64,000 bases of DNA from Caballeronia sp. TF1N1 (lineage in GTDB: Bacteria; Pseudomonadota; Gammaproteobacteria; Burkholderiales; Burkholderiaceae). Made by a program: the position numbers and the translations under genes. Where the stretch lies: the NCBI RefSeq assembly GCF_022878925.1, contig NZ_CP084628.1:124001-188000 (forward strand). The letters run 5' to 3'. The notes beneath the pieces are model-generated. The model was given only the letters and a program-made list of their open reading frames with translations, was not told the DNA's origin and did no database searches. Shown here piece after piece: positions 1-64,000 of this stretch; position 1 is the first letter of the stretch; each line of letters starts with the position of its first letter.

Positions 1-1
1 G

Positions 2-178
2 TGGCAGGACGTCGAAGGCGGCGCACTGCGGCTCTACCTTGCCGATCAGACACATCACGACGTCTTTCCACGCGCCGGGACGCTGCTGTTGTTTCTCTCG
101 GCACACTTCGAACACGAGGTGCTGCCCGCAACGCGCGATCGCTTGAGCATCGCGTGCTGGATGAGGCAACGAGTGTGA
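2..178 (+). CDS. 2OG-Fe(II) oxygenase, C-terminal end (5' truncated by window)
   Basis: The frame beginning at base 2 gives 58 residues before a TGA at 176-178. It carries the end of the double-stranded beta-helix of prolyl-4-hydroxylase-like 2-oxoglutarate/Fe(II) oxygenases. Seen directly: GGALRLYL, then a P-x-x-G-T-L-L-L-F strand, then HEV (His38 of the fragment, the distal iron ligand), and R-D-R-L-S-I-A-C-W, whose Arg47 matches the 2-oxoglutarate-binding arginine. The first His-x-Asp iron pair lies upstream of the window. The substrate cannot be inferred. The gene converges on the MFS gene that ends at 287. Confidence 0.75.
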   Translation, partial: WQDVEGGALRLYLADQTHHDVFPRAGTLLLFLSAHFEHEVLPATRDRLSIACWMRQRV

Positions 179-286
179 CGCTGGCGGCACGCAAGCCACG
201 TTGATACGTTCGCTGGCGGCCGCATGACTGAACGAACGATAGCGAGCGGCCCGGGCCCTCGCTATCGTTGTCCTGCTTCTTCGCTT

Positions 287-1639
287 TTACGCTTCGTGAC
301 TGAGCGCGGCAGGCGGAATCGGGCCGCGCACGAGCAACCAATAGCCGATCACCGCAACAGCGGCAACGCCCGCTCCCACGAACAGCGCGGGCTGGAACGA
401 ATGCGTCTTTTGCACGATGAAGCCCGTGACCACCGGCGCCAGCGCCCCGCCGAAGTAGCCGCCGAAGTTCTGCATCGCGCCGATCGACGCGGTGCAGTTG
501 GCGGGCGCGGCAACGGACGCCGTCGCCCAGGCTGCACTGCTCGATACATACAGAAGCAACATCGAGATGGAGATGAACACGACTGCCAGCGTCGCGCTGT
601 GCGTGAGGCCCGTCAGAATCGTGAAGACGCAGACACCGAAAAGCGATGCGGCCATCGGGTATTTCCGGCTGTTGACCGCCGATACGCCGCGCCGCGCAAG
701 CACGTCGCAGATCTTTCCACCGGACAAACTACCCACCACGCCGAAGAGATACGGAACGGCCGCCACCCATCCCGACTTCGAGATGGTGAGATGAAATTCC
801 ATTTGCAGGTACGTCGGCAGCCATGCGTTGTAAAGCCACAAGACGTAGATCGTGCCGAAGAAACCCAGCAGCATGCCCCACGTCGTTCCGAACTCCAACA
901 GACGGCGCCACTCGCGCCATGTCGGACGGGTCTGCACTTCGCCATCGACGTCGGTCAGATAGGCGCGCTCCCGATGCGTCAGGTCGACCTGACGCGGGTC
1001 GCGATGCACGAGGTAGAAGCACAGCGCCACGACGAGGCCCGCGATACCCATGATGCCGAACATCCATCGCCATCCGACAGTCAACATGACGACCGTGAGC
1101 AAGGGCGCCGATATGGCGGTGCCGAGCGTCGACGAGCTGTTCCAGATGCCCGTGGCGGCACCGCGCTCTTTCTTGCCGAACCAGTCACGAACGACTTTGG
1201 CGCTCGTCGGAAACTGCGGCGCCTCGCCTATGCCGAGCACCATGCGCGCCGCGAAGAACTGAGCGAAACTGGTCACGACGCCGCCGAACGCTTGCGCTAT
1301 CGACCACATCGCAAGGCTTACAGAAAGCATGACACGCGCACCGAAGCGATCGACCAGCGCACCCGCCGGGAGTTGCGCAAACGCATAAGCCCATAGAAAC
1401 GCCGACAGCAACAGGCCCATTTCCCCGACCGAAAGGCCGAGATCCTGCCGGATGAGCGGATTCGCAATGGACAGCGTCGCGCGGTCGATGTAATTGATGA
1501 CTCCGCTCAGGAGCAGCAAAGCAAGTGCGGTACGCTGAATTCGCCGCACTCTCGGTGAAGCCTGGTCATTCGATGCCGTGCTCTCAGCATCGCCAAGGTC
1601 GGATTCCGGGACATGCGGCGCCGTGGTGGATTGCTCCAT
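287..1639 (-). CDS. MFS transporter, anion:cation symporter (ACS) type
   Basis: A 450-residue inner-membrane secondary transporter with about 12 hydrophobic segments. The N-terminal helix I-N-Y-I-D-R-A-T-L-S-I-A (about residues 48-59) is typical of the ACS branch, which includes hexuronate, glucarate, galactonate and phthalate carriers. The loop GALVDRFGAR (93-102) is the MFS motif A. The ATG at 1639 was chosen because AGGAGA sits 8 bases upstream; the reading frame runs further upstream to 1915 but that extension is not protein-like. The gene stands alone, divergent from the toxin-antitoxin pair, so the substrate is unknown; an organic anion is the family expectation. Confidence 0.85.
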   Translation of the reverse strand: MEQSTTAPHVPESDLGDAESTASNDQASPRVRRIQRTALALLLLSGVINYIDRATLSIANPLIRQDLGLSVGEMGLLLSAFLWAYAFAQLPAGALVDRFGARVMLSVSLAMWSIAQAFGGVVTSFAQFFAARMVLGIGEAPQFPTSAKVVRDWFGKKERGAATGIWNSSSTLGTAISAPLLTVVMLTVGWRWMFGIMGIAGLVVALCFYLVHRDPRQVDLTHRERAYLTDVDGEVQTRPTWREWRRLLEFGTTWGMLLGFFGTIYVLWLYNAWLPTYLQMEFHLTISKSGWVAAVPYLFGVVGSLSGGKICDVLARRGVSAVNSRKYPMAASLFGVCVFTILTGLTHSATLAVVFISISMLLLYVSSSAAWATASVAAPANCTASIGAMQNFGGYFGGALAPVVTGFIVQKTHSFQPALFVGAGVAAVAVIGYWLLVRGPIPPAALSHEA

Positions 1640-1881
1640 GTATTCGTCTCCTGGATGTTTGGTTTTATCAGCGAAGCCGTTTTTTAGATCCGAACGCGAG
1701 CAATACTGCATTGGACTGACGCACGATAGCTCCGCCTTAATTAGAAATCCAATCAATTTGCGCGTGATGTGGCCCGGGGAAAACCCGCGTTCTGCCTTGG
1801 ATCGAGGCGTGCATGTAACGGCAGCCGCCACATGGTTACCGCGCGCGCGCCGTAGTTGTGGCAGCAACGGCCGTTGCCACC

Positions 1882-1908
1882 AGACTGAAATTGGTCTATA
1901 TTTAGTCT
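1882..1908. promoter_or_regulatory. Probable operator of the toxin-antitoxin operon
   Basis: An imperfect inverted repeat, AGACTgAAAT facing ATATTTAGTCT, lies 28 bases before the antitoxin ATG. Phd/YefM antitoxins usually bind such palindromes to autorepress. A second palindrome, GCAACGGCCGTTGC (1864-1877), lies just upstream. The rest of the 296-base gap between the MFS start and the antitoxin shows no gene. The operator assignment is inference. Confidence 0.45.
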
Positions 1909-1935
1909 CGTTCAACCTGTAGAACGGAGTATCCG

Positions 1936-2220
1936 ATGCACATTGCCGATCATGTGAAGCCGATCAGCTATTTAAAGAGCGAAGCGGCACAAATCGTCAA
2001 GGACCTTGCCGAGTCCGGCGAGCCGCTAATCATCACGCAGAACGGCGAAGCAAAGCTCGTGGTGCAGGATGTGCGAACTTACGAAGCCGCCCAGCAGACA
2101 CTCGCCATGTTGAAGATTCTGGCAATCGGTCAAAAGCAGATCGAACGCGAGGATTATGTCGAAGGCGATGCATTCTTTTCGGAACTCGACGGATTGGACC
2201 GCGAGGAAAGGCTTCGTTGA
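1936..2220 (+). CDS. Phd/YefM family type II antitoxin
   Basis: A 94-residue protein with the Phd/YefM fold. The first 55 residues contain Y-L-K-S-E-A-A-Q-I-V-K-D-L, then G-E-P-L-I-I-T-Q-N-G-E-A-K-L-V-V, the characteristic helix plus beta hairpin used for dimerisation and DNA binding. The acidic C-terminal tail (about 60-94) would wrap the toxin. The stop TGA shares its A with the toxin ATG (TGATG), which indicates translational coupling. Expected role: neutralise the downstream ParE/RelE-like toxin and repress the operon with it. The family call is firm; the regulatory details are inferred from relatives. Confidence 0.88.
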   Translation: MHIADHVKPISYLKSEAAQIVKDLAESGEPLIITQNGEAKLVVQDVRTYEAAQQTLAMLKILAIGQKQIEREDYVEGDAFFSELDGLDREERLR

Positions 2221-2555
2221 TGCCGGCGCTGTTGAAGTACCGGGTGTTGCCGACAGCCCGAATCGGCATCGAGGAACTGAGAAGTTATATCGTCCGTACT
2301 TTCGGCTGGGAAACGTGGCGTCAGACCTCTGCGCACTTGCAGGAGACGATCACGCAAATCCGCCAGTTCCCCGAGAGCGGCCATATTCCGGTTGAACTCG
2401 AAGGTTTCGTCGACGACACTTTCCGACAAGTCATTTCCGGCAAGAACCGAATTATTTATCAAGTGCGCGAAGGCGTTCTGTACATCCATCTCGTCTGCGA
2501 TACGCGACGCGATCTGCAAGCACTCCTTCAGCGAATCGTGCTGCGGCTTATCTGA
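2220..2555 (+). CDS. ParE/RelE superfamily toxin
   Basis: A 111-residue basic protein of the ParE/RelE superfamily. Visible features are the N-terminal helical hairpin (E-E-L-R-S-Y-I...W-R-Q-T-S-A-H-L-Q-E-T-I), a mid segment ending in PESG, the strand F-R-Q-V-I-S-G-K-N-R-I-I-Y-Q-V, and a final C-D-T-R-R-D-L. The closing R-R-D is common to the family. A TTG directly before the ATG is in frame, but the ATG at 2220 overlaps the antitoxin stop and has GAGGAAAGG upstream, so it is preferred. Whether it targets gyrase (ParE) or ribosome-bound mRNA (RelE) cannot be told from sequence; overall shape favours ParE-like. Confidence 0.85.
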   Translation: MPALLKYRVLPTARIGIEELRSYIVRTFGWETWRQTSAHLQETITQIRQFPESGHIPVELEGFVDDTFRQVISGKNRIIYQVREGVLYIHLVCDTRRDLQALLQRIVLRLI

Positions 2556-2559
2556 ACCT

Positions 2560-2595
2560 AGTGGTACCGCACGTCCAAGGACGTGCGGTACCACT
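2560..2595. terminator. Perfect 17-bp hairpin between toxin and facing gene
   Basis: AGTGGTACCGCACGTCC and its exact complement are separated by only AA, four bases after the toxin stop. The last base overlaps the TAA of the small minus-strand gene. There is no U-run, but the position between convergent genes fits a bidirectional terminator. Confidence 0.6.
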
Positions 2596-2768
2596 TAATT
2601 GCCAGCATCGTCCGTGGATGAAGCCTCGTCCTTCGTTTCCTCGTGTTTTATATGCGGCTTTTTCCCGGGCTGCGGCGCGTGTTCCGCGTCCGGCGCGATG
2701 TCTTCGCCGTGATGTTTCTTTTCCTGCTGCACTTTTTTGTCGTGCGCGACGTTACGGGGATCGGTCAT
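2595..2768 (-). CDS. Small highly charged hypothetical protein
   Basis: A 57-residue, very hydrophilic protein rich in Lys, His, Glu and Asp, starting MTDPRNVAHDKK. There is no membrane segment, signal peptide or cysteine, and it is probably disordered. Similar short proteins are, as far as I recall, common in Burkholderia genomes without known function. The ATG at 2768 was chosen over the upstream in-frame start at 2780 because MTDP begins the protein-like part. It shares its terminator hairpin with the convergent toxin gene. It may be a stress-related small protein, but nothing in the sequence proves that. Confidence 0.55.
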   Translation of the reverse strand: MTDPRNVAHDKKVQQEKKHHGEDIAPDAEHAPQPGKKPHIKHEETKDEASSTDDAGN

Positions 2769-2982
2769 GGATTGTCTCAACGGTTGGTTCGACTTGGCCG
2801 CTCAAGTTCGCGACACCGAAAAGGCAGCGCAGATTCCGGGCCAGCTACCGGCGCGAAGCTGGCGACGCGTTCCGTTGAGCTGCCAGTTCGCATCGAGAAA
2901 TTTGCCCGCGGTTGGCGAATCGAGCGCACAGGCGCCGAAGCACTTCGAATCCGCGCCGATGTGAGCCACGGCCGTGTCCGGC

Positions 2983-4353
2983 TCAGCGCGTGGTCAGCGT
3001 CTTCGCATTGGCATGCGCCGGCATGTCGTTGCCGCGCACGGCTCTCATCCGCGCGTCCTGCCTTAGGCCCCAGATCCATGTCACAGCGAGACAGGGCAGG
3101 AGCGAAGCGATCGAATAGCCGACGCCCGCAAGCGGGTTGCCGGTCAGATTGACGAGCGCGAGGCTGATCAAAGGCAGAAACCCGCCGAACACCACGTTGC
3201 CGAGTTGTTGTGCAAGGCCGAACCCGGTCGTGCGGCTCTGCGGAGGAAAACACTCGGCGACGAACGCAGGCAGTGGCGCCATGATCATCGCGGTCAGCAC
3301 GGCGAGTACGGCGATCAGCAGCGAGACGGAGATCCACTGCGACGACGCCACGCTGGCCCTGATGCCCGCGAACGCCGGATAGACAGCCGCGATCCACATG
3401 ACGATGCCGATCAGCATCACGCGCGCGCGCCCGATGAGATCCGACAATCGGCCGAACACCGGATAGAGCGGCGCGGCGATCAAGATGCCGGCGCCGAGAC
3501 ACACGTTGGCCTGTGTCGGTTCGACTTTGAGGACGTTCTGCAAGAAATAAAGCATGTAGACGATCGAGGTGTACAGCGACACCGAGGTGCCGCCTTGCGC
3601 GCCAAACATCGCCACTAGAATGGCTTTCCAGGACGTTCTGCTCGACAGTGTCTCCTGCAAGGGCCGCTTCGACAGCCGGCCTGCGTCGCGCATCTCCGTG
3701 AATACCGGCGTCTCCGTCATGCCGAGCCGTATCCACGTGGCGACGGCCACGATCGGCGCGGAGATCAAAAACGGCGCCCGCCATCCCCACGATTCGAAGC
3801 TGGCCGTATCGAGCGAAAGCTTCAGGGCCGAGACAACGACGAGCGCAAGTAGCAAACCGATGCTCGCCGTGCTCTGCAAGACGCTGGTCGCCATGCCCTT
3901 GCGTCCTTCCGGGGCATGCTCCATGACGTACACGACAGCCGAACCATACTCGCCGCCGAGCGCGACGCCCTGCACGATGCGCAATGTGAGCAGCGCGATG
4001 GGCGCGGCAATGCCAGCAGATGCATAGGTAGGCAAACAACCGATGCCGACGGTGGCAATTCCCATGATCGCGAGCGTGATGACGAAGGTCTTCTTGCGTC
4101 CGATGCGGTCGGCCATCGGACTGAAGATCACGGTGCCCAGCGGGCGGGCCACATACGCGATGCCGAACGTGGCAACGCCGGCCAGCGCCGCGACGGACTT
4201 GTCCGTGGAAGGAAGGAACAGATGCGTGAGCGTCGCCGTCAGCGCGACGTAGACGAAGAAGTCGTAATACTCGAGCATCGTTCCGAGACTGGATGTCACG
4301 ATTATGCGCAACATGCCGGGCCGACCATGCACCTTGCCTGATCCTTTGTTCAT
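2983..4353 (-). CDS. MFS transporter, metabolite:H+ symporter (MHS) family
   Basis: A 456-residue inner-membrane carrier. The N-terminal signature G-T-M-L-E-Y-Y-D-F-F-V-Y (24-35) is the hallmark of MHS proteins such as KgtP, ShiA and ProP, which import carboxylates or betaines with protons. Motif A, S-P-M-A-D-R-I-G-R-K-K, lies at 78-88. GGAGGAGAC precedes the ATG. It is the last gene of an operon with a crotonase, a CoA-transferase and a LysR regulator, and starts 24 bases after the crotonase stop. It probably imports the acid that this operon activates to a CoA ester. A hairpin with TGAGCC/GGCTCA arms (2962-2985) overlaps the stop. Confidence 0.87.
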   Translation of the reverse strand: MNKGSGKVHGRPGMLRIIVTSSLGTMLEYYDFFVYVALTATLTHLFLPSTDKSVAALAGVATFGIAYVARPLGTVIFSPMADRIGRKKTFVITLAIMGIATVGIGCLPTYASAGIAAPIALLTLRIVQGVALGGEYGSAVVYVMEHAPEGRKGMATSVLQSTASIGLLLALVVVSALKLSLDTASFESWGWRAPFLISAPIVAVATWIRLGMTETPVFTEMRDAGRLSKRPLQETLSSRTSWKAILVAMFGAQGGTSVSLYTSIVYMLYFLQNVLKVEPTQANVCLGAGILIAAPLYPVFGRLSDLIGRARVMLIGIVMWIAAVYPAFAGIRASVASSQWISVSLLIAVLAVLTAMIMAPLPAFVAECFPPQSRTTGFGLAQQLGNVVFGGFLPLISLALVNLTGNPLAGVGYSIASLLPCLAVTWIWGLRQDARMRAVRGNDMPAHANAKTLTTR

Positions 4354-4377
4354 GTGTGTCTCCTCCAGTTGGTCATG

Positions 4378-5214
4378 TCAGGCGACGCCGCCTTCGCCGC
4401 GCGGCGCCTTTCGTCGGACCTGCTGCTCGATGAATGCCGACACCGCCTGCTTGTGCTCGTTCCCGCACAGCAAGATGGCCTGCATGTTCGCCGCCAATTC
4501 GAGCGCGGCGGGCAACGTACAGTGCGACGACTCGCGCACCAGCTTCTTCGACATGCGCAGCGCGAGCGGCGGACTGCCGGCAATGCGCCGCGCAAGCGCG
4601 AGCGCTTCGCTATCCAGCATGTCGTCGGGATAGACGTTCGTGACGATACCGAGCCGCCTGGCCTCGTCGGCATCGATGAATTCGCTGGTCAGCGTCAGTT
4701 CGAGCGCCTTCGCAGGTCCCACGATGCGTGACAGAAACCACGCGCCGCCGATACCGGAAACCAGGCCGAGTCGAAGAAAGCTCTCGGCGAAGACCGCGCG
4801 CGCCCCGGCGACCCGGATATCGCACATCAGCGCCAGGTCGCAGCCTGCGCCGATCGCCGCGCCGTTCACCGCGCAGATCGACGGCACCTCCATGTCGCCG
4901 AGCGCGCGCGTGATCCGGTGCAGACTCGTCCGCAGGCGTTCACGCACTTGCTCGACGCCGCCGTCCATCAGATCCTTGCCGCTGTGCATGTCCTTGACGT
5001 TTCCGCCCGTGCAGAAATGCTTCGACGACGATCGCAGCAGCAGGCAGTGCACATCGGCCCTGCGATCGACGGTTTCGAGCACGTCCGATAACGCTTCGGT
5101 CATTGCCACCGTGAGGGCGTTGCCATTCGCGGCGCCATCGAGCGTGACGTTCATCACGCCTTCGTCGACTGTGTAGCGCACGAGCGGCGCATCGCCGCGT
5201 TCCATGTCCTGCAT
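4378..5214 (-). CDS. Enoyl-CoA hydratase/isomerase (crotonase) family protein
   Basis: A 278-residue soluble crotonase-fold enzyme. The two oxyanion-hole segments are clear: H-F-C-T-G-G-N-V-K-D-M (66-76) and G-A-A-I-G-A-G-C-D-L-A-L (118-129). Of the two glutamates used by true hydratases, the first position is Asp126 and the second aligns with Phe146, so straightforward hydration is doubtful; isomerase, lyase or hydrolase chemistry on a CoA thioester is possible. The gene lies between the CoA-transferase and the MHS transporter on the same strand with short gaps, so it should act on the CoA ester made by the transferase. Confidence 0.85.
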   Translation of the reverse strand: MQDMERGDAPLVRYTVDEGVMNVTLDGAANGNALTVAMTEALSDVLETVDRRADVHCLLLRSSSKHFCTGGNVKDMHSGKDLMDGGVEQVRERLRTSLHRITRALGDMEVPSICAVNGAAIGAGCDLALMCDIRVAGARAVFAESFLRLGLVSGIGGAWFLSRIVGPAKALELTLTSEFIDADEARRLGIVTNVYPDDMLDSEALALARRIAGSPPLALRMSKKLVRESSHCTLPAALELAANMQAILLCGNEHKQAVSAFIEQQVRRKAPRGEGGVA

Positions 5215-5259
5215 GGTCTGTCTCCTGAGGTAAATGCGTTCTTGTCCGACGCCGCGCGC

Positions 5260-6477
5260 CTACGTCGTACCGGCATGCGCCGCGTTCGCGCGTATCACGC
5301 CCGCGTTCAGCAACGCGGCGATTTCCTCTTCCTCGATGCCGTAAAACCCCAGCATGTCGAGCGTGTGCTGACCCGTCGTCGGGGCGGGCGTCTCGTCGGG
5401 CGGGGCTGAATCGGATGGCCCGAGCGCGAAGCCGTGGGTCTGCATACGGCCCGCGACCGGATGCTCGACCGTGCGGGCAATGCAGCTCTCGCGATACTCC
5501 GTCGTCTCGATGACCTCGCGATACGTGGTGACGGGCGCGCAGAGAATGTCTCTAGCCGAGAGCAGGTCGATCCACTCGCCCGTGCTCCGCCGGGCGAAAT
5601 GCGCGTCCAGAATCGTGTGAAGTTCCGCACGGTGACGCACGCGGGCGTCGTTGGTGGCGAAACGCGCATCCGCTTCGAGGCCGGGCGCATCGAGCAACTC
5701 GCACAACGCACTCCAGCGGCCGGGATGGTAGGCCACGACCATCATCCATCCGTCGCGGGTGCGGAAGGCTTCGTTTGGGCACGCATACGGCGCCGCGCTG
5801 CCGACTTTCTCCGGGTCCGCTCCCGATGCAAAGAACGCCGCGAAGCTGATCTGCTGCAGCATCAGCGTTGCGTTGTAGAGGCTCACGTCCAGGTGTTGCC
5901 CCGTTCCGTTCAAGCGCGCCGTGTGCAACGCGCCCAGCACGGCGATCGTGGCGAGATAGCCGCCCATCATGTCGGCTACCGGCACCGGCACTTTCAGCGG
6001 ATCGCCGTGCGCCGTCCCGAGCGTGCTCATGAGTCCGCTCACGGCCTGTATCACGCCATCGACGCCGGGCCGCTTCGTGTTCTCGCCGCGTTGACCGAAT
6101 GCCGAGATCGAGCAATAGACGAGTTTCGGATTGGCGGCGCGCAGCGCCTCGTAGTCGAGGCCCAGAGACGCCATGACGCCCGGCCGAAAATTCTCGACGA
6201 GCACGTCCGCGCGGCGCGCCATGGTCGCGACTGTCCGCCGCCCGGCGTCGGTCTTGAGATCGATGGAAAGGCTGAACTTGCCGCGATTGACGCTCATGAA
6301 CGTCGGGCTCACGCCGTTCTGCCACGGCGGCCCTATCTGCCTGCCGATTTCGCCGCCAGGCGGCTCGATCTTGACGACGTGCGCGCCGAGGTCGGCGAGC
6401 GTCATCGAACAGACCGGTCCCGCCAGCACATGCGAAAAGTCGAGGACGCGCACGCCTTTCAAGCTATCTCGAATCAT
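5260..6477 (-). CDS. CaiB/BaiF (class III) CoA-transferase
   Basis: A 405-residue family III CoA-transferase. The N-terminal G-V-R-V-L-D-F-S-H-V-L-A-G-P, the early L-G-A-H-V-V-K-I-E-P-P-G-G and V-E-N-F-R-P-G are standard for the family. The catalytic aspartate is Asp169 in V-A-D-M-M-G-G, the same number as in formyl-CoA transferase. ATG 6477 (MIRDSLKG) was chosen because AGGA and GGAGA precede it; the in-frame ATG at 6519 has no ribosome site. It would move CoA from a donor thioester to a carboxylate, fitting the neighbouring MHS importer and crotonase. Confidence 0.9.
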   Translation of the reverse strand: MIRDSLKGVRVLDFSHVLAGPVCSMTLADLGAHVVKIEPPGGEIGRQIGPPWQNGVSPTFMSVNRGKFSLSIDLKTDAGRRTVATMARRADVLVENFRPGVMASLGLDYEALRAANPKLVYCSISAFGQRGENTKRPGVDGVIQAVSGLMSTLGTAHGDPLKVPVPVADMMGGYLATIAVLGALHTARLNGTGQHLDVSLYNATLMLQQISFAAFFASGADPEKVGSAAPYACPNEAFRTRDGWMMVVAYHPGRWSALCELLDAPGLEADARFATNDARVRHRAELHTILDAHFARRSTGEWIDLLSARDILCAPVTTYREVIETTEYRESCIARTVEHPVAGRMQTHGFALGPSDSAPPDETPAPTTGQHTLDMLGFYGIEEEEIAALLNAGVIRANAAHAGTT

Positions 6478-6586
6478 TGTCGTGGTCCTGTCTCCGGGTC
6501 CGACGTTGCGTCGAGCCATGGCGCAGATTAGAGCCGCGCCATCACCGGAACAATCGACTTTTTCGAAACGAGGCTTTGAGTTTTTG

Positions 6587-7483
6587 TTAAGAGGTGCCGC
6601 TAGTCTGGACGAGCGAGATCAACCAGTCGCGGAAGGTCGTCAAGGCTGCGGAAGGACGGCGGGTGGCGGCCCACGCGAAGTAATAGGTATACGCGCCACG
6701 GTCGAGCTCGAAGCGAAATGGCGCGACCAACTGGCCGCTGTCGAGTTCGGCCCGGACCAGCGCTTTTTGCGCGATTGCCACGCCATGACCTTCGATTGCG
6801 GCCTGATACGCCAGCAGTGAGGTTTCATAGCGCATTTCGCGACGGCGCCCATCGAGCGGGAAGCCCGCCGCCTTCATCCACAGCGCCCAGTCGTCGGCGC
6901 GCGCGAGCGAATGCAGGAGCGTCTCGCCTTGCAACCTGCCGCGCGCGCGGGTCTTGCGCGATGGCGCGGCGACGGGCACGAGTTCATTGGGAATGAGCCT
7001 TTGTGCGGAAAGACCGGGCCACTTGCCGTCGCCGAGCTGGATGCCGCCGTCTATATCCTCACGCTCGAAATTGAGCGGTGCCGACGACGTGGTGAGTTGG
7101 ACATCGACGTCCTCATGCTGGCGATGAAAACTGGCGAGCCGCGGTATGAGCCAGCGCACCGCGAACGTCGCGGGGCATCGAATCTTGAGCACCTGCGAGC
7201 GCCGCCCTGCCCCGCGAATACCGTCGGTTGCCTGGCGCAGTCCCTCGAAAAACGGCATGAGTTCGGCGAGATAGCGCGCGCCCGCGGAAGTCAGTTCGAG
7301 CCTGCCCTTGACGCGCTCGAACATTTCCACGCCAAGAAAGCCTTCCAGCGCTTTTACTTGCCGGCTGACGGCCGCCGGTGTCACGGCGAGTTCGTTCGCC
7401 GCTTTCGATACGCTCAGAAGACGTCCGGTAGCTTCGAAAGCGCGTATCGAATTCAGAGAAGGCAGCAGCGCGGGACGGTCCAT
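6587..7483 (-). CDS. LysR-family transcriptional regulator (GcvA-like)
   Basis: A 298-residue LysR protein. The winged helix-turn-helix occupies about residues 8-66 (S-I-R-A-F-E-A-T-G-R ... A-V-S-R-Q-V-K-A-L-E), followed by a linker helix and a substrate-binding domain. The Leu-Pro-Ser-Leu start and the V-R-W-L-I-P-R-L segment resemble the GcvA/AmpR subgroup. It is the first gene on the minus strand before the CoA-transferase, with a gap of 109 bases, so it may be co-transcribed with the operon it controls. The inducer is unknown, possibly the imported acid or its CoA ester. Confidence 0.88.
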   Translation of the reverse strand: MDRPALLPSLNSIRAFEATGRLLSVSKAANELAVTPAAVSRQVKALEGFLGVEMFERVKGRLELTSAGARYLAELMPFFEGLRQATDGIRGAGRRSQVLKIRCPATFAVRWLIPRLASFHRQHEDVDVQLTTSSAPLNFEREDIDGGIQLGDGKWPGLSAQRLIPNELVPVAAPSRKTRARGRLQGETLLHSLARADDWALWMKAAGFPLDGRRREMRYETSLLAYQAAIEGHGVAIAQKALVRAELDSGQLVAPFRFELDRGAYTYYFAWAATRRPSAALTTFRDWLISLVQTSGTS

Positions 7484-7858
7484 GAACTTCTGCGTGATTT
7501 ACGGAGGTTCTAATACTGACGTAAAAGCGCGGCTAATGCACTCCGTCTGCGGCGGTACTTCAAGTGGCTAATGCAACCTCGTTTTAACTTCTTGATGATG
7601 TAATCGGGATATTCGTCGCGCCGGATGAACACGGTATCAATAACTCGTCTTCTTCTTTGGATGAAACGCCTCAAGCAGCGGCGATCTATAGCTAGCTTTT
7701 ATTTGGTGATAACCGTCTCGCGGCATACGCGTTCCATGCCGACTCTTAGAAAGCGAGTCGCCACGCTTCTTATGTTCGGGAGATTGGCAGCCGGTTGGGT
7801 ACGTCGTTTGCGCCATGGCTCCTGCAAGACGACACTAAACACTTTCCTGGAGTTAAAG
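7484..7858. other. Intergenic: LysR and dps promoters
   Basis: A 375-base divergent control region between the LysR start and dps. It contains two direct copies of GGCTAATGCA (7531-7540 and 7566-7575, 35 bases apart) close to the LysR gene, which could be regulator half-sites. An ATG-initiated frame from 7625 runs into dps, but its first 78 codons are not protein-like. No other gene is seen. Confidence 0.4.
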
Positions 7859-8377
7859 ATGGCAACGACGGACTCGAATCGCGCTGGCGAAAAGAACCTG
7901 ACCACCCCGACCGACCTTGGCAACGACGCCCGCACGGAGGTATCCGCAGGATTGACCCAACTTCTCGCGGACGTCTTCTCCTTGTTCGTCAAAACGAAGA
8001 ACTTCCATTGGCATGTAAGCGGCCCGCACTTTCGCGATTACCACCTTTTGCTCGACGATCAAGCCGCCTTGGTCTTCGCAATGATCGATCCGGTCGGAGA
8101 ACGCGCTCGTAAGCTGGGCGGAACGACCTTGCGCTCGATTGGGCAAATCGCCTCGCTCAAACGACTAGGTGACAACGATGAGGCGTTCGTCGCGCCCGAA
8201 GCGATGCTGGATGAATTGCGCCAAGATAACGAACTGCTGATCAAATTCATGCGTGAACTCCACGAACTTTGCGACGACAAGGATGACGTGGCAACGGCGA
8301 GCCTGCTCGAGAACTGGATCGATCAGACCGAAGAACGGGTGTGGTTTCTCTTCGAAACGACTCGTCATACGCGCTGA
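7859..8377 (+). CDS. dps: Dps-family DNA-binding ferritin
   Basis: A 172-residue Dps: a dodecameric mini-ferritin that oxidises Fe(II) with peroxide and shields DNA in stress. The ferroxidase pattern is complete: H50 in N-F-H-W-H-V, H62 and D66 in Y-H-L-L-L-D, D77 and E81 in M-I-D-P-V-G-E-R. The first 25 residues are a hydrophilic tail of the kind used for DNA contact. The ATG at 7859 has CTGGAG nine bases upstream. It is monocistronic, with a hairpin after the stop shared with the convergent HAD gene. Regulation by OxyR or stationary-phase factors is usual for the family but no site was identified here. Confidence 0.92.
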   Translation: MATTDSNRAGEKNLTTPTDLGNDARTEVSAGLTQLLADVFSLFVKTKNFHWHVSGPHFRDYHLLLDDQAALVFAMIDPVGERARKLGGTTLRSIGQIASLKRLGDNDEAFVAPEAMLDELRQDNELLIKFMRELHELCDDKDDVATASLLENWIDQTEERVWFLFETTRHTR

Positions 8378-8396
8378 GTCCTTGGGGAAAAGCACG

Positions 8397-8423
8397 GTCG
8401 CACGTGCCGGCGCACGGTGCGAC
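8397..8423. terminator. Hairpin between convergent dps and HAD genes
   Basis: GTCGCAC (8397-8403) pairs with GTGCGAC (8417-8423) around a 13-base, itself partly palindromic, loop. It sits between two convergent stops and lacks a U-run; a bidirectional terminator is likely. Confidence 0.45.
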
Positions 8424-8466
8424 AGGGCATGGACGCGACCGTTAGCCTGTTTCCGCCTGGCTTCGT

Positions 8467-9141
8467 TCACTTATCCGGATGGGTTGCAAGCTCGCTCATG
8501 TGAGCCAGCATATTGGCGGGGTCGACGAATACGTGCAAGGCCCCTGCCCGCTGCAGCTCGGCCTCGCCCACACCGCCCGACTGCAGCCCTATTCCGTAGG
8601 CATGGCAACGGCGCGCGCCAAGCAAGTCCCAAGTGCTGTCTCCGACGACATAGCTGTATTCGATTGCAACACCTAGCTGCTTGGCTGCGGCCATGAACAC
8701 ATCCGGCTCCGGCTTACCATGCTCGACTTCGCTGCTGGTTGCAACTACGGCCGTTTTGGCATCGATGCCCAGCTTTTCGAGGTTTGCCGCAGTTGCTTCC
8801 GGGCTTCCGCTGGTCGCGATGGCCCACGGTATATCGGCCTTGGTCAAGGCTGCAAGCAACGCCTGCGCACCCGGCAAAGGCAAGATCTGCGGTGAAAGTT
8901 CCTTCAACAGTTCGCCCTGCCGACGCTTTACGCGATCAATGCAGTCCGCCGAGGTTTCGCCAGCGATCTCCCGAAAAATCTGCGCTGCGAACAGTTCGCT
9001 ACTCATCCCGATTTTTCGATGGATTCTCGATCCAGGCAGCGCAAGGCCCTCGCTCGCAAGCGCTTCGGTCCAGGCGGAGACGTGTTGGTAGACGCTGTCG
9101 ACGAGCGTTCCATCGAGATCGAAGATAAAGGCCGTTTTCAT
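8467..9141 (-). CDS. HAD-superfamily phosphatase (beta-PGM/phosphoglycolate-like)
   Basis: A 224-residue soluble haloacid dehalogenase-fold hydrolase. All four motifs are visible: D8-L-D10-G-T in motif I (nucleophile and acid/base), T110-S111-G in motif II, K143 in G-K-P-E-P-D-V-F for motif III, and G167-D168-S-T-W-D172 for motif IV. The cap between motifs I and II is the helical C1 type. This pattern fits phosphoglycolate phosphatase, beta-phosphoglucomutase-like or 2-deoxyglucose-6-phosphatase-like enzymes; the substrate cannot be chosen from sequence. It is monocistronic and convergent with dps. Confidence 0.87.
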   Translation of the reverse strand: MKTAFIFDLDGTLVDSVYQHVSAWTEALASEGLALPGSRIHRKIGMSSELFAAQIFREIAGETSADCIDRVKRRQGELLKELSPQILPLPGAQALLAALTKADIPWAIATSGSPEATAANLEKLGIDAKTAVVATSSEVEHGKPEPDVFMAAAKQLGVAIEYSYVVGDSTWDLLGARRCHAYGIGLQSGGVGEAELQRAGALHVFVDPANMLAHMSELATHPDK

Positions 9142-9667
9142 CGTTTATTCCTGAAGCATGCCGGTTGACTGAAAAGCTACTTGGATATGCGAACGCGTGA
9201 CGGGCTGCGCCTCTCCTTCCTTCCTGTCGAGATCCGACATGACCCGCGCACGCGGGCGGGCGCTTGCAGTTTGCCGATGTTGACTAGCGTCGGAGTGTGA
9301 GTTAAGCCGTTTTCCCGGATGCTAGATGTTCGGCATCCTTAGGTCCAACCCCAAAGGCTCACGCTTGCCAGGGGTCTTCCCTAACGCTGCGCACGATGGA
9401 TGCCTGAGCATGCGTCACAACTGCTATCCACTCCGATTTGCTTGGTGCGCCGCTAAAAATTCGGCATTCATTCGCCTTGAGGTTGCGCATGACGGTCGCT
9501 TTCACTGACAATCACCAAGCCACTCGTTCGGGACGCGTCCGGACCGTCGATCGAAAAGTTATTCAGGAGATCGAGGTTTGACCCCAGAATACACACTGCC
9601 GCGATAGCGTCCGGCATACCGCCTTCAATAAGACTGTTCGAGCAGACTGATCTCGTCGAGGAATGAC
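9142..9667. other. Intergenic: no clear gene; one hairpin and a 30-codon frame
   Basis: A 526-base gap between the divergent HAD and sensor-kinase genes. Seen: a hairpin with GGATGC/GCATCC arms (9317-9338) and a 30-codon ATG frame (9489-9581) that is hydrophilic and resembles nothing I know. No tRNA or recognised riboswitch is apparent. Confidence 0.35.
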
Positions 9668-11221
9668 ATGGCCCCGAATTCGCAGCGAACGCCGGCGTCG
9701 GTATCGTCGAAGCTGGTTGCACAACGTCTGCGCAAGCAACAGGAGCTGGCAGTTGCGTTTGGCGCCACGGCTTTCGGGTTGCTTCACTTCCCTAAGGTTC
9801 TCGACGAGGCATGCCGGGTCCTGTCCGAGGGAATGAATGCGAAGCATACAAAAGTGCTGCGCTACGTCGCCTCAAATCACACGCTCATCATGACGGCGGG
9901 TATTGGATGGGACGACGAGGATTGGCTCATTCCAGTGGAAGCGGAAGCGAGTAATCCTGCTGGGGCGGCGTTCCTCACGCGCCGCATCGTCGTAAGCGGC
10001 GACATCGACGTGGACAAGCGATTCAACGTTCCTCCAATCATGGCCCGGCATGGACTCAAAAGCGCGATCAATGTCCCGATTCAAGGTATGGGAGAGCCGT
10101 TCGGCATTCTCGAGGTGGATAGCACGCATAGCCATGCTTTTGCCGATGTCGACGCGGTGTTCATTTCGGCTATCGCCAACATCATTTCCTTCTGCCGGGA
10201 ACAGAGCCTGGCCGAGGACGGACTCGGCGCGGCACAACGCTTTTCGCCTCAACTCGTGGGTGCGAGTTCCGACTGCGTGTTGCTGGTGACGACGGACGGA
10301 AAGATCGAATTTGCCAACGAGGCCTGTCAATCCGCGTTTGCATTCAAGGAAGGCTCCAACCTCGTCGGGGCTGCTCACACCGCGTTATGGCACGACGATG
10401 ACCAAGCACGCATTGCACAGGCCGTTCGCGCAGCCATTGCAGGGAAGTCCACGCACGTCGATGGGCGCAGCGCGTCTGCCATCATCGGCGACGAGCAGTC
10501 GTGGGATGTATCCATTTCCCCCGTGCTCAATGAGCACGGCGCCATTACCGGCGCGTTGATGGTGCTGCGGAACATCACGGAATGGCGCTCGCATGAAGAC
10601 GCGCTCGTCAAGATGGTCTCATCGCAGGAAGCCAGGCTGGAAGACTCGGCTCTGGCAATCAAGGAAGTGCATCATCGCGTCCGCAATAGTCTCCAGTTGG
10701 TGCAGACTCTTCTCTCGCTGCAGGCAAGTTTGGCAGCAGACGCAACCGTCAAGCATCAGCTCCAGGCAGCGGCCACGCGAGTGGATTGCATTGGATCGGT
10801 ACATGAGCGTTTGTATTCGACGGATAACGCCTTGAAAACCGATGCGCAGGATTATCTAAGCGGCGTGGTCGATCACATAACCGCATTAGACCCAGGCAGA
10901 TCGATCTCGGTCGATGCGAGAGGCGTCTCATTGAGCGAGACGCAGATGACCACATTGGGACTCGTCGTGGCTGAAATGACGATGAACGCGTTGAAGTACG
11001 GTCGTGGGCATATTCATGTGGGCCTGACGGACGAGACGGGTAATCTGACGTTAGTGGTCGAGGATGAAGGCAACGGCTTTCCGGAGCATTTTCCTACGCC
11101 TAGCGGGACCGGTCTCGGAATGCGCTTGATTCAGCGGTTTAGTGGCGCGTCTGGAGGCAGCGTCCGGGTCGACAGGTCGGTTTCGTTTAGTCGACTGGTT
11201 GTAACGTTCACCAAGAGGTGA
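9668..11221 (+). CDS. GAF-PAS sensor histidine kinase, HisKA_2 type
   Basis: A 517-residue cytosolic kinase with no membrane segment. Order: N-terminal helix, GAF domain (about 35-180), PAS domain (about 197-308), then a HisKA_2 dimerisation domain with I-K-E-V-H-H-R-V-R-N, where H336 is the likely phospho-acceptor, and an HATPase_c domain (N-box M-T-M-N440-A-L-K-Y; G-T-G-L-G-M-R-L-I near 480). This architecture belongs to kinases of light, redox or general-stress pathways in proteobacteria. AGGAA precedes the ATG. No response regulator lies beside it, so it is an orphan kinase whose partner is encoded elsewhere. Confidence 0.88.
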   Translation: MAPNSQRTPASVSSKLVAQRLRKQQELAVAFGATAFGLLHFPKVLDEACRVLSEGMNAKHTKVLRYVASNHTLIMTAGIGWDDEDWLIPVEAEASNPAGAAFLTRRIVVSGDIDVDKRFNVPPIMARHGLKSAINVPIQGMGEPFGILEVDSTHSHAFADVDAVFISAIANIISFCREQSLAEDGLGAAQRFSPQLVGASSDCVLLVTTDGKIEFANEACQSAFAFKEGSNLVGAAHTALWHDDDQARIAQAVRAAIAGKSTHVDGRSASAIIGDEQSWDVSISPVLNEHGAITGALMVLRNITEWRSHEDALVKMVSSQEARLEDSALAIKEVHHRVRNSLQLVQTLLSLQASLAADATVKHQLQAAATRVDCIGSVHERLYSTDNALKTDAQDYLSGVVDHITALDPGRSISVDARGVSLSETQMTTLGLVVAEMTMNALKYGRGHIHVGLTDETGNLTLVVEDEGNGFPEHFPTPSGTGLGMRLIQRFSGASGGSVRVDRSVSFSRLVVTFTKR

Positions 11222-11670
11222 TGGGCGACAGGCCAGCGATGGATCGAGAGCGTAACGCTGCTCTTAGCGATGGTATGAAATTCCTCATCGGCCGTCGATT
11301 GTCACAGCGAACGCGGGATGCTACATCAGCGCACCGCCAACGACGCTCGCAGGCAGCGCCGTGGTCCCTGACATGCTAGCTTGCATGCCATGACAACGCA
11401 ATTGTCCGAGCTTTCCTGACGTGCATTGTTTGGTCGCGCACAGAGTCCTGAACCCGCACGCGTAATATTCCGTAAGCATCTATTTAGCGCGGAGCCGATT
11501 GGACGAATGCCGTATTGCGGATTCGGTCCACTACGCGCGAGATTCAATAAAACAAAGCGAGCATGCCCGCAGTCCACCGACTGTGAGTGTACGTGCGCGT
11601 ATAAAGATTTCACCGGGGGTGTCGCTGTTTCATGACACGTCACTAAACTATAAGAACTCATTCTGACCAA
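11222..11670. other. Intergenic: promoter region with a GTGTC-N10-GACAC dyad
   Basis: A 449-base gap between two plus-strand genes. A perfect dyad GTGTC-N10-GACAC (11619-11638) ends 32 bases before the next ATG, a position suited to an operator. The half-sites equal those of the sigma-54 activator sites at 30144-30162, but the spacer is one base longer. No gene is seen. Confidence 0.35.
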
Positions 11671-12771
11671 ATGCAATCGTCAATTCTTGCCAAGCCTCCC
11701 AACGCGGACGAGACAAGACTTTCTGCGCCAGATAAGTCCATTAACGAATCGACACTCCGTGGATTGGCAGGTAAAGATCGACAAAGCTCCAAGCCGTCCG
11801 CTTTGCCAGAAAGAAAAGCGAGATCAGAAAGCGCCGCCCTCGCTCCTCGATCAGTCTTTCATGAACCGTGGTGGCTCGATATTGCAACCGATGGCAATTG
11901 GCGGTCAGCCAAAGTCCGGCGCGGCGACGAAATTGTCGGCGAGATGCCGTACTCGCTAAGCCGCAAAGGACTCTGGCGCACCTCGCAAATGCCACCGCTC
12001 ACACGGACGCTCGGACCGGCTTTCAAGATCAATGAAGCCGATAAGACGCGCGCGATGCTGGATCGCATCAGCATCACGGAAGAACTGATCGGGCAGATTC
12101 CCGACGTCCACAGCTTCTATCAGATCTTCGACCCGCGCGTGGAAGATGCCCTTGCGTTCGGCCTGAATGGCTTTACCGTGTCGACGCGATACACGCTGCA
12201 GTTCTCCGCCGATCGCTCCATCGAGGAACTCTGGAAAGGTCTGCATTACAAGACTCGCAATATGATTCGTACCGGTCAGAAGTTCGTGACCGTGAAGCCA
12301 CTCGAACCTGCGCAATTCAACCGGTTCTACGAAAGCAACCTCGAAGCACGCAGTCGTTCGAATGTCTATGGATCGAGCGTGATGCAACGACTCGTCGATG
12401 CTTTCGTCGAGCGCGGCGCGGGATATCTGCTTGGCGCCTTCGACACGACCGGCGCGCTCGTCGCCGCGATAGGCGTCACCTTCGACAATCATGCCGCGTA
12501 TTACATGCTGTCTTCGCGCACGCGGGATGCTCATGGCGGTGCGATCAGCGTGCTCGTCTGGCAGGCTATCGAAGACGCCATGAAACGACAGTTGACCTTC
12601 GACTTCGACGGCATTCCCAACGCAAGCACGTTCCGCTTTCTTAGCGGGTTCAAACCCGTGCTCAAGCCGCGCATCGTGATCGAGCGGCATAGTCCCGTCT
12701 GGTCGATGGCCAAGGCAGGCCGCCGTCTGATTCGCCCGAGAAAATCGGACTGGTTCGTCTCGACGGTTTGA
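11671..12771 (+). CDS. GNAT/FemAB-like acyltransferase (BioF2/Acetyltransf_6 type)
   Basis: A 366-residue soluble protein. After a low-complexity, Ser/Lys-rich N-terminus (about 1-55), the segment F-H-E-P-W-W-L-D-I-A opens a double GNAT-like fold of the kind found in FemAB, BioF2 and CelD-like proteins. L-H-Y-K-T-R-N-M-I-R-T-G-Q-K (near 190) and F-N-R-F-Y-E-S-N-L-E-A-R are typical of the aminoacyl/acyl-transferring half, and D-F-D-G-I-P-N-A closes the fold. Such enzymes often modify exopolysaccharide or peptidoglycan precursors. A second, divergent member follows 107 bases downstream; the two probably act together. Confidence 0.7.
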   Translation: MQSSILAKPPNADETRLSAPDKSINESTLRGLAGKDRQSSKPSALPERKARSESAALAPRSVFHEPWWLDIATDGNWRSAKVRRGDEIVGEMPYSLSRKGLWRTSQMPPLTRTLGPAFKINEADKTRAMLDRISITEELIGQIPDVHSFYQIFDPRVEDALAFGLNGFTVSTRYTLQFSADRSIEELWKGLHYKTRNMIRTGQKFVTVKPLEPAQFNRFYESNLEARSRSNVYGSSVMQRLVDAFVERGAGYLLGAFDTTGALVAAIGVTFDNHAAYYMLSSRTRDAHGGAISVLVWQAIEDAMKRQLTFDFDGIPNASTFRFLSGFKPVLKPRIVIERHSPVWSMAKAGRRLIRPRKSDWFVSTV

Positions 12772-12878
12772 CTGAACGCCAGGGGTGCGCTCGAGCATTT
12801 CATAGAGAACGGGGTCTGTGTTTTCCGCAAGGAAGCACATGGCAGCGGTAAATCCAAAATAACAATTCGGCCAACGTT

Positions 12879-14108
12879 ATGCAGCGACTGAACGGCAATG
12901 CAACACGCCAGCAGACTGGCATCAGCATCATCAGCGATCCGGAAAACTTTCTTGCACTCCGCGACGAATGGAACTCGCTATGGTCCCGTATAGGCGGACA
13001 TCATTACCAGTCATTCGACGTTTGCTGGCTCTGCTGGACGCGAGTAGCCAAGCCGCGTGGCGGTAGCTTGCATTGCATCGTATATCGGGAGCGCGGAGAA
13101 CTCGTGCTCGTCTGGCCTCTGGTGCGCCGTCGACGCTCGCTCTGGACGATCCTCGAGCCGCTGGCATCGGGAACGGCCGACCATACGAGCATCCTCGCAC
13201 CGACCGGATCGGAAGCGGCTATCGAAGCTGCGTGGCAGGCCGCCAGCAAGGGAAGCAGCATCGATCTGTTCTCGATTCCCTACGTGAGCAAAGGCACGCG
13301 GCTCGACCGTCTTGCGTCGGGGCACGGCGGTCTCGTCGTAGCCAGACAGGACATCTCGGCTCTGGCGCTCCTGCGCCAGGAACCCGACTGGACGGCGTAT
13401 TGCAAAACGCTCTCTACGTTGTCGAAGAAAAAGCCCGGCGCGCTGGAGCGCCGCTTCATGAAAGAGGGTGCGCTCGAAATCAAGGTGCTCGACGCTCGGG
13501 ATGTGAGCGAGCATCGCAAATGGGTCGATTGGATGCTTGCGCAAAAGCGGCAATGGGCCGAACGAAACGGCAAGGACGGCCCGTGGCTGCAATCGGAGGG
13601 ATACCGCGACTATCTGGTCGATCTGCTCGATGGAAGCCGTGGGAAGTCGTTGGCATTGATGTTCGTGATGACCCTCGACAATGTACCGGTGTGCGCCAAC
13701 ATGGTCGGACTGGCGCTGACTTGCGCAAGTGGTCTGATCGCGGGTTTCGATCCGAGCTTCTCCAAGTTCTCGCCCGGCGCCATCATGATGGAGCGCTGCG
13801 TCAAGTGGGCATGGGAGAACCAGATGGATCTCGATTTCGGCGTCGGATCGGAACCCTTCAAGGCTTACTGGAGTCGCGGCAACGTTCTTCAGAACACGAG
13901 TTTCGAACTCGCGCTCTCCCCGTGGGGACGAGTCGCTTTCCTTGCGAAAGATTGCTTGAAGAAGCTTGCCGAGTGGAAGGCGTCGCGAGCGAATGGCAGC
14001 GAGGCGCAAGGATCGGTTCAGCCAGCCGATGCCGACTTGGCAAAGTTTCCGTCCTCGCTGCCGGGGAAAAGCGTTGCAGGTCTCACGCGCTCGCGAATGA
14101 GTGCGTAG
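12879..14108 (+). CDS. GNAT-family acyltransferase, CelD/BcsL-like
   Basis: A 409-residue protein of the Acetyltransf_6 (CelD-like) group. Seen: W-N-S-L-W-S-R-I-G-G-H-H-Y-Q-S-F-D near the start, where family members have W-x-x-L plus an aromatic-rich stretch; then L-S-K-K-K-P-G-A-L-E-R-R-F (about 190) and the closing D-L-D-F-G-V-G-S-E-P-F-K-A-Y-W, which resembles the D-F-x-x-G-D-E-x-Y-K motif typical of CelD-like proteins. Relatives sit in cellulose or other exopolysaccharide loci. Paired with the preceding FemAB-like gene and followed by a 28-bp palindrome; no glycosyltransferases are nearby, so the acceptor is unknown. Confidence 0.75.
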   Translation: MQRLNGNATRQQTGISIISDPENFLALRDEWNSLWSRIGGHHYQSFDVCWLCWTRVAKPRGGSLHCIVYRERGELVLVWPLVRRRRSLWTILEPLASGTADHTSILAPTGSEAAIEAAWQAASKGSSIDLFSIPYVSKGTRLDRLASGHGGLVVARQDISALALLRQEPDWTAYCKTLSTLSKKKPGALERRFMKEGALEIKVLDARDVSEHRKWVDWMLAQKRQWAERNGKDGPWLQSEGYRDYLVDLLDGSRGKSLALMFVMTLDNVPVCANMVGLALTCASGLIAGFDPSFSKFSPGAIMMERCVKWAWENQMDLDFGVGSEPFKAYWSRGNVLQNTSFELALSPWGRVAFLAKDCLKKLAEWKASRANGSEAQGSVQPADADLAKFPSSLPGKSVAGLTRSRMSA

Positions 14109-14135
14109 TGAGCTAGCGCGATCGCGCTAGCTCAC
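14108..14135. terminator. Perfect 28-bp palindrome after the acyltransferase pair
   Basis: GTGAGCTAGCGCGA joined directly to its complement, beginning at the last base of the stop codon. A second smaller hairpin (CGAGCGC/GCGCTCG, 14142-14158) follows. There is no U-run; it lies between convergent genes, so it is probably a bidirectional terminator. Confidence 0.5.
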
Positions 14136-14158
14136 CGGCTGCGAGCGCGCAGCGCTCG

Positions 14159-15049
14159 TCAGTGCTCGCAAAATTCTCTCAGCGCCGCGACGAGCAATTC
14201 GGGTTGTTCCTCGGCGAGAAAATGTCCGCACTTGGGCAGCGAACCGCCGCGCACGTTGTCGGCGACGGCGCTCATTCGGCTGACCATGTGCGGGCCCCAA
14301 CGCTTCTCGCCGCCCAACGCGAGAACCGGGACGCTTGCCGGCAACCGCGCCGCCGCGCGGTTATCCATGACATCCTGAGGGAATTGCCGATACATCTCCA
14401 TCGCCGCCCGGAACGCGCCGGGATGCATATAGGCACGCACATATTCGTCCATGTCGCGTGCCGATATGGCAGCGGGGTTATCGGTTCGATCGTTGATGAA
14501 TGCGCTGATATAAATACGCTCACGGCCACCGCAAATCAGGGCTTCCGGCAGGAACGGCTTCTGATGAAACGAGAAGTGAAAGAGCAAGGGACTCGATGCG
14601 ATCTCATCCCAATCGCCGATGCCCGGAATGGACGCGTCGAGCACGGTGAGCGAACGCACGGGAAACTGCCATGCGAAGGCGTAAGCGACCATCGCGCCGA
14701 TATCGTGACCGACGACATGGGGCGGCTCGTCGCCGAATTTCCTCACCAGACCGAAGAGGTCTGCCGCGAGTTGCTTTTTCGTGTAGCCCGCTTCCGTCTT
14801 GTCCGAGAAGCCCACGCCTCGAAGATCAGGGACGATCAAAGTAAAGTCTTCGCCGAGCGGCAGGAGCACGCGGCTCCATTCCCACCAGTTCTGCGGGAAG
14901 CCATGGATCAGAAGCATGATTGGCGCTGTACCAACGGGCCTTCCGCCGGTCACGTAATGCAGTTTCACGTCTCCGACAACGTCTGCGTCATGCCGGAATC
15001 CGTCGGGGAGAACGTCTGGGGAGAATTGTCCTTCTGAAAACATCTGCAT
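14159..15049 (-). CDS. Alpha/beta hydrolase, epoxide hydrolase-like
   Basis: A 296-residue alpha/beta hydrolase. H-G-F-P-Q-N-W-W-E-W (49-58) carries the oxyanion HGxP motif, the nucleophile is Asp116 in G-H-D-I-G-A, and the catalytic His276 lies in C-G-H-F-L-A-E-E-Q-P-E. An Asp nucleophile with HGFP fits epoxide hydrolases and related dehalogenases. Third gene of a minus-strand run: SDR, small esterase-like hydrolase, then this gene, with gaps of about 50 bases. The set probably works on one small organic substrate under the divergent LysR at 16774. Confidence 0.86.
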   Translation of the reverse strand: MQMFSEGQFSPDVLPDGFRHDADVVGDVKLHYVTGGRPVGTAPIMLLIHGFPQNWWEWSRVLLPLGEDFTLIVPDLRGVGFSDKTEAGYTKKQLAADLFGLVRKFGDEPPHVVGHDIGAMVAYAFAWQFPVRSLTVLDASIPGIGDWDEIASSPLLFHFSFHQKPFLPEALICGGRERIYISAFINDRTDNPAAISARDMDEYVRAYMHPGAFRAAMEMYRQFPQDVMDNRAAARLPASVPVLALGGEKRWGPHMVSRMSAVADNVRGGSLPKCGHFLAEEQPELLVAALREFCEH

Positions 15050-15096
15050 ACTCCGGATCGAGTTATTGCATCAATTGAGAAGCGAACGCTTAAGCC

Positions 15097-15852
15097 TTAG
15101 CCAATTGCCGCGCCGATGATTTCCGCAAGCTGCGCGGGTTGCGAGAAGAATGGTGAGTGGCTGGTCTCGATGGTCACGACCTCGGCGCCCGGCACGTCGG
15201 CTTGCATCAGCCGTTGTTGCGCGATTGGAAGAGCGAGGTCCTTCGTGCATTCGATGAAGACTCGCGGAATCGATCCATAACGCTCCTTCGTCGTGTCGAT
15301 CCGCGCAGCGTAAGGCGCCGTGGCATTGATGCGGGCAACGTTGGCCGCGGCCACGGCCACGTCCCGATCGCTGCAATCACCATAGAACGACGACCGCACT
15401 CTACGAACGTCATCGACGTTCAACGCTACGCCCTTGCCATCAGGCGTTGCATTCACAATCTCGAAGAGCGCTTTGACCGAAGGATCGTTCGTATAGCCTT
15501 CAGATAGAAGGTAATCATTCGCCGATTTACCCGGCGGCGTCATGAACGCGGCAAGGTAGATGAGCTTGCTGATCTTCTCCGGATATTTCTCGGCAAGATA
15601 AGTGAGCGACACGCCCCCCATGCTATGTCCTAGCAACACAAAAGGCTCGTGCGCGCTTTCGAGCAACGCGGCAACGGACGCCGTGTAGTCGGCCATGTCT
15701 TCGACTTGATCGTAGGTTGCGGGATCGAATCCGTGCGATTTCAAGTCCGGGTGGATGATGCAGTGTCCGCGCGCTGCAAGCAACGTGGCCACCTTCTGAA
15801 AACAACCGCCCCAATGCCATGCGCCGTGTATCAACACGATGGTTTGCTTCAT
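15097..15852 (-). CDS. Alpha/beta hydrolase, plant methylesterase/EstC-like
   Basis: A 251-residue hydrolase beginning M-K-Q-T-I-V-L-I-H-G-A-W-H-W-G-G, the start typical of the methyl-esterase / hydroxynitrile-lyase-like branch. The nucleophile is Ser77 in G-H-S-M-G-G and the catalytic His is H232 in E-T-S-H-S-P-F. ATG 15852 is preceded by CAGGAG; the open frame extends upstream to 16023 but overlaps the SDR gene and is not protein-like. Likely hydrolyses an ester in the same pathway as the flanking SDR and epoxide-hydrolase-like protein. Confidence 0.85.
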   Translation of the reverse strand: MKQTIVLIHGAWHWGGCFQKVATLLAARGHCIIHPDLKSHGFDPATYDQVEDMADYTASVAALLESAHEPFVLLGHSMGGVSLTYLAEKYPEKISKLIYLAAFMTPPGKSANDYLLSEGYTNDPSVKALFEIVNATPDGKGVALNVDDVRRVRSSFYGDCSDRDVAVAAANVARINATAPYAARIDTTKERYGSIPRVFIECTKDLALPIAQQRLMQADVPGAEVVTIETSHSPFFSQPAQLAEIIGAAIG

Positions 15853-15905
15853 ATGCGCGCTCCTGGGAATGTGTTTAATCGCGAGTGATGTCGATGCACG
15901 CTGGT

Positions 15906-16679
15906 CTACAAGCGATTCATATGCATCCCGGCGTCGAGCTCGAAGGCACTTCCCGTCGAGAAGGCGAACGTTCCGATGGCAAGCGTCGCGACCGCGCGTC
16001 CGATGTCGTCGGGCGTGCCCCATCGGCGAATCGGCGTAAGTCCATCACGTATGCGTTCGTCGAAACTGGCCGCCGAAACCGACGTCATGTCGGTGCGAAT
16101 GATGCCGGGACGAATCTCGTGAACCGCGATGCCATGCTCGGCAAGACGCGTGGCGAAGAGCTTGACCATCATCGAGACGCCCGCTTTGGAGATGCAATAT
16201 TCGCCACGGTTAATGCTGACGGTTTCCGCGCTCGTCGATGAAATGCACACGATGGATCGATACAAACTCGAATCAGGCTCATTCAGCATTCGACGCGCAA
16301 TCCGCTGCGTCAGAAAGAAGGGACCGCGCAGGTTGATGTCGAGATTGCGATCGTAGCTTTCGACCGAGACATCGAGCAGGTCACCGCGCGAAAGCACGGA
16401 CACGCCAGCATTATTGACGAGCGTGTCGATGCGTCCGAACGCGGACCACGCGCGCTCAGCGAGGTCGTCCTGCTCGTTCAGCTCGGCGATATCGCCTAGC
16501 GCCATCGCCCATTTGCGGCCTCTTGCTTCGACTCCCGCGATGGTTTCCTGCATGGCGTCGTCATCGCACAGATCGTTGATGACGATGTCGAATCCGGCAT
16601 CCGCGAGATGCCAGACAATGCCTCGGCCAATGCCTCTTCGACCGCCTGTGACCATCGCGACTGGCGCGTTACGCTTCAT
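15906..16679 (-). CDS. SDR-family oxidoreductase (3-oxoacyl-ACP reductase-like)
   Basis: A 257-residue short-chain dehydrogenase. The nucleotide motif T-G-G-R-R-G-I-G is at 11-18, N-N-A-G at 89-92, and the catalytic set is S147/S148, Y161 and K165 in G-E-Y-C-I-S-K. It is a close relative of the SDR at 58328: both share A-G-V-S-V-x-S-R-G-D-L-L-D-V, a distinctive stretch, so one probably arose by duplication or they act on related substrates. First gene of the minus-strand hydrolase operon and divergent from the LysR gene, 94 bases away. Confidence 0.9.
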   Translation of the reverse strand: MKRNAPVAMVTGGRRGIGRGIVWHLADAGFDIVINDLCDDDAMQETIAGVEARGRKWAMALGDIAELNEQDDLAERAWSAFGRIDTLVNNAGVSVLSRGDLLDVSVESYDRNLDINLRGPFFLTQRIARRMLNEPDSSLYRSIVCISSTSAETVSINRGEYCISKAGVSMMVKLFATRLAEHGIAVHEIRPGIIRTDMTSVSAASFDERIRDGLTPIRRWGTPDDIGRAVATLAIGTFAFSTGSAFELDAGMHMNRL

Positions 16680-16718
16680 GCAATCTCCCTGGCTGGTTCA
16701 TGTTGTTCGTCGACCATC

Positions 16719-16754
16719 GGTTTCGAATGCTAATCTCGTCCGGTGCTTCGAACC
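16719..16754. promoter_or_regulatory. Dyad in SDR/LysR divergent promoter
   Basis: GGTTTCGAA (16719-16727) and TTCGAACC (16747-16754) form an inverted repeat with one extra base in the left arm, within the 94-base gap. The spacing of about three helical turns would suit a LysR tetramer. Inference only. Confidence 0.35.
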
Positions 16755-16773
16755 TATCGATCGGATAAAGACA

Positions 16774-17682
16774 ATGTCAGACATCGACGTCAAGCTGCTC
16801 ACCGTCTTCGCGGAGACCTACAAGACGGGCAGCGTCTCGCAGACGGCAGTCAACCTCGGTCTCTCGCAACCGACCATCTCGTTCAATCTTTCTAAGCTGC
16901 GCGAGCACTATCGCGATCCACTCTTCGTGCGTTTCCCTCATGGGATGGAACCCACGCCATTTGCCACCGACCTCTACGGACGAGTGCTCGACCTGCTTGC
17001 GTCGTTCGAGGTCGTCTCGAAGTACCAGACCCAATTCGACCCCGCACTGGCCAATCGCGACTTTCATGTGGCATTGACCGACGTTGCACAGAACGTGTTG
17101 CTGCCTCGCTGGCTCAACCGGCTACGTTCGATTGCGCCCGAGGTCAAACTGACGATAAGTCATATCGCCGACGAAACGGCTGGCTTGATGCAGACTGGCG
17201 AAGTCGAACTTGCTATCGGCTACATGCCTCAACTCAACGAAGGCTTCTATCAACAACGGCTGATGGAAGAAACGTATATCGGCATCATCGCCGCGGATCA
17301 TCCAAGACTTAGCAGCCGGCCGAGTGTCGCCGAGTTCCTGGCGGAAGGACACATCGCGGTTACGCCATCGGGCACGGGTCACTCCATTCTCAACCGTGTC
17401 TTGCGAGAGATGCGTCTCACGCGAAGGGTCATGCTCGAAGTACCCAGTTACCTCGGCGTTGCTGAAATTGCGGCTCGCACCGATCTCGTCGCGATGATCC
17501 CATCACGACTTGCCGTACTCATGCTCAACGAAAAATCGATTCGATCGTTCGCGTTGCCGTTCGATCTTTCGGCTTATGTGGTGAAACAGCATTGGCATTC
17601 GCGTAACCATCACGACGCGGGGCATCGATGGCTGCGTTCCGTCGTGGCAGATCTCTTTCTCGAAGATTCGACGTCATCGTAA
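16774..17682 (+). CDS. LysR-family regulator (NahR/NodD-like)
   Basis: A 302-residue LysR protein. The DNA-binding domain (about 1-62) contains D-V-K-L-L-T-V-F-A-E-T-Y-K-T-G-S-V-S-Q-T-A and P-T-I-S-F-N-L-S-K-L-R, then R-D-P-L-F-V-R, a wording typical of the NahR/NodD/LinR group that senses aromatic or phenolic effectors. The start ATG 16774 begins the helix-turn-helix normally; the frame is open upstream but only opposite the SDR. Divergent from the SDR-hydrolase operon, which it most likely activates. Confidence 0.88.
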   Translation: MSDIDVKLLTVFAETYKTGSVSQTAVNLGLSQPTISFNLSKLREHYRDPLFVRFPHGMEPTPFATDLYGRVLDLLASFEVVSKYQTQFDPALANRDFHVALTDVAQNVLLPRWLNRLRSIAPEVKLTISHIADETAGLMQTGEVELAIGYMPQLNEGFYQQRLMEETYIGIIAADHPRLSSRPSVAEFLAEGHIAVTPSGTGHSILNRVLREMRLTRRVMLEVPSYLGVAEIAARTDLVAMIPSRLAVLMLNEKSIRSFALPFDLSAYVVKQHWHSRNHHDAGHRWLRSVVADLFLEDSTSS

Positions 17683-17779
17683 CCTTGAGTCGAGTATCGG
17701 CAGATAGTGAAGTGGTGTCCATAAAGCCAGCTCGATAAGCCTTATCCAATCCATCGATAGGCGCGCAACGGACAGTGCG

Positions 17780-18649
17780 CTATCTTTGAAGAACGAACTG
17801 CCGCACGGCATCGGCGAATTCCGCAGGTCTTTCTTCCGGCACGTAATGACCGCAATCGTCGATAAGCCTCTCCGTCACGTTCGATGCCACGCGACGCAAC
17901 GTGTGGGCCGATGCCGGTCCGTATCCCCATTGCGCGCCGATGGCGAGGCACGGCGTCTGAAGCGGCGAGCGTCCCCAGACCGCGTTGTCCTTTCTATCGA
18001 GCGGTAGCGTGCGGTAATAGCTGAAGGAACAGCGCAAAGCGCCGGGTCGCGCCAATGCGCGCGCATAGACTTCAATGTCGTCGCGGCTGATCGAGTCGGC
18101 ATCGAACACGCCGACCGTCTCCCGATGCACGAAGTGATCGACGAACAGAAACTCGCGGCCGCTCACGAGCGACTCTGAAATATCCCCGGCCATGTTGAAG
18201 CCAAAATGCCAGCTACCGCCGCGCGAAACGTCCATGGCCTCTTCTTGCCCGAATGCCGGAAGACTGCTCTCGACGAAGACGAAGTGACTGACCGCATCCG
18301 GCCACTGAGCGGCATATGCATAGGCCACGTGCCCGCCGAGATCGTGCCCGACGATAGCCACTTGCCTCACGCCGAGCGCTTCGACCAGATCATGCAATCT
18401 GCGAGCGATGGTCTTCTTGTCGAAACCGGACTCGGGCTTCGAGGAATCGCCGAAGCCCGGAAGATCCGGCGCGATGACATCGAAGTCACGGCTCAACAGC
18501 GGCATGACGCGCCGCCATGCCCATGAGGTTTGCGGCCATCCGTGCAGCAAGAGCAGCGTCGGCCTGCCGTCGGGCGTTCCGCTACGCCGGTAAGCCAGCC
18601 GAGCATCATGCAGGCGATGGGAGCGCAGCGACGTGTTGTCATCGGTCAT
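17780..18649 (-). CDS. Alpha/beta hydrolase (haloacetate dehalogenase/epoxide hydrolase-like)
   Basis: A 289-residue alpha/beta hydrolase. H-G-W-P-Q-T-S-W-A-W-R (36-46) is the oxyanion region, D103 in G-H-D-L-G-G is the nucleophile, and H268 in C-G-H-Y-V-P-E-E-R-P is the catalytic base. The D-L-P-G-F-G-D-S-S-K-P segment is usual in haloacetate dehalogenase and epoxide hydrolase relatives. It overlaps the preceding isomerase-like gene by 11 bases, so the two are translated together. A GATAG/CTATC hairpin overlaps its stop, facing the convergent LysR gene. Confidence 0.85.
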   Translation of the reverse strand: MTDDNTSLRSHRLHDARLAYRRSGTPDGRPTLLLLHGWPQTSWAWRRVMPLLSRDFDVIAPDLPGFGDSSKPESGFDKKTIARRLHDLVEALGVRQVAIVGHDLGGHVAYAYAAQWPDAVSHFVFVESSLPAFGQEEAMDVSRGGSWHFGFNMAGDISESLVSGREFLFVDHFVHRETVGVFDADSISRDDIEVYARALARPGALRCSFSYYRTLPLDRKDNAVWGRSPLQTPCLAIGAQWGYGPASAHTLRRVASNVTERLIDDCGHYVPEERPAEFADAVRQFVLQR

Positions 18650-19472
18650 GGTGACGCTCCTGCGTACCGCTCAGGCTCTGCGCGGACGCGCACAGATCGT
18701 CCAGTGGCGTCGAAGAAATGATCTCCAGAACCGGGACACCGGAGAAGTCCACGTCGTTAAGAGCCTTGAGGATCTCGTCGAAGCGCACCGAGCCCAAACC
18801 CACGCGGTCGTGGCGCCATTGACTGCGTGTGCCGTCGGACAAGTGCAACTGGCCAAGGCGTGCCGCGCATTGCCTGACTGCATCGGCCTGATCTTCTCCA
18901 ACGAACTCGGCGTTGGACACGTCATAGGCGATCAGGAGCCTCTCGTGCGGCAGAGCATCGAAAAAGGCGAGCATAGCGGCGGTCGTGGGAACAGGCGTTT
19001 GCGGATGAAGCTCGACGTAAAGCTTCTGATCGAGACGTTCCGCCACGCGTAGAAGCTGCTCCAGGCTATCGCGCAGCAGAAGCTCGGTGTCCTTTTTCGG
19101 CGGAGGAAAGAGCGAAGACACCCTGCCCGGCACGACGACGATTGCCCCGCAGCCCAAGTCCGAAGCGAGTTGCATCGTGTCGATGTAGAGATCGATGGAG
19201 TATTGCCTGAACGGCTCGACCCGGCTTACCAGATTCAGATCGAGCGCAGGCAGGTTCAAAGATTCGATCCGAAGGCCTTCGCTTCGCAGCGTACCGGCAA
19301 GACTCGATCTATCGGCAGCGGATAGTTCATCCGGCCAAAGATGACCGGGTACGACCAACGCATCGAAGTCGTTCAGGCCGATCTCCTGCATCTTTCGCAT
19401 GGCGCCAAGCGCCGTCTCTTCCCACATGAATGAGAAGGTGCTGCCTCCAAAGGATCGCGCGAGTTTTTGCAT
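18639..19472 (-). CDS. Sugar phosphate isomerase/epimerase-like TIM barrel
   Basis: A 277-residue protein of the xylose-isomerase-like TIM-barrel superfamily (AP_endonuc_2). Metal-site candidates are E in L-Y-V-E-L-H-P-Q, D in A-Y-D-V-S-N-A-E, H in L-G-Q-L-H-L-S-D and E in V-L-E-I-I-S. ATG 19472 was chosen because GAGGAAGG sits 3 bases upstream; a TTG start at 19505 is possible but has no ribosome site. Members include hydroxypyruvate isomerase, tagatose epimerase and dehydroshikimate dehydratase. Coupled to an alpha/beta hydrolase; the divergent neighbour is an aromatic-acid transporter, so a dehydroshikimate-like role is conceivable. Confidence 0.78.
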   Translation of the reverse strand: MQKLARSFGGSTFSFMWEETALGAMRKMQEIGLNDFDALVVPGHLWPDELSAADRSSLAGTLRSEGLRIESLNLPALDLNLVSRVEPFRQYSIDLYIDTMQLASDLGCGAIVVVPGRVSSLFPPPKKDTELLLRDSLEQLLRVAERLDQKLYVELHPQTPVPTTAAMLAFFDALPHERLLIAYDVSNAEFVGEDQADAVRQCAARLGQLHLSDGTRSQWRHDRVGLGSVRFDEILKALNDVDFSGVPVLEIISSTPLDDLCASAQSLSGTQERHHDR

Positions 19473-19846
19473 GCCTTCCTCAAGCCGAAGTTGGAATGAA
19501 CTCAATTGTGAACGTGTTTCCTTAAAGGAACAAGCAGTCTATCTTGCTGCTCATGAGATTTGGCGTCTTTTCTCCGGAAAAAACACGTGAAGCGCGAACC
19601 AATAGGACAGCAGGTACTTCGGGAAAAACCCTCGTTTGTTTCCATACAAGAACTCATGGATAAAAATCGTTGACTTCCAATTGCTGAAACTTTAAACAGA
19701 GAGCATCGCTTCGATAAAGACGCAGCCTCGACATGCGCTCATTCGCGTTCCATGAGGACGATGAGAAGGCCATCGTCGACTGCATCGAATACATGCGTCG
19801 TCTGCTTGAGGCAGCGTCGCAACAATCACGACACTAGGAGACAGCG
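19473..19846. other. Intergenic: promoters, with a 34-codon frame of doubtful status
   Basis: A 374-base gap between the divergent isomerase and AAHS transporter genes. A 34-codon ATG frame (19733-19837, plus) encodes an acidic, helical peptide (H-E-D-D-E-K-A-I-V-D-C-I-E-Y-M-R-R-L-L-E-A) ending 9 bases before the transporter ATG. It reads like real protein and may be a remnant of a regulator or enzyme, but I do not recognise it and see no ribosome site. Confidence 0.3.
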
Positions 19847-21202
19847 ATGAGCAGTGCGGTAAAGCAATTGAACGTCCAGCAGTTCCTGGATACGAGGCCA
19901 TTCAGCGGCTTTCATTGGAAGATCCTTTTGCTGGGTCTCGTCGTCCTGATTCTCGATGGCTTCGATGTGGTCGCGATGGGATTCATCGCACCCGCGCTCA
20001 TCGCCGACTGGAAGATCAGCCGGGCCGCGCTCGGGCCAGTGTTGAGCATGGGACTATTCGGCCTCGCGATCGGCGCGCTGACGGGAGGTCCGCTGGCCGA
20101 TCGCTTCGGCCGTCGCAAGGTCATCATCGCCGCGGTCGTCTTCTTCGGCGTGATGAGTCTCGCCTCGGCCTGGTCGCCGAACATCGAAGTGCTTTCGGTG
20201 ATGCGTTTTCTGACTGGACTCGGCCTCGGCGCATCGCAGCCGAACGCCGCGACGCTTGCTTCCGAATATGCGCCGGAGAAGCATCGTTCGGTCATGGTGA
20301 CGGTCATCTATTGCGGCTTCACGCTTGGCGCGGCGGGCGGCGGCTTCCTCTCGAGCTATCTCGTGCCGACTCACGGCTGGCATTCCATACTGGTCGTCGG
20401 CGGCATCGTGCCGCTTCTCTTCGCGGTTCTGCTGTTCTTCGTTTTGCCGGAATCCGCGAAGTTTTTAGCTCTGAAGCACGAGGGACGCACGGCGCTTGCG
20501 AAGATCATCAACGAAATTCAGCCCGGCACGGTAATCGGTTCGACCGACTTCGTGACGCCCGAACGCGAACACGCCGGCAAGGGCGTGATTCGCCTCATCG
20601 TGTCGAAACCGCATACCACGGTCACGCTCGCGCTCTGGGTCGGGCTCTTCATGAACTTGATGACGGTCTACTTCCTGAACAGCTGGCTGCCGATTATCGT
20701 CAAGGACAACAACTTCTCGCTGGCTGATGCGGCGCTCGTCGGCGCGATGATGCAAGTGGGCGGCACGCTCGGGAACATCGTCATCGGCTGGGAGATGGAT
20801 CGCTTCGATTCACGCAAGGTCATGATCGCGACACTATTCGGGGCGCTCGTCTTCACGGTGGCGGTGTCGCAGATGAACGTCGGGCTAGCCGGTCTCATCA
20901 CGCTCGTGTTCCTGCTCGGTTATTGCACGAACTCCACGAACACCGGCTGGACGGCGATGGCCGCGAGCTACTACCCAACGGAGATTCGAGCGACAGGCAC
21001 GAGCTGGATGACGGGCATCGGCCGCTTCGGTGCCATCTCCGGTGCGTCGGTCGGTGCGGTGCTTCTGAGCTTCAAGTGGAACTTCGGGCAGTTGTTCCTC
21101 TTTTTGACGGTGCCGATTGCCATTGCCATCGTCGCTGCGTATGTCCAAGGCCGCGGCCGGGGGAACGCAGCGCCGGTGTTGCGCGACGCCACCATGCATT
21201 GA
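19847..21202 (+). CDS. MFS aromatic acid:H+ symporter (AAHS family)
   Basis: A 451-residue carrier of the PcaK/BenK group. The first membrane helix holds L-I-L-D-G-F-D-V-V-A-M-G (35-45), the D-G-F-D signature of AAHS proteins required for aromatic acid uptake. Motif A, G-P-L-A-D-R-F-G-R-R-K, lies at 81-91, with a second R-F-D-S-R-K-V copy mid-protein. TAGGAGA precedes the ATG. Substrates in the family are benzoate, 4-hydroxybenzoate, protocatechuate or related acids. No ring-cleavage genes are adjacent; the divergent isomerase/hydrolase pair may process the product. Confidence 0.88.
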   Translation: MSSAVKQLNVQQFLDTRPFSGFHWKILLLGLVVLILDGFDVVAMGFIAPALIADWKISRAALGPVLSMGLFGLAIGALTGGPLADRFGRRKVIIAAVVFFGVMSLASAWSPNIEVLSVMRFLTGLGLGASQPNAATLASEYAPEKHRSVMVTVIYCGFTLGAAGGGFLSSYLVPTHGWHSILVVGGIVPLLFAVLLFFVLPESAKFLALKHEGRTALAKIINEIQPGTVIGSTDFVTPEREHAGKGVIRLIVSKPHTTVTLALWVGLFMNLMTVYFLNSWLPIIVKDNNFSLADAALVGAMMQVGGTLGNIVIGWEMDRFDSRKVMIATLFGALVFTVAVSQMNVGLAGLITLVFLLGYCTNSTNTGWTAMAASYYPTEIRATGTSWMTGIGRFGAISGASVGAVLLSFKWNFGQLFLFLTVPIAIAIVAAYVQGRGRGNAAPVLRDATMH

Positions 21203-21238
21203 TGATGGGCTCTGCTGCTGGCCGAAGGCGCTGCGTCG

Positions 21239-21838
21239 TCATCTCCAGATCGACAAGACGGATGCGGCCAGCAGCAAACCCATCGCAAGATTGACCACGC
21301 ACCAATGACGCGGCGTTCTAAGCAACCGTGCAAGCAATGCACCGAGCGCGCACCACAATACGAGCGACCCGCATGCCGCAACGCCGAAGGCCGCGCCGAG
21401 GAGAATCGCAAGCCGGTTGGGACTGTCCGCTGCTAGCGCGAAGGACGCCGCGGCGCCGACGGTCATCGCCCAGCTTTTCGGGTTGAGCCACAAGAGCAGC
21501 ATGCCGTTGATCAACGTGACCGGCCGCGCGGGACCGCTGTTCTCATTCGGCGGTCCGCTTCGGGCGACGCGCCATGCCAGCCACAACAAGTACGCGGAAC
21601 CAAGCGCTTTCACGGCGGTTTGCAGCGCGGGCATCGCCAGCAAGATACCGGCAAGCCCGAGTGCGGCGAACGCGCCGAGCACGGCAAGACCGATGGCGAT
21701 GCCGAGCATCAACGGGATCGAGCGCATGAAGCCGAAGCGCGCGCCAGACGCGGTGGCAAGTGTAGTGGCGCCGCCGGGCGTGATGGTCGCGACGACTGCG
21801 AAGAGAAAAAGCGGGAGGTTGAGGGAGGCCATGAACAT
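21239..21838 (-). CDS. LysE/RhtB-family exporter
   Basis: A 199-residue membrane protein with about six hydrophobic helices. The N-terminal V-A-T-I-T-P-G-G-A-T-T-L-A-T-A-S-G-A-R-F-G (about 16-36) matches the T-P-G-P-N signature region of LysE/RhtB amino-acid exporters, and L-L-W-L-N-P-K-S-W fits the conserved loop. Two possible ATGs (21838 and 21832) are two codons apart. It is divergent from the LysR gene at 21933, the classic arrangement in which the regulator senses the amino acid that LysE expels. Converges on the AAHS gene. Confidence 0.87.
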   Translation of the reverse strand: MFMASLNLPLFLFAVVATITPGGATTLATASGARFGFMRSIPLMLGIAIGLAVLGAFAALGLAGILLAMPALQTAVKALGSAYLLWLAWRVARSGPPNENSGPARPVTLINGMLLLWLNPKSWAMTVGAAASFALAADSPNRLAILLGAAFGVAACGSLVLWCALGALLARLLRTPRHWCVVNLAMGLLLAASVLSIWR

Positions 21839-21932
21839 GCGTGCGGGTATCGAGACTTGCACTCTACTGATCGCCCACGCATCAGCAAAACCAAAAATCT
21901 TGATGGCACGCATTACGATGCATAATGCGTCG

Positions 21933-22811
21933 ATGCCTCGAAACTTCGATCTCGATCTCATCCGCACCTTCGTCACCGTGGCCGACAGCGGCAGCATGAC
22001 CGTTGCCGCGAATCGGCTGCACATGACGCAAGGCGCCATCAGCCAGCAAGTCAAACGGCTTGAAGACTTGCTCGACTGCCTCTTGTTCGTGCGCAAGACG
22101 CGCAAGCTCGAACTCTCACGCAAGGGTGAACAGTTCCTCGTGAAGGCGCGCCAGTTGATGCGGCTCAACGACGATATTTGGTCCGACATGACCGGGCAGT
22201 CGTTAAGCGGCAGCCTTCGCGTTGGCGTGCCCTACGACCTCGTCACCGCGCTCGCGCCCGCGATGAAATCGTTCGCCGATGCTCATCCGCACGTGGAAAT
22301 TTCGCTGGTATGCGGCGCATCACGCGAACTGCGCAACGCGTTGAACAGCGGTCTGGTGGATGTGTCGCTCGTCGAATACGTTGCGAGCGAGGCCGAAGGC
22401 GAAGTGATCCGCATCGAGCCGCTCGTGTGGGTGACGGGCCGCGGCAGTGACGCGTGGCGCAAGCGCCCATTGCCGCTGTCGATGGTCGACGAACGCTGTG
22501 CCTTCCGTCCGATGGTGCTGCGCGCGCTCGCGGACGAAGGCATCGCTTGGCGCACGGTGTTCGAGAGCGGCAACATCGAGGCGACCGCAGCCACCGTCCG
22601 GGCGGGCCTTGCGATCACCGCATGGCTCGGCTTTACCGTACCCACCGACCTCGAAAGGCTTGCGCATCATGAGGCCGGCTTGCCTGCCCTTCCGCCATTC
22701 GCCATCTGTCTGCAATTGCCGCAATCGATCCAGCCTGCCGCGCTGGAGTTTGCAACGTGCGTGCGCGAGTCGATGCGCGAGGATGTCGCCTTCCCGTTCG
22801 AGACATGCTGA
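21933..22811 (+). CDS. LysR-family regulator, divergent from LysE exporter
   Basis: A 292-residue LysR protein with winged helix-turn-helix at about 4-62 (D-L-D-L-I-R-T-F-V-T-V-A-D-S-G-S ... G-A-I-S-Q-Q-V-K-R-L-E). The effector domain follows a linker helix. The first codons are close to the divergent LysE gene (94 bases between starts), so it probably controls lysE in response to an amino acid. Its end overlaps the next gene: the downstream ATG lies inside its last codons. An alternative in-frame ATG five codons upstream (21918) exists; neither start has a strong ribosome site. Confidence 0.87.
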   Translation: MPRNFDLDLIRTFVTVADSGSMTVAANRLHMTQGAISQQVKRLEDLLDCLLFVRKTRKLELSRKGEQFLVKARQLMRLNDDIWSDMTGQSLSGSLRVGVPYDLVTALAPAMKSFADAHPHVEISLVCGASRELRNALNSGLVDVSLVEYVASEAEGEVIRIEPLVWVTGRGSDAWRKRPLPLSMVDERCAFRPMVLRALADEGIAWRTVFESGNIEATAATVRAGLAITAWLGFTVPTDLERLAHHEAGLPALPPFAICLQLPQSIQPAALEFATCVRESMREDVAFPFETC

Positions 22812-23509
22812 CTTCCTTTTTTTATAGCGGCGATGCCATCCGCAGCCGACGCGTGAGCGACATCGTTTTGTCGACCACACTCGACTTGCCCGAGCCGCCT
22901 GCAAGTCTCATCGCCGATTGGCAGAGAGAAGCGACGTCGCGGCTCGTTCTCGAACCCGGCGATGTCGAGGTCATGCCATTGGCGCGAACTCGCGCGCGCT
23001 GGACGGACTACAAGCACTGCGTGCGAGCTATCGTCGACTGGACCAACGCGCTCGGACTACCCGGCGTGCTCGCCGCCAGCGACATAGCGCTCATGGCCTG
23101 TCGTGGCGCGAGATACCATCATGACGGAGCGCAATATGGCGGCGCGGCCTTTTGCAATCTCTTTCTGAGCGAAGAAGAGGGTCTGGACGTGCATTTCCCC
23201 GCTGCGAGTCATCGCATTCCGTTGACACGTGGAACCGCCATGATCTTCGATACGGGCCAGCCTCATGGCGTCATTCAACGCGATAGCGAAAGCTTCAACG
23301 TGTCCGACTTCGCGCCCGACGAGGACTATGTTCAAGTGTTCCTGAGCTGGGAACTTCCGATCGAAAACGCCTGCGTGGCACAAGCACTGCAAGTGGAGTT
23401 CGATGTGGATGGCGCGAGCTCGTCGCAACTGGATGACGAGCAAGTGTGGTTTGAAGGCGCGCCAGCCGATGTGTGCCCGGAGACGGGTCGATGGCATCGG
23501 CTTGGCTGA
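22805..23509 (+). CDS. 2OG-Fe(II) oxygenase-like protein
   Basis: A 234-residue soluble protein starting inside the last codons of the LysR gene, so translation is coupled. It has a plausible non-haem iron triad: H105-x-D107 in R-Y-H-H-D-G, distal H154 in G-Q-P-H-G-V, and R159 in I-Q-R-D as a 2-oxoglutarate anchor; L-S-E-E-E-G-L-D-V-H-F-P and L-T-R-G-T-A-M-I-F-D-T-G are beta-helix strands. That order is typical of Fe(II)/2-oxoglutarate dioxygenases, though the protein belongs to no named family I can identify. Coupling with a LysE regulator suggests an amino acid hydroxylase, which is inference. Confidence 0.65.
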   Translation: MLTSFFYSGDAIRSRRVSDIVLSTTLDLPEPPASLIADWQREATSRLVLEPGDVEVMPLARTRARWTDYKHCVRAIVDWTNALGLPGVLAASDIALMACRGARYHHDGAQYGGAAFCNLFLSEEEGLDVHFPAASHRIPLTRGTAMIFDTGQPHGVIQRDSESFNVSDFAPDEDYVQVFLSWELPIENACVAQALQVEFDVDGASSSQLDDEQVWFEGAPADVCPETGRWHRLG

Positions 23510-23521
23510 TCGGCAGGCGAT

Positions 23522-24930
<1,409 letters not shown>

Positions 24931-25036
24931 GTGCGTTCCTTGCAATAGTTGTCTCGACGTTCAATGTAGCAACGCGACTTCCTGCGATAAAGAGCTAAAA
25001 TCGGCATGAAGTTAGAAGCCAGGCTTATAAATCATC

Positions 25037-25930
25037 ATGGCACGTTCCGATCTGTCCGATATCACCGCGTTTCTCGCTGTCGCCCGCGAGGGCAGCTTCA
25101 CGAAGGCGGCCGCGAAGCTTGGCGTTTCGCAGTCTGCGCTGAGTCAGACGGTGCGCAATCTCGAAGCACGGCTGGGCCTTCGCCTCCTGACCAGAACGAC
25201 ACGCAATATATCGCCGACTCAAGCTGGCGAACGGCTGATCCAGTCGGTCGGCCCCAGGCTCGATGAGATCGAGGTCGAACTAAGCGCGCTCACCGCCTTG
25301 CGGGATACGCCGGCGGGCACCGTGCGCATCGCTGCTGGAGAACACGCGGCGGAAATGCTGCTATGGCCGGTGATAGAACGGCTTTTGCCCGACTATCCGG
25401 ACATCACGATCGAACTCGTCATCGACAACGGGCTCACGGATATCGTCGAACAGAGGCTCGATGCGGGCGTGCGGCTCGGCGAGCAAGTGGCCAAGGACAT
25501 GGTTGCGGTGCGCATCGGTCCCGACGTGCGCATGGCCGTGGTCGGCACGCGCGACTATTTCGCCGCGCATCCGAAGCCGAAGACGCCGCGAGACCTGACG
25601 ACGCATAACTGCATCAACATCCGGCTGCCGACGGCCGGCGGCATTTATGCGTGGGAGTTCAAGAAAGGCGGACGCGAGTTGAACGTGCGCGTGGAGGGAC
25701 AACTCGTCTTCAATAGCGCGACGATGGCCGTGAAAGCCGCGCTTGCGGGAGTGGGCCTCGCCTTCGTGCCCGAACAGCGGGTCTTATCGCAGATCGACAG
25801 CGGTGCGCTCTTGCGGGTGCTGCCCGACTGGTGCCCGTCGTTTTCAGGCTTTCATCTTTACTATCCCAGCCGACGTCAGCCGACTCCTGCGTTCGTCGTC
25901 GTTGCCGATGCGCTGCGTCGCGGCGTGTAG
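25037..25930 (+). CDS. LysR-family regulator, divergent from cupin/AKR
   Basis: A 297-residue LysR protein of the common CrgA/DmlR-like branch. Residues 5-63 form the winged helix-turn-helix (D-I-T-A-F-L-A-V-A-R-E-G-S-F-T-K-A-A-A-K-L-G-V-S-Q-S-A-L-S). The segment D-A-G-V-R-L-G-E and the H-N-C-I-N-I-R motif in the effector domain are typical of that branch. Divergent from the cupin gene with 106 bases between starts. In many proteobacteria this regulator, cupin and aldo-keto reductase travel together; likely trigger is a reactive carbonyl, but that is inference. Confidence 0.88.
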   Translation: MARSDLSDITAFLAVAREGSFTKAAAKLGVSQSALSQTVRNLEARLGLRLLTRTTRNISPTQAGERLIQSVGPRLDEIEVELSALTALRDTPAGTVRIAAGEHAAEMLLWPVIERLLPDYPDITIELVIDNGLTDIVEQRLDAGVRLGEQVAKDMVAVRIGPDVRMAVVGTRDYFAAHPKPKTPRDLTTHNCINIRLPTAGGIYAWEFKKGGRELNVRVEGQLVFNSATMAVKAALAGVGLAFVPEQRVLSQIDSGALLRVLPDWCPSFSGFHLYYPSRRQPTPAFVVVADALRRGV

Positions 25931-26039
25931 GTTCGCGGCGACCCGTGTGCCCGAACTCGGTCAGTCGAGGTTGAGCGGCTGCTCGTGCGGAGCGTGACTA
26001 GCCACGCGCTGCTCATTGTTTGTCTTCGAATGCCTGAGC

Positions 26040-27293
26040 TCAATTTCCGACTAAGAGCCGCGCGCCGAGGCTCAATAAGAGCGCGGGCAGCATGACGATC
26101 GCACCGACCTTCAGGAACTGCATGAAGCTCACTTCCTCGCCTTCGCGCCGGATGGACGAGAGCCAGAGAATGGTCGCCAGCGAACCGGTGATCGAGAGAT
26201 TGGGACCGAGGTCCACGCCGATCAGCAACGCATCGATCACGCGTTCGGGGCTATGTGCTTGCAGCACGGTCGCGCTTGCAATGAGACCCGCTGGCAAGTT
26301 GTTGATGGCGTTGCTGCCGAGCGCGATGACCACGCCCGACACCGCCGCCGTCACGGTCTGATTCTGCTGCGACGCGAGCGCCAGCAAATGCGAAAGCGCC
26401 GCGACGACGCCCGTATGCGCCAGCATCTCCACGAGCACGAAGAGGCCAGCCACGAGCGGCAGCACGCTCCACGATATCTCGCTCATCAGCTCGACCGGAG
26501 ATTGACGTTCTTTCATGAGCACCACCAAAGCGGTGCCGACGCCGAGGATCGCGGTGGGCAGGCCAAGTTGCATGTCGAACGCGGAGACGGTGAGCAGAGC
26601 CACCGCCGTGACGCCGATGCCCGCGAGCGTCACTTTGCCGTTCGCGCTGAGCGGTTCGACGTTCAGATCGCGAGCGCACGAGCCAGCGAGTTCGTCACGC
26701 TGCGTCCAGCGCAGCATGAAATACGTCGCAACGATCGACAACACCGAAGGCAAGGCAAATCGCGCAATCCACGAGCCCAGCGCGGGCGTGTGATTCGCGT
26801 AAAGCACGAGATTCGCCGGGTTCGAAATCGGCAACACGAAGCTCGCCGCGTTGGCGATGAACGCGCACACGTACAAGAGCGGCAACGGCTTCGTATGCGC
26901 CTTCCTCGCCGCAGCGAAAACAGCGGGCGTGAGCACGACGGCGGCGGCATCGTTCGAAAGGAACGTCGTCACCACGACACCGACGAGATACACGAGCAAA
27001 AGGAGCTTTCGGGGCGAGCCCTTGGCATGGTTCACGGCAAGCACCGCGATCCAGTCGAACAGGCCTTCGCGCCTGCCGAGTTCCGACAGCAGCATCATGC
27101 CGATGAGAAACAGGTAGACGTCGCTTCCCTTGCCTATCGCCTGCCACGCGAGATTCAGCGGTAGCAACCCGAGCGCGACGAGCAACACGGCGCCCGTGAC
27201 CGCCCAGATCGCCTCGGGCCATTTGAAGGGACGCAGGATGACGCCGGCAGTCGCGGCAAGCCCGATGCCCCAGGAGAGAAAAATCGGATTCAT
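26040..27293 (-). CDS. ArsB/NhaD-superfamily permease
   Basis: A 417-residue polytopic membrane protein with about 11 hydrophobic helices. T-F-L-S-N-D-A-A-A-V-V-L-T-P (about 87-100) and the second-half A-L-G-S-N-A-I-N-N-L-P-A-G are the paired Asn-rich motifs of the ArsB/ion transporter superfamily. Its ATG overlaps the upstream MFS stop (ATGA), so the two are co-translated. ArsB expels arsenite and antimonite; however, no ArsR, ArsC or ArsH is nearby, so the ion is not certain. Alternative: a sodium/proton or dicarboxylate carrier of the same superfamily. Confidence 0.78.
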   Translation of the reverse strand: MNPIFLSWGIGLAATAGVILRPFKWPEAIWAVTGAVLLVALGLLPLNLAWQAIGKGSDVYLFLIGMMLLSELGRREGLFDWIAVLAVNHAKGSPRKLLLLVYLVGVVVTTFLSNDAAAVVLTPAVFAAARKAHTKPLPLLYVCAFIANAASFVLPISNPANLVLYANHTPALGSWIARFALPSVLSIVATYFMLRWTQRDELAGSCARDLNVEPLSANGKVTLAGIGVTAVALLTVSAFDMQLGLPTAILGVGTALVVLMKERQSPVELMSEISWSVLPLVAGLFVLVEMLAHTGVVAALSHLLALASQQNQTVTAAVSGVVIALGSNAINNLPAGLIASATVLQAHSPERVIDALLIGVDLGPNLSITGSLATILWLSSIRREGEEVSFMQFLKVGAIVMLPALLLSLGARLLVGN

Positions 27294-28528
27294 GTAGCGA
27301 GAGAGGGTTCGTTGGCAGAATCGCGATGGATGCCGCATGCCTTCTTGAGCGCGCTGCCAAAGAATAGCCATAACAAGAGCGAGCCGATGGACACGGCTCC
27401 GAGTACGAGAAACGCAACCTTATAACCGAAGTGCTGGGCGAGCATGCCGCCGAGCGCCGGACTGAGCGCCGCGCCGATTCCCTGCACGGTCATCACCACG
27501 CCCTGCCCGACATTCACGCGCCCCGTGCCTTGCAGCAAGCGCACGACGAGCGCGGGAACGGCCACGCTTTGCAGCCCCGCGCCGATGCCGTCCAGCGCCT
27601 GCACGGGCCACACGCCCCAGGCGTTGATGAACATCGCCGCGACCAGACCGCGCAGCGGCAGTGCAAGAAAGGTGATGAGAATCACGCCCCAGTAACCGAT
27701 ACGTTGAATGATCCGGCTTGCGAAAAACGCGGCGGCCACCATCACGAGTTGCGCGATGACGATGGTTTGCGCGGTAAAGGCGCTTGGATCGCCCTTGTGT
27801 GCCGCGACGACGGCAAGGCCATAGAGCGGCAACATCGCCGCATTGCCGAGGTGGAACATCGCGAGTGAAGCGGCAAGCAGCAGCAACGGCTTGCACGTGA
27901 GCAGCATGCGAAAGCCGCTCGCGTGCTCGCGCTCGCGCTCCTTCGAGGACGAAGCGCCGAGCCCGCGCGCACTATCGTGATCGATCGAATCTCGCCGGAT
28001 CAGAAGCGTGGAGATCACGGTCATCGCGCCGAACAAGCCCGCGAGCACGAACACCGCGCCGAAGCCGAAACGCCAGCCGAGCCACCCAGAAAGCGCCGCA
28101 GCCACGACATTGCCTGCGTGATTGGCCACCTGGTTGCGCCCGAACTGCCGGTCGAAACCGCGTTCGCGCACCATGCCGAGCGTGACGCCAGCCACCGCCG
28201 GACCGAGCGCCGCGCCCGTCACCGCAGTGAGGATCTGCGAGGCGGCGACCATCCAGTAATCGTGCGATACCCATAGCACGAGCGAGGCGAGCGTCGTCAT
28301 CACGCCTGCCACGACGATCAGGCCGCGCTTGTAACGCGTGGCATCGACGAGTGCGCCCGCTGGCGAGGTCGCGAGCATCCCCGCAATGCCGCCGAGCGTC
28401 ATCACGGTTCCGATAGCATCCGTATGCCAGCCCTGAGCCTGCAAAAAGACCCCGAGAAATGGTCCGATGCCGGCTTGCACATCGGCCATGAAGAAGTTCA
28501 GGCCTTCCAGCGCGTAGAGAGGATTCAT
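27290..28528 (-). CDS. MFS transporter coupled to ArsB-like permease
   Basis: A 412-residue 12-helix MFS protein. It starts M-N-P-L-Y-A-L-E-G-L-N-F-F-M-A-D-V and carries D-A-T-R-Y-K-R-G in the helix 2-3 loop in place of a perfect motif A; S-K-E-R-E-R-E-H is a charged central loop. GAGGTGAT precedes the ATG. Translation is coupled to the ArsB-like permease (ATGA). The pairing of two efflux-type proteins suggests a metalloid or drug extrusion operon, although no ArsR-type sensor accompanies them. The upstream gene on this strand ends 112 bases away. Confidence 0.8.
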   Translation of the reverse strand: MNPLYALEGLNFFMADVQAGIGPFLGVFLQAQGWHTDAIGTVMTLGGIAGMLATSPAGALVDATRYKRGLIVVAGVMTTLASLVLWVSHDYWMVAASQILTAVTGAALGPAVAGVTLGMVRERGFDRQFGRNQVANHAGNVVAAALSGWLGWRFGFGAVFVLAGLFGAMTVISTLLIRRDSIDHDSARGLGASSSKEREREHASGFRMLLTCKPLLLLAASLAMFHLGNAAMLPLYGLAVVAAHKGDPSAFTAQTIVIAQLVMVAAAFFASRIIQRIGYWGVILITFLALPLRGLVAAMFINAWGVWPVQALDGIGAGLQSVAVPALVVRLLQGTGRVNVGQGVVMTVQGIGAALSPALGGMLAQHFGYKVAFLVLGAVSIGSLLLWLFFGSALKKACGIHRDSANEPSLAT

Positions 28529-28640
28529 TGGGCGATCACCTCTTCAGGTGGTTCAGGCTTTGGTAACCATCGTCGAATGAAGCGTGCAGATCCCCGAAAT
28601 GCACCCAACTCAGCATGTCGCTCTCCTCGTCGTGCTTGCT

Positions 28641-29189
28641 TTACGCGTCGATCAGTTCGGCGATCTCGTCCACTTCGATCGTGCAGCCATGACGATTTTT
28701 GACGCCATGCCCCCACGCCTGGACATGCGCGCCCGGAGTCAGATACGCGACCAGTTCGGCGGCGGCATGCGGCGGCATGCGCAACGACGTGCCATCGTCG
28801 AGCAATGCGCCGCGTAACTCGCCCTTCGGACCGAAGAGCGAGAGCACCACTTCACCGCTCGCGTCGATCGGCTCGCGCTCGACGTGCGGCTTCTCATGCG
28901 GCTTGCCATCGCGATGCGGGCCTTCGTCGAGAATGACCTTGCCCGTCTTCGTCACGAGCGCGACCGCCGCGATCATGTCCGCTCCGCGCGGCTTCACGCC
29001 ACGCACGTCGACTTCATCGCCCACGGCGATTTGCCGCGCGATCTGGCGAGACAGATGAGGCGGAAAATGAACCTGCCGCGCATGACGGGCGCCGAGCACG
29101 AAGCCATCCAGTTCGCCGTGCGGATTCAGAAGGAAGCGCGTCACGGTGCCACGCGTTTCGGGAAGGCTGTCAGGGTCGATCCAATGCAT
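28641..29189 (-). CDS. Cytosolic two-repeat OB-like hypothetical protein
   Basis: A 182-residue protein without signal peptide or membrane segment. It consists of two copies of one beta-rich module: residues 12-78 (G-T-V-T-R-F-L-L-N-P-H-G-E-L-D-G-F ... F-P-P-H ... G-D-E-V-D-V-R-G) and 110-177 (G-E-V-V-L-S-L-F-G-P-K-G-E-L-R-G-A ... M-P-P-H ... G-A-H-V-Q-A-W-G), joined by a Lys/His/Pro-rich linker. The same module occurs twice in the exported protein encoded just upstream. No characterised family is recognised; an OB-fold is suggested by strand pattern. It starts 52 bases after that gene and likely belongs to its sigma-54 operon. Confidence 0.65.
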   Translation of the reverse strand: MHWIDPDSLPETRGTVTRFLLNPHGELDGFVLGARHARQVHFPPHLSRQIARQIAVGDEVDVRGVKPRGADMIAAVALVTKTGKVILDEGPHRDGKPHEKPHVEREPIDASGEVVLSLFGPKGELRGALLDDGTSLRMPPHAAAELVAYLTPGAHVQAWGHGVKNRHGCTIEVDEIAELIDA

Positions 29190-29241
29190 GTTTTGATTCC
29201 TCGTTCAGATGTCGATGAAAGTTCGCTTGTAACCGGCAGCT

Positions 29242-30045
29242 TCAAGGGTTGGCCGGAGCGCGGTCATAAAGCCGCGTGAGTTTTCCCGGTGCGCCGAATG
29301 CCGTTGCCTGAAGCGCGGTGCCGTACTGATTGCGCGTGCCATAGCCTTGCGCGGATACCTTCGCGCCCGTGTGGACAAGACTCGGAAACTGCTGCGCGAC
29401 CGGAGGCGTGAGCTTGATGACGGTGCCATCCGCGAGAATCACGCCGTCCGGTTCGCCGCGCGGAGCGGTCGTGACATGGGCCACTTGCCCCTGTGCGCTC
29501 AGATGCGCGAGCCCCGCGCCACGCAATTCACGCGGCATGGGTTGCGCGCCCGGAAGCGGCGGCGTATCGACGAGTTGCTGGCCGCTTCTCGAATCCGCGA
29601 TGCGTTGTGCCTTGAGATTGCCGCCCGCATCGCGCAAGCCGCTGATTTGCACGCTGTCGCCGGGACGCATCGCGGAGACAAGCTGCGCGCTCATATGCGG
29701 CGGAAAGCGCACGAGCGCGCCGTCGTCGGTGAGAAAGCCGTCGACGTCGCCATCCGGGTTGGTGAGGAAGCGGGCCACCGTGGCCCGTGTGTCCACTGCC
29801 GTGCCGGCGTCGGCTGATTCGAGCGGAGCCTGACCAGGCGGCGGCGCGGGCATGGCAGTCGGTGCGGGCGCGGCGGCAACCGGCGGCGGTACGACGGGCG
29901 CCGCTGCCGGTGGCGCAACGGGTGTCGCCGCGGCTTGCGTCTGAGCGACGCAGCCCGTGCTAGTCACGAGCAAAGCGGCACAAGCCGCCGCGCCGAACAC
30001 GCGAACAGCGTTGAGTTGAATGGGATACTTCGAGGTCGATTGCAT
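29242..30045 (-). CDS. Exported two-repeat protein (probable lipoprotein), sigma-54 controlled
   Basis: A 267-residue secreted protein. An N-terminal signal (1-31) ends in S-T-G-C32, close to a lipobox although -3 is Ser; it is followed by an Ala/Pro linker (about 36-75) and two copies of a beta-rich module: 86-150 (A-T-V-A-R-F-L-T-N-P-D-G-D-V-D-G ... F-P-P-H ... G-D-S-V-Q-I-S-G) and 186-250 (G-Q-V-A-H-V-T-T-A-P-R-G-E-P-D-G ... T-P-P-V ... G-A-K-V-S-A-Q-G). The function is not known. GGAGGAG precedes the ATG, and a -24/-12 promoter with two activator dyads lies just upstream, facing this gene from the response-regulator gene. Confidence 0.7.
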   Translation of the reverse strand: MQSTSKYPIQLNAVRVFGAAACAALLVTSTGCVAQTQAAATPVAPPAAAPVVPPPVAAAPAPTAMPAPPPGQAPLESADAGTAVDTRATVARFLTNPDGDVDGFLTDDGALVRFPPHMSAQLVSAMRPGDSVQISGLRDAGGNLKAQRIADSRSGQQLVDTPPLPGAQPMPRELRGAGLAHLSAQGQVAHVTTAPRGEPDGVILADGTVIKLTPPVAQQFPSLVHTGAKVSAQGYGTRNQYGTALQATAFGAPGKLTRLYDRAPANP

Positions 30046-30076
30046 GACTCACTCCTCCACTAGGTGCGCAGTCTTT

Positions 30077-30092
30077 TGCAAGCCCTATGCCA
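30077..30092 (-). promoter_or_regulatory. Sigma-54 (-24/-12) promoter
   Basis: On the minus strand TGGCATAGGGCTTGCA matches the consensus TGGCACR-N4-TTGCW at all but one position, with the required spacing of GG to GC. A transcript would start about 30065, some 20 bases before the ATG at 30045. The adjacent gene encodes a sigma-54 activator. Confidence 0.75.
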
Positions 30093-30143
30093 TGAGCCTC
30101 GACCCCTTGCAGCCTATGGGCAACGCCATGTCACGCGACCATG

Positions 30144-30184
30144 GTGTCAAGGAATCGGACACACGCAGTCCGGTTGCTTGACAC
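30144..30184 (-). promoter_or_regulatory. Twin upstream activator dyads (probable UAS)
   Basis: Dyad 1 is GTGTC-N9-GACAC (30144-30162, exact). Dyad 2 is CAGTC-N9-GACAC (30166-30184, imperfect left arm). Their centres are 22 bases apart, two helical turns, and they lie about 65-105 bases upstream of the -12 element, where enhancer-binding proteins normally bind. Probable binding site of the response regulator encoded next to them. Confidence 0.6.
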
Positions 30185-30195
30185 TCGCCGTTTGC

Positions 30196-31575
30196 TCAGT
30201 CGCCGGAATTGGAAGAGTCGACGTTCGCCAGACGCGTATAGAGCGACTGGCGGCTGATGCCGAGCCTGCGCGCGGCTTCTGCGCGATGGCCATCGGCGAG
30301 TGCGAGTGCACGGACGATCAGCGCCCGTTCGAGTTGCGCGAGCGCGTCGTTGAGCGGCAGTTCGGCGAGACTGGCGGGAATGGCGTCGTTGACGCTGGCG
30401 GCGGTATCGAAGAGAAAGGCGAAGTCATCGCGCGTGAGCAGTGCGCCGGGCGCAAGCGCGCTCGCCCTTTCCACGGCGTTGGCGAGTTCACGGACGTTGC
30501 CGCGCCAGCCGAAGGTGACCAGCAGACGTTGTGCATCGGATGACAGATGCTTGCGCGTTTCCGGCGATGCCGCGAGCGTCGAGAGGAAGTGCTCCGCGAG
30601 CGGCAAGATGTCCGCGACGCGTTCACGCAAAGGCGGCATATGCAGCGGAATCACGTCGAGCCGGTACAGCAAATCCTGACGGAACGTACCTGCCGCGACC
30701 ATGGCCGGCAGGTCGCGATGCGTTGCGGCCACGATGCGCACATCGACGGCTATGGTTTGATTCGCGCCGAGCGGCGTGACCTGGCGCTCCTGAACCACGC
30801 GCAAGAGCTTCGCCTGCATGGCAAGCGGCATGTCGCCCACTTCATCGAGGAACAGCGTGCCGCCGTGCGCCTCTTCGAAGCGCCCGCGCCGTTGCGCATG
30901 CGCGCCAGTGAACGCGCCCTTGCCATGCCCGAAGAGCTCGCTCTCGAGCAAGTCCGCTGGAATCGCCGCACAGTTCACGGCGACGAACGGTCCCCCGGCG
31001 CGCGCCGACGCGCGATGCAGCACGTGCGCCGCCACTTCCTTGCCCGTGCCCGTTTCGCCGGTGATGAGCACGGTCGAACTCGTGCCCGCCGCGCGGCCAA
31101 GACGCTTTTGCACGTCGCGCATGGTTTCGCTGATGCCGAGCAACTGCGGCTCGCGCGACCGCGCTTCGTCGGCGAATGCTGGCGACGCGGCGGCGGGCGC
31201 ATCGGCGTGCGCGGCGAGCATGCGTTCGAGCAACGCGGCGATCTCGTCGCGGCCGACGGGCTTGGTTAAATGCTCGAACGCGCCGAGCCGCATTGCGCCG
31301 ATGGTGTTGTCGCTCGTCGCGTGCGCGGTGAGCATTGCCACAGGCACGCGTCGAAGGTCTGCGTTCTCGCGCAGCGATTCCAGAACCGAGAGACCGTCCG
31401 CACCGGGCAGCCGGAAGTCGAGAAAGATGCAGCCGGGGGTGTCGTGCTCGCGCAGCCGCTCGAACGCCGCCTCGCCGGAGCGCGCTTCGAGCGGCGTATG
31501 ACCCAAGTCCTGAACGGTTTCGGCGAGGCCTTCGCGGAAGGCGTCGTCGTCGTCGATGATCAGTATGGTCGCCAT
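30196..31575 (-). CDS. Sigma-54-dependent response regulator (NtrC family)
   Basis: A 459-residue protein with receiver, AAA+ and Fis-type DNA-binding domains. Receiver: D8-D9-D10 acidic pocket, phospho-acceptor D53 in F-L-D-F-R-L-P-G, T83 and K105. AAA+: Walker A G-E-T-G-T-G-K-E (173-180), the sigma-54 loop G-A-F-T-G-A at 220-225, Walker B L-F-L-D-E-V-G-D (241-248), and R-L-D-V-I-P-L-H. The C-terminal helix-turn-helix (about 420-455) has A-E-A-A-R-R-L-G-I-S-R-Q-S-L-Y. It overlaps the kinase gene by 16 bases. The -24/-12 promoter and dyads immediately after its stop point to the exported protein as its direct target. Confidence 0.93.
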   Translation of the reverse strand: MATILIIDDDDAFREGLAETVQDLGHTPLEARSGEAAFERLREHDTPGCIFLDFRLPGADGLSVLESLRENADLRRVPVAMLTAHATSDNTIGAMRLGAFEHLTKPVGRDEIAALLERMLAAHADAPAAASPAFADEARSREPQLLGISETMRDVQKRLGRAAGTSSTVLITGETGTGKEVAAHVLHRASARAGGPFVAVNCAAIPADLLESELFGHGKGAFTGAHAQRRGRFEEAHGGTLFLDEVGDMPLAMQAKLLRVVQERQVTPLGANQTIAVDVRIVAATHRDLPAMVAAGTFRQDLLYRLDVIPLHMPPLRERVADILPLAEHFLSTLAASPETRKHLSSDAQRLLVTFGWRGNVRELANAVERASALAPGALLTRDDFAFLFDTAASVNDAIPASLAELPLNDALAQLERALIVRALALADGHRAEAARRLGISRQSLYTRLANVDSSNSGD

Positions 31576-33044
31576 GGCAAATCGATCACAAAGCGCGTCA
31601 CGTTGGAATCTTCCGCAAGAAAGGCGCGCCCGCCATGCGCCGATGCAATCTCACGAACCACGGCAAGACCGAGCCCCGAGCCGTCGGGGCGCCCCGTCAC
31701 GAACGGCTCGAAAATGCGCTCTCGTTCGGCCACGTTCACGCCGGAACCATCGTCGATGACTTCGATTCGCAGACGTTTGCCCTGCGCACATTGTGCGCCA
31801 TGCACGCGCACCGTTACGTGTCCGCCCGGCGGCGCATGCCGCAACGCGTTGACCACCAGGTTGTCGAGCGCGCGCGCCAGTTGCGCGGGATCGAAGACGG
31901 GCTGGGTCGCGCCTGTCTCGACCTCCGCGTGCAGGGAGACGTCCCGGCATTGCGCGCGCGACTCATGCGACTGCACGATCTCCGCGAGCCAGACGTGCGG
32001 GTCGACCGCGCGCGCGTCGATGGTCACGGGCTGCGTCAGGGCAAGCAGGCTCGTCACCTGTGATTCGATGCGGCCCACCTGCTCGATGATCGTCTTCAAC
32101 GCGGCTCCGCGGCGCGTGGCGTCGCCAGCAAGCGCGTTTTCCGCTTTCAGACGCATGGCGCCTGCGGGGTTGCGTATTTCGTGCGCGATCTGCGCGGCCA
32201 TCTTGCCCAGCGTGCTGAACCGCTCCGCCTGCGCGAGTTGTGTGCTCAGTGCGTTCGCTTCGCGCTGCAGGCGCTCGGCGCGTTCGACGTATCGATTGAG
32301 CGCCGCGACGATCTGATCCAGGTCCTGCTCGCCGAGCCGTTCCAGCCGCTTGCCTTGCTCGAACGCGCCCGCTGGCGCAAGCGCCTGTTCGAGCCGCGTG
32401 AGGTTGCGTTTCCAGCGCCTGAGGGCCAGCGCAAGAAAGAGCGCAAGCACGACGATGATGGTAAGCACGCCCGCGAGAATGCTCGCGGCACGCTCTCCAT
32501 ACGGCCCGAGCGGTGGATGCGCGCGCGTCAGCATCCACGCAAAGAGGCCTGTATGGCGCGGCACGGGACACGCGACGGCGACCACGGCATCGCCGCCGCT
32601 CGACACGACATCCTCTTGCATCTGGCTCGCGCTCGCCGCATTTTCTAGCGTTCGCAGAATGAGCGGCGTTTCGGCCTCGGGGACATCGCGCTTCACGCCG
32701 CTGCCTTCGTACGTGGGAAAGGCGTACGCGAGAAAGCCGTTCGGTGCGCCCTTTGCAGGAGCCGCGGTCCAGAAGCCGCCTTCGATGCCATCGGTGCGGA
32801 TCAGCACGAGGTCGAGGACCGCGTGCATGAGATCGAGATTGGTTTCGCCGGGACGTTGCATCGACAAGTCATAGCGCGATGCGACCGCCGTGCAGGCTGC
32901 GGTTGCCTGGCTTTTCGCGGCGGTGACGCGCTCGCCGAGCGCCGAGGAAAGCATGAGCCACACGGCGGCCGTGAGCAGCCCGCAGAGGACCGCCACGAGT
33001 ATCCAGAGCGCAAAGAGCTGAGCGGAGAACGACGGTCGCGGCAT
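31560..33044 (-). CDS. Membrane sensor histidine kinase
   Basis: A 494-residue inner-membrane kinase with two membrane helices (about 10-32 and 188-210) around a periplasmic sensor domain of some 150 residues. HAMP-like linker, then HisKA with phospho-acceptor H288 in Q-I-A-H-E-I-R-N-P-A-G-A-M, and HATPase_c with D-N-L-V-V-N-A-L-R-H, D-D-G-S-G-V and G-S-G-L-G-L-A-V-V. It is the cognate partner of the NtrC-type regulator, whose start codon lies within its last codons. The ATG at 33044 follows directly after a TTG; no obvious ribosome site is seen. The signal sensed is unknown. Confidence 0.9.
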   Translation of the reverse strand: MPRPSFSAQLFALWILVAVLCGLLTAAVWLMLSSALGERVTAAKSQATAACTAVASRYDLSMQRPGETNLDLMHAVLDLVLIRTDGIEGGFWTAAPAKGAPNGFLAYAFPTYEGSGVKRDVPEAETPLILRTLENAASASQMQEDVVSSGGDAVVAVACPVPRHTGLFAWMLTRAHPPLGPYGERAASILAGVLTIIVVLALFLALALRRWKRNLTRLEQALAPAGAFEQGKRLERLGEQDLDQIVAALNRYVERAERLQREANALSTQLAQAERFSTLGKMAAQIAHEIRNPAGAMRLKAENALAGDATRRGAALKTIIEQVGRIESQVTSLLALTQPVTIDARAVDPHVWLAEIVQSHESRAQCRDVSLHAEVETGATQPVFDPAQLARALDNLVVNALRHAPPGGHVTVRVHGAQCAQGKRLRIEVIDDGSGVNVAERERIFEPFVTGRPDGSGLGLAVVREIASAHGGRAFLAEDSNVTRFVIDLPWRPY

Positions 33045-33305
33045 CAAGATAGGGAGACTGAATGGGTTGGCGCTCTTGTAAGCAAGTATCTCGCCTAGCT
33101 TGGATCGGGAAGCGATTGTTCAAGCATTGGATGACGATGTCGAATGCTTTCGTTTTTGCGGCATATTTGTGTGGTGCAGTGAATCGCTCCTCCCAACTTC
33201 GTGATACGGTAGCGCAGCACGTGTCTCGTCGAGGCATGACGCAGCGTTGACGCAACGGGCTTACCGCATCTTTGTTCCATCGATCATGCAGTTCGATTTC
33301 CCATT

Positions 33306-33340
33306 CGGGCGACCATCCTTCAAAGGCTGGTCGCCCGTTT
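33306..33340 (+). terminator. Orphan intrinsic terminator-like hairpin
   Basis: A perfect 10-bp stem, CGGGCGACCA (33306-33315) with TGGTCGCCCG (33328-33337), followed by TTT. The plus-strand orientation has no annotated gene upstream, so it may end an unannotated small RNA or short peptide gene transcribed from about 33050-33300. Confidence 0.5.
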
Positions 33341-33388
33341 GTGCATCTGGGCTCGCAAAACCGTGAGCAGAGTTAGAAGTGTTTTTAT

Positions 33389-33405
33389 TCTCATCTGAGA
33401 TGAGA
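33389..33405. promoter_or_regulatory. Perfect 17-bp palindrome before the iron exporter gene
   Basis: TCTCATCT-G-AGATGAGA, an exact 8-1-8 inverted repeat 53 bases before the ATG. Spacing is like Fur-family sites, but the bases match the classical Fur box poorly. Likely the operator for an iron- or peroxide-responsive repressor; the identity is unknown. Confidence 0.5.
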
Positions 33406-33458
33406 GTCGCTTGAATATTTTTTGCGCGCCTCCATGCGAAAGGCAAGAAGTGCGCGCG

Positions 33459-34595
33459 ATGGGAAACGACATGGCTTCCGCACAAGAACTCAGAAAATTT
33501 CGGGCAAACCTCGCCGATGAACTTCACAGCGCCGCGATCTACGAGACGCTGTCACGCGTGGAACAAGACCGCTCTCGGAGCGAAGTCTTTAGCGAACTCG
33601 CCGCATCCGAACGAATGCATGCACTCGTGTGGGCCGATAAACTCAGGGCAAACGGAAAAAAGGCGCCTTCCGGTTTCAATGCCAAGACTTATCTCATGCA
33701 AGCGCTCGTCCATTTGCTCGGACCGCGCTTCGTGCTTCCGTCGATTGCGGCTGCGGAGTTTGCCGACCGCAACAAGTACGCGGGCAATCCGGACACCGCA
33801 CGCATGTCGGAAGACGAGCAACGACATGCGAGCGTCGTGCAGGCAATGGCGAACTCGGGCATGCCCGCGGCGTCGCAAGGCGCGGACATCGCGCAAGGCG
33901 AGTCGTGGCATCGCGGCGTTTCATCCGGCAACGACTTGCGCGCCGCCGTGCTCGGCGCCAACGACGGCCTCGTCTCGAACTTCTGCCTGATCATGGGCGT
34001 GGCGGGCGCTGGCACGGGCAACAAGGCCATCCTGCTGACCGCGCTTGCCGGATTGATTGCCGGCGCCTGTTCGATGGCACTGGGCGAATGGCTTTCGGTG
34101 ACCAATGCACGCGAGCTTGCGCAGGCACAGGTATCGAAGGAAGAGAACGAACTCGAGCACAGCCCGGAATCGGAAGAACACGAGTTGACGCTCATCTACA
34201 AGGCGAAAGGACTGAGCGTGGAAGAAGCGAGGCGCGTGGCCGCGCAGATCATGCAAGACAAGGACAAGGCGCTGGATGTGCTCGTGCGCGAGGAACTGGG
34301 TCTGGACCCGGCTGAACTCGGTGGCAACCCTTGGTCCGCGGCGGCCGTGTCGTTTTGTCTGTTCGCCGCCGGCGCTATTTTTCCCACGATGCCGTTTCTG
34401 TGGACGTCCGGCACAACCGCCATTGTTCAGTGCATCGGCTTCAGTGTGCTGGCGCTGGTGGCTATCGGCATGTTCACGTCGCTCTTCAATGGCCGCAGCG
34501 CAAGCTTCTCGGCGATGCGCCAGGTTGTCGTGGGACTGGCTACTGCCGCGTTCACGTTCGGCATCGGGCACGCGCTGGGAGTGGCGGTGTCGTGA
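33459..34595 (+). CDS. mbfA: MbfA-like membrane ferritin / VIT-type iron exporter
   Basis: A 378-residue fusion. The N-terminal 140 residues are a ferritin-like (rubrerythrin) domain with metal ligands E21, E51-x-x-H54, E100 and E120-x-x-H123. The C-terminal part (about 155-378) is a VIT1/CCC1 family membrane domain starting D-L-R-A-A-V-L-G-A-N-D-G-L-V-S, with five hydrophobic segments. This layout is that of MbfA, which exports iron and protects from peroxide in rhizobia and Agrobacterium. Start ATG 33459 is preceded by AGGCAAGAAG; 33471 is an alternative. Monocistronic, with a palindromic operator upstream. Confidence 0.85.
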   Translation: MGNDMASAQELRKFRANLADELHSAAIYETLSRVEQDRSRSEVFSELAASERMHALVWADKLRANGKKAPSGFNAKTYLMQALVHLLGPRFVLPSIAAAEFADRNKYAGNPDTARMSEDEQRHASVVQAMANSGMPAASQGADIAQGESWHRGVSSGNDLRAAVLGANDGLVSNFCLIMGVAGAGTGNKAILLTALAGLIAGACSMALGEWLSVTNARELAQAQVSKEENELEHSPESEEHELTLIYKAKGLSVEEARRVAAQIMQDKDKALDVLVREELGLDPAELGGNPWSAAAVSFCLFAAGAIFPTMPFLWTSGTTAIVQCIGFSVLALVAIGMFTSLFNGRSASFSAMRQVVVGLATAAFTFGIGHALGVAVS

Positions 34596-34625
34596 TGGAA
34601 GCAAAAGCTGGACATTACCGTCACG

Positions 34626-35552
34626 TCAAAGGTCGCGGCGAAACCACTTCGCGAAGACGCCAGATTCCGCGAGCGAGTGGGTAGCCTGACGCCGCGTTCC
34701 TTGCGCTCGCGCGACAGAGACTGCATTCAAGCCATCGTTCTTCAGCTTGGCCGCCTCTTCAAAAAAATAATGCGTTTCGCGAGCAACCAGATCGCGTTCA
34801 TTGTCCATCGTGATGATGTGATAGCAGTCGTCGAGGAAAATCTTGCGTCGACGTGTCGAACCGATACCGCGATACACGAGATCGGCGTTCGCGGTGGTGG
34901 AGATGTCGTCGTCTATTGCATGAATCAGCAGGCAATCTGCTCTGATCTTTGCGATGTTTTTGGTTACGTATTTCGCCAAGGCTTTGGCTTCGAAGATATG
35001 GTGCATCGATAAAGTGGCGGCGCCGATTTCGGAATCCCCTCGACGCTGCATGCTCTTTGCCACTTTTGCCCTTAGCGCCTCGTTCTTCAAACCGAAGGGC
35101 GAGCGCTCACGCAAGCTGTAGAAATTCCGGATCGGTGTTTTATAGGCGAGACCTAGCATCCAGTGATACCAGGGAATGGTCCAGCCGTCGTAGTCGAGCG
35201 TGACGGAGAGTAACGACAGCGCAAGAATTTCAGGCTCCTCTATGGCGAGCGCAAGCGCCAATGTGGCGCCAATGCAAAGACCGCCTACCGACACGCTGCC
35301 ATACGCGCCCGCGAGTTTTCGATAATGCGCCCTGACCTGCTCGCGCCACTCGACGGACGTGCCGCATTCGGTTCCAAGTCCATACCCGGGCAGGTATGGG
35401 ACATGCACGGCAAAGCCTTGTTTGACGAGCGCCCGGGCCACATAACCCATTTCCTGCGGCGTGCTTCTCAAGCCATGAAGCAATAAGACAGCATGATTTC
35501 GGCTGCTTGCGGCGTGGACGATATCCTGCATCAATAGGTTTTGAGCGCTCAT
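34626..35552 (-). CDS. Alpha/beta hydrolase with cysteine nucleophile
   Basis: A 308-residue carboxylesterase-like protein. H-G-L-R-S-T-P-Q-E-M-G (26-36) is the oxyanion region. The nucleophile elbow reads G-G-L-C93-I-G-A, so Cys replaces the usual Ser. The acid is in H-A-I-D-D-D (214-216) and the base is H245 in C-Y-H-I-I-T-M-D-N-E-R-D, the pattern of Est30/monoacylglycerol-lipase-like esterases. Cys nucleophiles occur in dienelactone hydrolase and some PHA-related enzymes. The start overlaps the stop of the DUF4118 gene (ATGA). The last 40 residues are basic and outside the core fold. Confidence 0.8.
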   Translation of the reverse strand: MSAQNLLMQDIVHAASSRNHAVLLLHGLRSTPQEMGYVARALVKQGFAVHVPYLPGYGLGTECGTSVEWREQVRAHYRKLAGAYGSVSVGGLCIGATLALALAIEEPEILALSLLSVTLDYDGWTIPWYHWMLGLAYKTPIRNFYSLRERSPFGLKNEALRAKVAKSMQRRGDSEIGAATLSMHHIFEAKALAKYVTKNIAKIRADCLLIHAIDDDISTTANADLVYRGIGSTRRRKIFLDDCYHIITMDNERDLVARETHYFFEEAAKLKNDGLNAVSVARAQGTRRQATHSLAESGVFAKWFRRDL

Positions 35553-36391
35553 TCAACAGACTCGGGCGGAACTTTCAAAATCAGATACGCGCCGTGCGAG
35601 GTAGGAAAGCGCTCCAAGCGACATGTCAAATCGGAACCAACGACATCACGGCGAGGCAATCTGACAACCCAGCTTCTTGTGACCTCGTCGCTCGATTGTT
35701 CGAAGGCCGAGGCAAATGTAGACGCGTCGCTTTCGGAAAATGTCGCCATTAGTCGCGATGAAGCCGATTCTCCTTCCAACGGCGCAAGTTCTTTTTCGAA
35801 CGATTCGTTGACGTACTCATAGGACGACCCAACCTTCCCTATGTATAGAATATCGGCGCTTTCGTCCGTGAACTGACGAAGCAATCGGTCTGAAATCAAA
35901 TGCGACGCCTCCGCGCTTCTTCTACGCTTGTCGGACCGTAAAAGCATTTGATGTCGGGACCGCGCGACTTCGGCAAAAAGTCTGGCTTCGTGTTGAGTGC
36001 GTCTAAGCCACTCGATCATGCAGAGGAAAAGAAGCGTAGCCGTTGGGAAAGCAACGAAAAGAATCACGTCCTCTTTGTCGAAGTATCCGAAGTTGGCATA
36101 GGGTGGTACGAAAAAATAGTCGGCGATAGGCACGCCAATGGCCACCACGAGTATGGCTGGACCAATACCGAGAAAGAACCCCACGAGGACCGCCGCGACC
36201 GTGAAGAAAAGTGCAGGCATGTGCGCTTCCAGCACGGGGTGCATCAACTCTCGCGCACCGAAGGCAGCGAGCGCGGCGACCAGTGCCACTCCATAGCGCC
36301 AGGCGCCTCTGGGCGCCCAGCTCCTTGCGTTGTTCAACACTCGTACTCCACGGAGTTTTGGATGGTGCGTCTCGGCGTCTGAATACGTCAT
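35549..36391 (-). CDS. DUF4118 membrane protein with PAS-like domain
   Basis: A 280-residue protein. Residues about 33-130 form four membrane helices with P-V-L-E-A-H-M-P-A-L-F-F-T-V-A and D-Y-F-F-V-P-P-Y-A-N-F, the DUF4118 pattern known from KdpD and many membrane kinases. A helical linker (about 130-160) leads to a PAS-like region (165-280: D-E-S-A-D-I-L-Y-I-G-K-V-G-S-S-Y-E-Y-V-N-E-S-F-E). There is no kinase, cyclase or other output domain. It is translationally coupled to the hydrolase gene, which suggests a sensor that modulates or localises that enzyme. Confidence 0.8.
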   Translation of the reverse strand: MTYSDAETHHPKLRGVRVLNNARSWAPRGAWRYGVALVAALAAFGARELMHPVLEAHMPALFFTVAAVLVGFFLGIGPAILVVAIGVPIADYFFVPPYANFGYFDKEDVILFVAFPTATLLFLCMIEWLRRTQHEARLFAEVARSRHQMLLRSDKRRRSAEASHLISDRLLRQFTDESADILYIGKVGSSYEYVNESFEKELAPLEGESASSRLMATFSESDASTFASAFEQSSDEVTRSWVVRLPRRDVVGSDLTCRLERFPTSHGAYLILKVPPESVE

Positions 36392-36689
36392 TCATGCGCA
36401 CCCGTTGCGCGCTTCGCCGTCCGACAAACCACACCACATGCCAGCCGCGACGCGCACCATCTTTCGCTTCGATGAGCCTTGACTGAGATCGCGATGATTA
36501 AGGCCATACTAAGCTTTGGATACTTAGGCGACCCTTAGCAAGCCGTTTCGCGTGATGGATTACATTACGCATACGCATGGCGACAAGGCACCAGACGTGT
36601 GGTTCTTTTGACGTGAACGTGAGGGTTTGCTAGACGTGCCGATGCGTGTCGACGCGCGAGGCGTCGACACGGCTTTCGTCGTGAGGGCG
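36392..36689. other. Intergenic: no gene; hairpin downstream of the serine hydrolase
   Basis: A 298-base gap on the minus strand between the serine hydrolase stop and the DUF4118 start. It includes a 10-bp stem GTGTCGACGC / GCGTCGACAC around GCGAG (36646-36670) that would terminate the serine hydrolase transcript, and probably the DUF4118 promoter. The rest shows nothing recognisable. Confidence 0.4.
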
Positions 36690-38567
36690 TTACACCTGCG
36701 CGTAAATCGAACTGCCCAAGGTTAGCGTGGTGGCGTTGCTCGCCGATGCAAAGCGAATCTCGTAGAGATCGCGGCCGAAGTTGCCCGGCACCTTAACCGA
36801 CATGCCGCCGCGGTCATCTGCAAGCGGCACGAAGAGTTGATAGCGAAGGTCGCTATTGCCGTACAGTACGTAGCCCGGCAATTCGGGCAGGCTGGTGAGA
36901 TACGCGGGCTCGTTGCCGTCGACCACTATTGGCACCGCTGTCGGCGAGTCGTTCGTCACGCGCCATTGCGTGCCGAGGCGTTGCTGCCACGCGGCGTCGA
37001 GTGGTGCGAGCGCGGCAAGGTGCTGGCCGATGGGTAACGTAAGGAAGGCATAGCCCGCGCCAGGGACGACGCGCTTCATCAGATAACGATAGCTGAATGG
37101 GGTGCCGTCCTCGTCGGTTCCGGTGACGACCGCGAAACGGTACGAGGCCGTATCGCTATTGCTCCAGTACCATCCGTCGCTGCGGTACTGATAGGCGCCC
37201 GCGCCAAGCTGCCCCCACGCGCGCGTCACACCATTCCACTGGTTGAGTTGCACACTGCCGTCGCCGTTGGCGATCACCTGAAGCGGCGAGTCCGAGTTGC
37301 CGTAGATGCCGGCCGTGTCCGCAATAACCGGACCCGTAGCCGCTGAAGGCGCCGTGCCGCCGACCGTGGGCGGCAGCGCGGCGATGGTGCCGTCCTCTTT
37401 CAATGCCGAAAGCACGATGCTCTCCGCAAGCTTGCGCGCGTCGTAGCCCGTATTGCCGGTCACCATCAACGCCAGTTGCGCCTTCGGCACGATGAAGAAT
37501 TCGCTCGTGAAGAAGGCCGTGCCGCCGTCCTTTTCCCATCCGAGAACGCCGGCAGCGGCCAGCCCCGGTTGCACGACTGAATCCCATGCGAGACCCCAAC
37601 GCCATTCCGGTGATGGATTGATCAGGAGCCCCGCCGTCTGGTCCGTACCCATCTGCGCGATGCCCGCCGCGGACACGATCTGCTTGCCCTCGAACGCGCC
37701 GCCGCCGAGGAACATCCGCGCGAGATTCATCATGTCGCCGGGCGTCGAACTCAGCCCGCCCGTCGCGTAAGCGTTGACGAACTCCTGATATTGCGTGCCG
37801 TTCACATAGGGATACGAGAACGAGCCATCGGTCGGCACACTTGTCAGATAACTCGAATTGGTCATCTTCAGCGGCGCGAGAATGTTCGTCTCGACGAAGC
37901 TCGCGAAGCTTTGCCCGGTCATTGCCAGGACGAGTTGCTCCACCATCGTGAAGCCGTCGTTGCAATACACCGCAAGCTCGCCCGGCAAATGCTTCAGATG
38001 AGTGTTGGCGAGCTCGGCCTGCGTGTCGGCCGCATAGCCGGGAACCGGCGAGAACGTGAAGAGATTGCGCGAATTGGTACCGGGAAAACCCGACGAATGC
38101 GACAGCAGATGGCGTGTCGTGATTCGCGTGTACTCGGGGGAAAGCATCGAGAACGTGGGCAGATAGCGGACGATGGGAGTATCGAGCGTAATCAGTCCAC
38201 GGTCCTGGAGGATCGTTGCGGCAAGCCCTGCAAACAGCTTGCTGACCGATCCGATATTGAAGCGCGTCGCTGTCGTGGCCTGGGTCTGGCTCGGCACCGA
38301 CGATGCGCCGAACGCCTGCTGCCACACGACGTCGTTGCCCTTGAGCATGGCAACCGAGATGGCGGCCACGGGCTGCGCCGTATTGCCGATGGCTTGCTGG
38401 ATAGCCTGCTGGCCCATCGCAATGGTCTGCGGGTAAGAGGCGGCGTGGTTGTCGTCGCCGCCGCAACCGGGCAGCAGTGTCGCTAGCATGCCTGCGCCGG
38501 TGAAACCGAGGAACTGCCGGCGTCCCGAGCTGGAAGGTTTGTCGTTATTGCGGTCAGATGGAAGCAC
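36690..38567 (-). CDS. Tat-exported serine hydrolase (class C beta-lactamase/PBP4* fold)
   Basis: A 625-residue exported enzyme. The N-terminus carries a twin-arginine signal (G-R-R-Q-F-L-G, 15-21) ending in L-L-P-G-C35, a Tat-lipoprotein pattern. The catalytic fold (about 50-400) has S107-V-S-K110 (SxxK) and Y201-C-N203 (YxN), as in class C beta-lactamases, EstB esterases and D-aminopeptidases; S-S-G-F-P-G is typical. Residues about 410-625 form an extra C-terminal beta-rich region with no motif that I can name. Probably a periplasmic peptidase or esterase; true beta-lactamase activity is not implied. Confidence 0.85.
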   Translation of the reverse strand: MLPSDRNNDKPSSSGRRQFLGFTGAGMLATLLPGCGGDDNHAASYPQTIAMGQQAIQQAIGNTAQPVAAISVAMLKGNDVVWQQAFGASSVPSQTQATTATRFNIGSVSKLFAGLAATILQDRGLITLDTPIVRYLPTFSMLSPEYTRITTRHLLSHSSGFPGTNSRNLFTFSPVPGYAADTQAELANTHLKHLPGELAVYCNDGFTMVEQLVLAMTGQSFASFVETNILAPLKMTNSSYLTSVPTDGSFSYPYVNGTQYQEFVNAYATGGLSSTPGDMMNLARMFLGGGAFEGKQIVSAAGIAQMGTDQTAGLLINPSPEWRWGLAWDSVVQPGLAAAGVLGWEKDGGTAFFTSEFFIVPKAQLALMVTGNTGYDARKLAESIVLSALKEDGTIAALPPTVGGTAPSAATGPVIADTAGIYGNSDSPLQVIANGDGSVQLNQWNGVTRAWGQLGAGAYQYRSDGWYWSNSDTASYRFAVVTGTDEDGTPFSYRYLMKRVVPGAGYAFLTLPIGQHLAALAPLDAAWQQRLGTQWRVTNDSPTAVPIVVDGNEPAYLTSLPELPGYVLYGNSDLRYQLFVPLADDRGGMSVKVPGNFGRDLYEIRFASASNATTLTLGSSIYAQV

Positions 38568-38765
38568 GGCGGTTCTCCTTGTTGATCCAGAGCCTACGTA
38601 GTGCGGTTTCTGCCTTGCGCGGCGAATTATAGCCTTCCTAACGGCTTCTTAGCATCGAAAATTTTGCTCTTCGGTGCGGTGTATTCGTCTCCCGTCGACA
38701 TCGCCTGGACAAGCGTCATTTGCCGCTTCGCCTTTCTTGCGAAGCGGCTTTGCATGAGTCGTCGC

Positions 38766-40001
38766 TTAGCGATTTTGCGAACGCAAGGTAACGGCCCAGA
38801 AAACGAGCGCAGCCACACTTACGGCGAACCCGAGGACGCAGACACCCATCCAGCCCGCTTGCGCATACACGTAAGTGGACGCCGCCGCGCCGATACCGCT
38901 CCCCGCCGAATAGAAAAGCATGTAGCAGCCCACGAGACGCCCGTGCGACGCAGTCTGGCCGCTCAAAATCATGCTTTGATTGACCACGTGCACTGCCTGG
39001 CCGCCGAGGTCGAGCAACGCGATTCCCACCATCAACGCGATCATGCTCTGCGACATGAGGCTTATGGGTATCCACGAAGTCACAAGACAGATCAGCGCGA
39101 TGCCAGTGGTCCACTGACCGAGACCTCGGTCGGCCAGATAGCCCGCCCTCGCTGCGGCCAGCGCCCCGATTGCGCCGACCAGCCCGAACGCGCCGATCTG
39201 TGTATGCGACAGCGAGTGCGGCGGCGCGCTGAGCGGCAAGACCAGCGCGCTCCAGAAAATACTGAACGCCGCGAACATGAAAAGGCCGATCACGCCACGA
39301 ACCCGCAACACGCGCTCGGATGCAAGCAGCATGAACATCGACCTTAGCAGTTGAGCGTAGGTCAGCTTGAGCGGGCTCATGCGCGGCGTCGGCACTGCGT
39401 TCCAAAGCACGAGCAGCATGACGGCCGCCAATAGACCCGATATGAGATACACCGAGCGCCATCCTGCAAGGTCGGTGATGACGCCAGCGAAGCAACGCGC
39501 CATTAGCAACCCGACTACCACGCCGCTTTGCGCGGCGCCAACTACGCGACCGCGTTCCGATTGATGCGCAAGTGTCGCCGCGTACGCGATCAATCCTTGC
39601 GTCATCGCGGTGCCCAGCATGCCGACGCCGACCATGCCGATGAGCAATATCGCCGGCGAATGCGCGAAGCCGACCATGGCCAGAGCAGCCGTGAGAAAGA
39701 CGAGCTGTATGCACATCAAGACCTTGCGGTTAAGCAGATCGCCAAGCGGTACGACCAGCAACAACGCCAGCGCGCAGCCAACTTGCGTTGCCGTGATGAC
39801 GCCGCCAACGGCTGCCTGCGTAATGCGGAAGTCTTCGGCAATGGCGTCGAGCAGGGGCTGCGCGTAGTAGACGTTCGCGACACTTACCGCGCAGCACACT
39901 GCGAGCAGCAAAACGAGGACGGACGGCAGTGAGCTAGGCGCATGTTCTGCGGGAATGTCGATTTGTTCTGTCGCGTCGCACGGTGTGCTTCCAGCATTCA
40001 T
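38766..40001 (-). CDS. MFS transporter, DHA1-like
   Basis: A 411-residue 12-helix efflux-type MFS protein. V-A-N-V-Y-Y-A-Q-P-L-L-D-A-I-A (about 43-57) is typical of the YnfM/AraJ-like branch; motif A reads P-L-G-D-L-L-N-R-K. ATG 40001 (MNAGSTP) follows AGGGCAGGG; the open frame reaches 40154, but that overlaps the promoter region. Divergent from an HxlR regulator, 139 bases away, which most likely represses it in the absence of a toxic compound such as an aldehyde or quinone. The substrate is unknown. Confidence 0.85.
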   Translation of the reverse strand: MNAGSTPCDATEQIDIPAEHAPSSLPSVLVLLLAVCCAVSVANVYYAQPLLDAIAEDFRITQAAVGGVITATQVGCALALLLVVPLGDLLNRKVLMCIQLVFLTAALAMVGFAHSPAILLIGMVGVGMLGTAMTQGLIAYAATLAHQSERGRVVGAAQSGVVVGLLMARCFAGVITDLAGWRSVYLISGLLAAVMLLVLWNAVPTPRMSPLKLTYAQLLRSMFMLLASERVLRVRGVIGLFMFAAFSIFWSALVLPLSAPPHSLSHTQIGAFGLVGAIGALAAARAGYLADRGLGQWTTGIALICLVTSWIPISLMSQSMIALMVGIALLDLGGQAVHVVNQSMILSGQTASHGRLVGCYMLFYSAGSGIGAAASTYVYAQAGWMGVCVLGFAVSVAALVFWAVTLRSQNR

Positions 40002-40027
40002 GGATCGCCCTGCCCTTATATCTTTAA

Positions 40028-40086
40028 CTAGTTTCACAATGCAACTAGAATCCAGTCTAGACAAACTTGTTTTAAAATGCAACTGG
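40028..40086. promoter_or_regulatory. Probable HxlR operator in the MFS/hxlR divergent promoter
   Basis: Two direct copies of AATGCAACTRG (40038-40048 and 40076-40086) are spaced 38 bases apart. The first forms a dyad CTAGTT-N9-AACTAG (40028-40048), and the second pairs with CCAGT (40052-40056). The repeated half-site placed beside divergent starts suits HxlR dimers binding in tandem. Confidence 0.45.
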
Positions 40087-40140
40087 TTGAGGTGGGTCGC
40101 TAAGACGGATATCGGTTCGGATTTGACTGGAGAAATGCAA

Positions 40141-40590
40141 ATGGCGCAGCGCAAAAGTCTTGCGGATTCATCGTGTCCCGTCGCACGGGCACTCGATATC
40201 GTGGGCGAGCGATGGGCGCTGCTTATCGTGCGCGATGCGTTCGACGGCGTGCGTCGCTTCGGCGAGTTTCAGGAAAGTCTCGGGATCGCGCGCAATATTC
40301 TCACCGACCGCTTGCGACTCCTCGTCGATGCGGCCGTGCTCGAAGTGGTTCCTGCGTCGGACGGCTCCGCCTATCAGGAATATGCGCTAACGCCGAAGGG
40401 CGAAGCGCTGTTCCCCGTGATTGTCACGTTGCGGCAATGGGGTGAAGCCAACCTTTTCGCACGCGGCGAAAAGCACTCGCAGCTAATCGATCGTGCGAGC
40501 GGTAAGCCGGTGGCTAAGCTGACGTTGCGTACGGCTAGCGGTATCGCGCCCGCGGCACGTGGAACATACGTTAAGAAAGTCACGGCGTGA
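40141..40590 (+). CDS. HxlR-family transcriptional regulator
   Basis: A 149-residue winged-helix protein. D-S-S-C-P-V-A-R-A-L-D-I-V-G-E-R-W-A-L-L-I-V-R-D (8-31) is the HxlR signature, with the near-invariant Cys11; R-R-F-G-E-F-Q and L-G-I-A-R-N-I-L-T-D-R-L complete the helix-turn-helix. The conserved Cys in this family often senses electrophiles. ATG 40141 has GGAG at the right distance; an ATG six bases earlier is too close. Divergent from the MFS gene and probably its repressor. Confidence 0.88.
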   Translation: MAQRKSLADSSCPVARALDIVGERWALLIVRDAFDGVRRFGEFQESLGIARNILTDRLRLLVDAAVLEVVPASDGSAYQEYALTPKGEALFPVIVTLRQWGEANLFARGEKHSQLIDRASGKPVAKLTLRTASGIAPAARGTYVKKVTA

Positions 40591-41204
40591 CGATCTTTTT
40601 CGGTGTGAAAGGCACTCAGAACAATTGATTTCAACGTTGAGTAAACCAGACTGCGCCGATGAATGGTCTGGGCCTACTCAAGGTCATCCGCCTTTGAGAT
40701 CGTCAACTCGCCCGACTTAACGATCGCATGTTTCAGTCGCTGAACTTAATTGCACGGTCTCCGCTTGATTCGTTGCCTTCGGCGCGTCGACGGATTCGTC
40801 TGCGGTGCCGACACGAGTGCATTGTGGCTTAGCGAGTTCGAACCATCATTCGATTGACGCCATTGCGTGCGGGCTCTCCTTGCCATGTACTCTTGGCACT
40901 CGACAACAGACCTTCAAAGCGCAGCCGCGTCTGCCTTGGAGATCGTGGGTCGGAGACAAGTCCCAAGGTGTCTGTTTGTGACGTTCACTTTCTAGAGCGC
41001 TGTCTGCCGCTTTAATACACCCCCAATTTCGAATGCGTATGGACGCTTGCCCTTAAAAGCCGTCTTTATAATTTTTAGCGTTTAAATTCATTCACTTAGA
41101 AAATAGTAACCGCCTTGGTGGCTTGCTTGGCATGCCTCTCGCATATGTAGCTGCGAGCGTAACAAGTTATCGCTCGACCAACCCAACCACTTAGGAGATT
41201 CACC
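40591..41204. other. Long intergenic leader region before the GG-peptide array
   Basis: A 614-base stretch with no convincing gene. It contains a CCAGAC/GTCTGG hairpin (40646-40671) downstream of hxlR, an AT-rich tract with a perfect TATAAT (41067-41072) but a poor -35, and a hairpin CGAGCG-TAAC-AA-GTTA-t-CGCTCG (41154-41176) about 30 bases before the first peptide ATG. The likely transcript would have a long 5' leader of over 100 bases. Confidence 0.45.
41067..41072 (+). promoter_or_regulatory. Candidate -10 element for the peptide array
   Basis: TATAAT inside an AT-rich tract, 132 bases before the first peptide ATG. The only upstream match to a -35 (TTGCCC, 41047-41052) is spaced 14 bases, shorter than usual, so an activator or a different -35 may be needed. 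Confidence 0.35.
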
Positions 41205-41465
41205 ATGCTGACGATCAAAGACCTCGCCGCTTCCAAAGAACTCGACCGTGCTGAAATGGGCGCCATCACGGGCGGTAGCTCGTTCTTCTCGAACGCCGGT
41301 ATCAACAGCAACGTTCAAGCAGGCGGTCTGTCCTTCGCTTCGCCGCAAGCGAACATTGCACCTGTCACGCAAGTCGATGCATCGACCACCACAAACGTCG
41401 ATCTCAAGACCGTCAACAAGTCGATTACCGCCGTGGGCAGCCTGCTCGGCGGCATGGCGCTTTAA
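41205..41465 (+). CDS. Double-glycine-leader peptide 1
   Basis: An 86-residue precursor. Residues 1-24 (M-L-T-I-K-D-L-A-A-S-K-E-L-D-R-A-E-M-G-A-I-T-G-G) look like a double-glycine leader of the bacteriocin or RiPP type: amphipathic, with E-L-D at -13 to -11 and GG at 23-24. The 62-residue core starts S-S-F-F-S-N-A-G-I-N-S-N and is rich in Asn, Ser, Ala and Gln, with no Cys, His or Trp and a glycine-containing hydrophobic end G-S-L-L-G-G-M-A-L. Such precursors are cleaved and exported by a C39-peptidase ABC transporter; none is in the window. TTAGGAGAT precedes the ATG. Function unproven: bacteriocin, signalling peptide or surface-associated peptide. Confidence 0.8.
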   Translation: MLTIKDLAASKELDRAEMGAITGGSSFFSNAGINSNVQAGGLSFASPQANIAPVTQVDASTTTNVDLKTVNKSITAVGSLLGGMAL

Positions 41466-41502
41466 TTCACACCATCCAATCACATCGTTTAGGAGATTCA
41501 TC

Positions 41503-41763
41503 ATGCTGACCATCAAGAACCTCGTTGCTTCCAAGGAACTCGACCGCGCTGAAATGAGCGCCATCACGGGCGGTAATTCGCTCTTCTCGAACGCCGGTAT
41601 CAACAGCAACGTGCAAGCTGGCGGCGTGTCGTTCGCTTCGCCGCAAGCGAACATTGCACCTGTTTCGCAAGTCGATGCATCGACCACCACCAACGTCGAT
41701 CTCAAGACCGTCAACAAGTCGATCACCGCTGTGGGCAGCCTGCTCGGCGGCTTGGCGCTTTAA
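41503..41763 (+). CDS. Double-glycine-leader peptide 2
   Basis: The second copy, 86 residues, almost identical to copy 1. Differences are mainly conservative (D6N, A8V, G19S, L-to-V and T-to-S in the core). The leader ends S-A-I-T-G-G and the core starts N-S-L-F-S-N-A-G-I-N-S-N. The hydrophobic end reads G-S-L-L-G-G-L-A-L. The conserved A-S-P-Q-A-N-I-A-P-V and V-N-K-S-I-T-A-V-G blocks of copy 1 are retained, so selection acts on the core as well as the leader. The same ribosome site TTAGGAGAT precedes it. Confidence 0.8.
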   Translation: MLTIKNLVASKELDRAEMSAITGGNSLFSNAGINSNVQAGGVSFASPQANIAPVSQVDASTTTNVDLKTVNKSITAVGSLLGGLAL

Positions 41764-41800
41764 TTCACACCATCCAAACACATTTCTTAGGGGAATTATC

Positions 41801-42061
41801 ATGTTGACCATCAAGAACCTTGCTGCTGAGAAAGAACTCGATCGCGCTGCAATGGGCTCCATCGCGGGCGGCTTCTCGATCTTCTCGAACACCGGCGTCA
41901 ACTCGAACTATCAGGCAGGCGGCGTGTCTTTCGCGAGCCCGCAAATCAACGTCGCACCGGTCACGCAAGTCGATGCCTCGCAACACACGAACGTAGACGT
42001 CAAGAGCATCACCAAGTCGGTCGATGCGCTCGGCAGCATGTTCGTCGGTATGAAGGCCTAA
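41801..42061 (+). CDS. Double-glycine-leader peptide 3
   Basis: The most diverged copy, still exactly 86 residues. The leader is M-L-T-I-K-N-L-A-A-E-K-E-L-D-R-A-A-M-G-S-I-A-G-G, the core starts F-S-I-F-S-N-T-G-V-N-S-N and ends S-M-F-V-G-M-K-A rather than G-S-L-L-G-G-M-A-L. The invariant F-S-N-x-G-x-N-S-N, Q-A-G-G-x-S-F-A-S-P-Q and V-D-A-S segments define the family. A two-peptide or multi-peptide bacteriocin would have this pattern of near-identical plus diverged partners, but no immunity gene can be identified. TTAGGGGAA is its ribosome site; the shared terminator lies 122 bases downstream. Confidence 0.78.
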   Translation: MLTIKNLAAEKELDRAAMGSIAGGFSIFSNTGVNSNYQAGGVSFASPQINVAPVTQVDASQHTNVDVKSITKSVDALGSMFVGMKA

Positions 42062-42426
42062 GGGCTCGCAGGCTCAGAGAGGGAAGGACCACGTGCCTTC
42101 TTCTCTCGTTGATTCTTGCCGTTAAGTCCGAGCCTCAACGAGAGGACCGTATCTCCTTGCGGCCCTCTGGGTGAAGTGTTTTAGCCCGCTTGTTAGCGGG
42201 CTTTTTTTGCGTCCGATCAAAGCGACGGTACGACATGCTCCCTCGAAAAACCACGAGCGATAAATCGTCCACCGCGTCGAAGATACTCCGCCAGCAAATT
42301 TATCCGGTTGACAACGCTTTTTGGCCAGAGAAACCTGACGTTGTGCAATGCACCAATCTGGCTAAATCGCGGCAGAAGCCAGGAATACACGTCACGCCGC
42401 TCAACGTTCATCTTCGAGGTCCTGTC
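42062..42426. other. Intergenic: array 3' region and leader of small exported protein
   Basis: After the third peptide stop, an imperfect hairpin (GAGAG-GAAGG / CCTTC-CTCTC, about 42078-42108) and the strong terminator at 42183-42208 occur. The remaining 218 bases lead to the exported small protein. An ATG-initiated frame is open upstream of its start but lacks a signal peptide, so it was not used. Confidence 0.4.
42183..42208 (+). terminator. Strong intrinsic terminator of the peptide array
   Basis: AGCCCGCT (42183-42190), loop TGTT, AGCGGGCT (42195-42202), then seven Ts in a row (42202-42208). The best rho-independent terminator in the window, correctly oriented for the peptide genes. Confidence 0.9.
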
Positions 42427-42696
42427 ATGCGACTTTCCATCCTGCTGGCTGCACTCACGACCTGTCTGACCTGTACGGCACGCGCAGAAAATCCGGCTTC
42501 GCCACAAGACTCGGCCATGTACCTTTCGAGTGTCGTCGGCAATTCGCAGATGAACGCAAATCCGCAACTGGTGCAGCCAGTCAGCGCGTCGTCGGACAAA
42601 CCATGCACGTCACCCGGAAGACGGGTTCAGCGGGACATTCGTGGGTCGATCGACGGTGGCTCGCGCTGCGACAATGCAACGGCCACCGCGTTCTGA
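42427..42696 (+). CDS. Small Sec-exported protein with paired cysteines
   Basis: An 89-residue protein. Residues 1-20 (M-R-L-S-I-L-L-A-A-L-T-T-C-L-T-C-T-A-R-A) form a Sec signal with A-R-A before the cleavage site. The mature part (about 69 residues) is Ser/Gln/Asn-rich, then basic (S-P-G-R-R-V-Q-R-D-I-R-G), with two cysteines (in K-P-C-T and S-R-C-D-N) able to form a disulfide. No family recognised. The start was chosen for the signal peptide. It lies beyond the array terminator and may or may not belong with the GG peptides. Confidence 0.55.
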   Translation: MRLSILLAALTTCLTCTARAENPASPQDSAMYLSSVVGNSQMNANPQLVQPVSASSDKPCTSPGRRVQRDIRGSIDGGSRCDNATATAF

Positions 42697-42909
42697 CGAC
42701 ACGCGCGAAGCAGCGTGTTCGACGATTGCGACGCATGCATCACTTTAGGTGTAGCTGCTCGACGACAAGCGCAGGACAACGAGTTCACTCAGAGGCCGCT
42801 CAAGTGCGAGCGCGGAAACGGCCCTAGCATTGCTCGATGCATCGCGCACCTTCGCGCCGCCAAAAACCAGCACGCGCAATGCCGCGCTTAAGAGGAAGAG
42901 GGACGCGCC

Positions 42910-43770
42910 TTAAAAGTCGTCGGAAAAACTCAGTTCATAGTCGACGCTCGCGCCCACGCGCAACTCACGGCCCGCGCCGTCAAGAGCAATCGCGTTCTGC
43001 CCGAACGTGAGGCCGCCATCTACACGAGCATTAGCGCGCCAGCCCATCATCACGTCGAGCGGTTCGTTGGGCCATTGCGCGTCGCGCACGCCGTGCGTCT
43101 GATCGACCGTCGTGATCGGACAGCGCGCGCACGGCTTCACCATGCGCAACACGATGCCATCGACCGAGATCGTATCGATGAAGTCTTCCTCGAAGGCGTC
43201 GAGACCGCTCAAGACGACATTGGGCCTGAAGCGATTCATCGGCACGCGCGGCGCGCCCTTTGCTTCGAGACGCGCGTTGAGATCGTCGAGCGAGGCGTGG
43301 TTGGTGACGAGCAGCGGAAAGCCATCGGTGAATTGCGTGGGTGCGTCGGCATCGCGCGTCCACGTCTTGCTCGCGAGGCGCGTGACGTCGTCGGCAAAGC
43401 GCACGAGCCGCACGGGAACGCCGAGGCGTGCGGAGAACCAGCGCGCGGCGCTCACGCCTTCGTCGAACGCCTCGAAGTGATCGCGCCAGACATTCACGGC
43501 GACGCGCGCCGGGTCTTTCTCGTGCGCAAGCGGCACTTCGAGCGGTTCGGCAGCATCGGGGGAATTCAGCACGAGCGCATCTGCCGTGAGCGTTGGAATG
43601 ATGCGCGCCATCGCCGGGAATTCGCGTTGCGAGACGAAGCGCCCGTTTTCGTCGATGACCATCCAGTGGCGATCCCACGGAAACCCGTGAACGGCAAGCT
43701 GCACGCAATCGAGTGCGATTGCGCCGCATGACTTGACTGGATAGACGAATAGCGCGCTGATGGTAGGCAT
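42910..43770 (-). CDS. MOSC-domain molybdenum-cofactor protein
   Basis: A 286-residue protein of the YcbX type: MOSC N-terminal beta barrel (S-A-L-F-V-Y-P-V-K-S-C-G, 5-16) plus the MOSC domain. K-P-C214-A-R-C217-P-I-T-T-V-D (212-224) is the standard motif with the cysteine that can hold the cofactor; N-R-F-R-P-N is the preceding strand. Members reduce N-hydroxylated compounds or transfer sulfur to molybdenum cofactor. No [2Fe-2S] domain is fused, unlike YcbX. Monocistronic; there is no clear ribosome site at the ATG. Confidence 0.88.
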   Translation of the reverse strand: MPTISALFVYPVKSCGAIALDCVQLAVHGFPWDRHWMVIDENGRFVSQREFPAMARIIPTLTADALVLNSPDAAEPLEVPLAHEKDPARVAVNVWRDHFEAFDEGVSAARWFSARLGVPVRLVRFADDVTRLASKTWTRDADAPTQFTDGFPLLVTNHASLDDLNARLEAKGAPRVPMNRFRPNVVLSGLDAFEEDFIDTISVDGIVLRMVKPCARCPITTVDQTHGVRDAQWPNEPLDVMMGWRANARVDGGLTFGQNAIALDGAGRELRVGASVDYELSFSDDF

Positions 43771-43862
43771 GATCGGGATGTTCGATGGCGCGAACCGCTG
43801 TTCTGGAAAAGCGCCATTGTCCCGTGCTCATATTGTTCCGGCAAGCGGTGCGCTCATACGCT

Positions 43863-44870
43863 TTACAACCGTCTCCCCGCATCCGCCGTGACGCGCTCGA
43901 TCAACCGCTGCACACGAAGCGCATCATCGCCGCTGACGCTCGGCGCGCGATCATCCCGCACGGCATCGAAAAAGTCCTTCAACAACGCACGATGCGCGGC
44001 GTGCGAGAAGTCCATCGGCTTCGCACCGAAGCCCGACGACGAAGGATCGCGGAACTCGTCGATGCTTCCATCACGGAAAAACACGCGCAAGTGCCCGCCT
44101 TCGAGCGTTGCCGTGCCTTTATCGCCGATTAACTCGATGCGCTCCGGAAAGCCCGGAAACGCCGCCGTGGTTGCAAGAAGATGACCCACGGCGCCGCTCG
44201 CGAACGTAAGCGAAGCGCTTGCAAAGTCCTCGGACTCCATCGTGTGCAACGCGGTGGTCGCGGTAGCCGCCGCGACCGAGGACACATCGCCCGCCAGCCA
44301 CAGAAGAATGTCGAGCGAATGAATTGCCTGCGTCAACAACACGCCACCGCCATCGCGCGCATAAGTGCCACGGCCCGGTTCGTCGTAATAGGATTGCGGC
44401 CGCCACCAGCGCAGATCGAGTCCCGCGCATGCAATCGAACCAAGCGCGCCACTCGCCTTCACTTCCGCCAGCCGCTGCACGGCGGGACGAAAGCGATTTT
44501 GAAACACCACACCGAGTTTGCATTCCGCAGTACGGCAGATATCGACGATGCGCGTGGCGCGCGACATCGACACATCGAGCGGTTTCTCCAGCATCACGTG
44601 CTTGCGCATTGCGGCGGCCTGTTCGACCAGTTCGAGATGCGTATTCGGCGGCGTGAGGACGAGCATGGCGTCGATGGTCGCGTCGTTCAATATCGCATCG
44701 ACAGACGCGCCGACAGGAAACCCATGCGCGCTGGCGAACCGTTCTACTCGTTCAGGCGAACGGCCGACGACCGCCACGACCTCCACTTCCTCACGCAATT
44801 CATTCAATGCGAGCGCGTGAGGCGTTGCAGCCAATCCAGCGCCGACCATCGCGATTCGAATTTTGCGCAT
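43863..44870 (-). CDS. Gfo/Idh/MocA-family oxidoreductase (1)
   Basis: A 335-residue NAD(P)-dependent sugar or cyclitol dehydrogenase. The Rossmann start is K-I-R-I-A-M-V-G-A-G-L-A-A (3-15) and the catalytic lysine is K96 in L-E-K-P (94-97). G-G-G-V-L-L-T-Q-A-I-H-S-L-D (about 190-205) is the second conserved site with the catalytic His. It lies 25 bases after etfA on the same strand, so it is probably the last gene of the long catabolic operon. A second, divergent homologue is at 61193. Confidence 0.88.
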   Translation of the reverse strand: MRKIRIAMVGAGLAATPHALALNELREEVEVVAVVGRSPERVERFASAHGFPVGASVDAILNDATIDAMLVLTPPNTHLELVEQAAAMRKHVMLEKPLDVSMSRATRIVDICRTAECKLGVVFQNRFRPAVQRLAEVKASGALGSIACAGLDLRWWRPQSYYDEPGRGTYARDGGGVLLTQAIHSLDILLWLAGDVSSVAAATATTALHTMESEDFASASLTFASGAVGHLLATTAAFPGFPERIELIGDKGTATLEGGHLRVFFRDGSIDEFRDPSSSGFGAKPMDFSHAAHRALLKDFFDAVRDDRAPSVSGDDALRVQRLIERVTADAGRRL

Positions 44871-44895
44871 CGAGCCTTCCTTGGGCGTTGATGTG

Positions 44896-45828
44896 TCACA
44901 CGATCGTCGTCAGCTCCGGAACGGCTTCGAAAAGATCCTGAGCCAGACCATAATCCGCGACGCTGAAAATAGGCGCTTCCGGGTCCTTGTTGATGGCGAC
45001 GATGACCTTGCTGTCCTTCATCCCGGCCAGATGCTGAATCGCGCCCGAGATGCCGACCGCCACGTACAACCGCGGCGCGACGATCTTGCCCGTCTGACCC
45101 ACTTGATAGCTGTTCGGCACGTAACCCGCATCCACCGCCGCGCGCGACGCGCCCAGCGCAGCACCGAGTTTATCAGCGAGCGGTTCGAGCACCGTCGTGT
45201 AGTTCTCGCCATTGCCGAGGCCGCGTCCACCCGATACGATGATCGAAGCCGAAGTCAGTTCCGGCCGATCCAGCTTCGTGACTTCACGGCTGACGAATGA
45301 CGAGATGCCAGCGTCGGCTGCCGCTTCGATCTTCTCGATCGATGCACTGCCGCCTTCTGCTGCCACCGGATCGAAGCCCGTTGCACGCACCGTGATGACC
45401 TTGATCGGATCGCTCGATTGCACCGTTGCGATAGCGTTGCCCGCGTAGATCGGACGCTCGAAGGTATCGGCGCTGTCGACGGCGGTAATGTCGCTGATCT
45501 GCGCGACATCCAGATGCGCTGCGATACGCGGCGCGATGTTCTTGCCATAGGCCGTCGCGGGCGCGAGGATGTGCGAATAGTCCTTCGCGATATTCAGCAC
45601 CGTGCCCTCGACATTCTCGGCCAGACCTTCGGCGAGTTGAGGCGCATCCGCAAGCAGCACTTTAGATACGCCCGCGATCTTCGCTGCTGCATCGGCCGCG
45701 CCCTGCGCGTTCGCACCCGCGACCAGCACATGGATATCGCCACCGATTTTTGCCGCCGCCGCTACCATGTTCAACGTCGCGGCCTTGATGGACGCGTTGT
45801 CGTGTTCCGCAATTACCAGAATCGTCAT
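44896..45828 (-). CDS. etfA: Electron transfer flavoprotein subunit alpha
   Basis: A 310-residue EtfA. The N-terminal domain starts [11 protein letters not shown]; the C-terminal FAD domain is unmistakable: S-G-G-R-G-L-G, then S-Y-Q-V-G-Q-T-G-K-I-V-A-P-R-L-Y, G-I-S-G-A-I-Q-H-L and I-N-K-D-P-E-A-P-I-F. With EtfB it carries electrons from acyl-CoA dehydrogenases to ETF-ubiquinone oxidoreductase. The stop of etfB and the start of etfA share one base (TGATG). The acyl-CoA dehydrogenase at 57186, on the opposite strand of the same locus, is the obvious partner. Confidence 0.96.
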   Translation of the reverse strand: MTILVIAEHDNASIKAATLNMVAAAAKIGGDIHVLVAGANAQGAADAAAKIAGVSKVLLADAPQLAEGLAENVEGTVLNIAKDYSHILAPATAYGKNIAPRIAAHLDVAQISDITAVDSADTFERPIYAGNAIATVQSSDPIKVITVRATGFDPVAAEGGSASIEKIEAAADAGISSFVSREVTKLDRPELTSASIIVSGGRGLGNGENYTTVLEPLADKLGAALGASRAAVDAGYVPNSYQVGQTGKIVAPRLYVAVGISGAIQHLAGMKDSKVIVAINKDPEAPIFSVADYGLAQDLFEAVPELTTIV

Positions 45829-46577
45829 CAGATCACCTTCGCTTCGTTTTTCAACTTCTCGACCAGCGTCTTCACGTCCGGCACCACCACGCCCGCCGAA
45901 CGCTTCGGCGGTTCCGCGACTTTCAGCGTCTTCAGTCGCGGCGTCACGTCAACGTCAAGATCAGCGGGCTTCAAAGTCTCCAACGGCTTCTTCTTTGCCT
46001 TCATGATATTGGGCAGCGTGACATAGCGCGGCTCGTTCAGGCGCAAATCGGCCGTCACCACCGCAGGCAGCTTCAACGACAACGTTTCGGCGCCGCCGTC
46101 GATCTCGCGCGATACCGTCGCCTTGCCGTCCGTCACCACCACCTTCGATGCAAACGTCGCTTGCGGCAAGCCTGCCAGCGCGGCGAGCATCTGGCCGGTC
46201 TGATTGCAATCGTCGTCGATAGCCTGCTTGCCCAGAATCACGAGCTGCGGCTGTTCCTTGTCGATGAGCGCCTTCAGTATCTTCGCCACGGCGAGCGGTT
46301 GCAGTTCATCGCCGGACTCGACGAGAATGCCGCGATCCGCGCCAAACGCCAGCGCGGTACGCAAAGTCTCCTGGCACTGCGCGACGCCGCACGATACCGC
46401 GACGACTTCCGTCGCCACACCTGCTTCGCGCAGGCGCACGGCTTCTTCCATCGCGATCTCGTCGAAGGGATTCATCGACATCTTCACGTTGGCGAGTTCG
46501 ACGCCGCTGCCGTCGGACTTGACGCGCACCTTCACGTTGTAATCCACCACTCTCTTCACTGCCACGAGGATTTTCAT
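45828..46577 (-). CDS. etfB: Electron transfer flavoprotein subunit beta
   Basis: A 249-residue EtfB starting [16 protein letters not shown]. The AMP-binding subunit signature [18 protein letters not shown] is at about 32-49, and K-A-L-I-D ... G-K-Q-A-I-D-D-D-C follows. It is coupled to etfA. Its presence directly after an ABC transporter gene (gap of 30 bases) rather than in a housekeeping locus suggests a dedicated ETF for this catabolic operon, in addition to the usual chromosomal copy. Confidence 0.96.
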
Positions 46578-46607
46578 GAGCTAACCGTCCTTCAACGAAT
46601 GCAAGTA

Positions 46608-47567
46608 TCACTTGATGATCAACACCTTCGACCGATCGAAAGCCACGGTGACGGCAACGATCAGGATCAGACCGAACACGATCTGCTGCGCGAACACGCT
46701 GATGCCGACGAAGGTCATGCCCACGCGTGCCACCGACACCAGCAGTGCACCGACGAGCGTCCGCCCAATGCCGCCCGCGCCGCCCGTCAGCGCCGTGCCG
46801 CCGACGATCACGGCCGCGATGGCCGGCAAAAGGAATTGATCGGCAAGCGTGGGCGAACCGCTTCCAAGACGCCCTGCCATCACGACGCCCGCCAGTCCCG
46901 CGAAGAACGACGAGGTGCCGAACACGAGGCACTTCGTGGTCGACACGCGCACGCCCGAGGCAATGGCGGCGGGTTCGCCCGCGCCAATGGCATCGGTGCG
47001 ACGGCCGAACACCGTCGAGCGATGCAGGAACAGGCAGAACAGAAACACGGCGGCGCCAAGCAGGATTTCATGCGGCACGCCGAACGAAGTACCCGTGGTC
47101 CATCCAAGCGATTCATTGCGCATCTCGTCGCTGATGCCGATGGAACGCGTACCCGACAACGTCAACGCCGCCGCCGATGCAATGCCGCCGACCGCGAGCG
47201 TCGCGATGAACGAGGGAATGCGCAGCACGGTCTGAATGACGCCGCTCAAAAGCCCGATGCCGAACGAAGCCGCAAGCGCGATCACCGCCGCCATCGCGCC
47301 GTAACGCGGCAGCAGCATCGCGACGATCACGCTCGACAACGACGCCACCGCCTGCAACGAAAGGTCGATGCTGCCGAGCAAAACCACGAATGTCGTGCCG
47401 GCCGCCATGATGAAAAGCGTCGAGCTATCGGCAAGCAAACCGAGTTGTGTCGATGGCGCGAGAAAGCTCGGCTGTGCAATCTCGATCAACACGTAGAGCA
47501 CGACGAGTGCGAGAAACGGCGCGTTGTCGCGCAGCTTCGCCGCGAGGGAAGCGTTTAGTTGTGGCAT
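46608..47567 (-). CDS. ABC transporter permease, sugar type (RbsC-like)
   Basis: A 319-residue inner-membrane subunit with about 8-10 hydrophobic helices, of the RbsC/BPD_transp_2 family. Seen: T-T-F-V-V-L-L-G-S-I-D-L-S-L-Q-A-V-A-S-L (about 58-76), I-P-S-F-I-A-T-L-A-V-G-G-I and G-G-T-A-L-T-G-G-A-G-G-I-G-R-T, which are typical of ribose-class permeases. It sits between the ATPase and etfB on the same strand. Because the first permease of the operon is frameshifted, this intact copy could form a homodimeric channel. Confidence 0.9.
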   Translation of the reverse strand: MPQLNASLAAKLRDNAPFLALVVLYVLIEIAQPSFLAPSTQLGLLADSSTLFIMAAGTTFVVLLGSIDLSLQAVASLSSVIVAMLLPRYGAMAAVIALAASFGIGLLSGVIQTVLRIPSFIATLAVGGIASAAALTLSGTRSIGISDEMRNESLGWTTGTSFGVPHEILLGAAVFLFCLFLHRSTVFGRRTDAIGAGEPAAIASGVRVSTTKCLVFGTSSFFAGLAGVVMAGRLGSGSPTLADQFLLPAIAAVIVGGTALTGGAGGIGRTLVGALLVSVARVGMTFVGISVFAQQIVFGLILIVAVTVAFDRSKVLIIK

Positions 47568-47574
47568 ATCGACC

Positions 47575-49074
47575 TCAGACCATGTGTTCGACGATTTCGA
47601 CCTGCGAAGGCTTGCGCCCGACTTCGCACGGCAGGATTTTTTCGGCGCGGCCGTCGCGCATCACCATCACGCGGTGACTGAGGCCGAGGATCTCTTCGAG
47701 CGTGTCGCCGGTCAGCACCACCGCCACACCGTCCGCCGTCAGTTCGCGGATCAGCTGATAAACCTCTTCCTTCGCGCCGACATCGAGACCGCGTGTCGGA
47801 TGATCGAGCACGAGGATTCGGCTGCCTGCGAAGCGCCATTTCGCGAGCACCACTTTCTGCTGATTGCCGCCAGAGAGATTGCGGCACGACGCATCGGCGC
47901 CGGGCGTCTTGATGTGCAGACGTTCGATCCATTCGTTGGCAAACGCACGCTCGCGCGCCTTCTTCACGATGCCGCCACGGCTCACCGCATTGAGACGCGG
48001 CAAGGTCAGGTTCTGCGCGACGCTCATTTGCGTGACGAGACCTTCGACCTTGCGCTCGCGCGGCACGTAGCCAATGCCCAATGCAACGGCATGATTCGCA
48101 TGCGGCTTCAGATGCGTGCTGCCCACCAGCACTTCGCCGCGATCGAGCTTTTCGAGTCCCGCGATGACGCGGCACAGTTCCTCGCGCCCCGAGCCGACCA
48201 CGCCCGCGACTCCGAAGACTTCGCCGCAGCGGACATCGAAGGACACGTCATCGAGCACATGTCCGAGCGACGCGTGACGCACCGAAAGCGCTACATCGTC
48301 GCGGCAAGGCTTCTGCAGATTCTCGCGGTAATACTCGCCATGCAGCGTACGGCCCACCATCAGTTCATGCAGCTTCGTCACCGACGCCGTTCCCGACGCC
48401 ATCTCGGACACGACCTTGCCGTCTTTCATGACATACACGCGATCGGAAAGTGACAACAGCTCGTCGAGCCTATGCGAGACGAACACGAACGAGGCGCGCG
48501 ACTTCAGTTCGCGCACGAGGCCGAAGAGAATCTCGATCTCGCCTGCTTCGAGCACGGAGGTCGGCTCATCGAGCAAGATGATCGGCGTGCCGCCCGTGCG
48601 ACTCGCCAGCGACAAGGCGCGCGCGAGTTCCACCATCTGCCGCTGACCGAAGGACATGTCTTCGCAGAGCGTCAATGGATCGATATTCAGACGCACGGTC
48701 GCCAGTTCCTTCTGCGCCGCGCGCTTGAGCTTCGACCAGTTGATGCGGCCGAAGGTCACGAACTGTTCTTCGCGCCCGAGAAACAGGTTCTCCGCGACCG
48801 TCAGGTTCGGCAGGATCGACTGCTCCTGATACACCATGGCGATGCCCTTGGAGGTCGCATCGCGCGGATTGCGAATCACGAGCGGCTTGCCGTTCAGCGT
48901 GATCTCGCCCGCATCCTGACGATACGCGCCGGTCAGGAGCTTCATCAACGTGGACTTGCCCGCGCCGTTCTCGCCGATAAGACCGACGATCTCGTTGGGC
49001 CGCACGTCGATGGACACATCGTCGAGCGCAAGTACGCCCGGAAAGCGCTTGGTGACATTCTTGAGTGACAGCAT
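47575..49074 (-). CDS. Sugar ABC transporter ATP-binding protein (RbsA/MglA-like)
   Basis: A 499-residue double-ATPase protein. Domain 1 has G-E-N-G-A-G-K-S-T (Walker A, 34-42), the signature F-G-Q-R-Q-M-V-E-L-A-R-A and Walker B I-I-L-L-D-E-P-T. Domain 2 has the degenerate G-V-V-G-S-G-R-E-E-L and L-S-G-G-N-Q-Q-K-V, as in MglA and RbsA. The ATG at 49074 is preferred since AGGAG is six bases upstream; the ATG at 49080 is too close to it. It would energise import of a sugar or polyol with the flanking permeases and binding protein. Confidence 0.93.
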   Translation of the reverse strand: MLSLKNVTKRFPGVLALDDVSIDVRPNEIVGLIGENGAGKSTLMKLLTGAYRQDAGEITLNGKPLVIRNPRDATSKGIAMVYQEQSILPNLTVAENLFLGREEQFVTFGRINWSKLKRAAQKELATVRLNIDPLTLCEDMSFGQRQMVELARALSLASRTGGTPIILLDEPTSVLEAGEIEILFGLVRELKSRASFVFVSHRLDELLSLSDRVYVMKDGKVVSEMASGTASVTKLHELMVGRTLHGEYYRENLQKPCRDDVALSVRHASLGHVLDDVSFDVRCGEVFGVAGVVGSGREELCRVIAGLEKLDRGEVLVGSTHLKPHANHAVALGIGYVPRERKVEGLVTQMSVAQNLTLPRLNAVSRGGIVKKARERAFANEWIERLHIKTPGADASCRNLSGGNQQKVVLAKWRFAGSRILVLDHPTRGLDVGAKEEVYQLIRELTADGVAVVLTGDTLEEILGLSHRVMVMRDGRAEKILPCEVGRKPSQVEIVEHMV

Positions 49075-49090
49075 GTTCATCTCCTCACGC

Positions 49091-50109
49091 TCATTTGACG
49101 ATGCGCCGGCGCGAACGATTCAGCGCGAGCGTTACCGCCGCGATGATCAGCACGCCTTGAATGCCCTGCTGCACGTAAGGCGGAACGCCGAGCAGCACCA
49201 TGCCATTGCCGAGCACGATGACGATGAGCGTGCCGACGAGCGTGTTCATCGGGCTGCCGTTGCCGCCCGCGAGCGACGTGCCGCCGACCACGATTGCGGT
49301 GATCGCCACGAACAACTGACCATCGGCGATACGCGCGTGGCCCTGACCGTATTGCGCGACGGCCAGAATGCCCGCGACGCCATAGAACGCACCGGCCAGC
49401 GCGAAGACCGCAATGCGCACGCGCGATACCCGCACGCCGCTCAGACGCGCGAGGTCCTCGCCTCCGCCGATGGCAAGCGTATGCCGGCCGAGCAGCGTGT
49501 GCTTGTAGACGAACCACGCGATTCCCAGCACCAGCACCGCGATCCACACCGACAAAGGCAAGCCGAAATAACGCGTGATGGAGATGGCGCGCAACATCGG
49601 GTCGCTCACGCGGATGGTGTTTCCCGACAGCCACGCAGTGCCGATCCCGTCGCCACGAAGCCGACGGCAAGCGTCGTAATGAACGAAGGGATGCGCAGGA
49701 ACACGTGCAGCACGCCATTGACGAGGCCGAGCAGCGCGCCCGCCGCGATCGCCACGGCGAGCACCCACAGCCCGTAGTGGTTATCGTTGTACGAGTTCTC
49801 GACCAGCATCGACACGGCAATCGCCGCGACCGCGACGATGCCTTCCGCCGACAGGTCGATGCTGCCGAGCTGAATCACGAACGCGGCGCCCAAGGCGATG
49901 GTCAACGGAATCGCCGCGCCCACCGCGATTCGCGACAGGTTCATCGGATCGAAGAAATCGTGGTTCAGCGCGCCGATGCAAAGACCGAGCGCCACCAGCA
50001 CCAGAACGGGTGCGAATCTTCGCAGCAAAGCCTGCTTCGATACCAATGGAGTCCCGGTTGTTGTTATGCGGACGGCCTGCCGGGTGGGCGCCACGGTCAA
50101 CTTGTTCAT
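49091..50109 (-). pseudogene. Frameshifted sugar ABC permease (RbsC-like)
   Basis: Two overlapping frames on the minus strand are the two halves of one permease. The N-terminal half (from 50109) reads normally to I-P-S-F-I-T-T-L-A-V-G-F-V-A-T-G and then runs out of frame into a stop; the C-terminal half resumes as I-G-T-A-W-L-S-G-N-T-I-R-V-S-D-P and continues to R-S-R-R-R-I-V-K at 49091. One base seems to be missing near 49645-49648, at a GGG run on the coding strand. With it restored, the protein would be 339 residues. The ATG overlaps the binding-protein stop (ATGA). Either a real inactivating mutation or a sequencing error. Confidence 0.85.
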
Positions 50110-51185
50110 CGATAAATCACCGGACCCGACACGCGGGCATAGAGGTTGTTCCAGTCACCGCCAGGCGCGGCCGCCCGCTTGATGACGTCCTGGACGTTCG
50201 CCTTCGTCACGAACGTGGCCTTGCAATACGATTCTCGCCGGTCCTTCGGCAAGGCGGCCACATCGATCTTCTTGTCCTTCGCCTGCAAGCCCATCGACAA
50301 GCCGATGCCGCCAAGCCAATACGGGTCCCAGTCCACCGACGCGATCAGTTCGCCCGCCTTGATCGCGGCGAGTCCGGGCGGCGTGCCGTCCATGCCCGTC
50401 ACCGGCATCTGGCCCGCGAGCCCTTCGGCGCGCAACGCTTCGATGGCGCCGAGCGCCATGTCGTCGTTCGCGGCCCATACGCCCTTGATCTTCGAGTTGA
50501 AGCGCGTCATCCACGCCTGCATGATCGGAAACGCCTTTTGCGAATTCCAGTCGGCCACCTGGAAGTCGAGCAACTGGATGTCGGGGAACTTCTTTAGCGC
50601 GGCTTCGAGACCGGCCTTGCGCTCGATCGCCGGGACATTGCTGAAGATGCCGCCGAGCGCGACGACGCCGCCCTTGCCGCCCATCGCCTTGAAAAGTTGC
50701 GTCGCCGCTTCCTCGCCGTACGCGACGCCATCGTAAGAAAGATGCGCCACGTAGTTCGGGTTGTTGTCCCACGGATGCAAGTCCTTCGGCTTGTTCCAGA
50801 TCGTCGTCACGAACGCGCCCGCCTTCGAGCAGGCTTCGACGATCACGCGGGCATCGGCGGAGTCGTTGGGATCGACGTTGAGGACGAGGTTGCCGTTGGT
50901 ACGTTGCAGGAGCGCGCGAATGTCGGCAATGCCTTTCTCGGAGCTGCCTTCGGTCGTCAGCGGTACATAAGGCAGGCCGGCGCTCGCGGCAAAGCCCTGC
51001 GCGCCCTTGTTGAATGCCGCGTGATAGGGATTGGTGAGCGAGCGGAACGAACAGGCGAGCGTCGTCTTGTCCGCGCCGAGCGACAGGCTCGACAAGCCGC
51101 CGCCCGCCACCGCGAATGCGGCTCCGGCGCCCAGCCTCATGAAGTCCCGGCGCGAGAAAGCCGTGCGTTGATGTTGTTCAGACAT
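50106..51185 (-). CDS. Sugar ABC transporter substrate-binding protein (Tat-exported)
   Basis: A 359-residue periplasmic binding protein of the RbsB type (Peripla_BP_4). The N-terminus has a twin-arginine signal, S-R-R-D-F-M-R-L-G-A-G-A-A-F (11-24), unusual for this family, which is more often Sec-exported. The mature protein begins around A38-D-K-T-T-L-A-C. Ligand-site candidates include N-V-D-P-N-D-S and W-A-A-N-D-D-M-A-L-G and G-M-D-G-T-P. ATG 51185 is preceded by GGGAGACAT. First gene of the transporter set; the ligand should be a monosaccharide, polyol or cyclitol. Confidence 0.9.
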   Translation of the reverse strand: MSEQHQRTAFSRRDFMRLGAGAAFAVAGGGLSSLSLGADKTTLACSFRSLTNPYHAAFNKGAQGFAASAGLPYVPLTTEGSSEKGIADIRALLQRTNGNLVLNVDPNDSADARVIVEACSKAGAFVTTIWNKPKDLHPWDNNPNYVAHLSYDGVAYGEEAATQLFKAMGGKGGVVALGGIFSNVPAIERKAGLEAALKKFPDIQLLDFQVADWNSQKAFPIMQAWMTRFNSKIKGVWAANDDMALGAIEALRAEGLAGQMPVTGMDGTPPGLAAIKAGELIASVDWDPYWLGGIGLSMGLQAKDKKIDVAALPKDRRESYCKATFVTKANVQDVIKRAAAPGGDWNNLYARVSGPVIYR

Positions 51186-51266
51186 GATGTCTCCCACGAA
51201 TGGAATAAATATACGGATAGTTATTTATGGCTCGAAGAATCCGATGCTGCCGAACCCTTCAGGCGC

Positions 51267-52940
51267 CTACGCCACGCTCACGGTGACGTCGTGCAGCGAG
51301 CGGCCCGCGTGCGCCGCCAGTTGGCCCGTCGCGGGCGCCTTCGCCGCAACGAGTCCGCGAATCAGGTCCGAGGCTTTCTCCGCGATCATCAGCGTCGGCG
51401 CGTTCGTGTTCGAACTGACGATACGCGGCATCACCGATGAATCCGCCACGCGCAGCCCTTCGATGCCATGCACGCGCAACTGCGGATCGACCACGGACAT
51501 TTCGTCGATACCCATCTTGCAGGTGCCGACCGGGTGATAGCCCGTGCGTCCGTATTGCTTCGCGTATGCCTCGTATTGGGCCTGCGTGCGTACCGAGCCG
51601 CCCGGAAAGTGCTCGCTCTTGATGTACTTGGCGAGCGCGTTCTGACTCATGATTTCGCGGCTCTGACGAATGCCCTCCACGGCCACCTTGAGATCGTGGG
51701 GATCGCGAATGTAGGCAGGATCGATGACCGGTGCATCGGCGGGATCGGCGCTGTGAAGCGTGACGTTTCCACGGCTTCTCGGACGCAGGAAATACGAGTT
51801 CAGCGTGCAGCCCGAACCGGACGGCACCGGCGGCACGCCCGCTTCCACGCCCGCGCCCGGCAGAAAATGGAACTGCAGGTCGGGCGTCGGCACGTCGCTG
51901 GCCGAATACCAGAAGGCGCCGCCTTCCGCGATATTCGATGTCACCGGTCCCTTGTTGAAGATTTTGTATTCGAGACCGGCGAGCAGCATCATGTGCTTCT
52001 TCGCATACTTGTCGAGACTGTACGGACCGTTCAGCTCATAGACGATGTCGATGTCGAAGTGATCCTGCAGATTGGCGCCGACGCCGTCGAGTGCATGCAG
52101 CGGCTCGATGCCGACGCGTTCGAGATCCGCCGCGCGGCCGATGCCCGAGAGCATCAGTATCTTGGGCGAACCGATTGCACCCGCCGTCACGATCACCTCG
52201 CGCTCGGCGCGCGCCACGATCACATTCGAGCGCGCGTTCTGATCGGCATATTCGACGCCCACCGCGCGACCGTTTTCGATCACGATGCGCGACACGAGAC
52301 AGTTCGTCTTCACGGTGAGGTTGCCGCGCGAGCGCGCCTGTTGCAGATAGCCGACCGCCGCGCTGCAACGCCTGCCGCCGCGCTGCGTGACCTGATACAC
52401 GCCGACGCCTTCCTGCTGCGCGCCGTTGAAGTCGCTGTTATACGGCAGGCCCGCTTCCTGACCCGCCAGCACGAAGGCCTTGGTCAGTTCGTTGACGCTG
52501 ATGAGATCGGACACGCCGAGCGGCCCGCCCACGCCGTGATACTCGTTGCACAAGCGCTCGTTGTCTTCCATGCGCCGAAGGTAAGGCAGGACGCCATCGC
52601 GAAAACCCCAGCCCGTGCAGCCTTCGCGTTCCCATGCGTCGTAGTCGGCGGGTTGGCCGCGCGTGTAGACCATCGCGTTGATGGAACCGCCGCCGCCGAG
52701 CACGCGGCCTTGCGCGAACGGAATTTGCCGCCGTTGCGTTTCCGCCGCCGCGACCGTGCGATAGCCCCAGGTCAGCGGGCCGCTCGTCATCTTGAAGAAG
52801 CCGACCGGCATATGGATGTACGGGTCGGTATCGGCGGGACCGGCTTCGAGCAGCAGCACACGGCTGCTTGCGTCTTCGCTCAGACGCGCCGCGAGCGCGC
52901 AACCCGCCGCGCCTCCGCCAACGATCACAAAGTCATACAT
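51267..52940 (-). CDS. GMC-family FAD oxidoreductase (choline dehydrogenase-like)
   Basis: A 557-residue flavoprotein. The FAD motif V-I-V-G-G-G-A-A-G-C-A-L-A-A (5-18) starts the protein; GMC signature 1 is G-R-V-L-G-G-G-G-S-I-N-A-M-V-Y-T-R-G (about 77-94) and signature 2 is G-A-I-G-S-P-K-I-L-M-L-S-G-I-G. The catalytic His lies in G-Y-H-P-V-G-T-C-K-M-G and the pairing Asn in S-N-T-N-A-P-T. ATG 52940 is preceded by GGAGACAG. GMC enzymes oxidise primary alcohols to aldehydes; the next gene upstream is an aldehyde dehydrogenase, so the two would take an alcohol to the acid. Confidence 0.92.
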   Translation of the reverse strand: MYDFVIVGGGAAGCALAARLSEDASSRVLLLEAGPADTDPYIHMPVGFFKMTSGPLTWGYRTVAAAETQRRQIPFAQGRVLGGGGSINAMVYTRGQPADYDAWEREGCTGWGFRDGVLPYLRRMEDNERLCNEYHGVGGPLGVSDLISVNELTKAFVLAGQEAGLPYNSDFNGAQQEGVGVYQVTQRGGRRCSAAVGYLQQARSRGNLTVKTNCLVSRIVIENGRAVGVEYADQNARSNVIVARAEREVIVTAGAIGSPKILMLSGIGRAADLERVGIEPLHALDGVGANLQDHFDIDIVYELNGPYSLDKYAKKHMMLLAGLEYKIFNKGPVTSNIAEGGAFWYSASDVPTPDLQFHFLPGAGVEAGVPPVPSGSGCTLNSYFLRPRSRGNVTLHSADPADAPVIDPAYIRDPHDLKVAVEGIRQSREIMSQNALAKYIKSEHFPGGSVRTQAQYEAYAKQYGRTGYHPVGTCKMGIDEMSVVDPQLRVHGIEGLRVADSSVMPRIVSSNTNAPTLMIAEKASDLIRGLVAAKAPATGQLAAHAGRSLHDVTVSVA

Positions 52941-53024
52941 TGCTGTCTCCGATTCTTTGTTCGCCACGAGTCGCGCGTGGCCGTCCGCGCGGCTCTCGAA
53001 GGCCGCTCTCGTGAACCACTCGCG

Positions 53025-54533
53025 CTATGCGATCCAGCGCGGCCGATTGCCAAGCTGCACATGCACGGACTTGATCTCCGTGTATTCCTCGACGCCGTAG
53101 CGTCCCGTCTCGCGGCCGATACCCGACTGCTTGAATCCGCCGATGGGCATTTCCGGTCCGCCGGTGATCGTGCAATTGACCCAGATGCGTCCGGCTTGCA
53201 CATCGCGCAGACTCTTGAACGCGCCTTGCAGGTCGCGCGTCCAGATGCTCGCCGCGAGACCGTACGGCACGCCGTTCGCGAGTTGGATAGCCTCCTCGAA
53301 ACCGTCGAACGGCGTCACTGAAAGAACCGGCCCGAAGATTTCGTCCTGCGCGAGCGAACTGCCCGGCTGTACGTTGCGAAACACCGTCGGCTGGATGAAG
53401 AAACGCTCGCCATCGCTGCTGGCGTTACCGCCGCAAACGAGTTGCGCGCCGTCGTGCGTGCCTGCATCGATAAAACCGCGAATCTTGTCGAACTGACGCG
53501 CCTCGACGATTGCACCGACATGATTCGACGCATCGAGCGGATCGCCCATGCGCACCTTGGCAAGCACCGCGCCGATACGGTCGACGAGCTCCGCTTCGAC
53601 CGAGCGATGCACCACGAGCCGGCTGCCCGACACGCAGCACTGTCCTGCGTTGAACGCGATGCCGAAGGCGATGGCGTCGGCGGCGTCGTCGAGATCGGCA
53701 TCGGCGAACACGATCTGCGGATTCTTGCCGCCGAGCTCAAGCCCTACCTTCTTCATGTTGCCGCCCGCCGCCGCGAGCACCGAACGGCCCACTTGCGTCG
53801 AACCGGTGAACGAGATCATGTCGACGTCCATGTGTTCGGCAAGCGCCTGCCCGACCACCGGACCGAGACCGGTCACGACGTTGACCACGCCGTCGGGCAG
53901 ACCCGCTTCGGTGAGCAACGCGGCGAGCTTGAGCGTCGTGGTCGATGTCAGTTCGGACGGCTTGACGACCACCGTGCATCCCGCAGCCAGCGCGAAGGGC
54001 AGACGCTCCGAAAGAATGAAGAACGGAAAATTCCACGGCGTGACGATGCCGACGACTCCCACCGGCTGACGCATGACCAGCCCGAACATGTCGGCCCCGA
54101 GCGTGTCGTGCGAGTCGCCATGGACCACGCGTGCAAGGCCCGCCGCATATTCCCAGATGCCCGCGGCCGCCGTGATTTCGCCGCGCGACTGGCCGACAGG
54201 CTTGCCGCTTTCGAGCGTTTCGAGATACGCCAGCGTCTCGACGTTGTCGCGAATCAGGCGCGCGGCTTTCAAGAGGACCGTTGCGCGTTGCTCGCCGGAT
54301 AAGCGCGACCAGCGGCCATCGTCGAAAGCGCGTCGAGCAGCGGCGACGGCTGTATCGAGATCGCTGGATGACGCACGCAGCGTCGCGGTGACGCCCACGC
54401 CGTGCCCCGGACTCTTGCGCGTCACCCATTCGGCGGATGAGCCCGCATGACTTTTTCCGTCGATGAACATCGGCGTGCGCAGCGGCTCGTCGGGAAGATG
54501 CAGCGAGGCTGCGAGTTCGCTCAAATCACTCAT
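53025..54533 (-). CDS. NAD-dependent aldehyde dehydrogenase (betaine aldehyde dehydrogenase-like)
   Basis: A 502-residue ALDH. Catalytic residues are intact: N169 in P-W-N-F-P, general base E266 in L-E-L-G-G-K, and the nucleophile C300 in F-N-A-G-Q-C-C-V-S-G-S-R. P-I-G-G-F-K-Q-S-G-I-G-R-E closes the family pattern. ATG 54533 has GGAGACGGAT upstream; an ATG at 54545 is less suitable. First gene of the long minus-strand operon and divergent from the TetR gene, with a 193-base control region between them. It would oxidise the aldehyde made by the GMC enzyme. Confidence 0.94.
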   Translation of the reverse strand: MSDLSELAASLHLPDEPLRTPMFIDGKSHAGSSAEWVTRKSPGHGVGVTATLRASSSDLDTAVAAARRAFDDGRWSRLSGEQRATVLLKAARLIRDNVETLAYLETLESGKPVGQSRGEITAAAGIWEYAAGLARVVHGDSHDTLGADMFGLVMRQPVGVVGIVTPWNFPFFILSERLPFALAAGCTVVVKPSELTSTTTLKLAALLTEAGLPDGVVNVVTGLGPVVGQALAEHMDVDMISFTGSTQVGRSVLAAAGGNMKKVGLELGGKNPQIVFADADLDDAADAIAFGIAFNAGQCCVSGSRLVVHRSVEAELVDRIGAVLAKVRMGDPLDASNHVGAIVEARQFDKIRGFIDAGTHDGAQLVCGGNASSDGERFFIQPTVFRNVQPGSSLAQDEIFGPVLSVTPFDGFEEAIQLANGVPYGLAASIWTRDLQGAFKSLRDVQAGRIWVNCTITGGPEMPIGGFKQSGIGRETGRYGVEEYTEIKSVHVQLGNRPRWIA

Positions 54534-54627
54534 ATCCGTCTCCATTCAACATTTCCGCGGTGCGCCCGGCATTCGCTGCAAGCGTGAGAACAAGGTCACT
54601 GCCTCACGTCAACGGAACCCATTCTGC

Positions 54628-54643
54628 ACCATCCGGTTACTTC
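54628..54643. promoter_or_regulatory. Putative TetR operator, copy 1 (CACCA-N3-GGTTACTT)
   Basis: CACCATCCGGTTACTT in the ALDH/TetR divergent gap. The same sequence, apart from the three middle bases, occurs at 57051-57066 in the other divergent promoter of the locus. A GGAACC half-site nearby (54615-54620) may complete a dyad. Confidence 0.55.
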
Positions 54644-54726
54644 CGTACAAGCCGATTTTTGGTTTATAGTCGCTGACATACCGAGTGCCTTCAGGCATCC
54701 CGACCGCTCATTCTTCGACCACGCAC

Positions 54727-55410
54727 ATGACCCTCACCCCCGCTACGCCGAGAAGCGCATCCAAGTCCGCCGAAGCCGTCGTCACCCGTCAACCCAGACA
54801 GCGGGACCCCGAAGTAACGAAGGCCCGGATTCTCGATGCCGCGAAGAAAGAGTTCGCCAAGCTCGGCATGGCGGGCGCACGAGTGGAAGCCATCGCCACG
54901 CGCGCCAAGGCCAACAAGCGGATGATCTATCACTACTTCGGCAGCAAGGAGGAGTTGTTCGTCGCGGTGCTCGAAGACGTGTATGCCGACATCCGCTCCG
55001 CCGAACTCAAGCTCGACCTCGACCATCTCTCGCCCGAGGAAGCCATCGTCGCGCTCACCACGCATACCTGGAACTACTACCTGAAGAACCCCGAGTTCAT
55101 GACGCTCGTGAACAGCGAGAACCTGCATCGCGCGCGGCACGTCAAGAAGTCGCAGCGCTTCAAGGAATTGCACCAGGGCTTCATTTCGATGCTGCAACGT
55201 ATCCTCGATCGCGGCGTCGAAGCGGGCGTGTTTCGTAGTGGCGTCGATGCGCGGCAACTGCATATCACCATGGCTGCCATCGGCTATTACTACCTCACGA
55301 ATCGCTTCACGAGCGGCGTGATCTTCGACATCGACTTCATGGACAAGGCGGCACTCAAGAGCCGTCTCGACTTCAATATCGACACCATCCTTAGGCTCGT
55401 GCGGCCCTGA
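54727..55410 (+). CDS. TetR-family transcriptional regulator
   Basis: A 227-residue TetR protein. The DNA-binding domain (about 30-76) reads V-T-K-A-R-I-L-D-A-A-K-K-E-F-A-K-L-G-M-A-G-A-R-V-E-A-I-A-T-R-A-K-A-N-K-R-M-I-Y-H-Y-F-G-S-K-E-E-L-F, a near-perfect family consensus, and is followed by a helical ligand domain. Residues 1-25 are a polar extension. ATG 54727 was chosen for the protein-like start MTLTP. It lies between the ALDH operon and the CoA-transferase and probably represses both through the repeated CACCA-N3-GGTTACTT motif. Confidence 0.92.
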   Translation: MTLTPATPRSASKSAEAVVTRQPRQRDPEVTKARILDAAKKEFAKLGMAGARVEAIATRAKANKRMIYHYFGSKEELFVAVLEDVYADIRSAELKLDLDHLSPEEAIVALTTHTWNYYLKNPEFMTLVNSENLHRARHVKKSQRFKELHQGFISMLQRILDRGVEAGVFRSGVDARQLHITMAAIGYYYLTNRFTSGVIFDIDFMDKAALKSRLDFNIDTILRLVRP

Positions 55411-55450
55411 AAACGGCACGGCGAGCATCTTGGGCAGCGGCGTTGCCATG

Positions 55451-56983
55451 TCACGCCACCTTCTCTTGCGCCGCCGACATACGCGCGAGCAACGCTGCAT
55501 CGAGGAGCGGACGAAACGCCATGCGCGCCAGCACGTCGCGCTCTATATCCACGCCGTCCGCAACCTCGATCAGCCGCACGCCTTCGGCTTCCAGCCGGAA
55601 CACCGCCCGCTCGGTCACGTAAAGCACTTCCTGCGCGCTACGCAATGCCTGCTCGCCGCTGAACGTGATGTGCTGCACGCGTTCGACGAGCTTCGGCACG
55701 CTGCCCGGCGACACGATCTTCAAGCGCGTTCCCGCCTGCTCGACATCCAGCCCTTTCGCCTCGAAACTCCCGCAAAACACGATCTTGCGTGCGCCTTGCG
55801 TGATGTCGATGAAGCCACCCGGTCCGACGACCGTCGACCCGAGCTTCGACACGTTGATGTTGCCTGCGCCATCCATTTCGCCCATGCCGAGAAAGGAGAC
55901 ATCGACGCCGCCGCCGCTGTAGAAATCGAATTGATCGACACTCGACAGAATGGCGTGCGCATTGCGCGCGGTGCCGAACATGGGGCCGTCGAGCATCGCG
56001 CCGTTGTGAATGCCCTGCTCGACCGATCCCCAGAACGTGCCGAGACGCCCTTGCTCCGCGAGCAGCGCGGGAATGCCGCCCGGAATGCCGAAGCCGAAGT
56101 TGGCCGATTGTCCTTCGTGCAGTTCGAGCGCCGCGCGTGCCGCGATGATGCGGCGAATGCCCGTCGGCACTTCGTAGAAGCCTTCGCCGATGGTACACAG
56201 CGCTTCACCGCTCAAGGCCGCGTCGTAGTCCGACACCACGCATTGCACTTGCTCCGGTGTCTCCACGAGCGTGTCGACGAGAATGCCCGGAATGCGCACG
56301 AGCCGCGCCGGCACGTAGCCTTCCGGGGCGCGCTCCTTCACCTGCACGATCACGCGGCCGTCGCTGTTATGCGCGGCGAGCGCGGCGGCGTAGACATCGA
56401 GGTCGGCCGGTTCGCGGCGCAGCGTGACATTGCCGCTCTCATCCGCCGATGAACCGCGCACGATGGCGAAATCCACCTTGAACGGCTTGTAGCGCAGGTA
56501 TTCGCGGCCATCGAGTTCGATCAGCTCGACGAGGTCTTCGCTTGCGCGCTCGTTGATCTTCCCGCCATCGATACGCGGATCGACGAAGGTGCGCAGTCCC
56601 ACATGCGTGACGAGTCCGGGCCGCCCCGCGCCAATCTCGCGCAGCAACGTGCTGATGGCGCCGGCGGGAAAGCTGTAGGCCTCGAAGGCGTTGTCGCGAG
56701 CGAGCTTCTGCATGGCGGGCGCCCAGCTCCAATGTCCGCCGATCACGCGTTTGACCATGCCCTCATGCGCAAATCGGCCGAGGCCGCTGCCCTTTGCGTC
56801 ACCGATGCCGAGCGCGTGGACGATGGTCAGATCGCGCGGATGTCCCGTCTCGAGAAAGCGCTTTTCGAGTTGGGCAAGCACGGCGTCGGCTTCGAGCAGC
56901 CCGCCGCCGGAACCCGCGAGTGCGATGGTCGCGCCATCGAAAATCTGCCCGACCGCAGCGGCAGCATCCGTCCACTTGTTCAC
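55451..56983 (-). CDS. Acetate/propionate CoA-transferase-like (family I, YdiF type)
   Basis: A 510-residue single-chain family I CoA-transferase, equal to fused alpha and beta subunits: the N-terminal half has L-A-G-S-G-G-G-L-L-E-A-D-A-V, and the C-terminal half has G-F-G-I-P-G-G-I-P and S-V-E-Q-G, where the Glu is the likely catalytic residue. The start is a GTG at 56983, placed after AAAGGAG; the upstream in-frame ATG at 57031 has no ribosome site. It would activate the acid made by ALDH to its CoA ester. Divergent from the acyl-CoA dehydrogenase gene and convergent with TetR. Confidence 0.9.
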   Translation of the reverse strand: MNKWTDAAAAVGQIFDGATIALAGSGGGLLEADAVLAQLEKRFLETGHPRDLTIVHALGIGDAKGSGLGRFAHEGMVKRVIGGHWSWAPAMQKLARDNAFEAYSFPAGAISTLLREIGAGRPGLVTHVGLRTFVDPRIDGGKINERASEDLVELIELDGREYLRYKPFKVDFAIVRGSSADESGNVTLRREPADLDVYAAALAAHNSDGRVIVQVKERAPEGYVPARLVRIPGILVDTLVETPEQVQCVVSDYDAALSGEALCTIGEGFYEVPTGIRRIIAARAALELHEGQSANFGFGIPGGIPALLAEQGRLGTFWGSVEQGIHNGAMLDGPMFGTARNAHAILSSVDQFDFYSGGGVDVSFLGMGEMDGAGNINVSKLGSTVVGPGGFIDITQGARKIVFCGSFEAKGLDVEQAGTRLKIVSPGSVPKLVERVQHITFSGEQALRSAQEVLYVTERAVFRLEAEGVRLIEVADGVDIERDVLARMAFRPLLDAALLARMSAAQEKVA

Positions 56984-57050
56984 TGAAAGCTCCTTTGGGA
57001 AGCAGCCGCAAAAGCCATTGACAGCGGCCATTCGTTGGTCTTAAATAACC

Positions 57051-57066
57051 CACCAGATGGTTACTT
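57051..57066. promoter_or_regulatory. Putative TetR operator, copy 2 (CACCA-N3-GGTTACTT)
   Basis: CACCAGATGGTTACTT in the CoA-transferase / acyl-CoA dehydrogenase divergent gap, matching 13 of 16 bases of the site at 54628. It overlaps a dyad TAACC-N8-GGTTA (57046-57063), as expected for a TetR dimer. Confidence 0.6.
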
Positions 57067-57185
57067 GCTGCGAATGTTGGCACACGAAACCTCTGAATTC
57101 AAGCGGTATTTCGACTGGCTGCGGGTAAACCTTCAACGCAAGTCCTGCCGCAAATATCTGATCTGACGATAGGCATGGAGACAAC

Positions 57186-58331
57186 ATGAGACTCTCGGAA
57201 ACGCACGAGCAAATTCGCGACACGACGCGGCGGTTTGCGCAGGAAGTCATCCGGCCGCTGGCCGAGGAACTGGATCGCGAAGAGCGTTTTCCAGCGGAGA
57301 TCTACAAGCAGATGGGCGAACTGGGACTCTTCGGCATCACCGTGCCGGAGCAGTTCGGCGGCGCGGGAATGGATGTCACGGCTTACGCGCTCGTGATGGA
57401 AGAGTTGTCGCGCGGCTATGCGTCGGTGGCGGATCAATGCGGCCTGCTCGAACTCGTCGGCACGTTGTTGAGCGCGCATGGCAGCGACGCGCAACGTGCG
57501 AAGTACCTGGAGTCTTTGCTGCGCGCCGAGTTGCGTCCGGCCTACTGCATTACCGAATCCGACGCGGGAACGGACGTTTCCGGCATCCGCACCACGGCCA
57601 CGCGCACCGCCGACGGCTGGGAACTCAGCGGCGCGAAACTGTGGATTCATAACGCGCCCGTCGCCGACCTCGCCTTCGTGCTCGCGCGTACCGACCCGGC
57701 TGCGGGCAAGCGCGGCATGAGCATCTTTATCGTCGATTGCCACTTGGCGGGCGTATCGAAGGGGCCGAAGGAACACAAGATGGGACAGCGCGCATCGCAG
57801 GTGGGCGAGCTGCATTTCGACCGCGTGAAGCTTGCCGAAGACGCGCTCCTCGGACAAGAAGGACGCGGCTTTCACATGATGATGAGCGCACTCGACAAGG
57901 GCCGCGTGGGCATCGCCGCGCTCGCGGTCGGCATTGCGCAGGCGGGTCTCGAAGCGGCGCTCGAATACGCGCAGACGCGCAAGCAGTTCGGCACGCATAT
58001 CGCCGAATTCCAGGGCATTCAGTGGATGCTCGCCGACATGGCGAAGGACATTCAGGCCGCGCGCCTGCTCGTGCACGATGCCGCCGCGCGTCTCGAATCC
58101 GGCGAGCGCGCGAGCATCGCCTGCTCGATGGCCAAGTGCTTCGCGGGCGACACGGCCGTCAAGCACAGCGCCAACGCCGTGCAGATATTCGGCGGCAGCG
58201 GCTACATTCGCGGCTACGAAGTGGAGCGGCTTTATCGCGACGCGAAGATCACGCAGATCTACGAAGGCACGAACCAGATTCAGCGCACGATCATTGCGCG
58301 CGATCTGATTGCGAACGGAGCATCGTTATGA
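57186..58331 (+). CDS. Acyl-CoA dehydrogenase
   Basis: A 381-residue FAD enzyme. The family signatures are present: C-I-T-E-S-D-A-G-T-D-V-S (about 123-134), R-K-Q-F-G-T-H-I-A-E-F-Q-G-I-Q-W (about 267-282), and the catalytic base E360 in I-Y-E-G-T-N-Q-I-Q-R. The fold is the short/branched-chain type by length. GGAGACAAC precedes the ATG. Electrons would pass to the ETF encoded by 44896-46577. First gene of the plus-strand operon; its stop overlaps the SDR start (ATGA). It likely acts on the CoA ester formed by the divergent CoA-transferase. Confidence 0.93.
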   Translation: MRLSETHEQIRDTTRRFAQEVIRPLAEELDREERFPAEIYKQMGELGLFGITVPEQFGGAGMDVTAYALVMEELSRGYASVADQCGLLELVGTLLSAHGSDAQRAKYLESLLRAELRPAYCITESDAGTDVSGIRTTATRTADGWELSGAKLWIHNAPVADLAFVLARTDPAAGKRGMSIFIVDCHLAGVSKGPKEHKMGQRASQVGELHFDRVKLAEDALLGQEGRGFHMMMSALDKGRVGIAALAVGIAQAGLEAALEYAQTRKQFGTHIAEFQGIQWMLADMAKDIQAARLLVHDAAARLESGERASIACSMAKCFAGDTAVKHSANAVQIFGGSGYIRGYEVERLYRDAKITQIYEGTNQIQRTIIARDLIANGASL

Positions 58332-59107
58332 GCGCGCGTCCTGTTGCGCTCGTCACGGGCAGCCGGCGCGGCATCGGCCATGCGATTGCCGTCGAACTGG
58401 GCCGCGCGGGCTTCGATATCGCGCTGACCGACGCCGTGGCTTCCGACGAACTCGATCGAGCCGTCGCCGATGTCGAAGAGACCGGCGCGCGTGCCATTGC
58501 CGTCGTATCCGATCTAGCGGATATCGCCTCGCATCACGCCACGCTGAACGATATCGAAACGCGGCTCGACGCTCCTATAGATTGCCTCGTGAACAACGCG
58601 GGCGTGTCGGTCATGTCGCGCGGCGATCTGCTCGATGTAACGCCCGAGAGCTTCGACCGGTGCATGGCCATCAACACACGCGGCACGTTCTTTCTCACGC
58701 AGGCTTTTGCGCGGCACTTTCTGTCTCGCATACGCAAGAGCATGGCGGCGCATCCGAGCGTCATCACGATCACCTCGTCGAATGCGGTCGCGGCGTCGCC
58801 CTTGCGCGGCGAATATTGCGTGTCGAAGGCGGGATCGTCTATGGCCACGACGTTGTTTTCGCTGCGCCTGGCCGAACACGGAATCGCCGTCTACGAAGTG
58901 CAGCCCGGCCTGATCGAGACCGAGATGACAGCGCCTTCCCGCGCGCGCTACGACGCGCAAATGGAGCAAGGGCTCACCGCCATCAAACGCTGGGGCACGC
59001 CGCGGGAAGTGGCGACGGCCGTGCGCTCGCTCGCGACCGGCGGCTTGCCATACAGCGTCGGACAGGCCATCCGTGTCGATGGCGGCTTACTCGTCAACAA
59101 ATACTGA
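58328..59107 (+). CDS. SDR-family oxidoreductase (3-oxoacyl-ACP reductase-like)
   Basis: A 259-residue short-chain dehydrogenase. T-G-S-R-R-G-I-G (10-17) is the cofactor motif, N-N-A-G at 89-92, and the catalytic set is S150/S151, Y163 and K167 in G-E-Y-C-V-S-K. The insertion R-K-S-M-A-A-H-P (137-144) is longer than in its relative at 15906, with which it shares A-G-V-S-V-M-S-R-G-D-L-L-D-V. Coupled to the acyl-CoA dehydrogenase; probably the hydroxyacyl- or sugar-keto reductase/dehydrogenase of the pathway. Confidence 0.9.
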   Translation: MSARPVALVTGSRRGIGHAIAVELGRAGFDIALTDAVASDELDRAVADVEETGARAIAVVSDLADIASHHATLNDIETRLDAPIDCLVNNAGVSVMSRGDLLDVTPESFDRCMAINTRGTFFLTQAFARHFLSRIRKSMAAHPSVITITSSNAVAASPLRGEYCVSKAGSSMATTLFSLRLAEHGIAVYEVQPGLIETEMTAPSRARYDAQMEQGLTAIKRWGTPREVATAVRSLATGGLPYSVGQAIRVDGGLLVNKY

Positions 59108-59114
59108 ACCGCAT

Positions 59115-60284
59115 ATGAACTCAACGCTCAAGCTGCCGACCTCGCTCGGCACGATAGAAAGCTACCGTCTGCAAGGCACACCGCTCGATGTGCGTACGCC
59201 CGCGCGGCCGTTCAATCGCATCGCGTATTCGGCGGCGCATGTCGTGGCCGATCCGCTGCGCGCGGGCGAACTGAACGCGCCACCCGCCATCGACTGGAAA
59301 CGCACGCTCGACTATCGGCGCTATCTCATCAAGCAAGGTCTAGGCATTGCCGAAGCAATGGACACCGCGCAACGCGGCATGGGTCTGACGTGGAACAGCG
59401 CCCTCGAACTCATCACGCGTACCGTGGAAAGCACGCGCGATATTCCCGGCGCGTCGATCGCATCGGGCTGCGGCACCGATCACGTCTCGCCCGGTTCGAT
59501 CACCAACTGCGATCAGGTCATTCGCGCCTACGCCGAGCAACTCGAAGCCGTGCAGCGCGTCGGCGGACGCGTCATCCTCATGGCAAGCCGCGCGCTCGCG
59601 CGAGTCGCGCGCTCGACCGACGACTATCGGCGCGTCTATCGCGAAGTGCTCGCCATGTGTAACGAGCCGGTGATTCTGCACTGGCTCGGCGAGATGTTCG
59701 ATCCGGAACTCGCCGGCTACTGGGGCGAATCGTCGTATGAGCGCGCGGCGCAAGTGTGCCTCGATGTGATCGGCGACAGCGTCGATCATGTCGATGGCAT
59801 CAAAATTTCCCTGCTCGACGACGCCAAGGAAATTTCCTTCCGGCGTCAGTTGCCGCCCAAGGTGAAGATGTACACCGGCGACGACTTCAATTATCCAAGT
59901 CTGATTGCGGGCGATGAACGAGGCTTCTCGCATGCGCTGCTCGGCATCTTCGATGCGATTGCCCCAGCCGCTTCGCAGGCGCTCGCCGCGCTCGCCAACG
60001 ACGACCTCCATACATTCCACACGCTGCTCGAGCCGACCGTGCCGCTGTCACGCCATATCTTTCGTGCGCCGACGCAGTATTACAAGACGGGCGTCGTATT
60101 CCTCGCGTATCTGAACGGCTTTCAGGACCACTTCTTCATGCTTGGCGGCCACCACGGCATGCGTCCGCCCGCCTATCTCGCCGAGGTCTTTCGTCTCGCC
60201 GATCAGGCCGGCCTGCTGCGCAATCCCGACGACGCCATCGGCCGAGTGCGGAAAGTCATGGCAGCGCTCGGTTGCGCCGAGTAA
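59115..60284 (+). CDS. DUF993 TIM-barrel protein (dihydrodipicolinate synthase-like)
   Basis: A 389-residue protein of the DUF993 family, distant relatives of dihydrodipicolinate synthase-type aldolases. Seen: V-D-H-V-D-G-I-K-I-S-L-L-D, with a Lys in the position expected for the Schiff-base lysine, and P-K-V-K-M-Y-T-G-D-D-F-N-Y. The C-terminal part G-H-H-G-M-R-P-P is conserved in the family. Members occur in sugar and cyclitol clusters with Gfo/Idh dehydrogenases and sugar isomerases, as here. Likely an aldolase or lyase for a keto acid intermediate; no proven activity. It starts eight bases after the SDR stop. Confidence 0.82.
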   Translation: MNSTLKLPTSLGTIESYRLQGTPLDVRTPARPFNRIAYSAAHVVADPLRAGELNAPPAIDWKRTLDYRRYLIKQGLGIAEAMDTAQRGMGLTWNSALELITRTVESTRDIPGASIASGCGTDHVSPGSITNCDQVIRAYAEQLEAVQRVGGRVILMASRALARVARSTDDYRRVYREVLAMCNEPVILHWLGEMFDPELAGYWGESSYERAAQVCLDVIGDSVDHVDGIKISLLDDAKEISFRRQLPPKVKMYTGDDFNYPSLIAGDERGFSHALLGIFDAIAPAASQALAALANDDLHTFHTLLEPTVPLSRHIFRAPTQYYKTGVVFLAYLNGFQDHFFMLGGHHGMRPPAYLAEVFRLADQAGLLRNPDDAIGRVRKVMAALGCAE

Positions 60285-60322
60285 TCGCGGCGGATCGCCT
60301 TCGACATCACACGGGGATCAAC

Positions 60323-61174
60323 ATGAGAAACCTGCAGGGAAGACTCGATCTGTGCTCGATCAACACGGCGACGCTTGGCCATCGCGAGGCGTTGAGCGTC
60401 ACGATCGACCGCATCGCCGCAGCCGGATTTGGCGGCATCGCGCCGTGGCGTCACGAGGTGGAGAACGCGAACGTCGCCGACATCGCGCGGCAGATCAGGG
60501 CGCTCGGGTTGAGCGTCACGGGCTATTGCCGTTCGACATATCTGCCGGCGGCGAGTCGCGCGCAATTCAAGGCGAATATCGAAGCGAACAAGGCAGCCCT
60601 GCGCGATGCCGCGACACTCGGCGCACGCTGCTTCGTGATGGTCGTCGGTGGTTTGCCCGAGGGCAGTCGCGATCTGAATGGCGCACGCGCACAGGTGATC
60701 GAAGGCATCGCCGAATTGCTGCATACGGCGCGCGAGTGCGGCGTGCCGCTCGCGCTCGAACCGCTTCATCCGATGTACGCGGCGGATCGCGCCGTGCTCA
60801 ACACGCTCGCGCAGGCGCTCGATATCTGCGCGCAGGTCGATCCCGGACATGGCGGCTTTCTCGGCGTTGCCGTCGATGTCTATCATTGTTGGTGGGACCC
60901 GGCGCTTCAGGCATCGATCGGGCGGGCGGGACAAGACGATCGCCTGCTCGCGTTTCATGTATGCGACTGGTTGCGCGAGACACGCGATCTGTTGCTCGAT
61001 CGCGGCATGATGGGCGAAGGCAGCATCGACCTGGCGGCCGTGCGCAGCAACGTCGAGCAAGCCGGATATGACGGACTCGTCGAAGTCGAGATTTTCTCGA
61101 AAGAAAACTGGTGGCGGCGCGATCCGGACGAAGTGCTGCGCATCTGCGCGGATCGCTTGCAAACAGTGTGCTGA
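60323..61174 (+). CDS. Sugar phosphate isomerase/epimerase family protein
   Basis: A 283-residue xylose-isomerase-like TIM barrel (IolE/IolI-type). Metal-ligand candidates are E in A-L-E-P-L-H-P-M, D in A-V-D-V-Y-H-C-W-W, H in A-F-H-V-C-D-W, and the closing V-E-V-E-I-F-S. ATG 60323 has GGGGA upstream. It follows the DUF993 gene by 38 bases and precedes a Gfo/Idh dehydrogenase by 18. In inositol-like pathways such proteins isomerise or dehydrate keto-sugars; the exact substrate cannot be fixed. Confidence 0.85.
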   Translation: MRNLQGRLDLCSINTATLGHREALSVTIDRIAAAGFGGIAPWRHEVENANVADIARQIRALGLSVTGYCRSTYLPAASRAQFKANIEANKAALRDAATLGARCFVMVVGGLPEGSRDLNGARAQVIEGIAELLHTARECGVPLALEPLHPMYAADRAVLNTLAQALDICAQVDPGHGGFLGVAVDVYHCWWDPALQASIGRAGQDDRLLAFHVCDWLRETRDLLLDRGMMGEGSIDLAAVRSNVEQAGYDGLVEVEIFSKENWWRRDPDEVLRICADRLQTVC

Positions 61175-61192
61175 CTGCAAGGGACAATCATC

Positions 61193-62173
61193 ATGCAAGA
61201 GACAGTTCGTTGGGGCGTGCTCGGCGCCGCGAAAATCGCCGACAAGTTCGTGGTGCCCGCCATTCAGCGGTCGTCCAATGGCCGCGTGGTGTGCGTGGCG
61301 GCACGCGATCGCGAGCGCGCGGCCGCTTTCGCTGCACGACACGACATCGCACACGCATATGCAAGTTACGACGAAGTTCTCGCCAGCGATCAGGTCGATG
61401 CCATCTACATTCCGCTGCCAACGGCGAGTCACTTCGAGTGGTGCAAAAAAGCGCTTCTCGCCGGCAAGCATGTGCTGTGCGAAAAGCCCATCGCCATGAC
61501 GGCTTCGCAAGTTCGGGAGTTGATCGCGCTGCGCGATTCGACGGGTCTCGTCTGTGGCGAGGCGTTCATGGTGGCGCACCATCCGCAATGGGCGTTCGTG
61601 CAGGAGTGCATCGCGCGCGGGACACTTGGCGAACTGCGGCTCGTGGAAGGCTCCTTCACGTATTTCAACGACGATCCCGATGCACTCAAAAACGATCTCG
61701 CATTGGGCGGCGGCGGTGTGCGTGATATCGGCGTCTATCCGGTCGTCACCACGCGCATGGCGACTGGTCTCGAGCCGCTTGCAATCGGCGCGGACATCAC
61801 CATCGATCCGCGTTACGGCACTGACAAACTCGCGGTCTGCGACCTCACGTTTGCTGGCTTCGATCTACACTTTTACTGCGGCACTCAACTCGCGCGCCGC
61901 CAACATATGATCTTTCATGGATCGAAAGGCTGGCTCTCGCTCGATGCGCCGTTCAACCCTGGCGTGTACGGCGACGCGAAGGTTCATATCCGTCTGGATG
62001 GAACGGGCAAAGCGGAGACTATCGAGTTCGGCGATGTCGATCAGTATCAGTCGATGGTCGAAAACTTCGGCGCGGCGGTGCTTCGGCCGGGCGAACCGCT
62101 TGCATTCACGCTCGAAAATTCTCTCGGCAACCAGCTTGTGATCGACGAGGTGCTGTCTCATGCCAACCGGTAG
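61193..62173 (+). CDS. Gfo/Idh/MocA-family oxidoreductase (2)
   Basis: A 326-residue NAD(P)-dependent dehydrogenase. Rossmann start R-W-G-V-L-G-A-A-K-I-A (6-16) and catalytic K98 in C-E-K-P (96-99). G-G-G-V-R-D-I-G-V-Y-P-V (about 178-189) is the second conserved region, where D and Y replace the His-x-x-D pattern of the first homologue at 43863, placing it closer to glucose-fructose or xylose dehydrogenase relatives. AGGGACA lies upstream. The last codons overlap the next small gene. Confidence 0.88.
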   Translation: MQETVRWGVLGAAKIADKFVVPAIQRSSNGRVVCVAARDRERAAAFAARHDIAHAYASYDEVLASDQVDAIYIPLPTASHFEWCKKALLAGKHVLCEKPIAMTASQVRELIALRDSTGLVCGEAFMVAHHPQWAFVQECIARGTLGELRLVEGSFTYFNDDPDALKNDLALGGGGVRDIGVYPVVTTRMATGLEPLAIGADITIDPRYGTDKLAVCDLTFAGFDLHFYCGTQLARRQHMIFHGSKGWLSLDAPFNPGVYGDAKVHIRLDGTGKAETIEFGDVDQYQSMVENFGAAVLRPGEPLAFTLENSLGNQLVIDEVLSHANR

Positions 62174-62438
62174 CACGACCATGACCAAGAAAGCGACGTC
62201 GATGATCGACGTTCAGCAACTTCGCGAGACGCGCGCGCTGGCCGCCGCCTGCGCCAATGCGGACGACGCTTCCCTGTGGCGCTGGTTTTCGGCGCTGATG
62301 GACAGCGGAAAGATTCGCTGGTGCCTTGCCTCGGAGGGCTGGCTCGTGAGTGTGAACCATCGGCACGTGGCGACGGCTGCATCGTTCGATGAAGCCATCC
62401 GCATTGCCAAGGATGGCTCCAGCTTTTCTCTCATGTGA
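62160..62438 (+). CDS. Small orphan protein, coupled to the dehydrogenase
   Basis: A 92-residue protein overlapping the preceding stop by 14 bases, with GAGGTG 8 bases before its ATG. Alternative starts at 62181 and 62202 would shorten it to 85 or 78 residues. It has no signal or membrane segment; the core W-R-W-F-S-A-L-M-D-S-G-K-I-R-W-C-L-A-S-E-G-W is rich in Trp and followed by a compact alpha/beta pattern. No family recognised. Close coupling to the pathway genes suggests a functional role rather than chance. Confidence 0.6.
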   Translation: MPTGSTTMTKKATSMIDVQQLRETRALAAACANADDASLWRWFSALMDSGKIRWCLASEGWLVSVNHRHVATAASFDEAIRIAKDGSSFSLM

Positions 62439-62476
62439 TGATGTCGCCGACATCTACTTTCGACCGGAGCCGCGAC

Positions 62477-62902
62477 ATGACGACAAACAGGGCCTTTCAT
62501 TGCGACAAACTCGTGCGGTTTCAGCACTGCGATCCTGCCGGCATCGTGTTCTATCCGCAATACTTCGTCCTGTTCCATGAGGTGCTCGAGGACTGGTTCA
62601 ATGACGGACTGGGCGTGGATTACGCACATTTCATCGGCACACAAAGACTCGGCATTCCCACGGTGCATATTCAGGCGGATTTCGTCGCGCCGAGCAAGCA
62701 TGGACAGACGCTTCGTTGCTCCCTGAAGGTCCGCGATCTGGGCAGAAGTTCGATCAAACTCAGTCTTGAAGCTGCTCTCGAAGATGAGTTGCGCGCGAAA
62801 ATCGAGCAGACCGTCGTGCTGTTTTCGTTCGACGATCAGACTTCGGTCGCGCTGCCGGAAGACTTGAGGCAGCGCATGATGCAGTTCGCGGCGCAGGATT
62901 GA
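62477..62902 (+). CDS. Acyl-CoA thioesterase (4-hydroxybenzoyl-CoA thioesterase family)
   Basis: A 141-residue hotdog-fold thioesterase. F-Q-H-C-D19-P-A-G-I-V-F-Y-P-Q-Y-F (15-30) is the 4HBT motif, with the catalytic aspartate D19 corresponding to Asp17 of the Pseudomonas enzyme; V-H-I-Q-A-D-F follows. ATG 62477 has GGAG nine bases upstream; an earlier in-frame ATG at 62435 overlaps the previous stop. As the last gene of the plus-strand operon it may release the product acid or recover CoA. It converges on the SDR at 62978. Confidence 0.9.
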   Translation: MTTNRAFHCDKLVRFQHCDPAGIVFYPQYFVLFHEVLEDWFNDGLGVDYAHFIGTQRLGIPTVHIQADFVAPSKHGQTLRCSLKVRDLGRSSIKLSLEAALEDELRAKIEQTVVLFSFDDQTSVALPEDLRQRMMQFAAQD

Positions 62903-62977
62903 CCTTGAAAATCCACGCCGCGCGCATTGCCAAAGGCTTGATGGGCCAGAGCGTTACCTGAAGACAGCGACCGCATC

Positions 62978-63751
62978 TCACCAGCAAAGATAACCGCCGT
63001 CCGCCACGACGATGGACCCAGTCATCAAACTCGCGGCGTCGCTGGCAAGGAACAGAATGACGGACGCGATTTCGTCCACGCGTCCGAGGCGGCCCATCGG
63101 TGTGCCGCCTACCCAATACTGTCGCAAGTTCGGGTCCATCGATACCTTCCTGACGAGATCGGTATCGATATACGTCGGCGCAACCGCGTTGACCCGCACA
63201 CCGCGCGATGCCCATTCCACCGCGAGCGAGCGCGTCAGATGATGCACCGCCGCCTTTGACGCGTTGTAGTTCGCCTGCTCCTGCGGTCGCGTCGCGATGA
63301 ACCCCGCCATCGAACCGACGTTCACGATTGCCCCGCTGCCGCGTTCGAGCATCGATCTACCGAACGCGCGGCAACAGCGAAACAAGCCATTCAGATTCAC
63401 GTCGAGGACCTTGTTCCACACCTCATCCGACATCGTCTCCGCCGGCTCGTTTGAGATGGCGATGCCCGCGTTGTTGACGAGAATGTCGATCGCGCCGATA
63501 CGCGCGGCAATGTCATCGTGAATGCGCTGCGGCGCGGCCGGATCGGTCACGTCGAAGGGCACGCCGTGAGCCGCGAAGCCCTTCGTGTTCAAAGCATCGA
63601 CGGCGGCAGCGAGCGCGGCGGGATCGAGATCGGTGAGCACGACTTCGGCGCCTGCTTCGGCCAGCGCTTCGGCTGTCGCCTGGCCGATGCCGCGCGCCGC
63701 GCCCGTTACGACCGCGCGCTTGCCATCGAGTCTGAATTTGTCGAGATACAT
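62978..63751 (-). CDS. SDR-family oxidoreductase (GolD/sorbitol dehydrogenase-like)
   Basis: A 257-residue short-chain dehydrogenase. T-G-A-A-R-G-I-G (16-23), D41 at the end of beta-2 (L-T-D-L-D, suggesting NAD preference), N-N-A-G (93-96), S147, Y162 and K166 in Y-N-A-S-K. It ends G-G-Y-L-C-W, like the galactitol and sorbitol-type enzymes that oxidise polyols. It is 22 bases downstream of another SDR gene on the minus strand, so the two are co-transcribed. A polyol dehydrogenase would match the sugar-type ABC importer. Confidence 0.9.
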   Translation of the reverse strand: MYLDKFRLDGKRAVVTGAARGIGQATAEALAEAGAEVVLTDLDPAALAAAVDALNTKGFAAHGVPFDVTDPAAPQRIHDDIAARIGAIDILVNNAGIAISNEPAETMSDEVWNKVLDVNLNGLFRCCRAFGRSMLERGSGAIVNVGSMAGFIATRPQEQANYNASKAAVHHLTRSLAVEWASRGVRVNAVAPTYIDTDLVRKVSMDPNLRQYWVGGTPMGRLGRVDEIASVILFLASDAASLMTGSIVVADGGYLCW

Positions 63752-63773
63752 GGAATCTGCCTTGAGAAACGAG

Positions 63774-64000
63774 TCAACTCAGCACGATCCCGCCGCACAC
63801 GTTGAGCGATTGTCCGGTCACGAAAGCGGAGGCATCGGAGGCGAAGAAGCACACCGGCCCGGCCACGTCTTCGGGTTGTCCGAGCCGCGCGAGCGCGGTC
63901 TTGTCGACCCACTGCTTCGCGATTGCAGGGTCCTCGAGATTCGTGCGCCCCATGTCCGTCACGATAATGCCCGGACACACCGCGTTGGCCGTGATGCCGA
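63774..64000 (-). CDS. SDR-family oxidoreductase, C-terminal part (5' truncated by window)
   Basis: The last 75 or so residues of an SDR, open to the window edge. G-I-T-A-N-A-V-C-P-G-I-I-V-T-D-M (the segment after the catalytic Lys) is followed by L-G-Q-P-E-D-V-A-G-P-V-C-F-F-A-S-D-A-S-A-F-V-T-G-Q-S-L-N-V-C-G-G, the standard C-terminal pattern. The cofactor motif and catalytic Tyr-Lys lie beyond the window. First of two co-directional SDR genes. Confidence 0.88.
   Translation of the reverse strand, partial: GITANAVCPGIIVTDMGRTNLEDPAIAKQWVDKTALARLGQPEDVAGPVCFFASDASAFVTGQSLNVCGGIVLS

Follow-up and report, generated by a model that had tools for sequence, protein, structure and literature searches.

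Among the described systems closest to the one analyzed here are the cyanobacterial clusters of groups I, II and VI, which contain the same exporter core, a long-type (CAP_ED/cNMP) C39 transporter with HlyD and SurA, and double-glycine precursors (available part of PMC3140520). HetC of Nostoc PCC 7120 likewise has a cNMP domain fused to a C39 ABC exporter and is connected with the controlled export of an inferred peptide, its substrate still being an open question; the available part of PMC10986499 reports neither a membrane fusion gene nor a GG-leader gene in the hetC vicinity. Class II microcins and bacteriocins share the GG leader, the C39 PCAT, the membrane fusion protein, TolC and a small core (available part of PMC9746304), and CdzC/CdzD of Caulobacter are alike as type I secreted bacteriocin-like small proteins with at least two components (available part of PMC5380434). 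In a work on microcin candidates from plant bacteria (PMC13174018), the main text names no Burkholderia, Paraburkholderia, Caballeronia or Cupriavidus. Azoarcus density signalling (available part of PMC3262810) was considered as a lead and rejected.

The locus described below encodes double-glycine-leader peptides of a family designated A; this letter, as well as B, C and D for further families, was coined in this analysis. The exporter set assigned to it consists of a cNMP(CAP_ED)-C39-TM-ATPase protein with HlyD and a rotamase, as in the cyanobacterial long-type clusters, to which the betaproteobacterial set adds TolC, an FHA protein, a sigma-54 activator and a PP2C protein; the cores are different, sigma-54 boxes are present and the precursor arrays are placed in trans (compared with the available part of PMC3140520). 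Unlike in the hetC vicinity, membrane fusion and GG-leader genes accompany the exporter. No modifying enzyme was seen in the exporter set, as for class II microcins, from which the system differs by weakly acidic N/Q-rich cores, a conserved motif, many copies, sigma-54 boxes and the lack of a linked immunity candidate among the loci analyzed (available part of PMC9746304). In comparison with CdzC/CdzD (available part of PMC5380434), the family A cores are not strongly hydrophobic and have no extended glycine zipper (0/43), and no recurrent immunity-like neighbor was found. The kind of exporter is already known, whereas the peptide families, their sigma-54 boxes and the trans arrays did not turn up in searches of open PMC text, and neither the peptide family nor the module was described in the search listings of open-licence PMC papers.

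The window, i.e., the whole stretch of 64,000 nucleotides analyzed, corresponds to positions 124001–188000 of contig C3 of the Caballeronia sp. TF1N1 genome (7.07 Mb, nine contigs). The following features of the array and its surroundings were identified in it (window positions):

40969..40987, + strand: candidate upstream activator dyad 1, TGTYNG-N7-CNRACA with 2 mismatches, at -236
41001..41019, + strand: candidate upstream activator dyad 2, with 2 mismatches, at -204, 32 bp from dyad 1
41128..41143, + strand: sigma-54 type -24/-12 box, TGGCATG-CCTC-TCGCA, 77 bp before the first ATG
41193..41198, + strand: ribosome-binding site AGGAGA 5' of gene 1, found by eye, with related sites in both spacers
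41205..41465, + strand: peptide precursor gene 1, 86 aa, leader 1–24, core of 62 aa with an average mass of 6141.8
41466..41502, + strand: spacer 1, 37 bp
41503..41763, + strand: peptide precursor gene 2, 86 aa, 91% identical to gene 1, core mass 6088.7
41764..41800, + strand: spacer 2, 37 bp
41801..42061, + strand: peptide precursor gene 3, 86 aa, diverged copy, core mass 6421.1
42183..42208, + strand: intrinsic-terminator-like hairpin with a T run, 3' of the last gene

The core masses are unmodified averages for a cut after GG. The ORFs and Tandem Repeats Finder confirmed the three 86-codon genes with a 298-bp period and 37-bp spacers reported in the preliminary description, the program detecting a single array in the window (period 298, 2.8 copies, 84% matches, 0 indels, score 1140). 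All three precursors start with M-L-T-I-K and carry the 24-residue leader noted earlier, with K-E-L-D-R and with GG as residues 23–24. Two copies are near-identical and one has diverged, as had been stated, since copy 3 shows 69% identity to copy 1 and 66% to copy 2. The absence of Cys, His and Trp from the core and its G-S-L-L-G-G ending were seen in copies 1 and 2, whereas copy 3 contains one His (SQHTN) and ends with GSMFVG. The dN/dS values (NG86, calculated from few codons) were 0.17 for copies 1 and 2, 0.39 for copies 1 and 3 and 0.46 for copies 2 and 3, which suggests that the three copies are under constraint as coding sequence. Around the array, four terminator-like sites were found in comparison with 2.1 expected. 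In the region of the terminator (window 42140–42217, + strand), Rfam gave sub-threshold small-RNA matches, the best of them to a Betaproteobacteria toxic small RNA (25.2 vs. 50 bits).

A second family A array was identified at the start of contig C8 (minus strand, approximately 1–763), comprising two whole copies and a cut one, and the end of contig C3 is a fragment of a family A copy (C3:1195928–1196012). Because the C8 start and the C3 end both lie inside copies, an assembly break probably runs through the second array. The first two window copies each match their counterpart at the same position in the C8 array, at 99% for copy 1 and 98% for copy 2, and such same-position pairing indicates that the array was probably duplicated as one block. 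The contigs of several relatives likewise end within arrays. Such arrays break assemblies, so the copy numbers in draft genomes may be too low.

The first protein search revealed 62 relatives, and every organism named among them was Caballeronia, including C. insecticola (P0014, P0015, P0017 and P0022). A profile built from 43 rows matched 1130 clusters at E ≤ 1e-3, although the weaker of these may have only the leader in common; in the best 120 of the 1130 matches, listed with E ≤ 5.7e-34, there were no Pfam domains. A genome scan placed family A at 68 loci in Caballeronia (some genomes still titled Burkholderia), Cupriavidus, Burkholderia, Dechloromonas, Noviherbaspirillum, an Oxalobacteraceae MAG and Rhodoferax. 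By these comparisons the array is a member of an unnamed family present in several genera, which does not agree with the earlier remark that the core resembles nothing nameable. The notion of the array as an orphan was not borne out either, as an exporter is encoded in trans. The loci yielded 201 family members, of which 182 near-full ones were compared; all 182 kept GG, and 181 kept the E/Q/D-L leader motif. A core conserved in the absence of GG and ELD, the pattern named in the preliminary description as contradicting leader-directed export, was thus absent. In the weighted profile, the values for N33, G40, P52, V53, D57 and A58 round to 1.0, and the central core motif, FASP-x4-APVTQVDAS, is near-invariant from Dechloromonas to Caballeronia. 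Up to 11 matches were counted in a genome of the same genus and up to 13 in other genera. These data define a widespread peptide family, in which the best 120 of the 1130 profile matches have no Pfam domain.

The sequence TGGCAYRNNNNTYGCA occurs twice in the window, in comparison with 0.10 occurrences expected, and one of the occurrences is the box at 41128. A sigma-54 box preceded 92 of the 98 flagged array starts, 74–95 bp from the start codon used; starts were counted at a profile start ≤ 6, a score > 40 and at least 150 bp of upstream sequence, with overlapping loci of one genome counted repeatedly. A box was called at a score ≥ 12 within 300 bp, the weights being unfitted and based on the general sigma-54 consensus. 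Under these settings, boxes were detected at 0/80 internal genes and in 3.1% of random stretches. The six box-less starts, one of them in L064, are internal copies exposed by contig ends. In family B, the box was found in 16/19 rows and in family D in 11/15, a tally that does not include the own genome's first D gene (box score 14.6). None of 9 family C rows had a box, except that in the own genome a site lies 295 bp upstream of the C gene. One Noviherbaspirillum B gene and one B. stagnalis C gene are counted twice in these rows. A sigma-70-like promoter was sought in the 40600–42500 region and none was found.

Regulators of the PspF/NtrC class have an AAA+ sigma-54 interaction domain and are associated with -24/-12 boxes and upstream dyads, often paired. 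The activator encoded in the exporter set resembles this class, has no receiver domain by Pfam, and the boxes linked to it precede predicted secreted peptides. Upstream of the boxes, the dyad TGTYNG-N7-CNRACA recurs, with half-sites often repeated 32–33 bp apart. Among 114 distinct upstream stretches (sigma-54 score ≥ 11.5 within 120 bp, at least 300 bp of sequence), it was present with at most one mismatch in 86/88 stretches of family A, 11/15 of family B and 8/11 of family D, in comparison with 4.5% of random sequences. Within family A, it was found in 38/39 stretches from Caballeronia, 27/27 from Cupriavidus, 16/16 from Burkholderia and 5/6 from other groups, whereas within family B the Burkholderia stretches gave 0/4. 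Taken alone, the window dyads are at chance level, as 72 two-mismatch matches were found in the window vs. 72.9 expected. The C8 array has an identical box and both dyads with one mismatch each at the same offsets of -236 and -204, while the flanks have otherwise diverged, and the D gene before TolC has dyads at -233 and -200. The linked activator may bind these candidate dyads.

A strict scan for two dyads (33-bp offset, at most one mismatch) gave hits in 6/58 genomes of the genus, the own genome not being among them, and in 1/58 for the reversed control. Three of the hits (L176–L178) precede a small protein without a GG leader. At approximately base 1400–1750 of these loci, which come from three same-genus genomes, similar small proteins are encoded that have a signal-peptide-like start and end with RDSID-x2-YRGG. 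Given their sigma-54 box and two-dyad pattern, these proteins could belong to the same regulon despite having no GG leader.

The preliminary description had noticed no exporter nearby and advised looking for exporters elsewhere in the genome and for co-occurrence across strains. The former observation holds within the window, and none of the four C39 matches of the genome lies on its contig, but an exporter set is encoded on contig C2. Its C39-ABC gene is located at C2:680108–683164 and the genes are arranged in the order TolC, FHA, HlyD, PpiC, cNMP-cNMP-C39-ABC, sigma-54 activator and PP2C, with Pfam matches to OEP, FHA, HlyD, PpiC rotamase, two cNMP domains with C39 and ABC, Sigma54_activat and PP2C. 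No receiver domain was found in the activator by Pfam, and NCBIfam gave only partial matches to it, none of which, among the matches listed, reached the cut-off. In the C39 region, Cys, His and Asp were seen by eye at what we take to be the triad positions.

Scanning the own genome for ELDR-x2-M-x4-GG with at most one mismatch gave ten leaders. Six belong to the two arrays of family A, and the remaining four are spread over three sites of C2. Among these four, three adjoin the exporter set, two before TolC (family D) and one after PP2C (family B), and the fourth, at C2:873485, belongs to family C. These D, B and C genes were read at L016 8875–9465, L017 2328–2621 and L021 5417–5668, respectively; none of the four own genes matched Pfam, and B and D did not match NCBIfam. 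Five more leader matches appeared in the own genome at two mismatches.

Exporter orthologues adjoin family A genes in Dechloromonas, the Oxalobacteraceae MAG and Noviherbaspirillum (C39 76–81% identical), and in four Burkholderia loci (L072, L073, L074 and L076) and in C. pinatubonensis the exporter lies about 11–21 kb from family A on the same contig. The order from TolC to the activator was kept in 19/20 exporter stretches of 20 genomes, with L166 cut after PpiC, and PP2C was present in 18/20, not being found in L159 and L167.

Among 398 genomes of the taxonomic family, with at most 13 peptide candidates scored per genome, family A was detected in 46, the exporter in 155 and both in 45. The exporter was thus present in 45/46 peptide-bearing vs. 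110/352 genomes without a family A match (Fisher p = 1.3e-19, a value overstating independence because the genomes are related). In 58 genomes of the genus, the respective numbers were 22, 42 and 21 (p = 0.002), where the 22 are genomes with the best E below 1e-10, one of them (G014) with an in-frame stop; a looser count of 41/58 includes leader-only matches. The sole exception in both surveys was G019 (3.9 Mb, by contig place Candidatus Paraburkholderia kirkii), in which the exporter had no match. In G015 (5.1 Mb), a family D peptide (L175) with a sigma-54 box and dyads was observed and no exporter match was found. In an order-level sample of 399 genomes (at most 13 peptide and 2 exporter candidates scored per genome), only the own genome yielded family A and three genomes yielded the exporter, which means that the order as a whole does not share the system. 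That 110 genomes of the taxonomic family have the exporter but no family A match suggests additional substrates, in line with the existence of families B and D. Together with the conserved GG, the orthologous exporter in the peptide-bearing genomes lends support to the leader-directed C39 export proposed in the preliminary description.

The family A cores (43 analyzed) had a median pI of 5.3 and an N+Q content of 16%. Families B and D are acidic, N/Q-rich (21%) and without a TM-like stretch, GxxxGxxxG being present in 2/18 family B cores, and family C is cationic with a median pI of 11.4 (8 cores). The structure prediction for the precursor was uninformative (pLDDT 51, pTM 0.15). A PDB sequence search with the peptide gave no match up to E 1, no NCBIfam match to the NHLP/N11P leader models was obtained up to the same value, and Pfam gave no match above the cut-off for the peptides, including the named amyloid repeat/subunit families (curli, Fap). 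A shared ancient origin of the family A and family D cores was considered and rejected, as the HHalign probability was 0.3 and 60 column-shuffled controls reached 6.7; the same idea for A and B, with a probability of 0.8, was rejected as well. The D vs. B comparison gave a probability of 32.8, a figure without its own shuffled control.

In other Caballeronia loci, one tree clade accounted for 14/49 last-in-array positions and 0/49 other positions, and in Burkholderia two subtypes are kept, most of them with their own box, the tree support being weak (66/91). The last-position clade together with the Burkholderia subtypes points to a product with fixed parts. The multi-component product assumed in the preliminary description is in part supported by this last-position subtype and by the same-position pairing of copies 1 and 2 with the second array.

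Within 6 kb, 22 neighbor families shared across genus groups were found (ORFs of at least 70 aa), each at no more than 8/69 loci, and within 2.5 kb there were 4 (ORFs of at least 45 aa), each at no more than 5/69. The commonest were ABC transporters, including the exporter, and the remaining families resemble enzymes of general function, genes of respiration or signalling, or shadow frames. Within Caballeronia, the commonest neighbor families occurred at up to 15/31 loci, which fits a shared position. GGDEF-EAL sensor genes (e.g., L088 5465–8317 and L085 3826–6747) were considered as linked and rejected, lying 1.7–7.8 kb from arrays in only four of 69 loci.

On the basis of these data, the following mechanism may be proposed. 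RNA polymerase with sigma-54 would transcribe the three-gene operon from the -24/-12 box at 41128 after activation by the receiver-less enhancer-binding protein encoded beside the exporter. The C39 domain of the trans-encoded cNMP ABC exporter (G000:C2:680108–683164) would recognize the leaders and cleave them behind GG, and the core of about 62 residues would leave via HlyD and TolC, putatively assisted in the periplasm by the PpiC protein, while the FHA and PP2C proteins and the cNMP domains could set the timing of export. Sigma-54 transcription combined with in-trans C39 cutting and export is, judging from the sequences, highly likely. Outside the cell, the N/Q/S/V/G-rich, weakly charged cores and the co-exported families B and D would act jointly, and the cores would most likely be subunits of a surface-bound or matrix assembly, a proposal we put forward tentatively. 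A broader statement, namely that sigma-54 transcription and C39 export lead to a cooperative extracellular product of some kind, appears fairly probable.

Family membership, the promoter and the exporter association are supported by the comparisons described above, and we infer the cutting, the export, the pairing of activator and sites, the roles of FHA, PP2C, PpiC and cNMP and the joint extracellular action. The array very probably encodes sigma-54-controlled, exported, multi-component peptides. The complete reading, in which a betaproteobacterial sigma-54 module (TolC-FHA-HlyD-PpiC-cNMP-C39-activator-PP2C) exports families A, B, D and perhaps C, whose genes lie partly in trans and have been amplified to tandem arrays and whose products would build a multi-component surface or matrix system and not a bacteriocin, is given a probability of roughly 0.38. 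An apparent orphan is in this way turned into a testable regulon with one activator, one exporter and a set of predicted secreted masses, and HetC-like cNMP-C39 exporters gain a relative with strong substrate candidates.

The same exporter could instead secrete multi-component class II type bacteriocins or contact-dependent microcins that would kill neighboring cells, with an unlinked or very short immunity gene, which we regard as unlikely. GG leaders and a C39 exporter are what such peptides would have, some family A relatives carry the label Bacteriocin in UniRef, and the cyanobacterial clusters with the same exporter core are named bacteriocin clusters (available part of PMC3140520). The matches to the Pfam/NCBIfam Bacteriocin_IIc and lactococcin G-alpha models are weak, start in the leader and stay below the cut-offs (at best 13.5 vs. 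27.1 and 20 vs. 37 bits). Against the bacteriocin reading of the preliminary description, no dedicated small immunity-like gene was found among the cross-group neighbors of 69 loci, where very short or genus-specific ones could escape, and the weakly acidic family A cores contained neither a TM-like stretch (0/43) nor a glycine zipper of the GxxxGxxxG type. The near-invariant core motif also contrasts with the highly variable microcin cores and immunity proteins (available part of PMC9746304). The many near-identical copies, low charge, N/Q-rich cores, conserved motif and lack of an evident immunity gene lead us to favor an extracellular self-assembling product over a bacteriocin. Rather improbable, too, is a role of the peptides as intercellular signals, as proposed for the HetC substrate in Nostoc, with the invariant APVTQVDAS as the recognized part. 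It would be in line with the short near-invariant motif in the core, with the FHA, PP2C and sigma-54 activator genes of the exporter set and with the cNMP-C39-TM-ATPase architecture shared with HetC, whose cNMP domain binds ppGpp in vitro (available part of PMC10986499). However, a signal would not usually be expected to have a core of 62 residues encoded in several near-identical copies, and no receptor-like gene recurs beside the arrays of the 69 loci.

As the genome holds four C39 matches, another C39 transporter (C6:83662, C2:1030223 or C1:773349) might export the array, its link to the C2 set being by descent only. This is very unlikely, since the other three align at only 27–37% with the C2 exporter, no leader among the ten of the ELDR-x2-M-x4-GG type is located close to them, and the array has its sigma-54 box and dyads in common with the peptides beside the C2 set. 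The degenerate dyads of the window would be compatible with decaying or untranslated tandem repeat DNA, but the low dN/dS, the open frames, the kept ribosome-binding sites, the sigma-54 box and the terminator-like hairpin make such decay extremely improbable.

Another sigma-54-like box (TGGCATAGGGCTTGCA) was noticed elsewhere in the window at 30077–30092 on the minus strand, about 30 bp before the ORF 29242–30045 (minus strand). The product of this ORF is lipoprotein-like by eye, and the ORF adjoins a sigma-54 response-regulator-like ORF at 30196–31575 on the same strand.
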